Below are positions 1 to 42,241 of a DNA stretch of 42,241 bases, piece after piece; position 1 is the stretch's first letter; each line of letters begins with the position of its first letter. The translations under genes and the position numbers were made by a program. The DNA is from Acidimicrobiia bacterium (lineage in GTDB: Bacteria > Actinomycetota > Acidimicrobiia > IMCC26256 > DASPTH01): assembly GCA_040880805.1 (NCBI GenBank), contig JBBDHW010000019.1, positions 45,870 to 88,110 on the forward strand. The letters are read 5' to 3'. The notes under the pieces are model-generated. The model saw only the letters and a program-made list of their open reading frames with translations. It searched no databases and was not told where the DNA came from.

Positions 1-526
1 GGGTGTCCTCCATCCTGAGGACGGGGGTGTCCTCGGGCTTCTGGAAGCCGGCGTCGACGATCTCGCCCAGGAACAGCGTGTGCTCACCCACCGAGACCGA
101 CTCGCGCACCTCGCAGTCGAGGTAGGCGACGGCCTGGTCGAGGATCGGCGCGCCCGACAGGCCGTCATGGAAGGGAAAGCCGTTCAGCGTGTGCGCGGCG
201 AGGTCGACTTCGACCGGCTTGGTGAACTTGCGCACGATGGCGCGGTCCTCACGGTCGATGAGGTTCAGGCTGAACACGCGGCCCTCGGACACGAGCTCGT
301 GCGTCAGCGCACCGAGCTCGATCCCCACTGCGAGCATCTTGGGGGCGAACGACACCTGCGTCGCCCAGTTGAGCGTCATGCCGTTGCGGCGCTCGCCCTT
401 GTCGGTGCAGCCCAGCACGTAGATTCCGCTCGGCATCGTCCATAACACCCGACGGCGCAACCGGTCGTACTCGTCGGGGTCCTTGCCTGCGGGAAACGGA
501 CCAACGGGTCCTTCTTGGACGGGCAT
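1..526 (-). CDS. Flavin reductase-like domain protein (3' end cut by window edge)
   Basis: Reading the minus strand from the ATG at 526 gives an open frame of 175 codons that leaves the window without a stop. The protein begins MPVQEGPVGPFPAGKDPDEY and continues with the pattern of the flavin reductase-like (DIM6/NTAB, FMN-binding split barrel) family: a WTMPSGIYVLGC strand, NGMTLNWATQVSFAPK, a SLNLIDRED stretch and GAPILDQAVAYLDCEV. Such proteins bind FMN and either reduce it with NAD(P)H or act as the reductase partner of a two-component monooxygenase. Which role applies cannot be seen. The start is supported by TAGCCT at 534-539 on the minus strand, seven bases before the ATG, which suggests a leaderless mRNA separate from the upstream crotonase gene, whose stop lies 30 bases away. 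Confidence 0.85.
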   Translation of the reverse strand, partial: MPVQEGPVGPFPAGKDPDEYDRLRRRVLWTMPSGIYVLGCTDKGERRNGMTLNWATQVSFAPKMLAVGIELGALTHELVSEGRVFSLNLIDREDRAIVRKFTKPVEVDLAAHTLNGFPFHDGLSGAPILDQAVAYLDCEVRESVSVGEHTLFLGEIVDAGFQKPEDTPVLRMEDT

Positions 527-533
527 GAGGCGC

Positions 534-539
534 AGGCTA
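534..539 (-). promoter_or_regulatory. Putative -10 box of the flavin reductase gene
   Basis: On the minus strand TAGCCT lies seven bases upstream of the ATG at 526, and no Shine-Dalgarno sequence is present. This is the TANNNT-to-start spacing seen at many other genes in this window. It is inferred to produce a leaderless transcript. Confidence 0.45.
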
Positions 540-556
540 CGCGCGCTGATCTCCCG

Positions 557-1294
557 CTACGGCACGACCTGCGTGTCGACGATGGTCAATCTTCGCCGAA
601 CGGCGACAAAGTCCCGTTCCCGGGCGATGCCTTCCGCCAGCGGGACGTCGAGAGCGGCCCACGCCAGCGCTTTGGCGGCCCGGACCGCTGCGGTCGGTCG
701 GACGGCGATCCGGTCGGCAAGCTCGTCGGTGTGCGCGCGGAGGTCGGCGCGCGGCACGACTTCGTCGACGAATCCGCGCGCCAGCGCGTCGTGCGCGGGG
801 ATGCGGTCGCTGAGGAGGATCGTCGAGAGCGCGGCGCTGGTACCGACCACCCGCGGCAACGTCTGCGACGCGCCACCTGCGGGGATCATGCCGACGCCCG
901 CCTCCGGGAGTGCGACGACACAATCGTCCGCCGCGAGGCGATAGTCGCACTGCAGTGCGAGCTCGAAGCCGAACCCGACCGCGTACCCGTGCATCGACGC
1001 GAGCATCGGCACCGCGACCGCGCGCAGCAGGCCCCACACATCTCTGCCCCATCGCGCATCGCGCATCGCCCACACTGACGGCGCGGTGCCGAACTCCTTC
1101 AGATCGGCGCCGGCGGAAAAGTGATCACCTGCCGCGCTGAACACCACCACCCGGACGCCCGGGTCGGCGATGACACCAGTCAGCACGTCGCACAGCTCGT
1201 CGCGCGTCGCGACGTCGTAGATGTTGATCGGCGGGTGATCGAAAACGATCTCGGTGATCGCACCGCGCGCGGACACGTGCAGCCGGTCAGCCAC
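557..1294 (-). CDS. Enoyl-CoA hydratase/isomerase family protein (crotonase)
   Basis: A 245-residue crotonase-fold protein. It has the first oxyanion-hole region FSAGADLKEFG, the second oxyanion segment MHGYAVGFGFELALQCDYRLA, and LPEAGVGMIPAGGASQTLPR carrying the usual glutamate. The family hydrates, isomerises or otherwise acts on acyl-CoA thioesters in the cytoplasm; the substrate cannot be read from sequence. I chose the GTG at 1294 because upstream in the same frame the sequence is only the shadow of the CaiB gene. The start overlaps the end of that gene by eight bases, so translation is probably coupled. It follows another crotonase and a CaiB-like protein, which suggests a small acyl-CoA catabolic operon. 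Confidence 0.88.
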   Translation of the reverse strand: MADRLHVSARGAITEIVFDHPPINIYDVATRDELCDVLTGVIADPGVRVVVFSAAGDHFSAGADLKEFGTAPSVWAMRDARWGRDVWGLLRAVAVPMLASMHGYAVGFGFELALQCDYRLAADDCVVALPEAGVGMIPAGGASQTLPRVVGTSAALSTILLSDRIPAHDALARGFVDEVVPRADLRAHTDELADRIAVRPTAAVRAAKALAWAALDVPLAEGIARERDFVAVRRRLTIVDTQVVP

Positions 1295-2180
1295 CGCGCG
1301 CCTCCACGCTGAACAGGTGCCCCACCGCGTCTTCGAGCGACACGCGCTCACGCGCGCGATCGCGACCGGACAAGAGCACGTTTGCGGCGACCAGCCCGGC
1401 AAGCAGCCCGGCCACCGGATCGGCGACCGACGAGCGCCCGAGGCGCGGCGGGTCGTACCGCGACGCCCAACCGCCGCGGCACTCCGCGGCGACCCCGTAC
1501 CCCGGCCGGTCCTCGTGCGCGAACGCAGAGATCCGTACGACCGACAACGGCGGATCGGCGAGCCCGACGTTCGCGAGCACGCGGGGCGTGGTGCCGTCAA
1601 CGAGGAGATGCGCGCCGTCGAGCAGCTCCTCGAACTGGTCGCGCTGGGCATCGTCGCCGAGGTCGAGCGGCACTTCCTCCTGATCGCGCATGAGCGCGTC
1701 GCGTAACGGGAACGGATCCGGACGGCTCGGATGCGTCACCCGCACGACGTGCGCACCGAGTGTCGCGAGCACGAGCCCGGTGAGCGGTGCGGCCCAGGTG
1801 GCGCCGAGCACGACGACCCGCGCACCGCCGAGTTGCACCCGCGCGTCGGGGAAGAGAACCCGTGGCGCCGCCGCAGGCGCGGCGCGCACCGCGACCGCCG
1901 GAAGGCGCCACGCACCCGCCTCGGCGTCGACCGCCTCGGCGGCGAGCGTCGAGAGATCGCCACCGAGTGCGTCCACCATCGCCGTGAAGTCGTCCCACGC
2001 GGTGGGCGGGCCCGGGTGCACCCAGCCGTCGGCGGCGCGCAGGACGATCGGCGGCGGGAGCAGGCCGACAGAACCCGGCCGTGCCGGCCGGAGCAACGGA
2101 ATACCCAATGCGTCGCACAGCTCCCGCGCCGCGCGTCGCGCGATCGCGACACCGGGCTCTCTCGTGGTGAGGGCGGTCAT
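1287..2180 (-). CDS. CaiB/BaiF-like CoA-transferase family protein with swapped half order
   Basis: A 297-residue protein of the class III CoA-transferase (CaiB/BaiF) type. Residues from about 118 onward match the usual N-terminal half of the family: LGGARVVVLG, LVLATLGAHVVRVTHP, PLDLGDDAQRDQFEELLDGA, LLVDGTTPRVLANVGL, VVRISAFAHEDRPGYG, VADPVAGLLAGLVAANVLL, and ERVSLEDAVGHLF at the end. Residues 35-80 (LRAADGWVHPG, then TAWDDFTAMVDALGGDL) resemble the part normally found near the C-terminus. The order of the halves therefore looks reversed, and the protein is shorter than the usual 380-400 residues. Active family members transfer CoA between carboxylic acids; whether this one is active is unknown. 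Its ATG overlaps the upstream crotonase stop (ATGA at 2177-2180). Confidence 0.75.
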   Translation of the reverse strand: MTALTTREPGVAIARRAARELCDALGIPLLRPARPGSVGLLPPPIVLRAADGWVHPGPPTAWDDFTAMVDALGGDLSTLAAEAVDAEAGAWRLPAVAVRAAPAAAPRVLFPDARVQLGGARVVVLGATWAAPLTGLVLATLGAHVVRVTHPSRPDPFPLRDALMRDQEEVPLDLGDDAQRDQFEELLDGAHLLVDGTTPRVLANVGLADPPLSVVRISAFAHEDRPGYGVAAECRGGWASRYDPPRLGRSSVADPVAGLLAGLVAANVLLSGRDRARERVSLEDAVGHLFSVEARGG

Positions 2181-2875
2181 TCGCCCTCGAACTCCGGTGG
2201 ACGCTTCTCGAAAAAGGCGGCGATCCCCTCGGCTCGGTCACGCGTGGTCGAGAGCAGCAGGTTGAGATCGGACTCGAGGCGATGCCCGTCGGCAATGGTG
2301 AGGTCGCGCCCACGTAAGACGGCCTCACGCGCCGCTGCTTGCGCGCGCGGCGCGCCGGCCGCGAGCCGAGTGGCGAGCTCCTCCGCATGCGCGCGCGGGT
2401 CATTGCCACACACCGCGATCCCACTGCGCTCGAGCCCGCGCGCGTCCACCACCTCGCCGACGACGAGCATGCGGAGCGCGAGCGCGACACCACCCGCGCG
2501 GGTGAGTCGTTGGGTCCCCCCCCAACATGGCAGCTCCCCGCGCCCGACCTCGGGGAACTGCATCGTCGCCTGCTCTCCGACCACGCGAACATCGGCCGCC
2601 AAGAGCACTTCCGCGCCGGCACCGACCGCGGGACCGTCCCACACCGCGATGGTCGGTGCAGGGAACGCGGCGAGCAGCGTGGCAGGATCGGTGAGGCCCT
2701 TGGGCGTGACCGCTCGTGGCTCGTCGGTTCCCGCGCCGTTGCTCGCGTCGAGCAGCAACGCGCGCGGTGGGTCGGCAGCGAGGCGTGTCAGCTCGGCGAG
2801 CAGCTCCGCGCACGCGGGCGCGCGCACGTCGGCCAACGGGCCGGGTGCGAGCGTGATCGTGGCGACGCGCTCCAC
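2177..2875 (-). CDS. Enoyl-CoA hydratase/isomerase family protein (divergent crotonase)
   Basis: A 232-residue crotonase-family protein. The core is recognisable from VWDGPAVGAGAEVLLAADVR and QFPEVGRGELPCWGGTQRL, which give the second oxyanion segment and the PE glutamate motif. The first oxyanion segment, normally GAD-containing, is replaced by SNGAGTDEPRA, so substrate positioning or activity may differ from a true hydratase. The GTG start at 2875 has a good ribosome-binding site (GGGAGAGG just upstream on the minus strand). It is 19 bases downstream of the aldo/keto reductase gene and overlaps the CaiB-like gene by four bases, so the three are probably co-transcribed. Confidence 0.82.
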   Translation of the reverse strand: MERVATITLAPGPLADVRAPACAELLAELTRLAADPPRALLLDASNGAGTDEPRAVTPKGLTDPATLLAAFPAPTIAVWDGPAVGAGAEVLLAADVRVVGEQATMQFPEVGRGELPCWGGTQRLTRAGGVALALRMLVVGEVVDARGLERSGIAVCGNDPRAHAEELATRLAAGAPRAQAAAREAVLRGRDLTIADGHRLESDLNLLLSTTRDRAEGIAAFFEKRPPEFEGE

Positions 2876-2894
2876 ACCTCTCCCGTCCGCTCGG

Positions 2895-3836
2895 TCAGCC
2901 GCCGACGTTCGCGAGCTCGCGCACCTCGGCGCGCTCGGCGTCGGTGAGCACCCACGCGGTCGTGGCGGCGGCGTTGGCCTTCACCTGCTCGGGCGACGTC
3001 GCGCCGGCGATGACGCTGGCGACCGTCGGCGTGCCCGCGAGGTACGACAGCGCCAGCTCGGGGAGCGTGTGGTCGTGGTCTTTCGCGTACGCGGCAAGAC
3101 GGTCGACCGCATCCATGCGCTCGTCGGAGAGCATCGCGTTCGCGCGATCACCCCACGCTGCCAGGCGCGTGCCCTCGGGCGCCGCCTCGCCACGCTTGTA
3201 CTTGCCGGTGAGGACTCCGCTGGCGAGCGGGAAGTACGGCATGAACGTGATGCCGAGCTTCTGGCACGCGGGGATCACCTCGGCCTCCGGAGTGCGATCG
3301 AGCAGGCTGTAGTGGTTCTGCACGTTCACGAACTGCGGCGCGCCCAACTCCTTGGCCGCGGCAGCAGCCTCCTCGACCATCTGGGCCGAGAAGTTCGAAC
3401 AGCCGATCTCGCGCACCTTGCCCGCGGCGACGAGCTTGCCGAATGCCTCGAGCGTGTCGCCGATCGGGGTATTCGCATCGGGCATGTGCAGGAGATAGAG
3501 ATCGATGTAGTCGGTGCCGAGCCGCTGCAGGCTGTTGTCGATCGCCTGTGCGATCCACTCCGGGCTACCCCCCGAAACGCCCTCGGGCGCGCCGAACCCG
3601 CTGACCTTGGTGGTGATCACCGCACCGCTTCGACGGCTGCCCAGCGCGCGGCCGAGGAACTCTTCCGACTTCCCTCCCCCGTAGCTCTCGGCGGTGTCGA
3701 AGTTGTTCACCCCGGCGTCGAAAGACGCGTCGACGACGGCCTGGGTGCGCTCCTGGTCCATGCGCATCCCGAAGTTGTTGCAGCCGAGCCCTGCCACAGT
3801 TACGTCGAGCGACCCGACCTTGCGTGTCTCCGCCAT
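2895..3836 (-). CDS. Aldo/keto reductase
   Basis: A 313-residue NADPH-dependent aldo/keto reductase of the (alpha/beta)8-barrel type. The catalytic tetrad is visible: Asp in NNFDTAESYG, Tyr in the same motif, Lys in VITTKVSGFG and His in LYLLHMPDANTP. The GCSNFSA motif and the late cofactor-binding segment SVIAGATSPEQVKAN are also typical. It reduces aldehydes or ketones in the cytoplasm; the natural substrate cannot be told. The length is normal for the family. It is the first gene of a minus-strand run with two crotonases and a CaiB-like protein, so a role in the same catabolic route is plausible but inferred. Confidence 0.92.
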   Translation of the reverse strand: MAETRKVGSLDVTVAGLGCNNFGMRMDQERTQAVVDASFDAGVNNFDTAESYGGGKSEEFLGRALGSRRSGAVITTKVSGFGAPEGVSGGSPEWIAQAIDNSLQRLGTDYIDLYLLHMPDANTPIGDTLEAFGKLVAAGKVREIGCSNFSAQMVEEAAAAAKELGAPQFVNVQNHYSLLDRTPEAEVIPACQKLGITFMPYFPLASGVLTGKYKRGEAAPEGTRLAAWGDRANAMLSDERMDAVDRLAAYAKDHDHTLPELALSYLAGTPTVASVIAGATSPEQVKANAAATTAWVLTDAERAEVRELANVGG

Positions 3837-3929
3837 CCCCGAACCTCTCTACGAATCTGGTCTACGTGTGTGGTGTCTGCGTGTCTGTTTCCATCCACGC
3901 TACCGCCGATGCCCGAGGGGGGTCACTGG

Positions 3930-3935
3930 TAGGGT
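3930..3935 (+). promoter_or_regulatory. Putative -10 box for the crotonase gene at 3970
   Basis: TAGGGT lies about 34 bases before the ATG at 3970, leaving room for a short leader with the AAGGGGGG ribosome-binding site at 3958-3965. No convincing -35 was found, so this is a weak call. Confidence 0.25.
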
Positions 3936-3969
3936 CCGCGAGCAGGCCGTGAACAGCAAGGGGGGTCCG

Positions 3970-4731
3970 ATGAGCATCGTGCGCGAACGCCGCGACCAGG
4001 TCGAGATCATCCGCATGAACCGGCCGGAAGCAAAGAACGCGATCAACGACGAGGTCGCGCACGGCATCGAGGAGGCCCTCGACGGCGTGGAGCACGACTC
4101 CGCCGTCCGAGTGGTCGTCCTCACCGGCACCGGCGACGTCTTCTCGGCAGGCGCAGACCTCAAGATGGTCGCTGCCGGCGACTCGCGGGGTTTCGTCACC
4201 GAGCGCGGGGGCTTCGCCGGCATCGTGACGCGCGACTTCCCGAAGCCGATCATCGCCGCCGTCAACGGCACGGCAGTGGCCGGCGGGTTCGAGATCGCAC
4301 TCGCCTGCGATCTCATCGTCGCCGCAGACATCGCGTGGTTCGGACTGTTCGAAGTGAAGCGGGGCCTCTTCGCCGGCGGCGGAGGTCTCATCCGTCTCCC
4401 GCGGCGCGTCCCGCTCGCGCTCGCGATGGAGCTCGCGATCGTCGGTACCACGATCGACGCGGCGCGCGCGTACTCCGTCGGGCTCGTGAACCGGGTGGTA
4501 CCCGTGGCGGAAGTGGTCGACACCGCCGTCGGCCTCGCGAACGAGATCGCCGCGAACTCGCCGCTCGCGGTCCGCAACACGCGGCAAATGGTGCGCGAAG
4601 CGGGTGATCTCACCGAGGAAGAGGGCTGGAAGCGGAGCGCGGAGCTCTCGCGGGAGGTGTACGCGTCGCCCGACTCGGTGGAGGGAGCCCGCGCGTTCGC
4701 CGAGAAGCGCGCCCCCGTCTGGCAGACCTGA
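3970..4731 (+). CDS. Enoyl-CoA hydratase/isomerase family protein (crotonase)
   Basis: A 253-residue crotonase close to the family's normal length and motif content. It starts MSIVRERRDQVEIIRMNRPE, then shows the oxyanion segment FSAGADLKMV, the AAVNGTAVAGGFEIALACD segment and LFEVKRGLFAGGGGLIRLPR with its glutamate. The C-terminus ARAFAEKRAPVWQ is typical for trans-feruloyl-CoA/enoyl-CoA hydratase-like members. The open frame extends upstream, but the ATG at 3970 was chosen because a strong Shine-Dalgarno (AAGGGGGG) sits six bases before it and family similarity begins there. It is a single gene, separated from the next by intergenic repeat element A. Confidence 0.92.
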   Translation: MSIVRERRDQVEIIRMNRPEAKNAINDEVAHGIEEALDGVEHDSAVRVVVLTGTGDVFSAGADLKMVAAGDSRGFVTERGGFAGIVTRDFPKPIIAAVNGTAVAGGFEIALACDLIVAADIAWFGLFEVKRGLFAGGGGLIRLPRRVPLALAMELAIVGTTIDAARAYSVGLVNRVVPVAEVVDTAVGLANEIAANSPLAVRNTRQMVREAGDLTEEEGWKRSAELSREVYASPDSVEGARAFAEKRAPVWQT

Positions 4732-4740
4732 TCATGCGTC

Positions 4741-4780
4741 GCTCGCTGCGAGCCGGGATACCCGGCCCGCGGCCGCTCGC
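4741..4780 (+). repeat. Intergenic palindromic repeat, element A
   Basis: This 40-base segment matches 23051-23090 at 36 of 40 positions. Its centre is an inverted repeat with 10-base arms (4748-4757, GCGAGCCGGG; 4761-4770, CCCGGCCCGC; one mismatch) around ATA. The flanks are CGCTCGCT-like. It lies between the stop at 4731 and the start at 4806. Confidence 0.75.
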
Positions 4781-4805
4781 TCCTGACGTGGGAAACTGGG
4801 GCCGG

Positions 4806-5576
4806 ATGAACGAACCCGAGATCCAGCGCGCGCGACGGGTATCGATCGAGCTCAAGTACGCGATCATCACGATCCTCGTCATGATTCTGTTCATCGCGCT
4901 GCACATTGCCGACGCGTTCTCGGGCGTGAACAACACCGTGAAGAGTGGTGTGGACTGGCTCGCCGGGCTCGGAAGCATCGGCGTCTTCTTCCTCGCACTG
5001 GTCGCCAACGCGTCGATCATCATCCAGATCCCGTACACACTTCCGCTGCTCTCGGCCGCGCTCGGAGGGGCCAGCTTCGCCGGCATGATGCTCCTCGGTG
5101 TCGCATCGGGCCTCGGCGCGGGCATCGGGGCACTTGCCGGATACAAGGTGGCCGACGCGCTCGTGGGCCGCAGCCCCACTCCGCCGGACGGGCGGGTGTT
5201 CCGTTGGATGGCAAGGAACGTCGATCGCCGGCCGCGGCTCACCACGTTCGTGATCTTCGGGATCGCGGCCTCGCCGCTCCCCGACACCACCGTCGTCATG
5301 CCATTGGCGCTCGTCCGCTACGGCATGCGGCGAGCCGCGCTGCCACTGTTTCTCGGGAAGTTCGTGCACAACGTGTTGCTCGCGCTGCTCTTCTACGGCT
5401 TCGCATCCTGGTCGGCGGAGCACGTGTCGGAGCAGGCGAGCACCGACCTCGCCCTCGCCGTCGCCGTGGTGTTCATGCTGCTGGTCCTCTACTCGGCGGA
5501 GAAGGCCCGGGCCGGGGCGGCCGGGCGCCGCAGCAGTCCGGAGACCGGCGGAGAGCTCGCCGAGCCACCCGCCTGA
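4806..5576 (+). CDS. VTT/DedA-like integral membrane protein
   Basis: A 256-residue membrane protein with about five or six hydrophobic segments: YAIITILVMILFIALHIA near residue 20, GVFFLALVANASIIIQIPY, LSAALGGASFAGMMLLGVA, LTTFVIFGIAASPLPDTTV, LPLFLGKFVHNVLLALLFYG and LALAVAVVFMLLVLY. The arrangement, with a proline-bearing loop (SPLPDT) and a charged LGKF helix, resembles VTT/SNARE-associated (DedA-like) proteins, which act on lipid scrambling or transport at the inner membrane. The match is by pattern only. The ATG at 4806 is preferred over an upstream ATG at 4734, because the latter would translate straight through repeat element A. No classic ribosome-binding site is evident. Confidence 0.65.
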   Translation: MNEPEIQRARRVSIELKYAIITILVMILFIALHIADAFSGVNNTVKSGVDWLAGLGSIGVFFLALVANASIIIQIPYTLPLLSAALGGASFAGMMLLGVASGLGAGIGALAGYKVADALVGRSPTPPDGRVFRWMARNVDRRPRLTTFVIFGIAASPLPDTTVVMPLALVRYGMRRAALPLFLGKFVHNVLLALLFYGFASWSAEHVSEQASTDLALAVAVVFMLLVLYSAEKARAGAAGRRSSPETGGELAEPPA

Positions 5577-5610
5577 CGTCAGGCCTCGCGCCGGGGAATT
5601 GGCTGGGGAA

Positions 5611-5647
5611 GTGACCGCGGGAGCAACTGCTCCTAGAATGGTTGCTC
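5611..5647 (+). promoter_or_regulatory. merR promoter with operator palindrome in the -35/-10 spacer
   Basis: A candidate -35 GTGACC (5611-5616) and -10 TAGAAT (5634-5639) are 17 bases apart. The perfect palindrome GGAGCAACTGCTCC (5620-5633) fills the spacer, and a further half-site GTTGCTC follows at 5641-5647. Dyads inside the spacer are the hallmark of MerR-family targets. The ATG is eight bases after the -10, which suggests a leaderless mRNA and autoregulation. Confidence 0.6.
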
Positions 5648-6415
5648 ATGGAAGTAGTCGCCGGGGCCATCCGTGTGGAGGAGCTCGCCCGCCGCGCCGA
5701 CGTCTCCGTCGACACGATCCGCTTCTACCAGAAGCGCCTCCTCCTCCCCCCTCCCCGCCGCGAGGGACGCGTCGCGTGGTACGACGCCGATCACGAGGAT
5801 CGGCTCGGCCGCATCAAGGAGCTCCAGCGCCAGGGCTTCTCGCTCGCAGTCATCCGGCGGCTCCTCGACGGCGAGCTCGACGCGACCGACGCGCCGCTCG
5901 CAGCCGCGGTTGCCGGCGCGCAGCAGGGCGACGCCGAGCTACTCGACCTCGACGACCTCGCCACGCGCGTCGGAATTCCCGCTCCGTTGGTGGAGGCGAT
6001 TGTCCGCGAGGGACTGCTCGTCCCGCAGCGGCGCGACGGGCGCACCGGCTACACCGTCGACGACGTCGACGTGCTGCGTTCCGGCCTGCGGTTGCTCGAG
6101 GCGGGCTTCCCACTGAACGACCTGCTCGCGCTCGCGCGTCGCCACCATGAGTCGACGCGTGCGATCGCGAGTGATGCCGTCGAGATGTTCGACGCGCACG
6201 TGCGTCATCCACTCCAGGCTTCGGAGCTGTCCGACGACGAGAAGGCGGAGCGTCTCGTCGAGGCGTTCCGCACGCTGCTTCCCACAGTCACCACGCTCGT
6301 CGCGCACCACTTCCGCAGCGTGCTGCTCGAAGTCGCGCAGGAGCACCTCGAAGCCGTCGGCGACGCGACCGAGCTCGCCGCAGCAAGCAACGAGCCCGGA
6401 TGGGAGCAGGTATGA
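5648..6415 (+). CDS. MerR-family regulator with two helix-turn-helix modules
   Basis: A 255-residue regulator. Residues about 8-75 are a MerR winged helix-turn-helix (VEELARRADVSVDTIRFYQK, then LQRQGFSLAVIRRLLDG). Residues about 95-165 repeat the same layout (LDDLATRVGIPAPLVEAIV, GRTGYTVDDVDVLRSGLRLL, EAGFPLNDLLALARR). The rest is helical and may form an effector or dimer domain. I chose the ATG at 5648, eight bases after a -10-like TAGAAT and beside an operator-like palindrome. The stop overlaps menG by four bases (ATGA), so regulator and menG are translated together. This suggests control of menaquinone synthesis, but the ligand is unknown. Confidence 0.85.
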   Translation: MEVVAGAIRVEELARRADVSVDTIRFYQKRLLLPPPRREGRVAWYDADHEDRLGRIKELQRQGFSLAVIRRLLDGELDATDAPLAAAVAGAQQGDAELLDLDDLATRVGIPAPLVEAIVREGLLVPQRRDGRTGYTVDDVDVLRSGLRLLEAGFPLNDLLALARRHHESTRAIASDAVEMFDAHVRHPLQASELSDDEKAERLVEAFRTLLPTVTTLVAHHFRSVLLEVAQEHLEAVGDATELAAASNEPGWEQV

Positions 6416-7125
6416 GCTTCATGGCCGCGCTCCGACGCGACGGCTCGTTGCCGGAGGGCGACGAGAAGCACCGCACGGTCGAGCAGATGTTCGACCGACT
6501 CGCGCCGCGGTACGACCGTATGAATCGCGTGATCTCGCTCGGCCTCGACCGCGGCTGGCGCAGGCACACCGTCTCAGAGCTCGGGTTGCCGGCGGGATCG
6601 CGCGTGCTCGACCTTGCGTGCGGAACCGGCGATCTCTGCAACGACCTTGCAGCGTGTGAACACCGCGCGGTCGGCGTCGACTACTCGGCCGGAATGCTCG
6701 CCGCTGCACACACGGGCGCCGCCCTCGTGCGAGGCGACGCCGCGCAGCTTCCGTTCGCTCAGGGCAGCTTCGACGGCGTCGTCTGCGGGTTCGCGCTCCG
6801 CAACTTCGTCGAGCTCACGGCGGTGTTCAGCGAGATCGCGCGCGTGCTCCGCGCCGGCGGCCGGTTCGTCGCCCTCGACGCCACGGTGCCCACGAACCCG
6901 CTGCTCCGCGCCGGGAACACGATCTGGTTCCGCGGCGCCGTACCACTGCTCGGCCGCGCGCTCGCACACGACCCCGACGCGTACTCGTACCTCCCGAAGT
7001 CCACGGCCTACCTCCCGTCGCCGCCCGTGCTCGTCGACGCGCTCGGCGAAGCCGGCTTCACCGAGGCGCGCAATCACACGCTCACCGGCGGCTCCGTCCT
7101 CGTGCTCACGGCAACCCGCGCATGA
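6412..7125 (+). CDS. menG: Demethylmenaquinone methyltransferase (MenG/UbiE type)
   Basis: A 237-residue class I SAM-dependent methyltransferase that methylates demethylmenaquinone to menaquinone. It shows the family opening VEQMFDRLAPRYDRMNRVIS with LGLDRGWRR, the SAM-binding motif VLDLACGTGDL, the acidic loop GVDYSAGML, and the UbiE signatures FDGVVCGFALRNF and YLPKSTAYLPSP. The ATG at 6412 has GGGAGCAGG just upstream and overlaps the merR stop. The end overlaps menF (ATGA at 7122-7125). This tight coupling with isochorismate synthase and the surrounding men genes supports the MenG reading over ubiquinone synthesis. Confidence 0.93.
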   Translation: MSFMAALRRDGSLPEGDEKHRTVEQMFDRLAPRYDRMNRVISLGLDRGWRRHTVSELGLPAGSRVLDLACGTGDLCNDLAACEHRAVGVDYSAGMLAAAHTGAALVRGDAAQLPFAQGSFDGVVCGFALRNFVELTAVFSEIARVLRAGGRFVALDATVPTNPLLRAGNTIWFRGAVPLLGRALAHDPDAYSYLPKSTAYLPSPPVLVDALGEAGFTEARNHTLTGGSVLVLTATRA

Positions 7126-8300
7126 CCACCACCCCGGCACCCGCGCGTCTGCGCGCCGTCACGAGGGAGCTCGACCCGGGTGGCGACCTGATCGCCGCGG
7201 TCGACGCCGAAGGCTTCGCGTGGCTTCACCACAAGACGCGGATCGTGGCGTCAGGTGTCGCGGCGCGTCTCGCGCCCGACGACGTCGCGGCCGCGCTCGC
7301 CGCGATCGAGACCGACGATCCACTCGGCCTCCCGGGCACCGGTGCGCTCGCGGTGGGCGGGTTGCCCTTCGACCCTGCCGCCGGCGGCGAGCTGGTGGTC
7401 CCGGCGCGGGTCGTCGGCGAGCTGAACGGCTGCGCGTGGGTCACGGAGATCGAGCCGCGGCCGTCCGACGCAGTCGACGCGCGAACCCAGCCCACACGGT
7501 TCTCGGTCGTCGCCCCGCGATCACGCGAGCAGTGGCGCGCCATGGTGCAGGCCGCGCTCGCCGCGATCGGCAGCGGGGAGCTCGAGAAGGTCGTGCTCGC
7601 GCGGGAGGTCATGATCGAGGCCGATACGCCATTCGACCTTCGCGCCATCGTCCGTCGGCTCGTGTCGCAACAGCCAGGTTGTTTCGTATACGCGTCAGAG
7701 GGCCTCGTCGGCGCGAGCCCCGAGCTGCTCGTGCGTCGCATCGACGACGAAGTCGAGTCGCTGCCGGTCGCCGGGACTGCGGTTGCCGACGGCGACGACG
7801 CCTCGCTACGCGCGTTGGCCGCATCGGTCAAGGACCACCGCGAACATCGGTTCGTCGTCGACGCGATCGTCGAAACCCTCGAGGAGTATTGCGACGAGCT
7901 CGATGCAGGCACGGTTCCCGAGGTCGCGGTGTTCGGTCACGTCGCCCACCTCGCGACGCGCGTGAGCGGACGGTTACGTGCGCCTGCTCCGAGCGCGCTC
8001 GAGATCGCACGGCGGTTGCATCCGAGCCCGGCCGTCGGCGGCACACCGAGGCAGACCGCCGTCGAAGCGATCGGCGCCCTCGAAGGATTCGATCGGGGCC
8101 GCTACGCCGGGCCGGTCGGTTGGGTCGATGCCCGCGGAAATGGAGAGTGGGCGATCGCGCTCCGCGGCGCCGAGCTCGACGGTTCGCGCGCACGTCTCGT
8201 TGCGGGCGCGGGGATCGTGACCGGATCGGAGCCCGACGCCGAGTGGGCCGAGACCCAGGCAAAGCTCGAACCGATGCTCCGGGCCCTCGTACGACCGTAA
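7122..8300 (+). CDS. menF: Isochorismate synthase (MenF type)
   Basis: A 392-residue chorismate-utilising enzyme that converts chorismate to isochorismate, the first step of menaquinone synthesis. The C-terminal two thirds carries the family motifs: LEKVVLAREVMIEA, GCFVYASEGLVGASPELLV, LPVAGTAVADG, SVKDHREHRFVVDAIVE, HLATRVSGRL, LHPSPAVGGTPR and RGRYAGPVGW, ending with GAGIVTGSEPDAEW and an acidic ETQAKL helix. The men neighbours argue for menaquinone rather than a siderophore. It is translationally coupled to menG and ends five bases before a convergent ArsR-like gene. Confidence 0.93.
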   Translation: MTTTPAPARLRAVTRELDPGGDLIAAVDAEGFAWLHHKTRIVASGVAARLAPDDVAAALAAIETDDPLGLPGTGALAVGGLPFDPAAGGELVVPARVVGELNGCAWVTEIEPRPSDAVDARTQPTRFSVVAPRSREQWRAMVQAALAAIGSGELEKVVLAREVMIEADTPFDLRAIVRRLVSQQPGCFVYASEGLVGASPELLVRRIDDEVESLPVAGTAVADGDDASLRALAASVKDHREHRFVVDAIVETLEEYCDELDAGTVPEVAVFGHVAHLATRVSGRLRAPAPSALEIARRLHPSPAVGGTPRQTAVEAIGALEGFDRGRYAGPVGWVDARGNGEWAIALRGAELDGSRARLVAGAGIVTGSEPDAEWAETQAKLEPMLRALVRP

Positions 8301-8305
8301 CGCAA

Positions 8306-8638
8306 CTACGCGGCGAAGTTGCCCAACCACTCGGCAGCAACCGCGTCCAGGCGGTCTACGTCGAGCGCATAGACACGCTCCCGGCCGCGACGGGTCACGG
8401 TGATCAAGCCTGCGTCGACGAGCACCCGGAGGTGCCCTGTCGTCGTCGGCCACGAGCACGCGAAGCGCCCCGCGATGTCGCCGGCCGTCATCTCACCTCC
8501 ACGGGCGTGGAGCACGAGCAGGATCTGTCGCCGCGACGCGTGCGCGAGCGCGCCGAAGACCACTTCAATGTCGTCGAGCTCTCGTTGTCCGCGGGTAGTC
8601 AGGTCGTTGCCACCTGGCGGAAGTGGAGGAACTCCCAC
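8306..8638 (-). CDS. ArsR/SdpR-like winged-helix repressor
   Basis: About 110 residues with a single winged helix-turn-helix: VFGALAHASRRQILLVL, GDIAGRFACSWPTTTGHLR as recognition region, VLVDAGLITVTRRGRERVYAL as the wing, and a short C-terminal helix. The ELCVCDL metal site of classic ArsR proteins is replaced by EMTAGDI, so it probably does not sense arsenic or metal through that site. The start is uncertain. GTG at 8638 is the best in-frame choice and would overlap the upstream 105-residue gene by about 40 bases. Family practice suggests that it represses its own operon through the inverted repeat at 8924-8947. Confidence 0.78.
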   Translation of the reverse strand: MGVPPLPPGGNDLTTRGQRELDDIEVVFGALAHASRRQILLVLHARGGEMTAGDIAGRFACSWPTTTGHLRVLVDAGLITVTRRGRERVYALDVDRLDAVAAEWLGNFAA

Positions 8639-8916
8639 TTCGGCAGCTCGCCGCGGTCCTCGAGGCAGAGCTCCATCGGTTCCCAGATCGCGATGACCCG
8701 CGGGTGCTCGTGCGCGCGCTGGAAACCGCCTTCGGCCCACGTGAAGATCTCCACGTACGTGGGTGGCTCGGCGAGCGAGCGGTAGGCAATCGCTGGTTGG
8801 TCGGTGACCGTCCCGAGCTCGTGCAGCGTGGGCCAGTGCCGGGCAAGCAGCTCGCGGAACTCGTCCTCTCGGTCGGGACGGACGAGATAACGGCAGATGA
8901 CGGTCTCTTCGGCCAT
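8599..8916 (-). CDS. Small ABM-like (dimeric alpha/beta barrel) protein
   Basis: A 105-residue protein, MAEETVICRYLVRPDREDEF and onward, with the beta-alpha-beta-beta pattern of antibiotic biosynthesis monooxygenase-like or ferredoxin-like dimeric barrels: CRYLVRPDREDEFRELL, IAYRSLAEPPTYVEIFTW and HPRVIAIWEPMELCLED. I do not recognise a specific function. It is the first gene of a two-gene unit with the ArsR-like repressor, a common pairing in which the repressor responds to a small molecule handled by the partner. The ATG lies eight bases after a TAAATA -10 box, so the mRNA is probably leaderless. Confidence 0.7.
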   Translation of the reverse strand: MAEETVICRYLVRPDREDEFRELLARHWPTLHELGTVTDQPAIAYRSLAEPPTYVEIFTWAEGGFQRAHEHPRVIAIWEPMELCLEDRGELPKWEFLHFRQVATT

Positions 8917-8923
8917 GGGCCCG

Positions 8924-8954
8924 TTATTTAGCCATCTACCTAAATAAATGTCAA
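8924..8954 (-). promoter_or_regulatory. Promoter and ArsR-type operator of the ABM-like/ArsR operon
   Basis: A perfect inverted repeat TTATTTAG (8924-8931) and CTAAATAA (8940-8947), separated by eight bases, stands out as AT-rich in this GC-rich window. On the minus strand a consensus -35 TTGACA (8949-8954, overlapping the menD stop) and a -10 TAAATA (8925-8930) flank an 18-base spacer. The operator covers the spacer and the -10, so a bound repressor would block polymerase. Confidence 0.75.
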
Positions 8955-10660
8955 CTCACGCGGTCCGCGACCGCCAACCACACCTCGCGGTGCCGGGTGA
9001 CGTTGGTGGCGCGGTTGGTACGCACGAGCACGACGCGCACGCCCCCGCCCGCCGCGGCCTCACTTACCGCCGGCGCGACGTCTGCCGCTGTGGTCGCTTC
9101 CATGACCGGGAGGCCGTGCACTCGCGCCAGCGCAGCAAGGTCGATGCCGTGCGGCGTGCCGAAAAGGGTTTCGAAATGCTCGGGAAGATCGGCCTGGGAT
9201 AGGAACGAGAAGATGCCCCCGCCGTCGTTGTCCACCACGACGAAGGTGGCATCGAGACCTCGGTCGCGCGCGCCGAGCAGGCCGTTGCTGTCGTGCAGGA
9301 AACAGAGGTCGCCGAGCAACCCGACCGTCGGACCGTCCGAACCGGCAGCGATGCCGAGAACCGTTGACACGAAGCCATCGATGCCATTGATGCCGCGGTT
9401 GGCGAGCAGCGTGAGCCCGGTCCGCGCCGCGGCGAAGCTCTCGACGTCGCGCACCGGCATGCTCGACGCGGCAACGAGTGACGCGCCGTCGGGAATCGCC
9501 GCCACCACGTCACGGGCGATGCGCCCTTCGAATGGTTCGTTCCAACCGTCGATGAGACCGTCGATCGCCGCGCGCGCGGACACGTCCGCGGAGCGCCACG
9601 ACTCGTTCCATTCGTCGTCGATCGTGAGACCGGCAAGCTGGGGTGTGAGCGCGTCGAGGAGCAGCTCGGCGTCGGCGAGCATCCGGCCGCTCACCGCATG
9701 GTGCGGGTCGAGCCACGCGCCGTCGGGATCGACCAAGACCTGGCCGACGTCGGGGTCCAGCCACTGCATCGAGACCTTGCTGGTGAGCGGCCCGCCGATG
9801 CGCAGCACGACATCCGGACGATGCGCGCTCGCGAAGTCGCCGCTGCGGAGCAGCGGGTCGTACGTGGTGACGGTGCCGGGTACCCGCAGGTTGGAGATGG
9901 GATCGGCGAGGACGGGCCAGCCGGTCACCTCGGCGAACCGCATGAGTGTCTCCGTTCGCACGCCTGCGCCCCATCCCGCGACGACGAGCCCACGAGGCGT
10001 GGACCCGATCAGATCGGCGAGCGCGTCGAGCATCGCCGCGCTCGGTGCGCGGGTACCGGGCGCGCGTGCCGTCCACGGGCGGTCGTGGGAGCGGCCCGGT
10101 GCGTCGACGAGCGGCGCGCCGGTCGGCACGAGCGGCTCGCGGAACGGAAGGTTGAGGTGCACCGGCCCGGCGGGCGGTCCGAACGAGTCCCCTACCGCCC
10201 GCGCCGCCATCGAGCGCCACTCCGCACCGACACCCGGACGATCGTCGGGAACGCCGGCTTCGCAGAACCAGCGCACGGCGTTGCCGTAGAGCTTCAGCTG
10301 GTCGATGGTCTGGCCGGCGCCGGCGTCGCGGAACTCGGGCGGGCGATCTGCCGTGCACACGATCAGCGGCACGCGCGAGTGGTGCGCTTCGAGGACCGCG
10401 GCGTGGAAGTTGGCTGCGGCGGTCCCCGAGGTGCAGAGCACGACCGCGGGGCGGCCCGAGGCCTTGCCGCGGCCGAGCGCGAAGTACGACGCGGAGCGCT
10501 CGTCGAGATGTACGTGCAGCCGGACGCGGTCGTCGCCGGCGAGCGCGAGCGCGAGGGGCGCCGAGCGCGAACCGGGCGCGAGGCATGCGTCGGTGACCCC
10601 GTTGCGCACCCACTCGTCGACCAGCGTGCGCGCGAATGAGGTTGCGGCGTCGCGGGTCAT
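8951..10660 (-). CDS. menD: SEPHCHC synthase (2-succinyl-5-enolpyruvyl-6-hydroxy-3-cyclohexene-1-carboxylate synthase)
   Basis: A 569-residue thiamine-diphosphate enzyme that joins isochorismate with 2-oxoglutarate in menaquinone synthesis. It begins with the family N-terminus FARTLVDEWVRNGVTDACLAPGSRSAPL, then has HLDERSASYFALGRGKASG carrying the cofactor-activating glutamate, CTSGTAAANFHAAVLEAHHS, LNLPFREPLVP, and the C-terminal ThDP motif LLGDLCFLHDSNGLL with DNDGGGIFSFL. Length and order are normal for MenD. Its ATG is only 14 bases from the divergent menH start. The -35 of the downstream ArsR operon overlaps its stop codon. Confidence 0.95.
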   Translation of the reverse strand: MTRDAATSFARTLVDEWVRNGVTDACLAPGSRSAPLALALAGDDRVRLHVHLDERSASYFALGRGKASGRPAVVLCTSGTAAANFHAAVLEAHHSRVPLIVCTADRPPEFRDAGAGQTIDQLKLYGNAVRWFCEAGVPDDRPGVGAEWRSMAARAVGDSFGPPAGPVHLNLPFREPLVPTGAPLVDAPGRSHDRPWTARAPGTRAPSAAMLDALADLIGSTPRGLVVAGWGAGVRTETLMRFAEVTGWPVLADPISNLRVPGTVTTYDPLLRSGDFASAHRPDVVLRIGGPLTSKVSMQWLDPDVGQVLVDPDGAWLDPHHAVSGRMLADAELLLDALTPQLAGLTIDDEWNESWRSADVSARAAIDGLIDGWNEPFEGRIARDVVAAIPDGASLVAASSMPVRDVESFAAARTGLTLLANRGINGIDGFVSTVLGIAAGSDGPTVGLLGDLCFLHDSNGLLGARDRGLDATFVVVDNDGGGIFSFLSQADLPEHFETLFGTPHGIDLAALARVHGLPVMEATTAADVAPAVSEAAAGGGVRVVLVRTNRATNVTRHREVWLAVADRVS

Positions 10661-10674
10661 GACAGGATCACCGC

Positions 10675-11343
10675 GTGACCTGGGTACTCGTACACGGCTT
10701 CACGCAGAGCGAACGCTCGTGGGGTCCGATCCCACTCGACGATGCGGCCGCGCTGCGGGTCCCCGACAACCTCGACTTCGTCGCAACCGCGCGCGCGCTG
10801 GGCGACGCAGGAGGTCATGCGAGCTACGTCGGCTACTCCATGGGCGGCCGCCTGTGCCTCCAACTCGCGCTCGATCGGCCCGCGCTCGTGGAGCGCCTCG
10901 TGCTGGTGAGCGCGTCGGCGGGTATCGCCGACGACGCCGAGCGCGCGGCGCGGCGTGAGAGCGACGAACGGCTCACGCACGAGATCGAGCGAGATGGTGT
11001 GGACGCGTTCCTCGAACACTGGCTCGCGCACCCGATGTTCGCCTCGCTTCCTCGCGATGCAGCCGGTATCGAGGAGCGTCGAGCTGCGAACACGATGGAC
11101 CGTCTGACCCACCAACTCTTGGTACTGGGTCAGGGTACGCAGCCGGACAACTGGGGCAGGCTGGGCGAGTTGCCCATGCCGGTGCTGATCGTCGCCGGCG
11201 GGCTCGACACGAAGTACGTCGACATCGCGTACCGAATGGGTGAAGCAATCCCGAACGCGCGTGTCGAGATCGTCGATGGCGCCGGCCATGCGTGCCACCT
11301 CGAACGACCGGAAGGCATCGCTCAACTGCTCGCCTCCTGGTAA
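10675..11343 (+). CDS. menH: SHCHC synthase-like alpha/beta hydrolase (MenH)
   Basis: A 222-residue alpha/beta hydrolase. It has the VLVHGFTQSERSW oxyanion segment, the nucleophile elbow YVGYSMGGRLCLQLAL (Ser), the acid-bearing LIVAGGLDTKY and the catalytic His in DGAGHACHLERP. The gene context (menD divergent, menC convergent) and the SMGGRLCL pattern typical of MenH support the step that eliminates pyruvate from SEPHCHC. GTG at 10675 is the start; a weak -10 CAGGAT precedes it by six bases. The 3' end overlaps menC by 22 bases. Confidence 0.87.
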   Translation: MTWVLVHGFTQSERSWGPIPLDDAAALRVPDNLDFVATARALGDAGGHASYVGYSMGGRLCLQLALDRPALVERLVLVSASAGIADDAERAARRESDERLTHEIERDGVDAFLEHWLAHPMFASLPRDAAGIEERRAANTMDRLTHQLLVLGQGTQPDNWGRLGELPMPVLIVAGGLDTKYVDIAYRMGEAIPNARVEIVDGAGHACHLERPEGIAQLLASW

Positions 11344-12161
11344 CGCGCCAACAGCGCCGCGTCCGGCGTGACCGTGCGCACGGGCAACACGCCGTGTTCG
11401 GGCACAAGTGAATCGATCACGACGTCACCCGCGATCTGCGACAGCGTGGCCAACCCGCACGCGTACCGCAGCTCGGGCAACGCGGCTGCGAGCGCGAGGC
11501 CGGCGGCGATGCCGACCGACGTCTCCATCATCGATGAGACGATCGCGGGCACCCCAGCTTCCTCGGCAATGGCCAGTGCCGCGCGGACACCTCCGAGTGG
11601 TTGCTGCTTCAGCACGATCGCGTCGACGGCGTCGAGCGCGCGCAGTCGGCGCGCATCCTCGAGGGAGCGAACACATTCGTCGGCCGCGATCGGGACTTCG
11701 ACGCGAGCACGGACACGAGCGAGGTCGTCGAGCGAAGCGACCGGCTGCTCGACCAGCTGGAGATCGAAGCGCGCCAGCCGCTCGATCACGGCGACCGCGG
11801 TGTCGACGTCCCACGCGCCGTTGGCGTCGACACGGAGCGCGACACGCGGTCCGACCGCGTCGCGCACCGCGGCGACCAACTCCACATCGCCGGGTGATCC
11901 CACCTTCACCTTCACGGCCGGGAACTCGCGCAGCATGGCCCCATCGAAGCGAGGACCGTCGACGAGCGCGTTCACCGGCACCGCATCGCGCAGCGCCGGC
12001 GGGAAGCCGAGCAGCGCAGCTTCTTCTGCGGCCCGCCGACATGCAGCGAGATCCGACGGGTAACTCGCGAGGGGTGAACACTCACCCCACCCCGCGGGGC
12101 CTTCGACGAGCGTGACCACGCGATCGCCGATCCGAAGCGTGTGCTCGGTCAGGAGAGGCAC
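11322..12161 (-). CDS. menC: o-Succinylbenzoate synthase (MenC), short N-terminus
   Basis: A 279-residue enolase-superfamily enzyme that dehydrates SHCHC to o-succinylbenzoate. Residues that fit the family are GWGECSPLASYPSD in the capping domain, AVKVKVG with its catalytic Lys, LRVDANGAWDVDTAV (first metal Asp), LVEQPVASLDDL (Glu), PIAADECVRS (Asp-Glu), IVLKQQPLGGV (second Lys) and SSMMETSVGIAAGL. The N-terminal capping strand is shorter than in many homologues. GTG at 12161 is the start and overlaps the end of menA by 13 bases, which suggests coupled translation. A longer in-frame extension only reads the menA shadow. Confidence 0.9.
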   Translation of the reverse strand: MPLLTEHTLRIGDRVVTLVEGPAGWGECSPLASYPSDLAACRRAAEEAALLGFPPALRDAVPVNALVDGPRFDGAMLREFPAVKVKVGSPGDVELVAAVRDAVGPRVALRVDANGAWDVDTAVAVIERLARFDLQLVEQPVASLDDLARVRARVEVPIAADECVRSLEDARRLRALDAVDAIVLKQQPLGGVRAALAIAEEAGVPAIVSSMMETSVGIAAGLALAAALPELRYACGLATLSQIAGDVVIDSLVPEHGVLPVRTVTPDAALLARYQEASS

Positions 12162-13021
12162 AGCCCCACGCTCACGAGAACGGCGACGACGACCTCGAGC
12201 CTCGACGTGGCGACCAGCGCCGCGACCAGGGAGGGCGGGTCGGTGCTCCGGCGCATGATCCGGACCGGCTTGATCGCGAGCGGCAGCGCCCCGAGACCGA
12301 GCAGCGCCCAGGGTTGGGTGATGCCGATCGCGACGACCGCGGCGAACGAGCCGGCATAACAGGCGACGAACAGCGCGCGTGCAGTGGGCGCGCCGACCCG
12401 TACCGCGAGCGTGCGCTTGCCGGACGCGGTGTCGGTGGGGACGTCGCGCACGTTGTTGGCAAGGAGGATGGCGCACGCGAGGAGACCGACGACGAGCGAA
12501 CCCCACCACGCGGCGCCGGGTACGTACTCCACCTGCACGTATGCAGATCCCACCGTGGCGACGAACCCGAAGAACACCAGCACCATGAGCTCGCCCACAC
12601 CGAGGTAGCCGAGCGGGACGGGTCCGCCGGTGTAGAGCACGGCGGCGGCGATGGCGGCGACGCCCACGAGCAGCAGCCAGGGGTTGACGACGAGTGACAG
12701 CACGAGACCGACGACCGCGGCAACTGCGAACGCGAGCGCGGCCGCGTTGCGGACCGCCTTCGGCGTCGCAACCCCGCTCGCGGTCAGTCGCAGTGGGCCT
12801 TTGCGATCGCGGTCGGTGCCGCGCACGCCGTCGGAGTAGTCGTTCGCGTAGTTGACCCCGACCTGCAACGCGAGCGCGACGACCATCGCCGATGCGAATC
12901 GCCACCAGATCACGCCGTCGGCATCAGCTACCGCCGCGGCCGTGCCCACCAGCACGGGCGCCACCGCCGCCCCGAGTGTCCGCGGCCTACTTCCTTGGAC
13001 CCACTCTCCGACCGTCGTCAT
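12149..13021 (-). CDS. menA: 1,4-Dihydroxy-2-naphthoate polyprenyltransferase (MenA)
   Basis: A 290-residue UbiA-family membrane prenyltransferase that attaches the isoprenoid tail to DHNA. The N-terminus MTTVGEWVQGSRPRTLGAAV is typical of MenA. The first Asp-rich motif is NYANDYSDGVRGTD with RKGPLRLTASG, and the second is NNVRDVPTDTASGKRTLAVR. About eight or nine hydrophobic helices fill the rest. ATG at 13021 fits homologues best; an in-frame ATG at 13033 (MWSEM) is possible. The long upstream open frame reads antisense of menB and the intergenic repeat and was discarded. Confidence 0.93.
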   Translation of the reverse strand: MTTVGEWVQGSRPRTLGAAVAPVLVGTAAAVADADGVIWWRFASAMVVALALQVGVNYANDYSDGVRGTDRDRKGPLRLTASGVATPKAVRNAAALAFAVAAVVGLVLSLVVNPWLLLVGVAAIAAAVLYTGGPVPLGYLGVGELMVLVFFGFVATVGSAYVQVEYVPGAAWWGSLVVGLLACAILLANNVRDVPTDTASGKRTLAVRVGAPTARALFVACYAGSFAAVVAIGITQPWALLGLGALPLAIKPVRIMRRSTDPPSLVAALVATSRLEVVVAVLVSVGLCLS

Positions 13022-13033
13022 CTCAGACCACAT

Positions 13034-13140
13034 CGACTCGCTGCCGCGAGCGAGCGAAGTCGAGCGAGCACCGCGGAGCGAACGGAGCGGATGGAGCGAG
13101 CTCGCGAGGGGAAGGAGCGGAGTGGGAGCGGAGCAAGGAA
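13034..13140. repeat. Purine-rich intergenic repeat, element E, between menB and menA
   Basis: This 107-base gap is made of GAGCGAGC/GGAGCG-type units. The segment at 13046-13069 closely matches, in reverse complement, 28171-28193 in element D, including the following CGGAGCG run. It lacks the GGNTACC-centred palindrome of the other elements. It holds no gene. Confidence 0.5.
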
Positions 13141-13980
13141 TTAGGGCCGCTTCGGAAAACGCGCGAAGTCGGGCTCGCGCTTCTCGACGTAGGCCTGCTT
13201 GCCCTCCTGCGCTTCCTCGCTCATGTAGTAGAGGAGCGTGGCGTCCCCCGCGAGCTGCTGGATGCCGGCGAGGCCGTCGTCGGCCGCGTTGCACGATGCC
13301 TTGATCATGCGCAGCGCGAGCGGACTGTGGCCGAGCATCTCGCGGCACCATTGGACCGTCTCCACCTCGAGGTCGACGAGTGGCACGACCGTGTTCACGA
13401 GACCCATCGCGAGCGCGTCCTGCGCGTCGTACTGACGGCACAGGAACCAGATCTCGCGGGTCTTCTTCTGGCCGACCGAGCGCGCGAGCAGCCCACTGCC
13501 GTACCCGCCGTCGAACGAGCCGACACGCGGCCCGGTCTGACCGAAGATCGCGTTGTCGGCCGCGATCGTGAGATCGCACACGACGTGGAGCACGTGGCCG
13601 CCACCGATCGCGTACCCCGCGACCATCGCGACGACCGGCTTCGGCAACCGGCGGATCTGCACCTGGAGGTCGAGCACGTTGAGCCGCCCGATGCCGTCGT
13701 CGCCGACGTAGCCGTCGTCACCGCGGATGCGCTGGTCGCCACCTGAGCAGAACGCAAGCGGACCCTCACCGGTGAGCACGATGACGCCCACGTCGCGGTC
13801 GTTGCGCCCGCGCTCGAAGGCGTCCTGGAGCTCGTAGAGGGTCTTGGGTCGGAACGCGTTCCGAACCTCGGGCCGGCAGATCGTGATCTTGGCGATCCCG
13901 TCCGCGAGCTCGTAGCGGATGTCGCCGTAGCCGGCGTCGACCACCTGCCAGTCGGCGCCCGATTTGATGACGGTATCCAT
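13141..13980 (-). CDS. menB: 1,4-Dihydroxy-2-naphthoyl-CoA synthase (MenB)
   Basis: A 279-residue crotonase-superfamily enzyme that cyclises o-succinylbenzoyl-CoA to DHNA-CoA. MenB-specific features are seen: [56 protein letters not shown], the characteristic [18 protein letters not shown], a [16 protein letters not shown] segment and a C-terminal [21 protein letters not shown] at 13980 was chosen because GGAG lies at the right distance upstream on the minus strand and [12 protein letters not shown] matches homologue starts; the longer frame has no support. A pseudo-palindrome similar to the merR operator lies upstream (13997-14010). Confidence 0.95.
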
Positions 13981-13996
13981 GGGCGTCTCCACTCTC

Positions 13997-14010
13997 GGAG
14001 CAATCACTCC
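13997..14010. promoter_or_regulatory. Operator-like pseudo-palindrome upstream of menB
   Basis: GGAGCAATCACTCC matches the palindrome GGAGCAACTGCTCC in the merR promoter at 11 of 14 positions and keeps the GGAG/CTCC ends. It sits about 17-30 bases upstream of the menB start on the minus strand. It may be a second target of the MerR regulator; this is inference from similarity only. Confidence 0.35.
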
Positions 14011-14054
14011 AACAAACATGCTCACGGTAGCGGTTTGACAGCGCCGGGCCGCCA

Positions 14055-14070
14055 TGTGAAGGTGTTCACA
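14055..14070 (+). promoter_or_regulatory. CRP-family consensus site before the NuoF-like gene
   Basis: TGTGA-N6-TCACA, the textbook half-site pair of CRP/FNR-type regulators, occupies 14055-14070; the dyad extends to TGTGAA/TTCACA with a GGTG centre. It ends five bases before the ATG at 14076. A perfect -35 hexamer TTGACA lies upstream (14035-14040), though no good -10 follows. A bound regulator so close to the start would be expected to repress. Confidence 0.5.
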
Positions 14071-14075
14071 AGGTT

Positions 14076-15365
14076 ATGGCAGTTCCGAACGTCCTGTTTG
14101 GCCGGATGCACGATCCGGCGGCGCACACGATCGAGCGGTACCTCGCGACCGACGGCTATGCCGCCCTGCGACGCGCCGTGCACGACATGACCCCCGAGCA
14201 GGTCCTGGCCGAGGTCCAGGCATCGGGTCTCACGGGGCGCAGCGGTGGGAGCGCCTTCACCACCGCGCAGAAGTGGGGGCTCCTGGCAGACGAGCGGCCC
14301 GCCTACGTCGTGGTGAACGGCGACGAGTCGGAGCCGGGCACGTTCAAGGATCGTCAGTTGCTCGAACGCGATCCGCACCAGCTCCTCGAAGGCGCGCTGC
14401 TGTGTGCGTACGCGGTGGGTGCCGACTGCGTGATCGTGTACGTGCGCGGCGAGTCCGCGCTCGCGTACGACCGAGTGCGCGATGCGCTCGCCGATGCGCG
14501 GCGTCATGGCGCAGTAGGCGATCACATCCTCGGCTCCGCGTTCTCGTGCGAGGCCATCGCGCACCGCGGCGCCGGCGCGTACGTCGTCGGCGAAGAGACC
14601 GCGCTGCTCTCCAGCCTGGAAGGTGAGCGCGGGATGCCACGCGTGCGGCCGCCGTACCCCGCGGCGCAAGGGCTGTACGCGCAGCCGACGATCGTGAACA
14701 ACGTCGAGACACTGTCGACGGTGCCGTGGATCGTGCGCAATGGAGGCGCCGCGTTCGCGGCTCTCGGGGGCGCGCGGTCGACCGGTACGCGGGTTTTCTC
14801 CGTTTCGGGCCGCGTTCGTCGTCCCGGGAACTACGAGATCGAACTGCATCACACGACGTTCCGCGACCTCATCTTCGATCCCGAGCTCGGCGGCGGCATC
14901 GTCGGCGACCGCGCCTTCACTGCCTTCTTCCCGGGCGCGTCGTTCCCCTGGCTCTGGCCGGAGCATCTCGATCTTCGCCTCGACATCGACGACGTCGCGG
15001 CCGCCGGCTCGTCACTCGCGTCGGGGCTTGTCGTGCTCGACGACACAGTGTGCCCGATCCGTGTTGCCGCGCGGCTCGTGCGGTTCTTCGCCGAGGAGTC
15101 GTGCGGCAAGTGCACGCCGTGTCGCGAGGGCGCGCCGTGGCTCGAGAAGATCATGTACCGGATCGTGCACGGATACGGACGGCTCGAGGACCTCGCGCTG
15201 CTCGAAGACGTCGGCAAGCGCATGGGCCCCGGAACCACGATCTGCGCGCTCGGCCCGTCGACCGTTTCACCCATCAGCTCCACGCTCACGCGCTTTCGCG
15301 ACCACTACCTCGCGCACGTAAGTGTTGGTGCCTGCCCATTGGAGGCGCCGGCGCGCGCGGCGTAG
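14076..15365 (+). CDS. NuoF-like (NADH dehydrogenase 51-kDa family) flavoprotein, stand-alone
   Basis: A 429-residue protein of the NuoF/HoxF/51-kDa family. The N-terminal FMN/NADH region is recognisable from VVVNGDESEPGTFKDRQLL, RGESALAYDRV and GAGAYVVGEETALLSSLEG. A SLBB-like part follows (SVSGRVRRPGNYEIE). The 4Fe-4S motif is CGKCTPCREGAPW with a later CALGPST. The FMN-binding glycine loop is unusual: GRSGGSAFTTAQKW where complex I has GRGGAGFPTGLKW. No nuoE, nuoG or hydrogenase genes are nearby, so it is probably not part of a standard complex I cluster. It may pass electrons between NAD(P)H and an unidentified partner, or be an orphan. Confidence 0.85.
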   Translation: MAVPNVLFGRMHDPAAHTIERYLATDGYAALRRAVHDMTPEQVLAEVQASGLTGRSGGSAFTTAQKWGLLADERPAYVVVNGDESEPGTFKDRQLLERDPHQLLEGALLCAYAVGADCVIVYVRGESALAYDRVRDALADARRHGAVGDHILGSAFSCEAIAHRGAGAYVVGEETALLSSLEGERGMPRVRPPYPAAQGLYAQPTIVNNVETLSTVPWIVRNGGAAFAALGGARSTGTRVFSVSGRVRRPGNYEIELHHTTFRDLIFDPELGGGIVGDRAFTAFFPGASFPWLWPEHLDLRLDIDDVAAAGSSLASGLVVLDDTVCPIRVAARLVRFFAEESCGKCTPCREGAPWLEKIMYRIVHGYGRLEDLALLEDVGKRMGPGTTICALGPSTVSPISSTLTRFRDHYLAHVSVGACPLEAPARAA

Positions 15366-15368
15366 CGT
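15363..15368 (+). promoter_or_regulatory. Putative -10 box of the DinB/MDMPI gene
   Basis: TAGCGT overlaps the stop codon of the NuoF-like gene and lies seven bases before the ATG at 15376, so the downstream gene may have its own leaderless transcript. Confidence 0.35.
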
Positions 15369-15375
15369 CTGCTCC

Positions 15376-16023
15376 ATGGCTGTCACCGAGGACGAGACCT
15401 GGGCGATCATCGCGAGCGAGCGACGCGACCTCGCCGACGCAATGGCGAGGTTCACCCCCGAGCAGTGGGCGACGCCGAGCCTCTGCGAGGGTTGGACGGT
15501 GCGCGTCGTCGCCGGGCACCTCACGATGCCGTTCGAGATGAGCCTGCCCAAAGCGATGATCGGCGTGATCCGGCACGGCGGAAACTTCGACAAGTTCGCC
15601 GACGTCACGTCGCGGCGGTTGGCGGAGCAAACCACGGACGCTCTCGTGCACCAGATCCGCGACAACGCCGACAACCACTTCAAGCCCCCGGGCGGCGGCG
15701 CGGGCGCGCCGCTCACCGACGCGGTGGTGCACGGGCTCGACATGAAGGTGCCGCTCGGCCTTCCCACCGAGCGTCCCGCCGACCACGTGAACGCGGTCCT
15801 CGACTACCTCATGACGAGGGCAGCCACGCGCGGCTTCGTCAAGAAGGGCCGCGTAGACGGTCTCCATTTCGTGACGACCGACACCGGATGGGCCTACGGC
15901 GAGGGTCCGGAGGTATCCGGCCCCGGCTGGGCACTCGCGCTCGCGCTCACCGGGCGCCCGGCGGGTCTCGAGCCGTTGATCGGCGACGGTGTGGCTGCGT
16001 TCCGGCGGCGCGTCACGGCTTGA
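15376..16023 (+). CDS. Maleylpyruvate isomerase/DinB-like protein (TIGR03083-type)
   Basis: A 215-residue helical protein of the actinobacterial DinB/mycothiol-dependent maleylpyruvate isomerase N-domain group. It opens ETWAIIASERRDLADAMARF, followed by TPSLCEGWTVRVVAGHL, where the GW(T/S)V..V..HL pattern and the His are typical, then DNADNHFKPP and VVHGLDMKVPLG, supplying further metal-ligand candidates. Family members are thought to use mycothiol as a cofactor; the substrate here is unknown. ATG at 15376 was chosen because similarity starts at MAVTEDETW. The TGA overlaps the ATG of the ligase gene by one base. Confidence 0.8.
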   Translation: MAVTEDETWAIIASERRDLADAMARFTPEQWATPSLCEGWTVRVVAGHLTMPFEMSLPKAMIGVIRHGGNFDKFADVTSRRLAEQTTDALVHQIRDNADNHFKPPGGGAGAPLTDAVVHGLDMKVPLGLPTERPADHVNAVLDYLMTRAATRGFVKKGRVDGLHFVTTDTGWAYGEGPEVSGPGWALALALTGRPAGLEPLIGDGVAAFRRRVTA

Positions 16024-17468
16024 TGGCGTCTCGCGCGAAGGAACCGCTGCGCGACTACCGCGAGAGGCGCGACTTCGCGAACACACCCGAGCCGGCGCCC
16101 GTGCCGACGAAGCCGCGCCGAGCTCGCAAGCCGCGCTTCGTCGTGCAGGAACACCACGCGCGCCGCCTCCACTGGGATCTCCGGCTCGAGCACGAGGGTG
16201 TGCTCTGGTCGTGGGCGGTGCCGAAGGGCATCCCGATGCTCAACAAGCCGAACCACCTCGCAGTGCGCACCGAGGACCACCCACTCGAGTACCTCACGTT
16301 CCACGGCGAGATCCCGAAAGGGCAGTACGGCGCGGGCTCGATGACGATCTGGGACGCGGGGACGTACGAAGCTGAGAAGCTGCGCGACGACGAGGTCATC
16401 GTCACGCTGCACGGGAAGCGCGTCGACGGCAAGTACGCGCTGTTCCAGACCAAGGCCAGCCAGTGGATGATCCACCGTATGAGCCCGCCCGCCGACCCCA
16501 CGCGCGAACCCGTGCCGCGTGACCTCCGCCCAATGCTCGCGACCGCCTCCATCACGTTGCCGCGAGACGACGAGAACTGGGCATTCGAGATGAAGTGGGA
16601 CGGCATGCGCGTGCTCCTCACGATCGACGGCGGCCGGCTCACGCTCACGTCGCGCCGGGGCAACGACGTCACCGCGCGCTTCCCGGAACTGCGCGCGCTC
16701 GCGGACCTGCTCGCGCAGACCGAAGCGGTGCTCGACGGCGAGATCGTCGCGCTCGACGACGACGGACATCCGAGCTTCGAGCAGCTCCAACCGCGTATGC
16801 ACGTCGGCAACGCGTCGGTTGCCCGCCGCCTCGCCGCGGAGTGCCCGGTCGTGTGCATGCTCTTCGACGTGCTGTGGCTCGACGGGCACTCCACCTGCGA
16901 GCTCCCGTACCGTGACCGGCGGAAGCTGCTCGAGCGGCTCGCGCTCGCCGGCCCCAACTGGCAGACCCCGCCCACAACCATCGGCGACGGCCACGCCGTG
17001 TTCCGCGCGGCCGATGAGCTCCACATGGAGGGCGTGGTCGCCAAGCGCCTCGACAGCACCTACCAACCCGGCCGCCGTTCCGACTCCTGGCGCAAAGTGA
17101 AGACCCATCAGGGTCAGGAGCTCGTCGTGGGCGGATGGCTCCCCGGCGCCGGACGCCTCGACGGCCGGCTCGGCTCGCTGCTCGTCGGCTACTACGACGA
17201 CGCCACGCTGCGGTATGCCGGGCGCGTCGGATCCGGCCTCGACGAACGCACACGCACCGAGCTGGAGACGAAGGTCGTCCCGCTGGCGCGCGAAACGAGT
17301 CCGTTCCACCAAACGCCGAAGCTCCCGCACCCGCGCTGGGTCGAGCCTGAACTCGTCGTCGACGTCCGCTTCCAGAACTGGACGGGCGCGGGCATGCTCC
17401 GCGCGCCGCGCTACCGCGGGTTGCGAGACGACAAGGACGCGTCGGAGGTCGTGCGCGAGATCCGGTAG
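16023..17468 (+). CDS. ATP-dependent DNA ligase with N-terminal 3'-phosphoesterase domain (LigD-like, no polymerase domain)
   Basis: A 481-residue protein with two of the three LigD modules. Residues about 30-150 are the 3'-phosphoesterase domain (FVVQEHHARRLHWDLRLEHE, GVLWSWAVPKG, HPLEYLTFHGEIPKGQYG). Residues about 175-370 are the ligase adenylation domain with the active-site lysine in FEMKWDGMRVL, plus VLDGEIVALDD, FDVLWLDG and GVVAKRLDSTY. The OB-fold (SWRKVKT, then LVVGGWLPG) completes the ligase. The primase/polymerase domain is absent. LigD-type ligases act in non-homologous end joining with Ku, but no Ku gene is in the window. The ligase 3' end overlaps a convergent GNAT gene by 58 bases. 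Confidence 0.93.
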   Translation: MASRAKEPLRDYRERRDFANTPEPAPVPTKPRRARKPRFVVQEHHARRLHWDLRLEHEGVLWSWAVPKGIPMLNKPNHLAVRTEDHPLEYLTFHGEIPKGQYGAGSMTIWDAGTYEAEKLRDDEVIVTLHGKRVDGKYALFQTKASQWMIHRMSPPADPTREPVPRDLRPMLATASITLPRDDENWAFEMKWDGMRVLLTIDGGRLTLTSRRGNDVTARFPELRALADLLAQTEAVLDGEIVALDDDGHPSFEQLQPRMHVGNASVARRLAAECPVVCMLFDVLWLDGHSTCELPYRDRRKLLERLALAGPNWQTPPTTIGDGHAVFRAADELHMEGVVAKRLDSTYQPGRRSDSWRKVKTHQGQELVVGGWLPGAGRLDGRLGSLLVGYYDDATLRYAGRVGSGLDERTRTELETKVVPLARETSPFHQTPKLPHPRWVEPELVVDVRFQNWTGAGMLRAPRYRGLRDDKDASEVVREIR

Positions 17469-17890
17469 CGCACGTTGCGGGGTGTGGTGACTGACACGAT
17501 CTCGTCGAGACCGATCGTGTCGAACCCGAACTGCAGCGCCGCTCGCGCGCCCTCGCTCGCATATCCCTTGCCCCAGTGGTCGCGGGCAAGGCGCCATCCC
17601 ACTTCGACCGCGGGTGTGAACGGGGCATCGAAGGTCGCGAGGTCGAGCCCGATGAACCCGATGCACGGCGCGACTCCCGGAACTTCGACCGCCCAGAGCC
17701 CGTATCCGTGCTCGTCGAACCGCTCCTCGAAGATCGCGATCTCGGACTCGCATTCTTGGCGCGTCATGGTGCTCTGAAAATGCTCCCGCACCTCAGAGTC
17801 GGCGTTGAGGGCGGCGTACGGCTCGAGATCGGCGGGCAGCCAGCGTCGCAGCAACAACCGATCGGTGCGGAGTTCCGGCGCGCGTCCCAC
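17411..17890 (-). CDS. GNAT acetyltransferase (RimJ/RimL-like), C-terminally short
   Basis: A 159-residue GCN5-related N-acetyltransferase. It has LRTDRLLLRRWLPADLEPYAAL, YGLWAVEVPGVAPCIGFIGL, a VGWRLARDHWGKGYASEGARA acetyl-CoA loop (the R-x-x-G-x-G/A type pattern) and GLDEIVSVTTPRNVRYR. After that Asn motif the family normally continues with an S-x-x-V-M-E-K-L-G-type helix, but here the frame runs into antisense of the ligase 3' end (ISRTTSDASLSSRNPR). It is therefore about 20 residues short and may be impaired. GTG at 17890 is supported by a minus-strand -10 TAGCGT seven bases upstream. Confidence 0.72.
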   Translation of the reverse strand: MGRAPELRTDRLLLRRWLPADLEPYAALNADSEVREHFQSTMTRQECESEIAIFEERFDEHGYGLWAVEVPGVAPCIGFIGLDLATFDAPFTPAVEVGWRLARDHWGKGYASEGARAALQFGFDTIGLDEIVSVTTPRNVRYRISRTTSDASLSSRNPR

Positions 17891-17897
17891 GGTTCGA

Positions 17898-17907
17898 ACG
17901 CTACCGT
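17898..17907. promoter_or_regulatory. Overlapping divergent -10 boxes (GNAT/amidase)
   Basis: The 10-mer ACGCTACCGT contains TACCGT on the plus strand (six bases before the amidase GTG at 17914) and TAGCGT on the minus strand (seven bases before the GNAT GTG at 17890). The two boxes share the TA at 17902-17903, so only one can be opened at a time. Confidence 0.55.
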
Positions 17908-17913
17908 CCACTC

Positions 17914-19407
17914 GTGACCGATCTCGCGCTGCTCGACGCGACCGCACAAGCCGAGCTCGTTCGCTCGGGCGACGTCACACCACTGGAGCTCGTCGACGCC
18001 GCGATCGCGCGCATCGAGCAGCTGAATCCCACCCTCAACGCGGTGATCCACCAACGCTTCGAGCGTGCGCGCGAGGAAGCACCGCACGCCGCCGGCCGCT
18101 CGTTCCGCGGTGTGCCGATCTTGGTGAAGGATCTCGACGGGCCGCTCGCCGGCGAGCCGTACCACCTCGGCAACCGGCTGCTCAAGGAGATCGGCGCCAC
18201 CCCCGACCACGACTCGTATCTCATCGCCAAGCTGAAGGCGGCGGGTTTCGTGATCGTCGGCAAGACGAACTGCCCGGAGTTCGGACTGCTCCCGACCACC
18301 GAGCCCACCGCGTACGGGCCCACCCGCAACCCGTGGGATGCCGAGCGCAGCGCGGGTGGTTCGAGCGGCGGCTCCGGGGCCGCCGTGGCATCCGGCATGG
18401 TGCCGCTCGCGCACGCGGGTGACGGCGGGGGCTCCATCCGCATTCCCGCGAGCATGTGCGGGCTCCTCGGACTCAAGCCCACACGGGGACGCGTGTCGTT
18501 GGGCCCGGACGACGGCGAGACGTGGGCGGGCCTCGTGGTCCGGCACGTGATCACCCGAAGCGTGCGCGACTGCGCGGCGGTGCTCGACCTGCTTGCGGGC
18601 GCGATGCCCGGCGATCCGTATGCGGCGGCACCTCCATCTCGGCCGTTCCTCGAAGAGGTAGGCGCCGAAGTCGGGCCGCTTCGCATCGGCGTACGCGCGG
18701 CAACAGCCCCTGGTGAGCTCGCCGAGGTCACATCGGTGTGCACGGACGCGGTGAACGACCTCGCTGCCGTACTCCAACGAGAGCTCGGTCACGAGGTGGA
18801 AGTGGCGAGTCCCGATGCGTTCGACGACCTCGCCGCGCTCGTTGCGTTCACCACGATCCAGGCGACCACGACCGCACACGATGTCGACCGCCTCTCGGCG
18901 CGTGCCGGACGTGAGATCGGTCCCGACGACGTCGAGACCCTTACCTGGACGCTGTGCGAGCGCGGCCGCAGCATCAGCTCGGCCGAGTACGTAGAAGCGC
19001 TGGAGACCGCGAGGGCATGGTCACGGCGCATGGCCCGTTGGTGGGACACCGACGGCGACGGCTTCGACCTGCTGCTCACCCCGACGCTGGCGGAACCCCC
19101 ACCGCTCCTCGGCGACATCGACAGCGACGCACCCGACCCGTCGCACGCGCTGGCGCGCATCGTGCCCTTCGGTGTGTTCACGGCTCCGTTCAACATCACC
19201 GGGCAGCCCGCGATCTCAGTGCCGACCTGGCCCGTGAGCAGCCTGCCGATCGGCGCTCAGCTCGTGGCTGGGACCGGACGAGAAGACTTGTTGTTCCGGG
19301 TGGCGGCCCAGCTCGAACAGGTACGGCCCTGGGCAGATGGGGCACCGCCGGTGTTCGCAGGAGCCTCATCGCCACAGTCCGTGACGCTGCCGCCACGGAG
19401 AGAGTAG
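17914..19407 (+). CDS. Amidase signature family protein
   Basis: A 497-residue serine amidase. The Ser-cisSer-Lys machinery is visible: Lys in [15 protein letters not shown], the glycine/serine stretch [16 protein letters not shown], and the nucleophile region [33 protein letters not shown] and the C-terminal [14 protein letters not shown] segment fit the family. Such enzymes hydrolyse C-N bonds in amides; the substrate is not predictable. Gene context (alone, divergent from a GNAT gene) and the absence of gatB/gatC beside it argue against GatA, which is present elsewhere (34533-35957). The GTG start has a TACCGT -10 box six bases upstream, so it is probably leaderless. Confidence 0.9.
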
Positions 19408-19460
19408 TCTCTCGGCCACATGTCCGGCCCACGCCGGAACGGCGGAGGGGTGCCGCCAGG

Positions 19461-22400
19461 GTGCACAACTCACCACCACTCGCAGAGTCGCCGCCAGCCC
19501 TCAAACCGATCGTGAGCTGGTGGTTCGTCGCGCTCGGCTGCCTCGCCACCGGTTTGGTGATGCTCGACTCGTCCGACGCGGGTCGTTCGTTCGCGTTCGA
19601 CGCGCTCGCCCTGATCGCCGCAGGTGGCGCGGTGTACGGCATCCTGCGAAACCGTCCCGACCGCCGGTTCTCGTGGCTCTTCCTCGCGATCGGACTCGTG
19701 CTCTTCGCGGCCGGCGACGTGGTCTGGGACCTCGCGACCCGCGGCGCGGGTGCCAGCACGGCATATCCGTGGGCCGACGTCCTCTACCTCGCCGCGTATC
19801 CGCTGCTCGCGTTCGCGCTCTACCAACTCGCGCGACGCCACTTCCGACGCGACACCGTGGTCGACAGCGCGATCGTCGCGCTCGCGGTCTCCGCGGTGAT
19901 CTGGCAGTGGGCGGTCACCCCGGTGATCCAGCACTCCCAGGGCGCGACGATGGAACGGATCGTCACGGCTACATATCCGATCATGGACGTCGTCCTCGTC
20001 GTCGCCATCGTGCACGCAGTGTTCACGCTCCCACGTTGGACGCCTGCGGCCTGGTTCCTCTTCGGAGGGCTGACCGTCCTGATGATCTCCGACACCGTCT
20101 ACGCCCGGCTGGTGGCCGACGGCACGTACACCGAGGGCGGTGTGCTCGACGCGTTCTGGCCGATCTCCTACTTCCTCCTGGCGGGCGCGATGCTCCACCC
20201 CTCGATGCGCGAACTGTGGCTCACGAAGAACACCGGGCTGGTTCGGCACAGCCGCGCGCGCATGCTCGTGCTCGGCGCGGCGCTCTTCTCGGTTCCGGCA
20301 GTCGTCGTGCTCGACGCGTCGGGCAGCCGCGAGGCGGTCGCGCTCACCGCCATCGTCGGGCTCACCGCTGCGCTCGTGGCGTGGCGGATCGCTCGCTTGG
20401 TATCGGAGACCGACCGCGCGCGCGAAGTGCTCACCGACAGCGAGGCACGGTTCCGCGCGTTCGTCCAGCACTCCACCGACGTGGTGGGGGTGATCGACGT
20501 ATCCGGAACGATCACCTACGTCAGCCCCTCGGTGATGGACGTATTCGGCTACGAGCCCGATCAGATGGTCGGACACAAGGTCGTCGAGTTCGTCCACCCC
20601 GACGACGTCGACGAGACGGTCTTGGCCATCACCGCGCTCGCCGACCGTCCGTTGGAGAGCGAGCTCGTCGAGTTCCGGTGTCGGCACGGCGACGGCGCAT
20701 GGCGGTGGACCCAGGCGACGTGCACGAACCAGATGTACGAGCCCGTGGTGCGAGGCATCGTGGGGAATCTCCGCGACATCACGGAGCGCCGGCGCGCCGA
20801 CGCCCTCGGAGCCGCGGAGACCGACGTTCTCCAGCGCATCCTGGGCGGCGCGCCCATCCCGGAGACACTGCGCGTGGTGCTCGAAGCCGTTGAGGAGTAC
20901 CTCGGCGACGCGTCGGCGACGATCCGCCTGCTCGATGCCGAAACCGGCGAGTTGCAGCGCGTCGCGGCGCCGTCGCTCTCCCCGGCGTTCATCGACACGA
21001 TCGACGATCGCCTGGCCGCGCAGGTCGGCGACGCCGAGGAGGCCTACAACGCTCGCTTCGAGCCGCTCGTCATTCCCGACATCGACGACGAGCTCAGGTT
21101 CCCGCACATTCAACCGCTGCGTGAGTTGACACGAGCGGAAGGCTTCCGAGCATTCTGGTCCCTCCCGATCCGCACACCCGACGACGAGAGGCTGTTGGGC
21201 ATGCTCGCGATCTACGTGCGTACCGCGCGTGAACCGTCCGAAGCCGAGCGAGCGATGATGGATCGCGTCAGAAGCCTTGTGGGCATCACACTCGACCGCG
21301 CTGCGCATACGCGCCAGCTGGGACACCTCGCGCTCCACGACACGCTCACCGAGTTGCCCAACCGAGCGCTCGCAGTCGAGCGGCTCGACGCTGCGCTCGA
21401 ACGGCTGGTGGATGGCCAGGCGATGGTGGCGGTGCTCTTCCTCGACCTCGATCGCTTCAAGGTCGTCAACGACGGACTCGGCCACGACACCGGCGACGAG
21501 TTGCTCGTGGCGGTCGGCCGCCGGCTCGCCGCATCGGTCCGGCGCAACGACACGGTGGCCCGGTTCGGTGGCGACGAGTTCGTCGTCGTCTGCGAGGACC
21601 TCACCGACGAGCACCAGGTGGAGGAGCTGGCCGACCGCGCGATCCACGCGCTCAGCGAGCCGTTCGCACTCGAGCGCGCCGAGGTAGTCGTCACCGCGAG
21701 CATCGGGATCGCCGTCACCCGCCGATCCTCGGATCGCGCGGCGAGCCTGCTGCGCGACGCGGACGCCGCGATGTACCGCGCCAAGAGCCGCGGCGGTGCG
21801 CGGTACGAGTTGTTCGACCAGGACATGCACACGCAGGCCGTCACCCGCCTCCTCACAGAACGAGGGCTGCGCGAGGCACTCGAGCGCGACGAGCTCCGCG
21901 TGCTGTTCCAGCCGCAGTTCGAGCTCGCGTCGGGCGAACGCGTGGCCGACGAGGCGCTGCTCCGCTGGGCACATCCCGTGCGCGGTCTCATTGCACCGGG
22001 AGACTTCATCGACGTTGCGGAAGAGACCGGAATCATCGTGCCGATCGGCGCGTGGGTCCTCGAGCAGGTGTGCGAACGAGCGAGCCGGGCGCGGAGTGAG
22101 GGACCCGCCGACGGCCAGCTGTGTGTGTCCGCGAACATCTCCGCTCGCCAGCTGCTGCGCCCCGACTTCCCGCGCGTGGTACGTGCGGTGCTCCCCGGGT
22201 TCGACCTCGACCCGTCGGCGCTCTGCCTCGAGATCGCGGAGCACGTGCTGCTCGACGATCTCGAGACCACGAGCGGCGCGCTCAACGCGCTGAAGGAGAT
22301 AGGCGTCCGGCTCGCGATCGACGACTTCGGCACCGGCGGGTCGTCGCTGACCTATTTGCGCCGTTACCCGTTCGACGAGCTCAAGATCGACCGCGCCTTC

Positions 22401-22625
22401 ATCGCCGGCCTCGGCAAGAGCGCCGCCGACGACGCCATCGTGGCGGCCACCATCGACATGGCGCACGCGCTCGGCATGGTCGTCGCCGCGGAAGGCGTCG
22501 AGACCGAGGTGCAGCGAGCTCGCCTGGTCGAACTGGGCTGCGACCGCGCCCAAGGCTACTACCTCGCACCGCCGGAGGCAGTGCCGGCGCGCCGCCTCGA
22601 GCTCCTGAAGCAGCAGCCGGCGTAG
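19461..22625 (+). CDS. Membrane-bound PAS-GAF-GGDEF-EAL cyclic-di-GMP protein
   Basis: A 1054-residue signalling protein. Residues 1-300 hold about eight hydrophobic helices (for example WWFVALGCLATGLVML and FAFDALALIAAGGAVYGIL). A PAS domain follows (SEARFRAFVQHSTDVVGVID to NLRDITERRRA), then a GAF-like domain, then GGDEF at about 625-785 with RFGGDEF intact, FLDLDRFKVVNDGLGHDTGD, and an RRND inhibitory site five residues before it. The EAL domain at the C-terminus keeps EALLRW, SANISARQL, LEIAEHVLL, IDDFGTGGSSLTYL, KIDRAFI and AAEGVE. Both diguanylate cyclase and phosphodiesterase activities are therefore plausible. GTG at 19461 follows a GGAGGGG ribosome-binding site; the upstream frame is the amidase shadow. 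Confidence 0.95.
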   Translation: MHNSPPLAESPPALKPIVSWWFVALGCLATGLVMLDSSDAGRSFAFDALALIAAGGAVYGILRNRPDRRFSWLFLAIGLVLFAAGDVVWDLATRGAGASTAYPWADVLYLAAYPLLAFALYQLARRHFRRDTVVDSAIVALAVSAVIWQWAVTPVIQHSQGATMERIVTATYPIMDVVLVVAIVHAVFTLPRWTPAAWFLFGGLTVLMISDTVYARLVADGTYTEGGVLDAFWPISYFLLAGAMLHPSMRELWLTKNTGLVRHSRARMLVLGAALFSVPAVVVLDASGSREAVALTAIVGLTAALVAWRIARLVSETDRAREVLTDSEARFRAFVQHSTDVVGVIDVSGTITYVSPSVMDVFGYEPDQMVGHKVVEFVHPDDVDETVLAITALADRPLESELVEFRCRHGDGAWRWTQATCTNQMYEPVVRGIVGNLRDITERRRADALGAAETDVLQRILGGAPIPETLRVVLEAVEEYLGDASATIRLLDAETGELQRVAAPSLSPAFIDTIDDRLAAQVGDAEEAYNARFEPLVIPDIDDELRFPHIQPLRELTRAEGFRAFWSLPIRTPDDERLLGMLAIYVRTAREPSEAERAMMDRVRSLVGITLDRAAHTRQLGHLALHDTLTELPNRALAVERLDAALERLVDGQAMVAVLFLDLDRFKVVNDGLGHDTGDELLVAVGRRLAASVRRNDTVARFGGDEFVVVCEDLTDEHQVEELADRAIHALSEPFALERAEVVVTASIGIAVTRRSSDRAASLLRDADAAMYRAKSRGGARYELFDQDMHTQAVTRLLTERGLREALERDELRVLFQPQFELASGERVADEALLRWAHPVRGLIAPGDFIDVAEETGIIVPIGAWVLEQVCERASRARSEGPADGQLCVSANISARQLLRPDFPRVVRAVLPGFDLDPSALCLEIAEHVLLDDLETTSGALNALKEIGVRLAIDDFGTGGSSLTYLRRYPFDELKIDRAFIAGLGKSAADDAIVAATIDMAHALGMVVAAEGVETEVQRARLVELGCDRAQGYYLAPPEAVPARRLELLKQQPA

Positions 22626-22742
22626 TCACCGCGCGGCGACGCTGGCGAGCGCAGCGAGCTGAGTCGCTCGCGAGCGAGCGCACGGCCGCGGCGCAGGTAT
22701 CCTGCGCCGCAGGAAGCGAGCGAATAGAGAGGGAGTGTGCGC
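22626..22742 (+). repeat. Intergenic palindromic repeat, element C
   Basis: The gap holds GAGCGAGC-type sequence and a perfect palindrome with 10-base arms: GCGGCGCAGG (22688-22697), TAT, CCTGCGCCGC (22701-22710). In reverse complement it aligns with elements A and B (outer GAGCGAGCG, GGCCGCG, a GGTATCC-like centre, AGCGAGCG), but the stem bases differ in a paired way. A GAGAGGGAG ribosome-binding site for the next gene follows at 22727-22735. Confidence 0.65.
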
Positions 22743-22997
22743 ATGTCGCTGCTCGACAAGATGAAGGAAACGGCCCAGAAGGGCGTCGACAAGACCAAAG
22801 AAGCTGTCAGCACCGGCCAGGAGAAGATCGAACAGCGCAAGCTCGAGAAGAAGATCGGGGAGCTCAAGGAAGAGCTGGGTGGGCTGGTCTACGGGCAGAA
22901 GATCGGCAGCCCGGCCGAGAACGCCGACGCCGAGATCGAGCGGGTCGTCGGCGAGATCAAGGAGACCGAGGAAGAGCTCGCCAAGACCGAGGACTGA
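22743..22997 (+). CDS. Small charged coiled-coil protein of unknown function
   Basis: An 84-residue protein, MSLLDKMKETAQKGVDKTKE and onward, made almost entirely of Lys/Glu-rich helix with heptad-like spacing (QEKIEQRKLEKKIGELKEEL and AEIERVVGEIKETEEELAK), with a short GGLVYGQKIG break in the middle. There is no signal peptide or membrane segment, so it is probably a cytoplasmic coiled coil. I do not recognise a characterised family. ATG at 22743 follows GAGAGGGAG by seven bases. A 7-bp hairpin follows its stop. Confidence 0.75.
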   Translation: MSLLDKMKETAQKGVDKTKEAVSTGQEKIEQRKLEKKIGELKEELGGLVYGQKIGSPAENADAEIERVVGEIKETEEELAKTED

Positions 22998-23004
22998 GCT
23001 CTAC

Positions 23005-23021
23005 GGGCGCGTCACGCGCCC
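23005..23021 (+). terminator. Hairpin after the coiled-coil gene
   Basis: GGGCGCG (23005-23011), TCA, CGCGCCC (23015-23021) form a 7-bp stem just after the stop at 22997. A pyrimidine run CTCTCCCCT follows instead of a T-run, so intrinsic termination is possible but weak. Confidence 0.4.
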
Positions 23022-23050
23022 CTCTCCCCTGGCGTTCGGTTGTATTACGC

Positions 23051-23090
23051 GCTCGCTGCTCGCCGGGATACCCGGCTCGCGGCCGCTCAC
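23051..23090 (+). repeat. Intergenic palindromic repeat, element B
   Basis: It matches 4741-4780 at 36 of 40 positions, including the GGGATACCCGGC core. It lies between two convergent genes and its last bases overlap the stop codon of plsY (23087-23089). Confidence 0.75.
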
Positions 23091-23698
23091 TCGAAACCGC
23101 TGCCCGAACGGACCGACGACCGGAAGCGGGCCAGGACCATCAGGGCGCCGAGCATTGCGTAGACGAGGAGGCCGGCTTCCGGCTCTGGGCCCCACCAGTT
23201 CGAGAGATCGGCCCCCCACCAGACCGCCGCGGCCGCAATCCACAGCGGGCAGACGAGCACGATCGTGAGCGCCGGGTTTCGCCGAATCAGGGTCACGACG
23301 AGGGCGAAGACCACTGCGATCGGCAAGAAGGGCGGGAACACCGACGCGAACGATCCACCTGCCGTAGCGACGCCCCTTCCGCCGCGGAACCTTGTCCACG
23401 CAGGCCACACGTGGCCCGCGATCGCGGCGGTGCCCGCCGCGTACGCGGCGGCGTCGCCGATCGCGAGGCCGGCGAACCCGGCGACCGCGCCCTTGAGCGC
23501 GTCGAGGAACATCACGAGGCCGCCCCACCCTTTGCCCAGCACGCGCATGGTGTTGAGTCCGCCGGGGTTGCCGCTCCCCTCCTGGCGGATGTCGACGGAT
23601 CCGCGGGTCACCGCGCGCGTCACGAGATCGGCCGACGGGAACGTCCCGATCAGATACCCGACGAACACGCCGAGCAGGACCTCTCCCACCTCCGACAC
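23087..23698 (-). CDS. plsY: Acyl-phosphate:glycerol-3-phosphate acyltransferase (PlsY)
   Basis: A 203-residue membrane acyltransferase that transfers an acyl group from acyl-phosphate to glycerol-3-phosphate, the first step of phospholipid synthesis. The three PlsY motifs are visible: YLIGTFPSADLVTR, GSGNPGGLNTMRVLGKGWG (glycine-rich phosphate loop) and GHVWPAWTRFRGGRGVAT (second conserved loop with GGRG). Five hydrophobic helices fit the family. The GTG start at 23698 has a -10 TAGTCT six bases upstream on the minus strand, so the mRNA is probably leaderless. A charged C-terminal tail RFRSSVRSGSGFE ends inside repeat B. Confidence 0.93.
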   Translation of the reverse strand: MSEVGEVLLGVFVGYLIGTFPSADLVTRAVTRGSVDIRQEGSGNPGGLNTMRVLGKGWGGLVMFLDALKGAVAGFAGLAIGDAAAYAAGTAAIAGHVWPAWTRFRGGRGVATAGGSFASVFPPFLPIAVVFALVVTLIRRNPALTIVLVCPLWIAAAAVWWGADLSNWWGPEPEAGLLVYAMLGALMVLARFRSSVRSGSGFE

Positions 23699-23704
23699 GG
23701 CCGG

Positions 23705-23710
23705 AGACTA
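23705..23710 (-). promoter_or_regulatory. Putative -10 box of plsY
   Basis: On the minus strand TAGTCT lies six bases upstream of the GTG at 23698. There is no Shine-Dalgarno sequence, which points to a leaderless transcript. Confidence 0.45.
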
Positions 23711-23745
23711 CGACAGCGCGCTTCCGCCGCGCGCGATTCGGCGGA

Positions 23746-24774
23746 TCAGCCGCCGGAGACGTCGCGCGGGCGGGCTTTGCCCGCGCCGATCCACGGCATC
23801 ATGCTCCGCAGCCGGTCGCCCACCTCTTCGATGGGGTGCTCCGCCGACTGGCGCCGCAACGCGTTGAACACCGGCCGACCCGCTTGGTTCTCGAGGATCC
23901 ACTCCTGGGCGAACTTGCCGGACTGGATCTCACCGAGGATCTTCTGCATCTCCGCGCGCGTCTCGTCGGTGATGATGCGCGGGCCGCGCGTCATGTCGCC
24001 GTACTCGGCAGTGTCGGAGATCGAGTAGCGCATATTGGTGATGCCGCCCTCGTAGATGAGGTCGACGATGAGCTTCACCTCGTGCAACGTCTCGAAGTAC
24101 GCAGACTCGGGCTGGTAGCCCGCGCCCACGAGTGTCTCGTAGCTCGCCTTGATGAGCTCGACGAGTCCGCCGCACAGCACGACCTGCTCGCCGAAGAGAT
24201 CGGTCTCGGTCTCCTCCTCGAACGTGGTGTCGAGCACGCCTGCGCGGGTCGCGCCGATCGCACGCGCGTACGCCAGCGCGGTCTGCTTCGCCTTGCCGGT
24301 CTCGTCGGCATTCACCGCGACGAGCGCGGGCACGCCGCCGCCTTCGTCGAACGTGCGGCGCACCAGGTGGCCGGGCCCCTTCGGCGCGATCATCCACACG
24401 TCGACGCCCTTCGGCGGGCGGATCTGCCCGAAGTGGATGTTGAACCCGTGCGCGAACGCGAGCGAGTCGCGCTCGTCGAGGTTCGGCTCGATGTCTTCGC
24501 GGTAGACGCGCGCCTGATCGGTGTCGGGCAGGAGCACCATGATCACGTCGGCTTCCTTGCACGCCTGCGCAGTGGTGACGACACGCAGGCCGGCCTCTTC
24601 GGCCTTCGCCCACGACGACGATCCGTCGCGCAGGCCGACGCGCACGTCGACACCCGAGTCCTGCAGGTTCAGCGCGTGCGCGTGCCCCTGCGAGCCGTAA
24701 CCGAGCACCGCGATCTTGCGCCCGTCGAGCAGCGCGAGGTCGGCGTCAGCGTCGTAGTAGATGGTTGCAGGCAT
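23746..24774 (-). CDS. ilvC: Ketol-acid reductoisomerase (IlvC)
   Basis: A 342-residue class I ketol-acid reductoisomerase that isomerises and reduces 2-acetolactate or acetohydroxybutyrate in valine and isoleucine synthesis. The Rossmann loop is [20 protein letters not shown] with VRVGLRDGS following. The catalytic domain shows [37 protein letters not shown], and the metal and substrate residues in [17 protein letters not shown] with [16 protein letters not shown] at 24774 is preceded by AGGAGAGAG on the minus strand; the longer in-frame start has no support. It follows ilvN by 16 bases in the ilvB-ilvN-ilvC order common in actinobacteria. Confidence 0.96.
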
Positions 24775-24790
24775 TGCTCTCTCCTGTGTC

Positions 24791-25333
24791 TCAGGCCAGT
24801 GTCTGGGCCGGTCGCGATCGTACGGCACGGAGCTTGGCGGGTTGGCGGGCGAGTTTGGGCAGCGCGATACGGCCGGTGCGCTGGAGCTCGACGATGCCGA
24901 ACGGCGTGAGCAGGTCGGTCATCGCGTCGAGCTTGTCGGGTGTGCCCGCTACCTGGATAGTCATCGCGTCGTGCCCGACGTCGTCGATCCTCGCCTGGAA
25001 GATCGACGCGAGCTCGGTGATCTGCGACCGCGCCTCGGGCGTTGCCTTCACCGTCACCAGCATGAGCTCACGCTCGACCGCCTGATCGGGCGCGAGCTCG
25101 GCGATCTTGATCACGGGGATCAGCTTGTTCAGCTGCTTGGTGATCTGCTCGAGCGGTGCCGACTCGGCGTCGACCACGATCGTCATCCGACTGAAGCGCT
25201 CGTCCTCGGTGGGGCTCACCGCGAGCGACACGATATTGAAGCCGCGCCGCGCGAACAGGCCGGAGACCCGCGAGAGCACTCCGAACTTGTTCTCGACGAG
25301 CACGCTGAGGATGTGATGCTGACCTTCACTCAT
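24791..25333 (-). CDS. ilvN: Acetolactate synthase small (regulatory) subunit
   Basis: A 180-residue regulatory subunit of acetohydroxyacid synthase. The N-terminal ACT domain is clear: [59 protein letters not shown] and [10 protein letters not shown]. The C-terminal half ([34 protein letters not shown]) stimulates the large subunit in known homologues. It binds IlvB and confers valine feedback inhibition. It starts 64 bases after the ilvB stop and is followed by ilvC, so all three probably form one attenuator-controlled unit. Confidence 0.95.
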
Positions 25334-25397
25334 GGTCGACTCCGCTCCGTCGTCCCGCTCGTCCGAGCACTCCTCCGCTGCGTCTCCGTATTCATGC

Positions 25398-27122
25398 TTA
25401 TCGAGCTCCGTAGGTGTCGTGTGCGGGGTCGAGGATGATGTCGTCGTTCGACATGCCGGCCTGGACCATGGGGTACACCTTCTCCCGGTAGTCGGTACGG
25501 AAGTCGATCACCACCGGCCGGTCGTCGATCTCGTTCGCCTTCTCGATCGTGGGCACCACGTCGTCGGGCGTGTCCACGCGAAAGCCGGCACACCCCATCG
25601 CCTCGGCCCACATCACGTAGTCGGGCAGGTCGGGCGACAGGTACACCTCGCTGTAACGCTCCTCGTAGAAGAGCTCCTGCCACTGGCGCACCATGCCGAG
25701 GTACGCGTTGTTGAGGATGGCAACCTTCACCGGAATGCGCTCCGCGCTCGCGGTGACGAGCTCCTGCGCCGTCATCTGGAAGCAGCCGTCGCCGTCGACC
25801 GCCCACACCATGCGCTCGGGCTTGCCGACCTTGGCGCCGATCGCGGCCGGCACCGCGAACCCCATCGTGCCGAGCCCGCCCGAGTTGATGTAGGTGTACG
25901 GGTAGTTGAACGTCCAGCGCTGGCTGGTCCACATCTGGTGCTGGCCCACGCCGGCGACCACGATCGTGTCGTCGGGCGTGTTGTCGCGGAGCATGTCGAC
26001 GCAGTACTGCGGCTTCAGCGGACCATCTTCCAACTGCTCGTAGCGCAACGGGTAGCGCTCCTGCCACTCGCGCAGTTGCCGGTGCCACGTTTCGAGCGAC
26101 GGCCACTCGCGCTTGTTGCGCTCGGCCTTCACCGCCTTCACGAGCTCCTCGATCACGAGGCGGCAGTCGCCGACGATGGGCACGTCGGGGCGGCGCACCT
26201 TGCCGAGCTCAGCGGGGTCGATGTCGACGTGGATGATCTTGGCATCGGGCGCGAAGGTGCTCACCTTGCCGGTGACCCGGTCGTCGAAGCGCGACCCGAG
26301 CGCGATCAGCAGGTCGGCTTTCTGCATCGACGTGACCGCGGTGTAGTTCCCGTGCATGCCCGGCATGCCGAGGCACAGCTCGTGGTCGTCGGGGAACGAG
26401 CCGCGCGCCATCAGCGTGGTGACCACCGGGAACCTGGTGAGTTCGACCAGCTCCTTCAGCGCCTCCGCCGCGCGCGCCTTGAGGATCCCGCCACCGGCGT
26501 AGATCACCGGCCGCTCCGACTCACCCATGAGGCGCGCGGCGTCCTTGATCTGCTTCGGGTGCCCCTTCATGTTCGGCTTGTAACCGGGAAGGTCGACGGC
26601 GTCGGGCCAGTGCCAGTCCATCATCTGGTTGGACACGTCCTTCGGCATGTCGACGAGCACGGGGCCCGGGCGTCCGGTCGTCGCCACGTGGAACGCCTCG
26701 CGGATCACGCGCGGCACGTCGTTCGCATCGGTGATCAACCAATTGTGCTTCGTGACCGGCATCGTGATGCCCACGGTGTCGCACTCCTGGAACGCGTCGG
26801 TGCCGATCACCGAGTACGCCACCTGGCCGGTGATCACGACGATCGGGATGCTGTCCATGTACGCGTCGCAAAGCGGCGTCACGATGTTCGTGGCTGCGGG
26901 GCCGCTCGTGACCATGGCCACGCCGGGCCGCCCGGTCGCGTGGGCGTAGCCCTCGGCCATGTGGCCCGCGCCCTGCTCGTGGCGCACGAGGATGTGGCGG
27001 ATCGACGAGTCGATGAGAGGGTCGTAGACCGGGAGGATGGCGCCACCCGGGAGGCCGAACATGACCTCCGTGCCTTCCATCTCGAGGCTCTTGATGAGGG
27101 CCTGGGCTCCGGTGAGTTGCAT
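25398..27122 (-). CDS. ilvB: Acetolactate synthase large (catalytic) subunit
   Basis: A 574-residue ThDP- and FAD-dependent enzyme making 2-acetolactate and 2-aceto-2-hydroxybutyrate. Visible hallmarks are VMFGLPGGAILPVYDPL, the catalytic Glu in HILVRHEQGAGHMAEGYA, TSGPAATNIVTPL, DMPKDV, the ThDP motif VDGDGCFQMTAQELVTA with ILNNAYLGMVRQWQELF, and the conserved SGGLGTMGFAVPAA. ATG at 27122 follows GGAG at good spacing on the minus strand. The frame stays open up to 27200, but that part runs through the attenuator hairpin and is not expected to be translated. Expression is probably controlled by the leader at 27164-27258. Confidence 0.97.
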   Translation of the reverse strand: MQLTGAQALIKSLEMEGTEVMFGLPGGAILPVYDPLIDSSIRHILVRHEQGAGHMAEGYAHATGRPGVAMVTSGPAATNIVTPLCDAYMDSIPIVVITGQVAYSVIGTDAFQECDTVGITMPVTKHNWLITDANDVPRVIREAFHVATTGRPGPVLVDMPKDVSNQMMDWHWPDAVDLPGYKPNMKGHPKQIKDAARLMGESERPVIYAGGGILKARAAEALKELVELTRFPVVTTLMARGSFPDDHELCLGMPGMHGNYTAVTSMQKADLLIALGSRFDDRVTGKVSTFAPDAKIIHVDIDPAELGKVRRPDVPIVGDCRLVIEELVKAVKAERNKREWPSLETWHRQLREWQERYPLRYEQLEDGPLKPQYCVDMLRDNTPDDTIVVAGVGQHQMWTSQRWTFNYPYTYINSGGLGTMGFAVPAAIGAKVGKPERMVWAVDGDGCFQMTAQELVTASAERIPVKVAILNNAYLGMVRQWQELFYEERYSEVYLSPDLPDYVMWAEAMGCAGFRVDTPDDVVPTIEKANEIDDRPVVIDFRTDYREKVYPMVQAGMSNDDIILDPAHDTYGAR

Positions 27123-27163
27123 CGCGTTCTCCGCTGGTCGGTGGGACGGGCTGTTCGAGGGCA

Positions 27164-27190
27164 CAAAAAACCCCTCGCCGGGCGAGGGGT
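27164..27190 (-). terminator. Rho-independent attenuator of the ilvB operon
   Basis: On the minus strand a perfect stem with 10-base arms (ACCCCTCGCC, 27190-27181 side, and GGCGAGGGGT, 27179-27170 side) around one central base is followed by TTTTTTG (27170-27164). It lies between the leader peptide and the ilvB ribosome-binding site on the same strand, so it can stop transcription before ilvB. Confidence 0.88.
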
Positions 27191-27222
27191 AAGGGCGCAC
27201 GGGCGCGAAGGCGCTCCGAGCG

Positions 27223-27258
27223 CTACATAACTACGAGGATGCCGGTGAGCACGGTCAT
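27223..27258 (-). CDS. ilvB leader peptide
   Basis: A short frame encodes MTVLTGILVVM followed by TAG. Six of the eleven residues are Val, Leu or Ile, the amino acids the operon makes. It lies 33 bases before the terminator hairpin on the same strand, and a short stem GCGCT/AGCGC overlaps its end and could act as a pause or alternative hairpin. This is the arrangement of ribosome-mediated attenuation: scarce branched-chain aminoacyl-tRNA stalls the ribosome and prevents the terminator. An upstream in-frame ATG (MRHNGRPMTVL) is possible, but the promoter position favours the shorter form. Confidence 0.82.
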   Translation of the reverse strand: MTVLTGILVVM

Positions 27259-27267
27259 TGGCCGACC

Positions 27268-27296
27268 ATTGTGGCGCATTCTGTGCTTCGGCGCAA
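27268..27296 (-). promoter_or_regulatory. Promoter of the ilvB leader
   Basis: On the minus strand, -35 TTGCGC (27291-27296) and -10 CACAAT (27268-27273) are separated by 17 bases. The -10 ends nine bases before the leader ATG at 27258, so the leader mRNA would be nearly or fully leaderless. Confidence 0.55.
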
Positions 27297-27310
27297 GTCG
27301 CCCGGGATGG

Positions 27311-28096
27311 CTAGAGCTGATGGACCGGGCACGAGTAGGTGGTGCGGCCGCCGATCGTGCGACGGAGCAGCGACGCGCCGTCCTTCGGGCAGTGCGCGCC
27401 CGGCTCCCGCTGTGACGTGAGGTCGCCCGTATGCGAGCCACCGCGGCGGCCCAGGATCCGGAGCGTCTCGCGAATCGCTCGGTGTAGACGCCGGGTGTCG
27501 TCGCCATCGAGCGTGTCCGCGGCGCGCTCCGGATCGATGCCGGCGCGCCAGAGCACCTCGTCACACAGCAGGTTGCCGAGGCCGGCGATGCGCGACTGGT
27601 CCATGATCACGGCCTTGATCGGCGCGCGGCTGCGCGCCAGCACGCCGCGCAGGTACGGGAGCGTCACGTCGAACGCGTCGGGGCCGAGGCGATCTTCGTC
27701 GGGATCGAGCTCCACCGCGCCGAGGCGCCGCGGGTCGCGCAGGTAGAGGCTGCCGCCGTCGGCGAACGACAGGCCGAAGCGGTGCCACGCCGAGACGGCG
27801 CGGTTGCTCGCGTAGATCAGCGGGTCACCCGCCGCCTCGCCGTCGATCAACACGCGTCCGCTCATGCCGAGATGGAGGCCGAGCACGGGACCGCCGTCGG
27901 TATCGACGAGGATCAGCTTGCCCCGCCGGCGCGCGGTCGTGAGCTCCAGGCCGCGCAATGCGGCGCGCACCGCGCGAGGCGTCAATCCCCGCTTCAGGAA
28001 CCATGCGTCGGGTGCGTGCACCTTCTCGATCGTGCGGTGCAGCCCTCGCACGCCGATCAGCTTGCGTGCGGACTCGACTTCCAGGATCTCGGGCAC
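27311..28096 (-). CDS. Fpg/Nei-family DNA glycosylase with altered zinc finger
   Basis: A 261-residue DNA glycosylase/AP lyase-like protein. It starts PEILEVESARKLI after the initiator, keeping the catalytic Pro and Glu of MPELPEVE-type enzymes. It has the conserved Lys in ARRRGKLILVD, GLHLGMSGRVLI, LYLRDPRRLG, and the helix-two-turn-helix signature AVIMDQSRIAGLGNLLCDEVLWRAGIDP. The C-terminal finger differs from the usual four cysteines: HCPKDG and SCPVHQ give Cys-x2-Asp and Cys-x2-His. Zinc binding may be changed or lost. The GTG start at 28096 is preceded by an AAAGGG ribosome-binding site. It lies between ilvD and the ilvB leader, but no functional link is apparent. Confidence 0.9.
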   Translation of the reverse strand: MPEILEVESARKLIGVRGLHRTIEKVHAPDAWFLKRGLTPRAVRAALRGLELTTARRRGKLILVDTDGGPVLGLHLGMSGRVLIDGEAAGDPLIYASNRAVSAWHRFGLSFADGGSLYLRDPRRLGAVELDPDEDRLGPDAFDVTLPYLRGVLARSRAPIKAVIMDQSRIAGLGNLLCDEVLWRAGIDPERAADTLDGDDTRRLHRAIRETLRILGRRGGSHTGDLTSQREPGAHCPKDGASLLRRTIGGRTTYSCPVHQL

Positions 28097-28110
28097 CTGA
28101 ACCCTTTGTC

Positions 28111-28200
28111 GCGCTCACTCGGCGGCGGGGTACCCGCCGCCGCCCTACGGGTCGTTCGCCGCTCCGGCGAGCTTGCTCGCTTCGCTCGCTCGCCGCGCGC
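28111..28200 (+). repeat. Intergenic palindromic repeat, element D
   Basis: A perfect palindrome with 9-base arms, GGCGGCGGG (28121-28129), GTA, CCCGCCGCC (28133-28141), is flanked by GCGCTCACTC on the left and by a GCTTGCTCGCTTCGCTCGCT run (28171-28190) on the right. It shares the GG-N-TACC centre and CGCTCGC flanks with elements A-C, and its right part matches element E in reverse complement. It lies between fpg and ilvD. Confidence 0.6.
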
Positions 28201-28203
28201 CGC

Positions 28204-29886
28204 TCAGAAGTTTGTGATCGCGCCGCGCTCTGCCCCCTGCGCCAGCTTTGCGTACTTCGCCAGGAACCCACTCGTGTAGCGCGGTTCCATCGGCTTCCAT
28301 GTGCGGCGCCGACGTTCGAGCTCCGCATCGTCGACGAGGAGGTCGATGGTGTGCGCGGCCGCGTCGATCACGATGCGGTCGCCTTCGGCGACGAGCGCGA
28401 TCGGCCCGCAGTCCACTGCCTCGGGTGCGACATGGCCCACACAGAAGCCGTGCGTGCCACCCGAGAAGCGGCCGTCGGTGACGAGCGCGGCATCCGCGCC
28501 GCGTCCCGCGCCCTTCATCGCGCCGGTCACCGCGAGCATCTCGCGCATCCCCGGGCCACCTTTGGGACCTTCGTAACGGATGACGACGATGTCGCCCGGG
28601 TCGATCTTGCCCGCAAGGATCGCTTCCATCGCGAACTCCTCGCCGTCGAAGACACGCGCGATCCCCTCGAAGCGTGGGTTGTTGTCCATACCCGCGATCT
28701 TCACGACGCCACCGTTCGGTGCGAGTGAACCGCGCAACACCGCGATGCCACCCTGCGCGTGGATCGAATCGGTGAGTGGGTGGACGACCTCGCCGTCGGG
28801 CTCGGGCGGATCGAGATCGGCCAGGTTCTCGGCCATCGTCTTGCCCGAGACCGTGAGGCAGTCGCCGTGGAGCAGGCCGTGGTCGAGCAGCTCACGCAAG
28901 ACAACCTCCACGCCGCCGACGCGGTCGAGGTCGGTCATGTGGTACTTCCCGTGCGGCTTCATGTCGGCGATGTGCGGCACGCGCGCGCCGACTCGGTTGA
29001 AGTCGTCGAGCTCGAGCTCCACACCAGCCTCGTGCGCGATCGCGAGCAGGTGCAGTACCGCGTTGGTGGAGCCGCCCAGCGCCATCGTGACCGCGATCGC
29101 GTTCTCGAACGCTTCCTTGGTCATGATCTGGCGCGGCCGGATACCCAGCTCCAGGAGGCGCACCACCGCCTGACCCGACCGGTAGGCGAAGTCGTCACGA
29201 CGGCGGTCGACCGCCGGAGCCGTCGAACTGCCGGGCAGCGACATGCCGATGGCTTCGGCGATCGCGGCCATCGTGTTCGCCGTGAACATCCCGGCGCACG
29301 AGCCTTCCGTGGGGCACGCGCGCCGTTCGATCTCACCGAGCTCGTTTTCGGTGATGGTGCCCGCCGCGCACGCCCCCACCGCCTCGAACACGCTCACGAC
29401 GTCGAGCGTCTGGTCCTTGTAGTGGCCGGGCAGGATCGAACCGCCGTAGAGGAACACCGACGACACGTTGGTACGCGCCGCGGCCATGAGCATGCCGGGC
29501 AGGCTCTTGTCGCAGCCCGCCAAGGTGACGAGCGCGTCGAGCCGCTCGGAGTGCACCATGCACTCGACGGAGTCCGTGATGATCTCGCGGCTCACGAGCG
29601 AACCACGCATCCCTTCGTGGCCCATCGAGATGCCGTCGCTCACCGCGATGGTCACGAACTCCATCGGGAAGCCGCCCGAGGCCCGGACGCCGTCCTTGGC
29701 GCGCTTCGCCAACCGGTCGAGCGGCATGTTGCACGGCGTGACCTCGTTCCAGCTCGACGCCACGCCCACCTGGGCCTTGCCCCAGTCGTCGTCGGTCATG
29801 CCGACCGCTCGCAGCATCGCCCGCGCGCCGGCGCGCACCATACCGTCGGTGACCTCGAAACTGTGCGGTTTCATCTGGTCTGCCAT
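28204..29886 (-). CDS. ilvD: Dihydroxy-acid dehydratase (IlvD)
   Basis: A 560-residue iron-sulphur dehydratase that makes the 2-oxo acids of valine and isoleucine. The cluster cysteines appear in [32 protein letters not shown] and [17 protein letters not shown]. Other family motifs are [54 protein letters not shown] and [22 protein letters not shown] at 29886 matches the family start; the -10 TACGCT lies eight bases upstream, within a bidirectional promoter shared with the gene at 29911. It is separated from the ilvBNC unit by fpg and shows no attenuator of its own. Confidence 0.96.
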
Positions 29887-29894
29887 ATGGAAGG

Positions 29895-29904
29895 AGCGTA
29901 CCCT
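29895..29904. promoter_or_regulatory. Overlapping divergent -10 boxes (ilvD/beta-propeller)
   Basis: The 10-mer AGCGTACCCT reads TACCCT on plus (six bases before the ATG at 29911) and TACGCT on minus (eight bases before the ATG at 29886). Both use the same TA at 29899-29900. Only 24 bases separate the two start codons. Confidence 0.55.
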
Positions 29905-29910
29905 CGTGCT

Positions 29911-30813
29911 ATGAGCGTTCTCGTTGCCACTTCCGACGGATACCACATCTTCACGTCGTCGGGGAAGCACCTCACCGCGCTGGAGGGCCGCTCGCTCGGC
30001 ACGCTCGCGCCCGGTCCGGGCCACACGTGGCTCGCGATCGTCGACCGCCGCGAGGTGTGGCAGCACGCAGCCGACGGAAGGTGGAGCCCACTCGCAACCT
30101 CCGACGTCGACCTGTCGTCGTTGGTCACGGTCGCAGGTGTGGTGTTCGCGGGTACCTACGACGCTCGGCTCCTGCGTCTCGACGGCGGGCATCTCCTGCC
30201 GGTCGAGAGCTTTGATCACATCGCCAATCGTGACGAGTGGCACCAAGTCGGTCCCGCGCTCAACGTGCGGTCGATGTCAGCAACATGCGACGAGCAGGTG
30301 TTCCTCGCCAACGTGCACGTCGGTGGCATCCAGCGGTCCACCGATCTCGGCGAGTCGTGGGAGCCGACGCTTCCCGTCGACCACGACGTGCACGAAGTAC
30401 GCGCGCACCCGACCCTGCCGAATGTCGCCATGGCCGCGGCTGCCGTCGGGCTGTGTGTGAGCGACGACGCCGGTGCCACCTGGTCGGTGGTCGTCGACGG
30501 GCTCCCCACCACGTACGCGCGGGCCGTCGCCTTCATCGACGACGACGTGCTGGTGAGCATCTCCGACGGGCCCCGTGCCACTCGTTCGGCGATCTACCGA
30601 CGCCCCCTCTCCGGTGGCCCGCTCGAGCGGATCAACGAGGGGCTCGGCGATCGACTCCAGGGCAATGTCGACACCTGCTGCCTCGCTGTGGGCAAGGGCC
30701 ACGCGGCGCTCGCCGACGCCGCCGGAAGCGTGTGGGTGTCCGAGACGGGGATCGAAGGCTGGGAACTCGTCGCGGACGGTCTGCCTGCCGTTTCCGGCGT
30801 GGCCGTGGCCTGA
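29911..30813 (+). CDS. Sialidase/BNR-repeat-like beta-propeller protein
   Basis: A 300-residue protein built of repeated beta-strand units with Asp-box-like turns: [64 protein letters not shown] and [19 protein letters not shown]. The S-x-D-x-G-x-x-W pattern occurs at least three times, as in exo-sialidase and photosystem-assembly (Ycf48-like) propellers. There is no signal peptide, so it is probably cytoplasmic. Its function is unknown; similar WD40/YVTN proteins are annotated only generically. ATG at 29911 is preceded by TACCCT at six bases and no ribosome-binding site. Confidence 0.75.
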
Positions 30814-30847
30814 TCCGGGTACTCCGGTCAGGTGAGGGCAACCCAAG

Positions 30848-30853
30848 TACGCT
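30848..30853 (+). promoter_or_regulatory. Putative -10 box of the aldolase-like gene
   Basis: TACGCT lies eight bases before the GTG at 30862 and favours that start over the in-frame GTG at 30832. Confidence 0.4.
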
Positions 30854-30861
30854 TCCCCGCC

Positions 30862-32019
30862 GTGACCACCAAGCCGTTCGGCATCGGACTCGTCGACGGT
30901 CCGGGAGTTATGCCCCGCACGTTCGCGTGGAGCGGTGAGCCGACCGGCGACCGGATGCAGTGGTTCGCCGACGGCCTGCGCACGGCCATGCTCGACCAGG
31001 GCTACACCGAGGTCGCGCAGGCCGGGCCCGAGGTGGCGGTCGTGCTCCACTTCCTCGACCCCGACGCGGCACGCCCCTACCGGCGCAAGAACGCGCCCAC
31101 GTTCGTGGTCGCGCTGGCCGAACTGCCTGCTCCGCCCAACGACATCCTGCGCACGGGCTACCCGCTGCTCGTGCGCGGGTTGGCGAATCTCTGCGTGATG
31201 GTGAGCCCCGACCCTGAGGGTTCCATCGCGCACTTCGTCACGCTCGAGCAGGGCACCTACGCCGTCGACACCGGCGCGGGTGACGACCAGTTCTTCTTCA
31301 AGACCGTGTTCTCACGCGTCGAGCCGCTCGCGACTTCGCGTCTGGTGATCGGCAACGAGTTCACACCCGACCTCCCGCCCGAGCTGTGCCAGGGCGACGA
31401 CATCACTCGCCAGATCACACGCGCAGGCGAGCGTCTCGCGGCTCTGGACCTTCTGCCGGCTGCGTTCCCGATCGAGGAGATCCTGTCGCCGCGCGACCTG
31501 CGGCACGTGAAGCTGCTCTACGGCATCGGTGGGCTCAGCTACGGGAACGTGAGCGCGCGTCGGGTGGTGTCGCCCGGCGAGCCCGAGCCGCAGTACTGGA
31601 TGAGCGCGAGCGGTGTCGACAAGTCGTCACTGCACGAGATCGGCCGCGACATCCTGCTCGTCACCGGTCACGACACCGACCGCGACGTGATGCTGCTGCG
31701 CGTGCCGCCGGACGTGGAGCCGCGCCGGGTGTCGGTCGACGCGATCGAGCACTGGATGATCTACCGCGAGCACCCCGACGTCGGCGCGATCCTCCATGTG
31801 CACGCGTGGATCGAGGGCACCTCGGCCACGGAGATCAACTACCCGTGCGGCACAGTGGAGCTCGCGGAGTCGGTGGCCGAGCTCGTACGCCAGGCCCCCG
31901 ATCCGTCGCGCGCGGTCGTCGGCCAGCGCAACCACGGCCTCACGATCACGGGCCACAGCCTCGACGAGATCTTCGATCGGATCGACGGCAAGATCGTCCG
32001 CAAAGTCCCCATGGACTGA
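30862..32019 (+). CDS. Class II aldolase/adducin-like protein with an unrecognised N-terminal domain
   Basis: A 385-residue protein. Residues about 215-385 resemble the class II aldolase/adducin domain: GGLSYGNVSARRV, YWMSASGVDKSSLHEIGRDIL, the metal-binding HVHAWIEGTSATEINYPCGT and GQRNHGLTITGHSLDEIFDRI. The first 205 residues (from KPFGIGLVDGPGVMPRTFAW) form a mixed alpha/beta region with AVVLHFLDPDAARPY and CVMVSPDPEGS that I cannot assign. The catalytic domain family acts on sugar phosphates or related aldols using zinc. GTG at 30862 is preferred because a -10-like TACGCT lies eight bases upstream; GTG at 30832 is the alternative. Confidence 0.75.
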   Translation: MTTKPFGIGLVDGPGVMPRTFAWSGEPTGDRMQWFADGLRTAMLDQGYTEVAQAGPEVAVVLHFLDPDAARPYRRKNAPTFVVALAELPAPPNDILRTGYPLLVRGLANLCVMVSPDPEGSIAHFVTLEQGTYAVDTGAGDDQFFFKTVFSRVEPLATSRLVIGNEFTPDLPPELCQGDDITRQITRAGERLAALDLLPAAFPIEEILSPRDLRHVKLLYGIGGLSYGNVSARRVVSPGEPEPQYWMSASGVDKSSLHEIGRDILLVTGHDTDRDVMLLRVPPDVEPRRVSVDAIEHWMIYREHPDVGAILHVHAWIEGTSATEINYPCGTVELAESVAELVRQAPDPSRAVVGQRNHGLTITGHSLDEIFDRIDGKIVRKVPMD

Positions 32020-32040
32020 TCGTCCCGGGCATCGCGATTC

Positions 32041-32084
32041 ACTGCTCCGTTCACCCGACATTGTCAGGTCCAGGGTCCAATGAA
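32041..32084. repeat. Palindromic direct repeat, copy 1 (3' side of the nuclease gene)
   Basis: It matches 32990-33033 at 37 of 44 positions without gaps. The core CCCGACATTGTCAGG (32054-32068) is an imperfect palindrome. The stop codon of the nuclease gene (32051-32053) lies inside this copy. Confidence 0.8.
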
Positions 32085-33022
32085 TCCTGCGACGCGTGGA
32101 GCCGCCGGATCCACCGAATAACGCGCTCCGGCTCGCGCCGACAGACCTCCCACGTCAGCGGCAGTATCCGCCAGTCGACCGACACGAATTCGGCGAAGCG
32201 CTCGCGGTCCTTTCCCCACGCGGTGCGACCACCATGGTGCTCGAAGCCCTCGCACTCGATTCCGAGCTCGAGCTCGGGCCAGGCGAAATCGAGGCGGTAG
32301 CGACCGCCCGGCAACGCGACCCAGTGCTGACGCTTCGGGAGTGGCACGCCGCTCCGGCAGATGATCGGCCAGGCGAGCGTCTCGAGCGCCGACTCGAGTG
32401 GCCGGCCATCGCCACGGGCGTCGAGCAACGCTTCGAGCCGACCGGCGCCTGGTCGTCCCGACGTGCGAAGCGCGCCGAGGCGAGCAAGCAAACGGTCGGC
32501 TGAGACGAGCTTCCGGCGGATCAGGTCTTCGGTGAGCGCGAGGAGTCGGTGATCCTCGAGCCGACCGGCGACATCGATCAACGTGCGGGTCGGCGTCGTG
32601 ATCGCGATCGGACCCAGCATCGTCCGGTCGGCCCGGTCGAGCCGGGTGCCTCGGTGTACGACGACAGAGTTGGACCGCAGCCGACGGCCCGACGGCACCC
32701 AGAGCTCCATCTTGCGGGCGCGCACTCCCTCGAAGTCCCAGAGCACGCCCGCCGCGCTGTGCGACACGAGCACGCCGTCGCCGGCCCAGAGCACCGCCGT
32801 CATCGCCGACTGTTCCCGCGAATGAGTGGCACCGCCGATTCGGTACACGCGCAGCATCGGCGTGTCCCAACGACCGGTCGCCAGCCGATGCTCGATCTGC
32901 GCTCGCGTTCCCTTGAGCGTCAACACCTGCGCTCTCGAGAACACTCCGAACTGCTTGCGCGCAAGCTCGGCGAGTTCCTTGTCGAGTTCACTGCTCCGTG
33001 CGCCCGGCATTGTCGGGTCCAT
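32051..33022 (-). CDS. AbiEi-like N-terminal domain plus DUF559 (Vsr-like) nuclease
   Basis: A 323-residue protein. Residues about 15-60 fit the winged-helix N-domain annotated as AbiEi antitoxin (LARKQFGVFSRAQVLTLKGT, IEHRLATGRWDTPMLRVYRI). A middle AbiEi-like part has LWVPSGRRLRSNSVVVHRGT, ITTPTRTLIDVAGRLEDHRL. The C-terminal 100 residues are DUF559, a PD-(D/E)XK/Vsr-like nuclease: YRLDFAWPELELGIECEGFE (with the Asp, Glu and nearby ligands), DRERFAEFVSVDWRILPLTW. No AbiEii toxin lies beside it, so it is probably not a toxin-antitoxin pair. The ATG at 33022 and the stop at 32051 both lie inside repeat copies. There is no clear ribosome-binding site; ATG at 33010 is an alternative. Confidence 0.82.
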   Translation of the reverse strand: MDPTMPGARSSELDKELAELARKQFGVFSRAQVLTLKGTRAQIEHRLATGRWDTPMLRVYRIGGATHSREQSAMTAVLWAGDGVLVSHSAAGVLWDFEGVRARKMELWVPSGRRLRSNSVVVHRGTRLDRADRTMLGPIAITTPTRTLIDVAGRLEDHRLLALTEDLIRRKLVSADRLLARLGALRTSGRPGAGRLEALLDARGDGRPLESALETLAWPIICRSGVPLPKRQHWVALPGGRYRLDFAWPELELGIECEGFEHHGGRTAWGKDRERFAEFVSVDWRILPLTWEVCRREPERVIRWIRRLHASQDSLDPGPDNVG

Positions 33023-33033
33023 GGAGCAATGAA
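32990..33033. repeat. Palindromic direct repeat, copy 2 (5' side of the nuclease gene)
   Basis: This is the better palindrome of the pair: outer arms TGCTCCGTG (32992-33000) and CATGGAGCA (33020-33028), inner arms CCCGGCA (33003-33009) and TGTCGGG (33011-33017). It contains the start codon of the nuclease gene (33020-33022, minus strand). Confidence 0.8.
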
Positions 33034-33051
33034 ATCGCGGGGGTGTGTCAG

Positions 33052-34536
33052 CTACGGGTCCAGACGCTCCTGGATCAAGCGTTTCAGTAGCTGCGGGTTG
33101 CCCTGTCCTCGGGTCGCACGCATCGCCAGACCCATGAGGGCATTCAACTTCTTGTCGCGCTCAGGGCCGTCGGCGGCTCGGTACTCGTCGACCAGCGCCG
33201 GATTCTCGGCCAACACCGTGTCAACCACGGCACGGAGCTCGCCAACGTCACTGACCTGCGCCAGCCCGCGCTCTGCGACCACCTGCTTCGGGCGCTTGGG
33301 CTCGCGCAGGCATTCACCCAGCACATCCTTGGCTTGGTTCCGCGACAGCGTGGCGTCGGCGACGAGACCGACGAGCTCGGCGAGCCCGTCGGGTGCGAGC
33401 GGGAGGACCTCCGGCGAGAGGCCGGTCTCGTTGAGGTAGGCGAGCACGTCGCCGACGCACCAGTTGACGACATCCTTGGCAGTGCCCGCGTGGAGCGCGA
33501 CCTCCGCCGCCTCGGCGTAGTCGGCGAGCCCCGGCGTGGCGACCAGGATGCGCGCGTCCAACTCGGTGATCCCCCACGCGGTGGCGAGCCGCGCCCGACG
33601 CGCTGCCGGCAGCTCGGGCATCGACGATCGGACACGCTCGCGCATCTCGTCGGTCGGCGCGACCGGGACGAGGTCGGGCTCCGGGAAGTACCGGTAGTCG
33701 GACGAGCCTTCCTTCGTGCGCATCGAGTGCGTGCGGCCGTCGGCTTCGTCCCAGTGGCGCGTCTCCTGTACGACGCGCTCACCTGTGCCGAGCACCGCGA
33801 TCTGGCGCTCGACCTCGTGGTCGATCGCGCGGCCGAGCGAGCGCAGCGAGTTCATGTTCTTGACCTCGACCTTGACGCCGAGCTCGGAACTGCCCCGCGG
33901 CCGCACCGACACGTTGGCGTCGACGCGCATCGATCCCTCTTCGAACTTCACGTCGGACGCGCCGATCGCCTGCAGCACCGCTCGCAGCTCCGACACGTAC
34001 GCACGGGCCTGCTCCGCGCTGCGGATGTCGGGCCGGCTCACGATCTCCATGAGCGGCACGCCGGCGCGGTTGTAGTCGACGAGCGAGTAGTTCGCCTCGT
34101 GGATGCGGCCACCGCCACCGACGTGGATGGTCTTGCCGGTGTCTTCCTCGAGGTGCGCGCGCTCGATGCCGATGCGCGCGCCGTCGATCTCGATCCACCC
34201 GTCGATGGTGATCGGTTCCGCGTACTGCGAGATCTGGTAGTCCTTGGGCATGTCGGGATAGAAGTAGTTCTTGCGTGCAAAGATCGAGTGCGCGGGTACG
34301 CGCAGGTGCACGGCCTCGGCGAAGCGCAACACGAGCTCGACGGCCTGCGCGTTCAGCACCGGCAAGGAACCCGGGAGCCCGAGACACACCGGACAGACAT
34401 GCGTGTTCGGCTCGGCGCCGAATTCGTTCGCGCAACCACAGAACATCTTCGTGGCGGTAGCCAGCTCGACGTGCACCTCGAGCCCCATGACCGGCTCGTA
34501 GTCGGTGACGACGCCAGTGGTTGTGTCGGTGCTCAC
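33052..34536 (-). CDS. gatB: Asp-tRNA(Asn)/Glu-tRNA(Gln) amidotransferase subunit B
   Basis: A 494-residue GatB that phosphorylates and amidates mischarged Glu-tRNA(Gln) or Asp-tRNA(Asn). It starts with the family signature [23 protein letters not shown], then [82 protein letters not shown] and [16 protein letters not shown]. The C-terminal YqeY-like tail ([49 protein letters not shown]) is present. The GTG start at 34536 overlaps the gatA stop by four bases, in the order gatC-gatA-gatB. Confidence 0.97.
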
Positions 34537-35957
34537 GCCACGCTCGCTTCGAGCACGCGTGCGGTGCGGAACATCACGGGTTCACCGAGCGCGGGTGCGA
34601 GTACCTGAACGCCAATTGGCAACCCGCCAACGCCTGAGCCGTACGGCACGCTCATTCCGGGATGGCCGGCGAGGTTGGTGGGAATGGTGCAGATATCGGA
34701 GAGGTACATCGCCAGCGGGTCGGCCGTCTTCGCGCCGATCTCGAATGCCACGGTGGGCGACGTGGGCGAGAGCAGCACGTCGAAGTGTTCGTAGGCGCGG
34801 GCGAAGTCACGGATGATCAGCGTACGAACGCGCTGAGCCTGGCCGTAGTACGCGTCGTAGTAGCCGGCCGACAGCGCGTACGTACCGAGCATGATGCGGC
34901 GCTTCACCTCGGTGCCGAAGCCTGCGTCGCGAGTGCGCGCGTTCATGGTGGCGACGTCGTCACCGTCGACGCGCAGCCCGTAGCGAACGCCGTCGTACCG
35001 CGCGAGGTTCGACGACGCCTCCGCGGGCGCGATCAGGTAGTACGCCGACAGGCCGAACACCGCGCTCGGCACGCTCACGCGGTCGACGGTGGCACCTGCC
35101 TTCTCGAGCGCCAGTGCCGCCTGCTCCACCGCCGCGACGATTTCGGGCTGGATCCCCTCTGCATCGGTGAGCTCCTCGACGATCCCGACGCTCAAGCCCT
35201 CGACACCGTGCTCCACGACGGGCAGGACCGCCTCGCGCGCGTCCGGGATCGACGTGGAGTCGGCCGGGTCGTGACCGGCGATCACGTCGAGGAGCAGCGC
35301 CGCGTCGGCGACGGTGGTGGCGAACGGACCGATCTGGTCGAGCGAGCTCGCGAACGCCACGAGCCCGTACCGCGACACCGAGCCGTAGGTGGGCTTCACA
35401 CCGACGACGCCGCAAAGCGCGGCGGGCTGGCGGATCGAACCACCGGTGTCGGAGCCGAGGCCGAGCGGCGCGTACCCCGCGGCGACCGCGGCGGCCGAGC
35501 CTCCGCTCGAGCCACCCGGCACGCGCGACAGATCGTGCGGGTTCCGGGTGGGCCCGAACGCCGAGTTCTCCGTAGACGATCCCATCGCGAACTCGTCGAG
35601 GTTGGTCTTCGCGATCGGGATCGCGCCCGCGCCGAGCACGCGCTCGACGACGGTCGCGGTATACGGCGGGCACCAGCCCTCCAGAATGCGCGACGAGCAG
35701 GTGGTGGGTACGCCGCGCGTGCAGAGGTTGTCTTTCAACACGATGGGGACACCCGCAAGTGGTCCCGGATCGTCGCCGCGTGCGATCGCGCCATCGATCG
35801 CCGCCGCAGCCGCTCGCGCCGAGTCGCCGGTGACGAGGTTGCAGGCATGGAGCTCCGGCTCCTGCGCGGCCACGACCGCCAGGTGCTCCTCCACGATGTC
35901 GACGGCAAGCCGATCGCCCGCGCGCACCGCGCCGGCGAGCTCGAGCGCTCGCGTCAT
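34533..35957 (-). CDS. gatA: Asp-tRNA(Asn)/Glu-tRNA(Gln) amidotransferase subunit A
   Basis: A 474-residue amidase-signature glutaminase that supplies ammonia to GatB. The catalytic Lys is in [20 protein letters not shown], the two serines in [17 protein letters not shown] and [19 protein letters not shown]. GatA-specific stretches are [39 protein letters not shown] and [24 protein letters not shown], followed by [23 protein letters not shown]. The ATG overlaps the gatC stop (ATGA at 35954-35957), and the stop overlaps gatB, so the three subunits are translationally coupled. Confidence 0.97.
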
Positions 35958-36250
35958 GGCGCGTCGAGGATGCGGGGGACGCGGAACCGTTCGTCTTCGG
36001 TGGCAGGCGCCATCGCGAGCACCTCGTCGCGGTCGAGGCTCGTGTGCGGCTCGTCGGAGCGCAGGACGTTGACGAGCGGCAACGGGTGCGCAGTGGGTGG
36101 CACGTCGTGGGTGTCGAGCCCTGCCACCTGCTGGGCGTGCTCGAGGATCACCCCGAGCTCGCGGGTGAACTGCTCGATCTCGTCGTCGTCGAGCGCGAGA
36201 CGAGCGAGTCGCGCGACGTGCTCGACGTCGGCGCGTGTGAGCTGAGCCAT
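35954..36250 (-). CDS. gatC: Asp-tRNA(Asn)/Glu-tRNA(Gln) amidotransferase subunit C
   Basis: A 98-residue GatC that holds GatA and GatB together. It shows the standard N-terminus [20 protein letters not shown], then the [20 protein letters not shown] helix, and ends with FRVPRILDA, a typical C-terminal GatA-wrapping segment. It is the first gene of the gatCAB operon. A minus-strand -10 TAGACT lies six bases upstream of the ATG, and no Shine-Dalgarno is present, so the operon mRNA is probably leaderless. Confidence 0.95.
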
Positions 36251-36256
36251 TGGACG

Positions 36257-36262
36257 AGTCTA
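36257..36262 (-). promoter_or_regulatory. Putative -10 box of gatCAB
   Basis: On the minus strand TAGACT lies six bases upstream of the gatC ATG. The divergent SCP2 gene has its own box at 36271-36276, nine bases farther on. Confidence 0.5.
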
Positions 36263-36270
36263 GGGATCGC

Positions 36271-36276
36271 TACCAT
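36271..36276 (+). promoter_or_regulatory. Putative -10 box of the SCP2 gene
   Basis: TACCAT lies six bases before the GTG at 36283 and supports that start over an upstream TTG at 36250. Confidence 0.5.
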
Positions 36277-36282
36277 GCCGCC

Positions 36283-36684
36283 GTGCCTGCATACCCCTTC
36301 CTGTCCGACGAGTGGCTGGCCGAAGTGCGACGCATCGTCGACGAGCAGAACATCGAAGTGCCCGCGGGCACGAACATCACGATGAACCTCCTGGTGACCG
36401 GCACGCCATTCCCTGAAGACCGTCGCCTGCACATCGCGATGCAGGAGGGCACTGCGGATTGGAGCGGCGGTCACGCGGACGGCGCCGACCTCACGCTCAC
36501 GACCGATTACGTGACCGCTCGGGACATCCTCATGTCGGGCGATCCGCAGGCGGCGCTCCAGGCGTTCATGGAGGGCAAGGTGAAGATCCAGGGTGACCTC
36601 ACGAAGCTCATGGCCGCGCAGGCCACGGGCGCCGCCCCCGGTGGACCCGGCCTCGCGAGCAGGCTCACCCAAATCACGGAATAG
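36283..36684 (+). CDS. SCP2 sterol-binding domain protein
   Basis: A 133-residue single-domain protein of the SCP2 fold. It has the N-terminal helix FLSDEWLAEVRRIVDEQNI, beta strands TNITMNLLVTGTPF and RRLHIAMQEGTADWSGGHAD, and the typical LTLTTDYVTARDILMSGDPQ, AALQAFMEGKVKIQGDLTKLMA ending, which is a strong SCP2 signature. Such proteins bind lipids or acyl-CoA in a hydrophobic tunnel; the ligand is unknown. The GTG at 36283 was chosen on homology and the -10 box six bases upstream. It is divergent from gatC. Confidence 0.88.
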   Translation: MPAYPFLSDEWLAEVRRIVDEQNIEVPAGTNITMNLLVTGTPFPEDRRLHIAMQEGTADWSGGHADGADLTLTTDYVTARDILMSGDPQAALQAFMEGKVKIQGDLTKLMAAQATGAAPGGPGLASRLTQITE

Positions 36685-36944
36685 GGATCAGGGAGTGACG
36701 GCCGGGTCGACCACCAGGAACCGCGCCGGCTCGAGTGGCCCCGCCGCCGCGATCGGCACCCGTGGCCCGGGACGCCCGACCGAGCGCCCGTAGCCGTTCC
36801 CAGGACCACGTGGACCGGGCCTGGCCGTCGCACCACGAGATGGTCGCCGCATCCGCTTCCTCCCGTTCGCGGAGAGCCGCCGCTCACCGTCCCACCGTGA
36901 AGACGCAGAAACACGTCGCGTGTCACACGCGCGCCGAGAAAGTT
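36685..36944. other. Gap without a convincing gene
   Basis: These 260 bases lie between the SCP2 and kinase stops. A 54-codon minus-strand frame (36688-36852, ending ARFLVVDPAVTP) exists, but its start has no support and other frames are equally open. A 6-bp hairpin CGCGTG/CACGCG around TCA (36917-36931) with a short T-run on the minus strand could be a weak terminator for the kinase gene. Confidence 0.4.
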
Positions 36945-38801
36945 TCAGAAGACCAGCGTGACCTTCGTGCCCTTCTTGACGCTCTGGTTGGCGGCGGGAG
37001 TCTGGTCACGGACGAGGCGGCCGGGAAGGTAGCCCACCGTGTCGACGTCGAGCCCGAGCGCCACGAGCTGCGCCTGGGCCGCCTCGAGCGTCCTGGTCTT
37101 CAGGTCCGGGACAGTGATGAGCTCTTGGCCCTTGCTCACCACGATCTGCACCGACGATCCGCGAGCGGCAAGCGTTCCCACCGGCGGGTTGGTACCGATG
37201 ACCTTGTCGACGGGGACGGTGTCGCTGAAGTCGTCGCCACGGGTCACCGTGAAGCCCTTCGCGGTGAGCGCCTGCCCGGCTTGGTCATAGCTCTGGTTCG
37301 ACACGTCGACGACCTGCACGGGCGCGGGACCATTGCTGACGAGCAACGTGATCGCGGAGTCGCGCAGGGCTGTACCACCGATCGGCGGATCGGTGTCGAT
37401 GACACTGTTGTACGGAACGGTCTCGTCGTACTGCGGTTTCGCCGTGACGACGAAGCCATCTTGCTCGAGCCGCGCCTGCGCCTCGTCGGGCGAAAGCTCC
37501 CGCACGTCGGGAATCGGTACCCGGGGTGGTCCGCGCGAAACGACGAGCTGCACTTTGCTGCCGTCGCTCGCGAACGAACCGCTCGCCGGGCGTTGCGCAA
37601 TGACCACTCCCGCAGGGTCGTCGGCTTTCCGTTCGACGATCGTGAAGAGGAGGCCTTCGGTCGCGATGCGGTTCGTCGCGTCGTCCTTGCTCAAGCCCAC
37701 GACCGACGGCACCGCGACCGTGCCACCACCCGTGGTGACGATCGCGACACCGGCCGCCACGAGTGCGGCGATCACCACGAACGCGACGACCAGCGGCACG
37801 AGCCGCCGCGAACCTGGCGCGCGCGTGGCGTGGAGCGACACGGGGACGGGTTCGTCCGGGGCGTCGTGGGGCGCGTCCTGGTCGAACAGCCGCGTCGAGA
37901 CACCGATCTGCGTGGGATCGACGACGCCGCTGTCGGCGCCGAGCCCGGGGAGCGCGAGCGGCTGTGCGCGCGGGAACGCACGCGCAGCATCGGCGAGCGC
38001 CGCGCCCATGGTGGCCGCATCGGGGTAGCGCTCGGCCGGATCCGGACGGCCGGCGCGTTCGACGACAGCCCCGAGGCGGCCGAGCTCCGCCGGCGCGAGC
38101 AGCGGTGTGTGCTGGCGCGCCGCGAGCGTGCCGATCGCGGTGTCGGCCATCGCGGGCACGGTGCCCGTGACGGATTCGGCGAGCACCACCGCGAGTGCGT
38201 AGAGGTCGGCGCGGCCGTCGAGCGGCGCGCCGGTGGCCTGCTCGGGCGCGGCGTACCGCGCGGTGCCGACCACCGAACCCGCGGGCTCCGTCCAACTCGC
38301 TTCGGCGAGCGCGCGCGCGAGACCGAAGTCGGCGACGCGGAGGATGCCGTGCTCGTCGAACAGGAGGTTGGCAGGTTTGATGTCGCGGTGGACGATCCCG
38401 CGCACGTGCGCGTACTCGAGCGCGGCCGTGACCTGCCGCCCGACGTGGATGGCCTGCGCGGGAGTGAGCCGTTCGCCGGTGTCGAGCAGGCCGCGGAGGC
38501 TTCCGCCCCTCAAGAGCTCGAGCACCATGAACGGCAGGTCGTCGTCGCCCCAGTCGTAGACGGCCATCACGTTCGGGTGGTTGAGCGAGGCCGCCACCTG
38601 CGCTTCGCTGCGGAACCGCCGCAGGAAGCCGGCGTCGTCCGCGAGGGCGAGGTGGAGCACCTTCACCGCGACCCGGCGCCGGAGCCGAACGTCGTCGGCC
38701 ACGTAGACGCGACCGCTCGCGCCCGCGCCTATCGGCGTGAGCAGGCGGTATCGGCCGGCGAGGACTCGGCCGGTGAGATCGGCGACGCCACTGATCGCCA
38801 T
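36945..38801 (-). CDS. PknB-like Ser/Thr protein kinase with four PASTA domains
   Basis: A 618-residue membrane kinase. The cytoplasmic kinase has the glycine loop PIGAGASGRVYVADD, VAVKVL Lys, the HRDIKPANLLF catalytic loop, VADFGLARA and GTARYAAPEQA. A Pro/Ala-rich linker follows, then one transmembrane helix (VPLVVAFVVIAALVAAGVAIV, near residues 325-345). Four extracellular PASTA repeats end the protein (VPSVVGLSKDDATNRI; IPDVRELSPDEAQARL; VVDVSNQSYDQAGQAL; VPDLKTRTLEAAQAQL). PASTA kinases sense peptidoglycan fragments or lipid II and control cell wall and division. ATG at 38801 has a -10 TACGTT seven bases upstream. No pbpA, rodA or phosphatase genes are adjacent, unlike the usual pknB locus. 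Confidence 0.95.
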   Translation of the reverse strand: MAISGVADLTGRVLAGRYRLLTPIGAGASGRVYVADDVRLRRRVAVKVLHLALADDAGFLRRFRSEAQVAASLNHPNVMAVYDWGDDDLPFMVLELLRGGSLRGLLDTGERLTPAQAIHVGRQVTAALEYAHVRGIVHRDIKPANLLFDEHGILRVADFGLARALAEASWTEPAGSVVGTARYAAPEQATGAPLDGRADLYALAVVLAESVTGTVPAMADTAIGTLAARQHTPLLAPAELGRLGAVVERAGRPDPAERYPDAATMGAALADAARAFPRAQPLALPGLGADSGVVDPTQIGVSTRLFDQDAPHDAPDEPVPVSLHATRAPGSRRLVPLVVAFVVIAALVAAGVAIVTTGGGTVAVPSVVGLSKDDATNRIATEGLLFTIVERKADDPAGVVIAQRPASGSFASDGSKVQLVVSRGPPRVPIPDVRELSPDEAQARLEQDGFVVTAKPQYDETVPYNSVIDTDPPIGGTALRDSAITLLVSNGPAPVQVVDVSNQSYDQAGQALTAKGFTVTRGDDFSDTVPVDKVIGTNPPVGTLAARGSSVQIVVSKGQELITVPDLKTRTLEAAQAQLVALGLDVDTVGYLPGRLVRDQTPAANQSVKKGTKVTLVF

Positions 38802-38808
38802 TCGGTCC

Positions 38809-38814
38809 AACGTA
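38809..38814 (-). promoter_or_regulatory. Putative -10 box of the PASTA kinase gene
   Basis: On the minus strand TACGTT lies seven bases upstream of the ATG at 38801 and supports that start against longer in-frame options. Confidence 0.45.
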
Positions 38815-38852
38815 CCGGCCACCACGACGCTGAACGTGGCACCCCCGAGCGT

Positions 38853-38858
38853 TACCCT
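38853..38858 (+). promoter_or_regulatory. Putative -10 box of the small membrane protein gene
   Basis: TACCCT lies six bases before the ATG at 38865, the same hexamer and spacing as at 29899-29911. Confidence 0.5.
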
Positions 38859-38864
38859 CGGCGA

Positions 38865-39311
38865 ATGGCCGACGCGAAGCGCGCGCGTGTGTTCGAGCAC
38901 CCGGGCCGCGTCGCAGTGATCGTGATCGCGCTGATCGTGGTCCTCAACCTCGGCTACTTCTTGCTGCGCGACACCGACACGAGCACCGGAGGCACCCGTC
39001 CCGAGCTTCCGTCCACGATCGAGGCGATCGGCCCCGAACGCGGCGAGCTCACCGGATTGATCGACGACGTCGAGGTAGATCTCCAGGACCAGTACACCGG
39101 GGTCCTGGAAATCGACGGCAAGGAGATCCCGGAGGACCAGCTCGACCGCATCGAGCAGCTCGGGGTGATCGCGTTCCGTCCCGGTCCGGGGAAGGAGCTC
39201 ACCCGTTTCAACACCGGCGACAACTTCGCCGTCGTGCACTACTGGCTGAGGACCGACCCGCGCCCGGCCGAGCCGTTCACCTTCTCCTGGCGCTTCCGCG
39301 CCGCTGCGTAG
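38865..39311 (+). CDS. Small single-pass membrane protein of unknown function
   Basis: A 148-residue protein. A short basic N-terminus (ADAKRARVFEHPGR) precedes one transmembrane segment (VAVIVIALIVVLNLGYFLL, residues about 16-34). The rest is an acidic, probably extracytoplasmic beta-rich domain containing RPELPSTIEAIGPERGE, VEVDLQDQYTGVLEIDGKEI and RFNTGDNFAVVHYWLRTD. I do not recognise a named family. It is divergent from the PASTA kinase and may share its function at the cell surface, but that is a guess. The start is supported by TACCCT six bases upstream. Confidence 0.75.
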   Translation: MADAKRARVFEHPGRVAVIVIALIVVLNLGYFLLRDTDTSTGGTRPELPSTIEAIGPERGELTGLIDDVEVDLQDQYTGVLEIDGKEIPEDQLDRIEQLGVIAFRPGPGKELTRFNTGDNFAVVHYWLRTDPRPAEPFTFSWRFRAAA

Positions 39312-39317
39312 GTCGGG

Positions 39318-40319
39318 TCAGCTCACCTGCAGCACCGCCGCGCCCCGCACGCGGTCCGACGCGATCGCCGCGAGCGCGCGGTTCGCATCCTCGAGTGCGT
39401 AGGTCTCGTACGCGACGCGGATTTCCGCCTCGGCGGCGATCGCCATGAACTCCTGCGCGTCGCGCCGCGTCATGTTCGCGACCGAGCGGAGGCTTCGCTC
39501 GCGCCAGAGCAGCGAGTAGTCGAATGCGGGGATCGTGCTCATGTGGATACCGGCGAGGCTCACGGTCCCGCCAGGGCGCACGAGTTGCAGCGCAACCGGT
39601 ACGAGCTCGCCCGCGGGCGCGAAGATCACGGCGCGGTCACACGTTTCGGGCGGCAGCTCCGCCGCGTCCCCGACCCACGATGCGCCCATCTCACGCGCGA
39701 GCTCGCGATGACGCTCCCCGCGCGTGAGAACGACCGCGTCACAACCCCAATGGTGCAACACCTGGATCGCGAGATGCGCCGACGCACCGAATCCCATCAA
39801 CGCGACGCGTTCTCCCGGCCGCACCTCCGCGCGCCGCAACGCGCGATAGCCGATCACGCCCGCGCAGAGCAGCGGCGCCGCTTCGAGGTCACCGAGCGCG
39901 TCGGGCAGCTGCACCGCGAAGGCCTCGGGCACCGTGAGCGCGTCGGCGTACCCACCGTCGACGGTCCATCCGGTGAATTCGGCGTGCTCGCACAGGTTCT
40001 CCTCGCCCCGCCGGCAGTACTCGCAGACGCCGCAGGTGCGGTGCAGCCACGGCACGCCGACACGATCACCCAGGTGCAGCAGCTCACAGCCGTCGCCGAG
40101 CGCGTCGACCCTCCCGACGACCTGATGCCCGGGAACCACGGGAAGGTGTGGAAGGTCGAGGTCCCCCTCGACGATGTGGAGGTCGGTGCGGCAGCACGCG
40201 CAGACCGTGACCCGCACCCGCGCCTCGCCGGGACCCGGCTCCGGAACCTCGCGCTCGACGAGTTCGAGCGGTCGCGACGCGATCGGAGCCGAACGACGCA
40301 GCTCGAGCGCGCGCATCAC
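39318..40319 (-). CDS. Zinc-dependent alcohol dehydrogenase family protein
   Basis: A 333-residue medium-chain dehydrogenase/reductase. The catalytic zinc ligands are in VCACCRTDLHIVEGD (Cys) and PVVPGHQVVGRVDALG (His). The structural zinc site is CGVCEYCRRGEENLC. The Rossmann fold has VALMGFGASAHLAIQVLHH, where the usual GxGxxG is GFGASA. It oxidises alcohols or reduces aldehydes with NAD(P); the substrate is unknown. The GTG at 40319 (GTG-ATG) is preferred because a minus-strand -10 TAAGTT ends six bases before it; ATG at 40316 is the alternative. Confidence 0.93.
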   Translation of the reverse strand: MMRALELRRSAPIASRPLELVEREVPEPGPGEARVRVTVCACCRTDLHIVEGDLDLPHLPVVPGHQVVGRVDALGDGCELLHLGDRVGVPWLHRTCGVCEYCRRGEENLCEHAEFTGWTVDGGYADALTVPEAFAVQLPDALGDLEAAPLLCAGVIGYRALRRAEVRPGERVALMGFGASAHLAIQVLHHWGCDAVVLTRGERHRELAREMGASWVGDAAELPPETCDRAVIFAPAGELVPVALQLVRPGGTVSLAGIHMSTIPAFDYSLLWRERSLRSVANMTRRDAQEFMAIAAEAEIRVAYETYALEDANRALAAIASDRVRGAAVLQVS

Positions 40320-40325
40320 CGCCCG

Positions 40326-40335
40326 AACTTACACT
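40326..40335. promoter_or_regulatory. Overlapping divergent -10 boxes (alcohol dehydrogenase/cyclase)
   Basis: The 10-mer AACTTACACT reads TACACT on plus (six bases before the GTG at 40342) and TAAGTT on minus (six bases before the GTG at 40319), sharing the TA at 40330-40331. The start codons are 22 bases apart. Confidence 0.55.
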
Positions 40336-40341
40336 CGCGCC

Positions 40342-42241
40342 GTGGTCGACCTGCCTACCGGCACCGTCACGTTTCTCTTCACCGACCTCGAGGGTTCGAC
40401 GCGCCTCTGGGAGGAACATCCCGAGGCGATGAAGGACGCGCTTGCGCGTCACGACGCGATCCTCGACCATGCGGTGGACACCCACGACGGGCATGTCGTG
40501 AAGCGCACCGGCGACGGCGTGCACGCGGTCTTCGCAACCGCGGACAGCGGCGTGCGTGCGGCAACCGACGCGCAACGTGCGCTCGCCGGGGAGGAGTGGG
40601 GACAAACCGGTCCACTCCGTATTCGGATGGGTCTGCACAGCGGCGCCGCGCAGCTCCGCGACGGCGACTACTTCGGATCGGTCACCAACCGGGCCGCGCG
40701 TCTCATGGCCGTCGCACACGGCGGTCAGGTCGTGGTGTCGCACACCACGGCGGAACTCGCGGGCGACGCGCTCGTCGACATGACGTTCCTCGACCTCGGT
40801 GAGCACCGCCTCCGCGACCTCGAACGACCCGAACGCGTGCTGCAGGTCTGCCACGAGGATCTCGAACGCGAGTTCGCGCCGTTACGATCGCTCGACGCGT
40901 TCCCGAGCAACCTACCGCTCCAGACCACCGGCTTCGTCGGGCGCGAGCGCGAGGTCGCCGACGTCGCGAGCGCGCTCGCCAACGCTCGGGTCGTGACGCT
41001 CACCGGAGTCGGCGGCGTGGGGAAGACGCGGCTCGCGACGCAGGTCGCAGCCGACGTGCTCCCGCGCTACCGCGACGGCGCGTGGCTGTGCGAGCTCGCG
41101 TCCGTCGCGGAGCCGGAGGTAATTCCCGAAGCGCTCGCCGCCGGGCTCGGCGTCCAGCCCCGCATGGGTCAGACCCTCGACGAGACCGTGCTCGACTTCC
41201 TGCGCTCGAAGGAGCTGCTGCTGGTCCTCGACAACTGCGAGCACCTGCTGGATTCGGTCGCGCTGCTCGTCGATCGCGTCGTGCACACGGCCGCACGAGT
41301 CACGGTGCTCGCGACGAGTCGGGAGGGTCTCGCGCTGTCCGGCGAGCGCATGATCGCGCTGCCGTCGCTCGGCCTCACCGATGACGCCGTCACGCTGTTC
41401 GCCGAGCGTGCAGCAGAGGCGCGGGCGGACTTCGCGCTCACGACCGAGAACGAAACCGCCGTCGCGCAGATCTGCGCGCGCCTCGACGGAATACCGCTCG
41501 CCATCGAACTCGCCGCGGCCAGGGTCCAGGCGATGACCCCGGCCGAGATCGCGGCGCGCCTCGACGACCAGTTCCGCCTGCTTTCGAGTGGGCGCCGCAC
41601 CGCGGTGGAACGGCACCAGACGCTTCGGCGCGCCATCGACTGGTCGTACGAGCTGCTCACCAACGTCGAGCGTCGCGTGTTACAGCGTCTTTCCGTCTTC
41701 GCGGGCGGGTGCACACTCGACGCGGTTGAAGCCGTCGTGACGGGCGATGACATCGACGCGCTGGACGCGCTCGATCATCTCGCCGCCCTTGTGCGTCGGT
41801 CGCTGGTCGTGGCCGACCAAGTCGGAGAGCAGACCCGGTACCGACTCCTCGAGACGATCCGGCAGTACGCGCAGGACAGGCTCGAAGAATCGGGCGAGAC
41901 TGACATCGTCGGACGGCGACATGCCGGGCACTACACCGCGCTGGCCGAGGAGGCCGGGCCGCACCTCAGAGCGGCCGACCAACTCGCATCGATCGCGCGG
42001 CTCTCGCCGGAACTCGACAACCTGCGCACCGCGCTCTCGTGGGCCCTCGACCACGATGAACTCGACCTCGCGCTACCGCTCATCCTCGCGGTCTGCGTGA
42101 ACGGGATCGACGTCGGTTATCTCGCGCTCGCGTGGGCCGAGCTGGCAGCAGTCGCGCCGGGCGTCGACGAGCATCCACTCGGGCCGGCGCTGCTCGCGCA
42201 GGCGGCGTGGAGCGCGGTCATGGGGGGGGGGGGGGGGGGGG
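40342..42241 (+). CDS. Class III nucleotidyl cyclase-STAND ATPase regulator (3' end missing)
   Basis: The frame starts at the GTG at 40342 and is open to the end of the window, about 630 residues. Residues 1-165 are a class III cyclase domain: FLFTDLEGSTRLW (first metal Asp), VKRTGDGVHAVF (second Asp) and YFGSVTNRAARLMAVAHGGQ with the Asn/Arg pair. Residues from about 195 are a STAND/NB-ARC-like ATPase with the P-loop TLTGVGGVGKTRLA, LLLVLDNCEHLLD and TVLATSREGLALSGE, then GIPLAIELAAARV and a winged-helix region, and finally TPR-like helices (ELDNLRTALSWAL). Such proteins are signal-responsive regulators; cyclase activity is plausible from the residues. The last codons are poly-G and unreliable. 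Confidence 0.9.
   Translation, partial: MVDLPTGTVTFLFTDLEGSTRLWEEHPEAMKDALARHDAILDHAVDTHDGHVVKRTGDGVHAVFATADSGVRAATDAQRALAGEEWGQTGPLRIRMGLHSGAAQLRDGDYFGSVTNRAARLMAVAHGGQVVVSHTTAELAGDALVDMTFLDLGEHRLRDLERPERVLQVCHEDLEREFAPLRSLDAFPSNLPLQTTGFVGREREVADVASALANARVVTLTGVGGVGKTRLATQVAADVLPRYRDGAWLCELASVAEPEVIPEALAAGLGVQPRMGQTLDETVLDFLRSKELLLVLDNCEHLLDSVALLVDRVVHTAARVTVLATSREGLALSGERMIALPSLGLTDDAVTLFAERAAEARADFALTTENETAVAQICARLDGIPLAIELAAARVQAMTPAEIAARLDDQFRLLSSGRRTAVERHQTLRRAIDWSYELLTNVERRVLQRLSVFAGGCTLDAVEAVVTGDDIDALDALDHLAALVRRSLVVADQVGEQTRYRLLETIRQYAQDRLEESGETDIVGRRHAGHYTALAEEAGPHLRAADQLASIARLSPELDNLRTALSWALDHDELDLALPLILAVCVNGIDVGYLALAWAELAAVAPGVDEHPLGPALLAQAAWSAVMGGGGGG
42222..42241 (+). other. 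Terminal 20-base poly-G run, probable artefact
   Basis: The window ends in twenty consecutive G's inside the cyclase-STAND frame. Dark-cycle base calls in two-colour sequencing give exactly this at read ends, so the true sequence after about 42221 is probably unknown. Confidence 0.8.

Follow-up and report, generated by a model that had tools for sequence, protein, structure and literature searches.

The window analyzed here is a stretch of 42,241 nt from the genome of an Acidimicrobiia bacterium (GenBank assembly GCA_040880805.1, contig JBBDHW010000019.1), in which fpg and ilvD lie upstream, and ilvB, ilvN, and ilvC downstream, of a compact regulatory element [Table 1]. The ilvB gene shares up to 88% identity with Acidimicrobiia ilvB, and fpg is on the same strand as the element, with its stop at 27311, 120 nt 5′ of the hairpin designated P2. 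Judged from sequence and from comparison with relatives, the interval 27165–27296 of the minus strand is very probably a promoter together with a ribosome-mediated transcription attenuator of ilvB-ilvN-ilvC. The first-pass annotation had described a promoter-like pair with its −10 box close to an ATG, an 11-residue frame with six Val, Leu, or Ile residues, a short stem at the end of this frame and, beyond a terminator hairpin, a ribosome-binding site and ilvB, all of which we find at the positions given in Table 1. The hairpin, for which 10-bp arms and six T's had been claimed, is indeed a predicted terminator, but its stem has 9 bp and a 3-nt loop and is followed by five T's; a tenth pair would leave a 1-nt loop, and the sixth T pairs within the stem.

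Table 1. Parts of the predicted ilvB attenuator and of the presumed operon behind it (positions are those of the window).
Feature	Position	Strand	Basis
−35 box, TTGCGC	27291–27296	−	Sequence
−10 box, CACAAT; spacer to the −35 box 17 nt; 9 nt 5′ of the leader ATG	27268–27273	−	Sequence
Leader frame, MTVLTGILVVM plus stop TAG; ATG at 27258	27223–27258	−	Sequence and relatives
Hairpin P1; its first base is the last base of the leader stop codon	27195–27223	−	Fold and pair conservation in 78 loci
Hairpin P2, intrinsic terminator stem, 9 bp, loop CCG (3 nt)	27170–27190	−	Terminator scan, fold, and pair counts
Terminator U-tract, five T's after the P2 stem	27165–27169	−	Sequence
GGAG, Shine-Dalgarno site of ilvB	27129–27132	−	Sequence
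ilvB, acetolactate synthase large subunit, regulated gene; ATG at 27122	25398–27122	−	ORF
ilvN, acetolactate synthase small subunit, same presumed operon	24791–25333	−	ORF and gene order; named from recognisable sequence
ilvC, ketol-acid reductoisomerase, same presumed operon	23746–24828	−	ORF and gene order; named from recognisable sequence

Six of the ten leader residues after the initial Met are Val, Leu, or Ile (P ∼0.001 against a background of 14%, taken from upstream triplets), and a GTA valine codon stands in frame 3 codons 5′ of the stop. A terminator scan returned one site at the element and none elsewhere in 700 nt, where 0.1 were expected. The leader promoter was not reported by a strict sigma-70 scan of the window, and Rfam gave no match in the window at the gathering threshold, the sub-threshold matches all being unrelated. 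As a single sequence the putative promoter is weak, and its reality rests on the −10 position conserved in relatives. Taken alone, the window makes a suggestive to moderate case for the predicted attenuator; with the relatives compared, the case is far beyond chance.

Eighty ilvB loci were fetched from Acidimicrobiia and relatives, and 77 loci plus the window make up the 78 with complete upstream DNA. A short frame ending in Val, Leu, or Ile, together with P1 and P2, is present in every one of these testable loci (78/78); the comparison with relatives, which the first-pass annotation had set as a refuting test, thus found the hairpin and the Val/Leu/Ile-rich frame both kept. The leader peptides are 10–17 residues long, and Val, Leu, and Ile make up 74% of their last six residues, 12% of the earlier residues, and 14% of the background, a distribution in which the end of the predicted peptide is the part under conservation. 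A covariance model (R1) built from 49 of the ilvB loci matched the window at 27155–27258 (73.3 bits, E 4.5e-17, the window being in the training set). Its matches extend to 249 of the 295 genomes in the class and, outside it, to 40 sampled genomes of the same phylum. Forty further matches were inspected (20 outside and 20 inside the class) and all lie 5′ of ilvB, cimA, leuA, leuB, or a more distant leuA/cimA homologue (L186). The predicted element is nearly universal in Acidimicrobiia, and the cultured relatives Acidithrix ferrooxidans and Aquihabitans sp. G128 (L065 and L066) both carry it.

We scored −10-like hexamers in the 45 nt upstream of each leader start, and the best hexamer lay 6–10 nt 5′ of the start codon in 74 of the 78 loci, as against a mean of 11.9 and a maximum of 21 in shuffles, the start codons of three loci (L074, L077, and L080) having been reassigned with the −10 spacing in mind. 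TTG is enriched at −38 to −36 relative to the leader start across the 78 loci, and a Shine-Dalgarno-like 5-mer upstream of the leader start was found in 0/78. Transcription usually begins 6–8 nt downstream of a −10 box, and from this distance and the observed spacing a leader 5′ UTR of 0 to ∼3 nt is predicted. We infer that the ilvB leader starts at or next to the mRNA 5′ end, and the −10 spacing and the lack of Shine-Dalgarno sites support the earlier proposal that it is translated from there. The −10 filter was also used in finding the leaders of genes other than ilvB, and so those leaders constitute no independent test of leaderlessness.

In every locus, the start of P1 lies only a few nt from the leader stop codon, and P2 begins 0–6 nt after the end of P1, with no overlap between the two. 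The pairing and covariation score of P2 (alignment A2) was above all 500 shuffles and all slid controls. In five loci (L066, L076, L080, L081, and L035), a perfect P2 stem is followed by TCGTCGC instead of a T run; termination at these sites may depend on an additional factor or proceed in another way. The P2 arms of most loci (ACCTCCC/GGGAGGT, e.g., L031) resemble anti-Shine-Dalgarno and Shine-Dalgarno sequences and are found again throughout the phylum in the leaders of ilvB and cimA. The search for an antiterminator comprised folds of nascent RNA in which the ribosome occupied either of two positions, complementarity scans in windows, and duplex energies set against shuffles and cross-species pairs; none of these gave a convincing classical antiterminator overlapping P2. 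No leader partner conserved for either P2 arm was found, the best 5-nt window reaching 18% of loci, a level not above that between species. The 5′ arm of P2 was not sequestered in the folded nascent RNA and was less complementary to upstream RNA than shuffles were. Pairing between the P1 loop and the P2 3′ arm showed a weak in-species excess (z −3.8 versus cross-species pairs), which could represent an antiterminator like that proposed for Corynebacterium. The earlier description of the attenuator as complete is therefore not established, since these searches gave no antiterminator competing with the terminator.

The choice of codons in the ilvB leaders is strongly skewed, GTA accounting for 65% of Val codons, whereas the ilvB genes at these loci use it for 1.9% of theirs. 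GTA is in frame in 77 of the 78 leaders, nearly always 3–5 codons 5′ of the stop; there is no such shift among isoleucine codons and only a mild one among leucine codons. Biased control codons in attenuators are predicted by the theory of selective tRNA charging (PMC1183508), and the control codons of Corynebacterium glutamicum ilvBNC include GUA and CUU (PMC11857589). Among the 30 tRNA loci examined in the genome of the window, Val-UAC is the only tRNA-Val gene, a count that permits no inference on GTA since the assembly is incomplete.

Leaders were also sought directly 5′ of leuA, cimA, and leuB, using a criterion blind to which of Ile, Leu, or Val is present, and their composition was expressed over the last seven leader residues. 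Leu-run leaders precede leuA in 11/11 loci (Leu 56%, Ile 3%, Val 0%), Ile-run leaders precede cimA in 12/30 (Ile 57%, Leu 0%, Val 1%), and Ile/Val leaders precede leuB in 10/30, of which L244 is doubtful (Ile 33%, Val 21%, Leu 4%); the corresponding values for ilvB leaders are Val 34%, Leu 26%, and Ile 6%. Leader codons matched to the gene are what amino acid-specific attenuation predicts. Together with the leader and hairpins at all ilvB loci, they support the proposal that the attenuation logic of other actinobacteria operates here. The leuA leaders (L278–L288, 11 loci) mostly carry LLLL, with CTT making up 19 of their 48 Leu codons. Pure III or IIII is found in the cimA leaders L168, L171, L174, L175, L180, L181, L183, L184, and L249–L253, cimA being the first gene in isoleucine synthesis via citramalate. 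A second attenuator is predicted in the genome of the window (locus L116, contig C62, ∼61985–62102, minus strand), with the leader MERAPASVIVIP followed by the gene row leuB-ilvE-cimA; as cimA lies inside this operon, no separate cimA leader is expected in this genome. Weak R1 matches in the same genome (L117–L121, E 0.07–2.3) showed no sign of a leader 5′ of a BCAA gene. Trp-run leaders (WW or WWW) occur ∼190–200 nt upstream of trpE in three of 28 loci, from three lineages (L313, L314, and L315), which is indicative that the layout is not general for the amino acid genes of the class.

Given these parts, transcription would begin at the leader ATG or no more than ∼3 nt from it, and a ribosome would load on the mRNA 5′ end without a Shine-Dalgarno site and translate MTVLTGILVVM, as the −10 spacing suggests. 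With ample valine, leucine, and isoleucine, the ribosome would reach the stop codon, P2 would form, and transcription would end; with charged tRNA scarce, it would stall on Leu or Val codons, chiefly on GTA 3–4 codons before the stop. A ribosome footprint reaches about 12–13 nt ahead of the A-site codon. A stall with GTA in the A site would thus leave the 5′ arm of P1 mostly or wholly free, and a ribosome at the stop codon would cover it. On account of this exposure and of its abutting P2, P1 is likely a position-sensitive switch that lowers termination; it could act as an antiterminator, as has been proposed for Corynebacterium, or as a polymerase-pausing hairpin. More speculatively, and with rather low expectation, we suggest that this leaderless attenuator family may respond chiefly to a single isoacceptor (at ilvB, tRNA-Val UAC, which reads GUA) and may block termination without a classical antiterminator, through the stop-codon-proximal hairpin abutting the terminator.

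The same features could conceivably be read in other ways. P2 has a stem and T run like any terminator, and fpg ends shortly before it on the same strand, so that P2 might be the plain terminator of fpg, with the ilvB promoter downstream of P2 and the short frame present by chance. This candidate was rejected because fpg is immediately 5′ in only 3 of 71 relatives, yet the leader, P1, and P2 are found in all of them; it also leaves the gene-matched codons and the −10 position unexplained, and we consider it extremely improbable. We place equally little belief in a DNA operator for a BCAA-responsive regulator, in which the palindrome would not function as an RNA hairpin, even though the arms GACCTCCC/GGGAGGTC are unusually conserved around a variable 4-nt loop, as in the binding site of a dimer. 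Pair counts at the nine inner P2 positions across the 78 loci gave 648 Watson-Crick pairs, 41 G.U pairs, and a single A.C, and on these counts the operator was rejected: a DNA palindrome would treat G.U and A.C alike, and the tolerance of the former argues that P2 acts as RNA. Moreover, inner pairs are swapped in two clades (CG in 57 loci, GC in 21), and T runs usually follow the stem.

That P2 is controlled by a ligand- or protein-binding leader RNA, akin to a riboswitch, with the peptide incidental, is slightly easier to entertain but still very unlikely. Nucleotide conservation does extend beyond the peptide (CTCGTAGT, P1, and P2), the antiterminator search was negative, and ppGpp riboswitches at Firmicutes ilvB provide a precedent (cited in PMC10272879). 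Against this, the peptide residues follow the regulated gene (Leu, Ile, or Val/Ile) on a constant RNA layout, and an Rfam riboswitch or other known motif was rejected, no Rfam family matching at gathering score. A further alternative keeps the sensor and changes the output: P1 would pause RNA polymerase, the ribosome would release it, and the time at which the ribosome arrives would decide termination. The close spacing of the hairpins at all loci, by which P1 would emerge when only the 5′ arm of P2 has been made, is consistent with such pausing, as are the separateness of P1 and P2 and the missing antiterminator; however, the effect of P1 on polymerase is putative, and the excess pairing of the P1 loop with the P2 3′ arm could mean an antiterminator instead. 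We regard pausing as a genuine possibility, though short of probable. As to the ribosome-mediated attenuator, comparison of the predicted loci establishes its parts, their order, the RNA-level pairing of P2, the codon bias, and the gene-matched codons; the leaderless start, ribosome stalling, and termination we infer.

Corynebacterium and Streptomyces are already known to have leaderless ilvB attenuators (PMC10272879, PMC11857589, PMC8079986). The Corynebacterium ilvBNC attenuator is credited to Morbach 2000 in PMC10272879, the C. glutamicum ilvB leader has been dissected (PMC11857589), and that of C. diphtheriae is reported as leaderless (PMC5784534). The Corynebacterium ilvB-II motif, compared here by its description, shares with the Acidimicrobiia element a leaderless short BCAA-rich frame and two hairpins, the second a terminator, 5′ of ilvB (PMC10272879, PMC11857589). 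In ilvB-II, most of P1 lies within the frame and an antiterminator overlaps the terminator base, whereas in Acidimicrobiia the frame ends where P1 begins and the hairpins lie apart; for a counterpart of the ilvB-II antiterminator, in which the P1 loop pairs with the P2 right shoulder, the comparison gave only the weak in-species signal. The Acidimicrobiia leaders also belong to another class of bacteria and, unlike ilvB-II, are found 5′ of cimA and leuB-ilvE as well. Streptomyces lividans IlvL (MRTRILVLGKRVG), LeuL1, and TrpL (PMC8079986) are likewise on leaderless transcripts, with BCAA codons and with hairpins and a U-rich stretch 5′ of ilvBHC, and S. lividans leuA has a Leu-run leader as in Acidimicrobiia; however, IlvL carries four BCAA residues in mid-peptide, whereas the Acidimicrobiia peptides end in BCAA, and cimA leaders are absent from the S. 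lividans leader table (PMC8079986).

Predicted Ile/Val/Leu frames and terminators 5′ of ilvB were described for Corynebacterium, Mycobacterium, and Streptomyces by Seliverstov 2005 (PMC1262725), in a set that holds no Acidimicrobiia and in which the frames overlap the terminator hairpins; leuA has a pseudoknot LEU element in that work, in contrast to the Leu-run leader of Acidimicrobiia. When candidate regulatory codons in the Streptomyces coelicolor ilvB leader were changed, no effect was seen (reported in PMC1262725), which cautions that groups may not share one mechanism. The trp, leu, and his attenuators of E. coli (theory in PMC1183508) have product-matched codons, a terminator, and leader codon bias in common with the Acidimicrobiia element, which differs in having no identifiable antiterminator sharing a terminator arm and in its predicted start at or next to the 5′ end. 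Our literature search found nothing joining Acidimicrobiia with leader peptides and attenuation and no description of a cimA leader, the one paper that mentions both terms concerning a methanogen. Given the attenuators of Corynebacterium and Streptomyces, the principle is not new, but a regulon spanning the class, with cimA and leuB-ilvE in it, and the extent of the GTA bias appear to be unreported in the literature searched.

In essence, a short leader gene most likely lets this bacterium switch on its BCAA genes when valine, leucine, or isoleucine runs short. With these findings, predicted leaderless attenuation covers an entire actinobacterial class, most of whose members are uncultured, as well as the genes cimA and leuB-ilvE, for which the literature searched gave no leader peptide. 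The gene-matched runs (Leu at leuA, Ile at cimA, and Val/Leu at ilvB) amount to a natural experiment pointing to the amino acid sensed, and the 34-fold GTA bias offers a clean test case for the theory that attenuators use the codon read by whichever tRNA is first to lose its charge.
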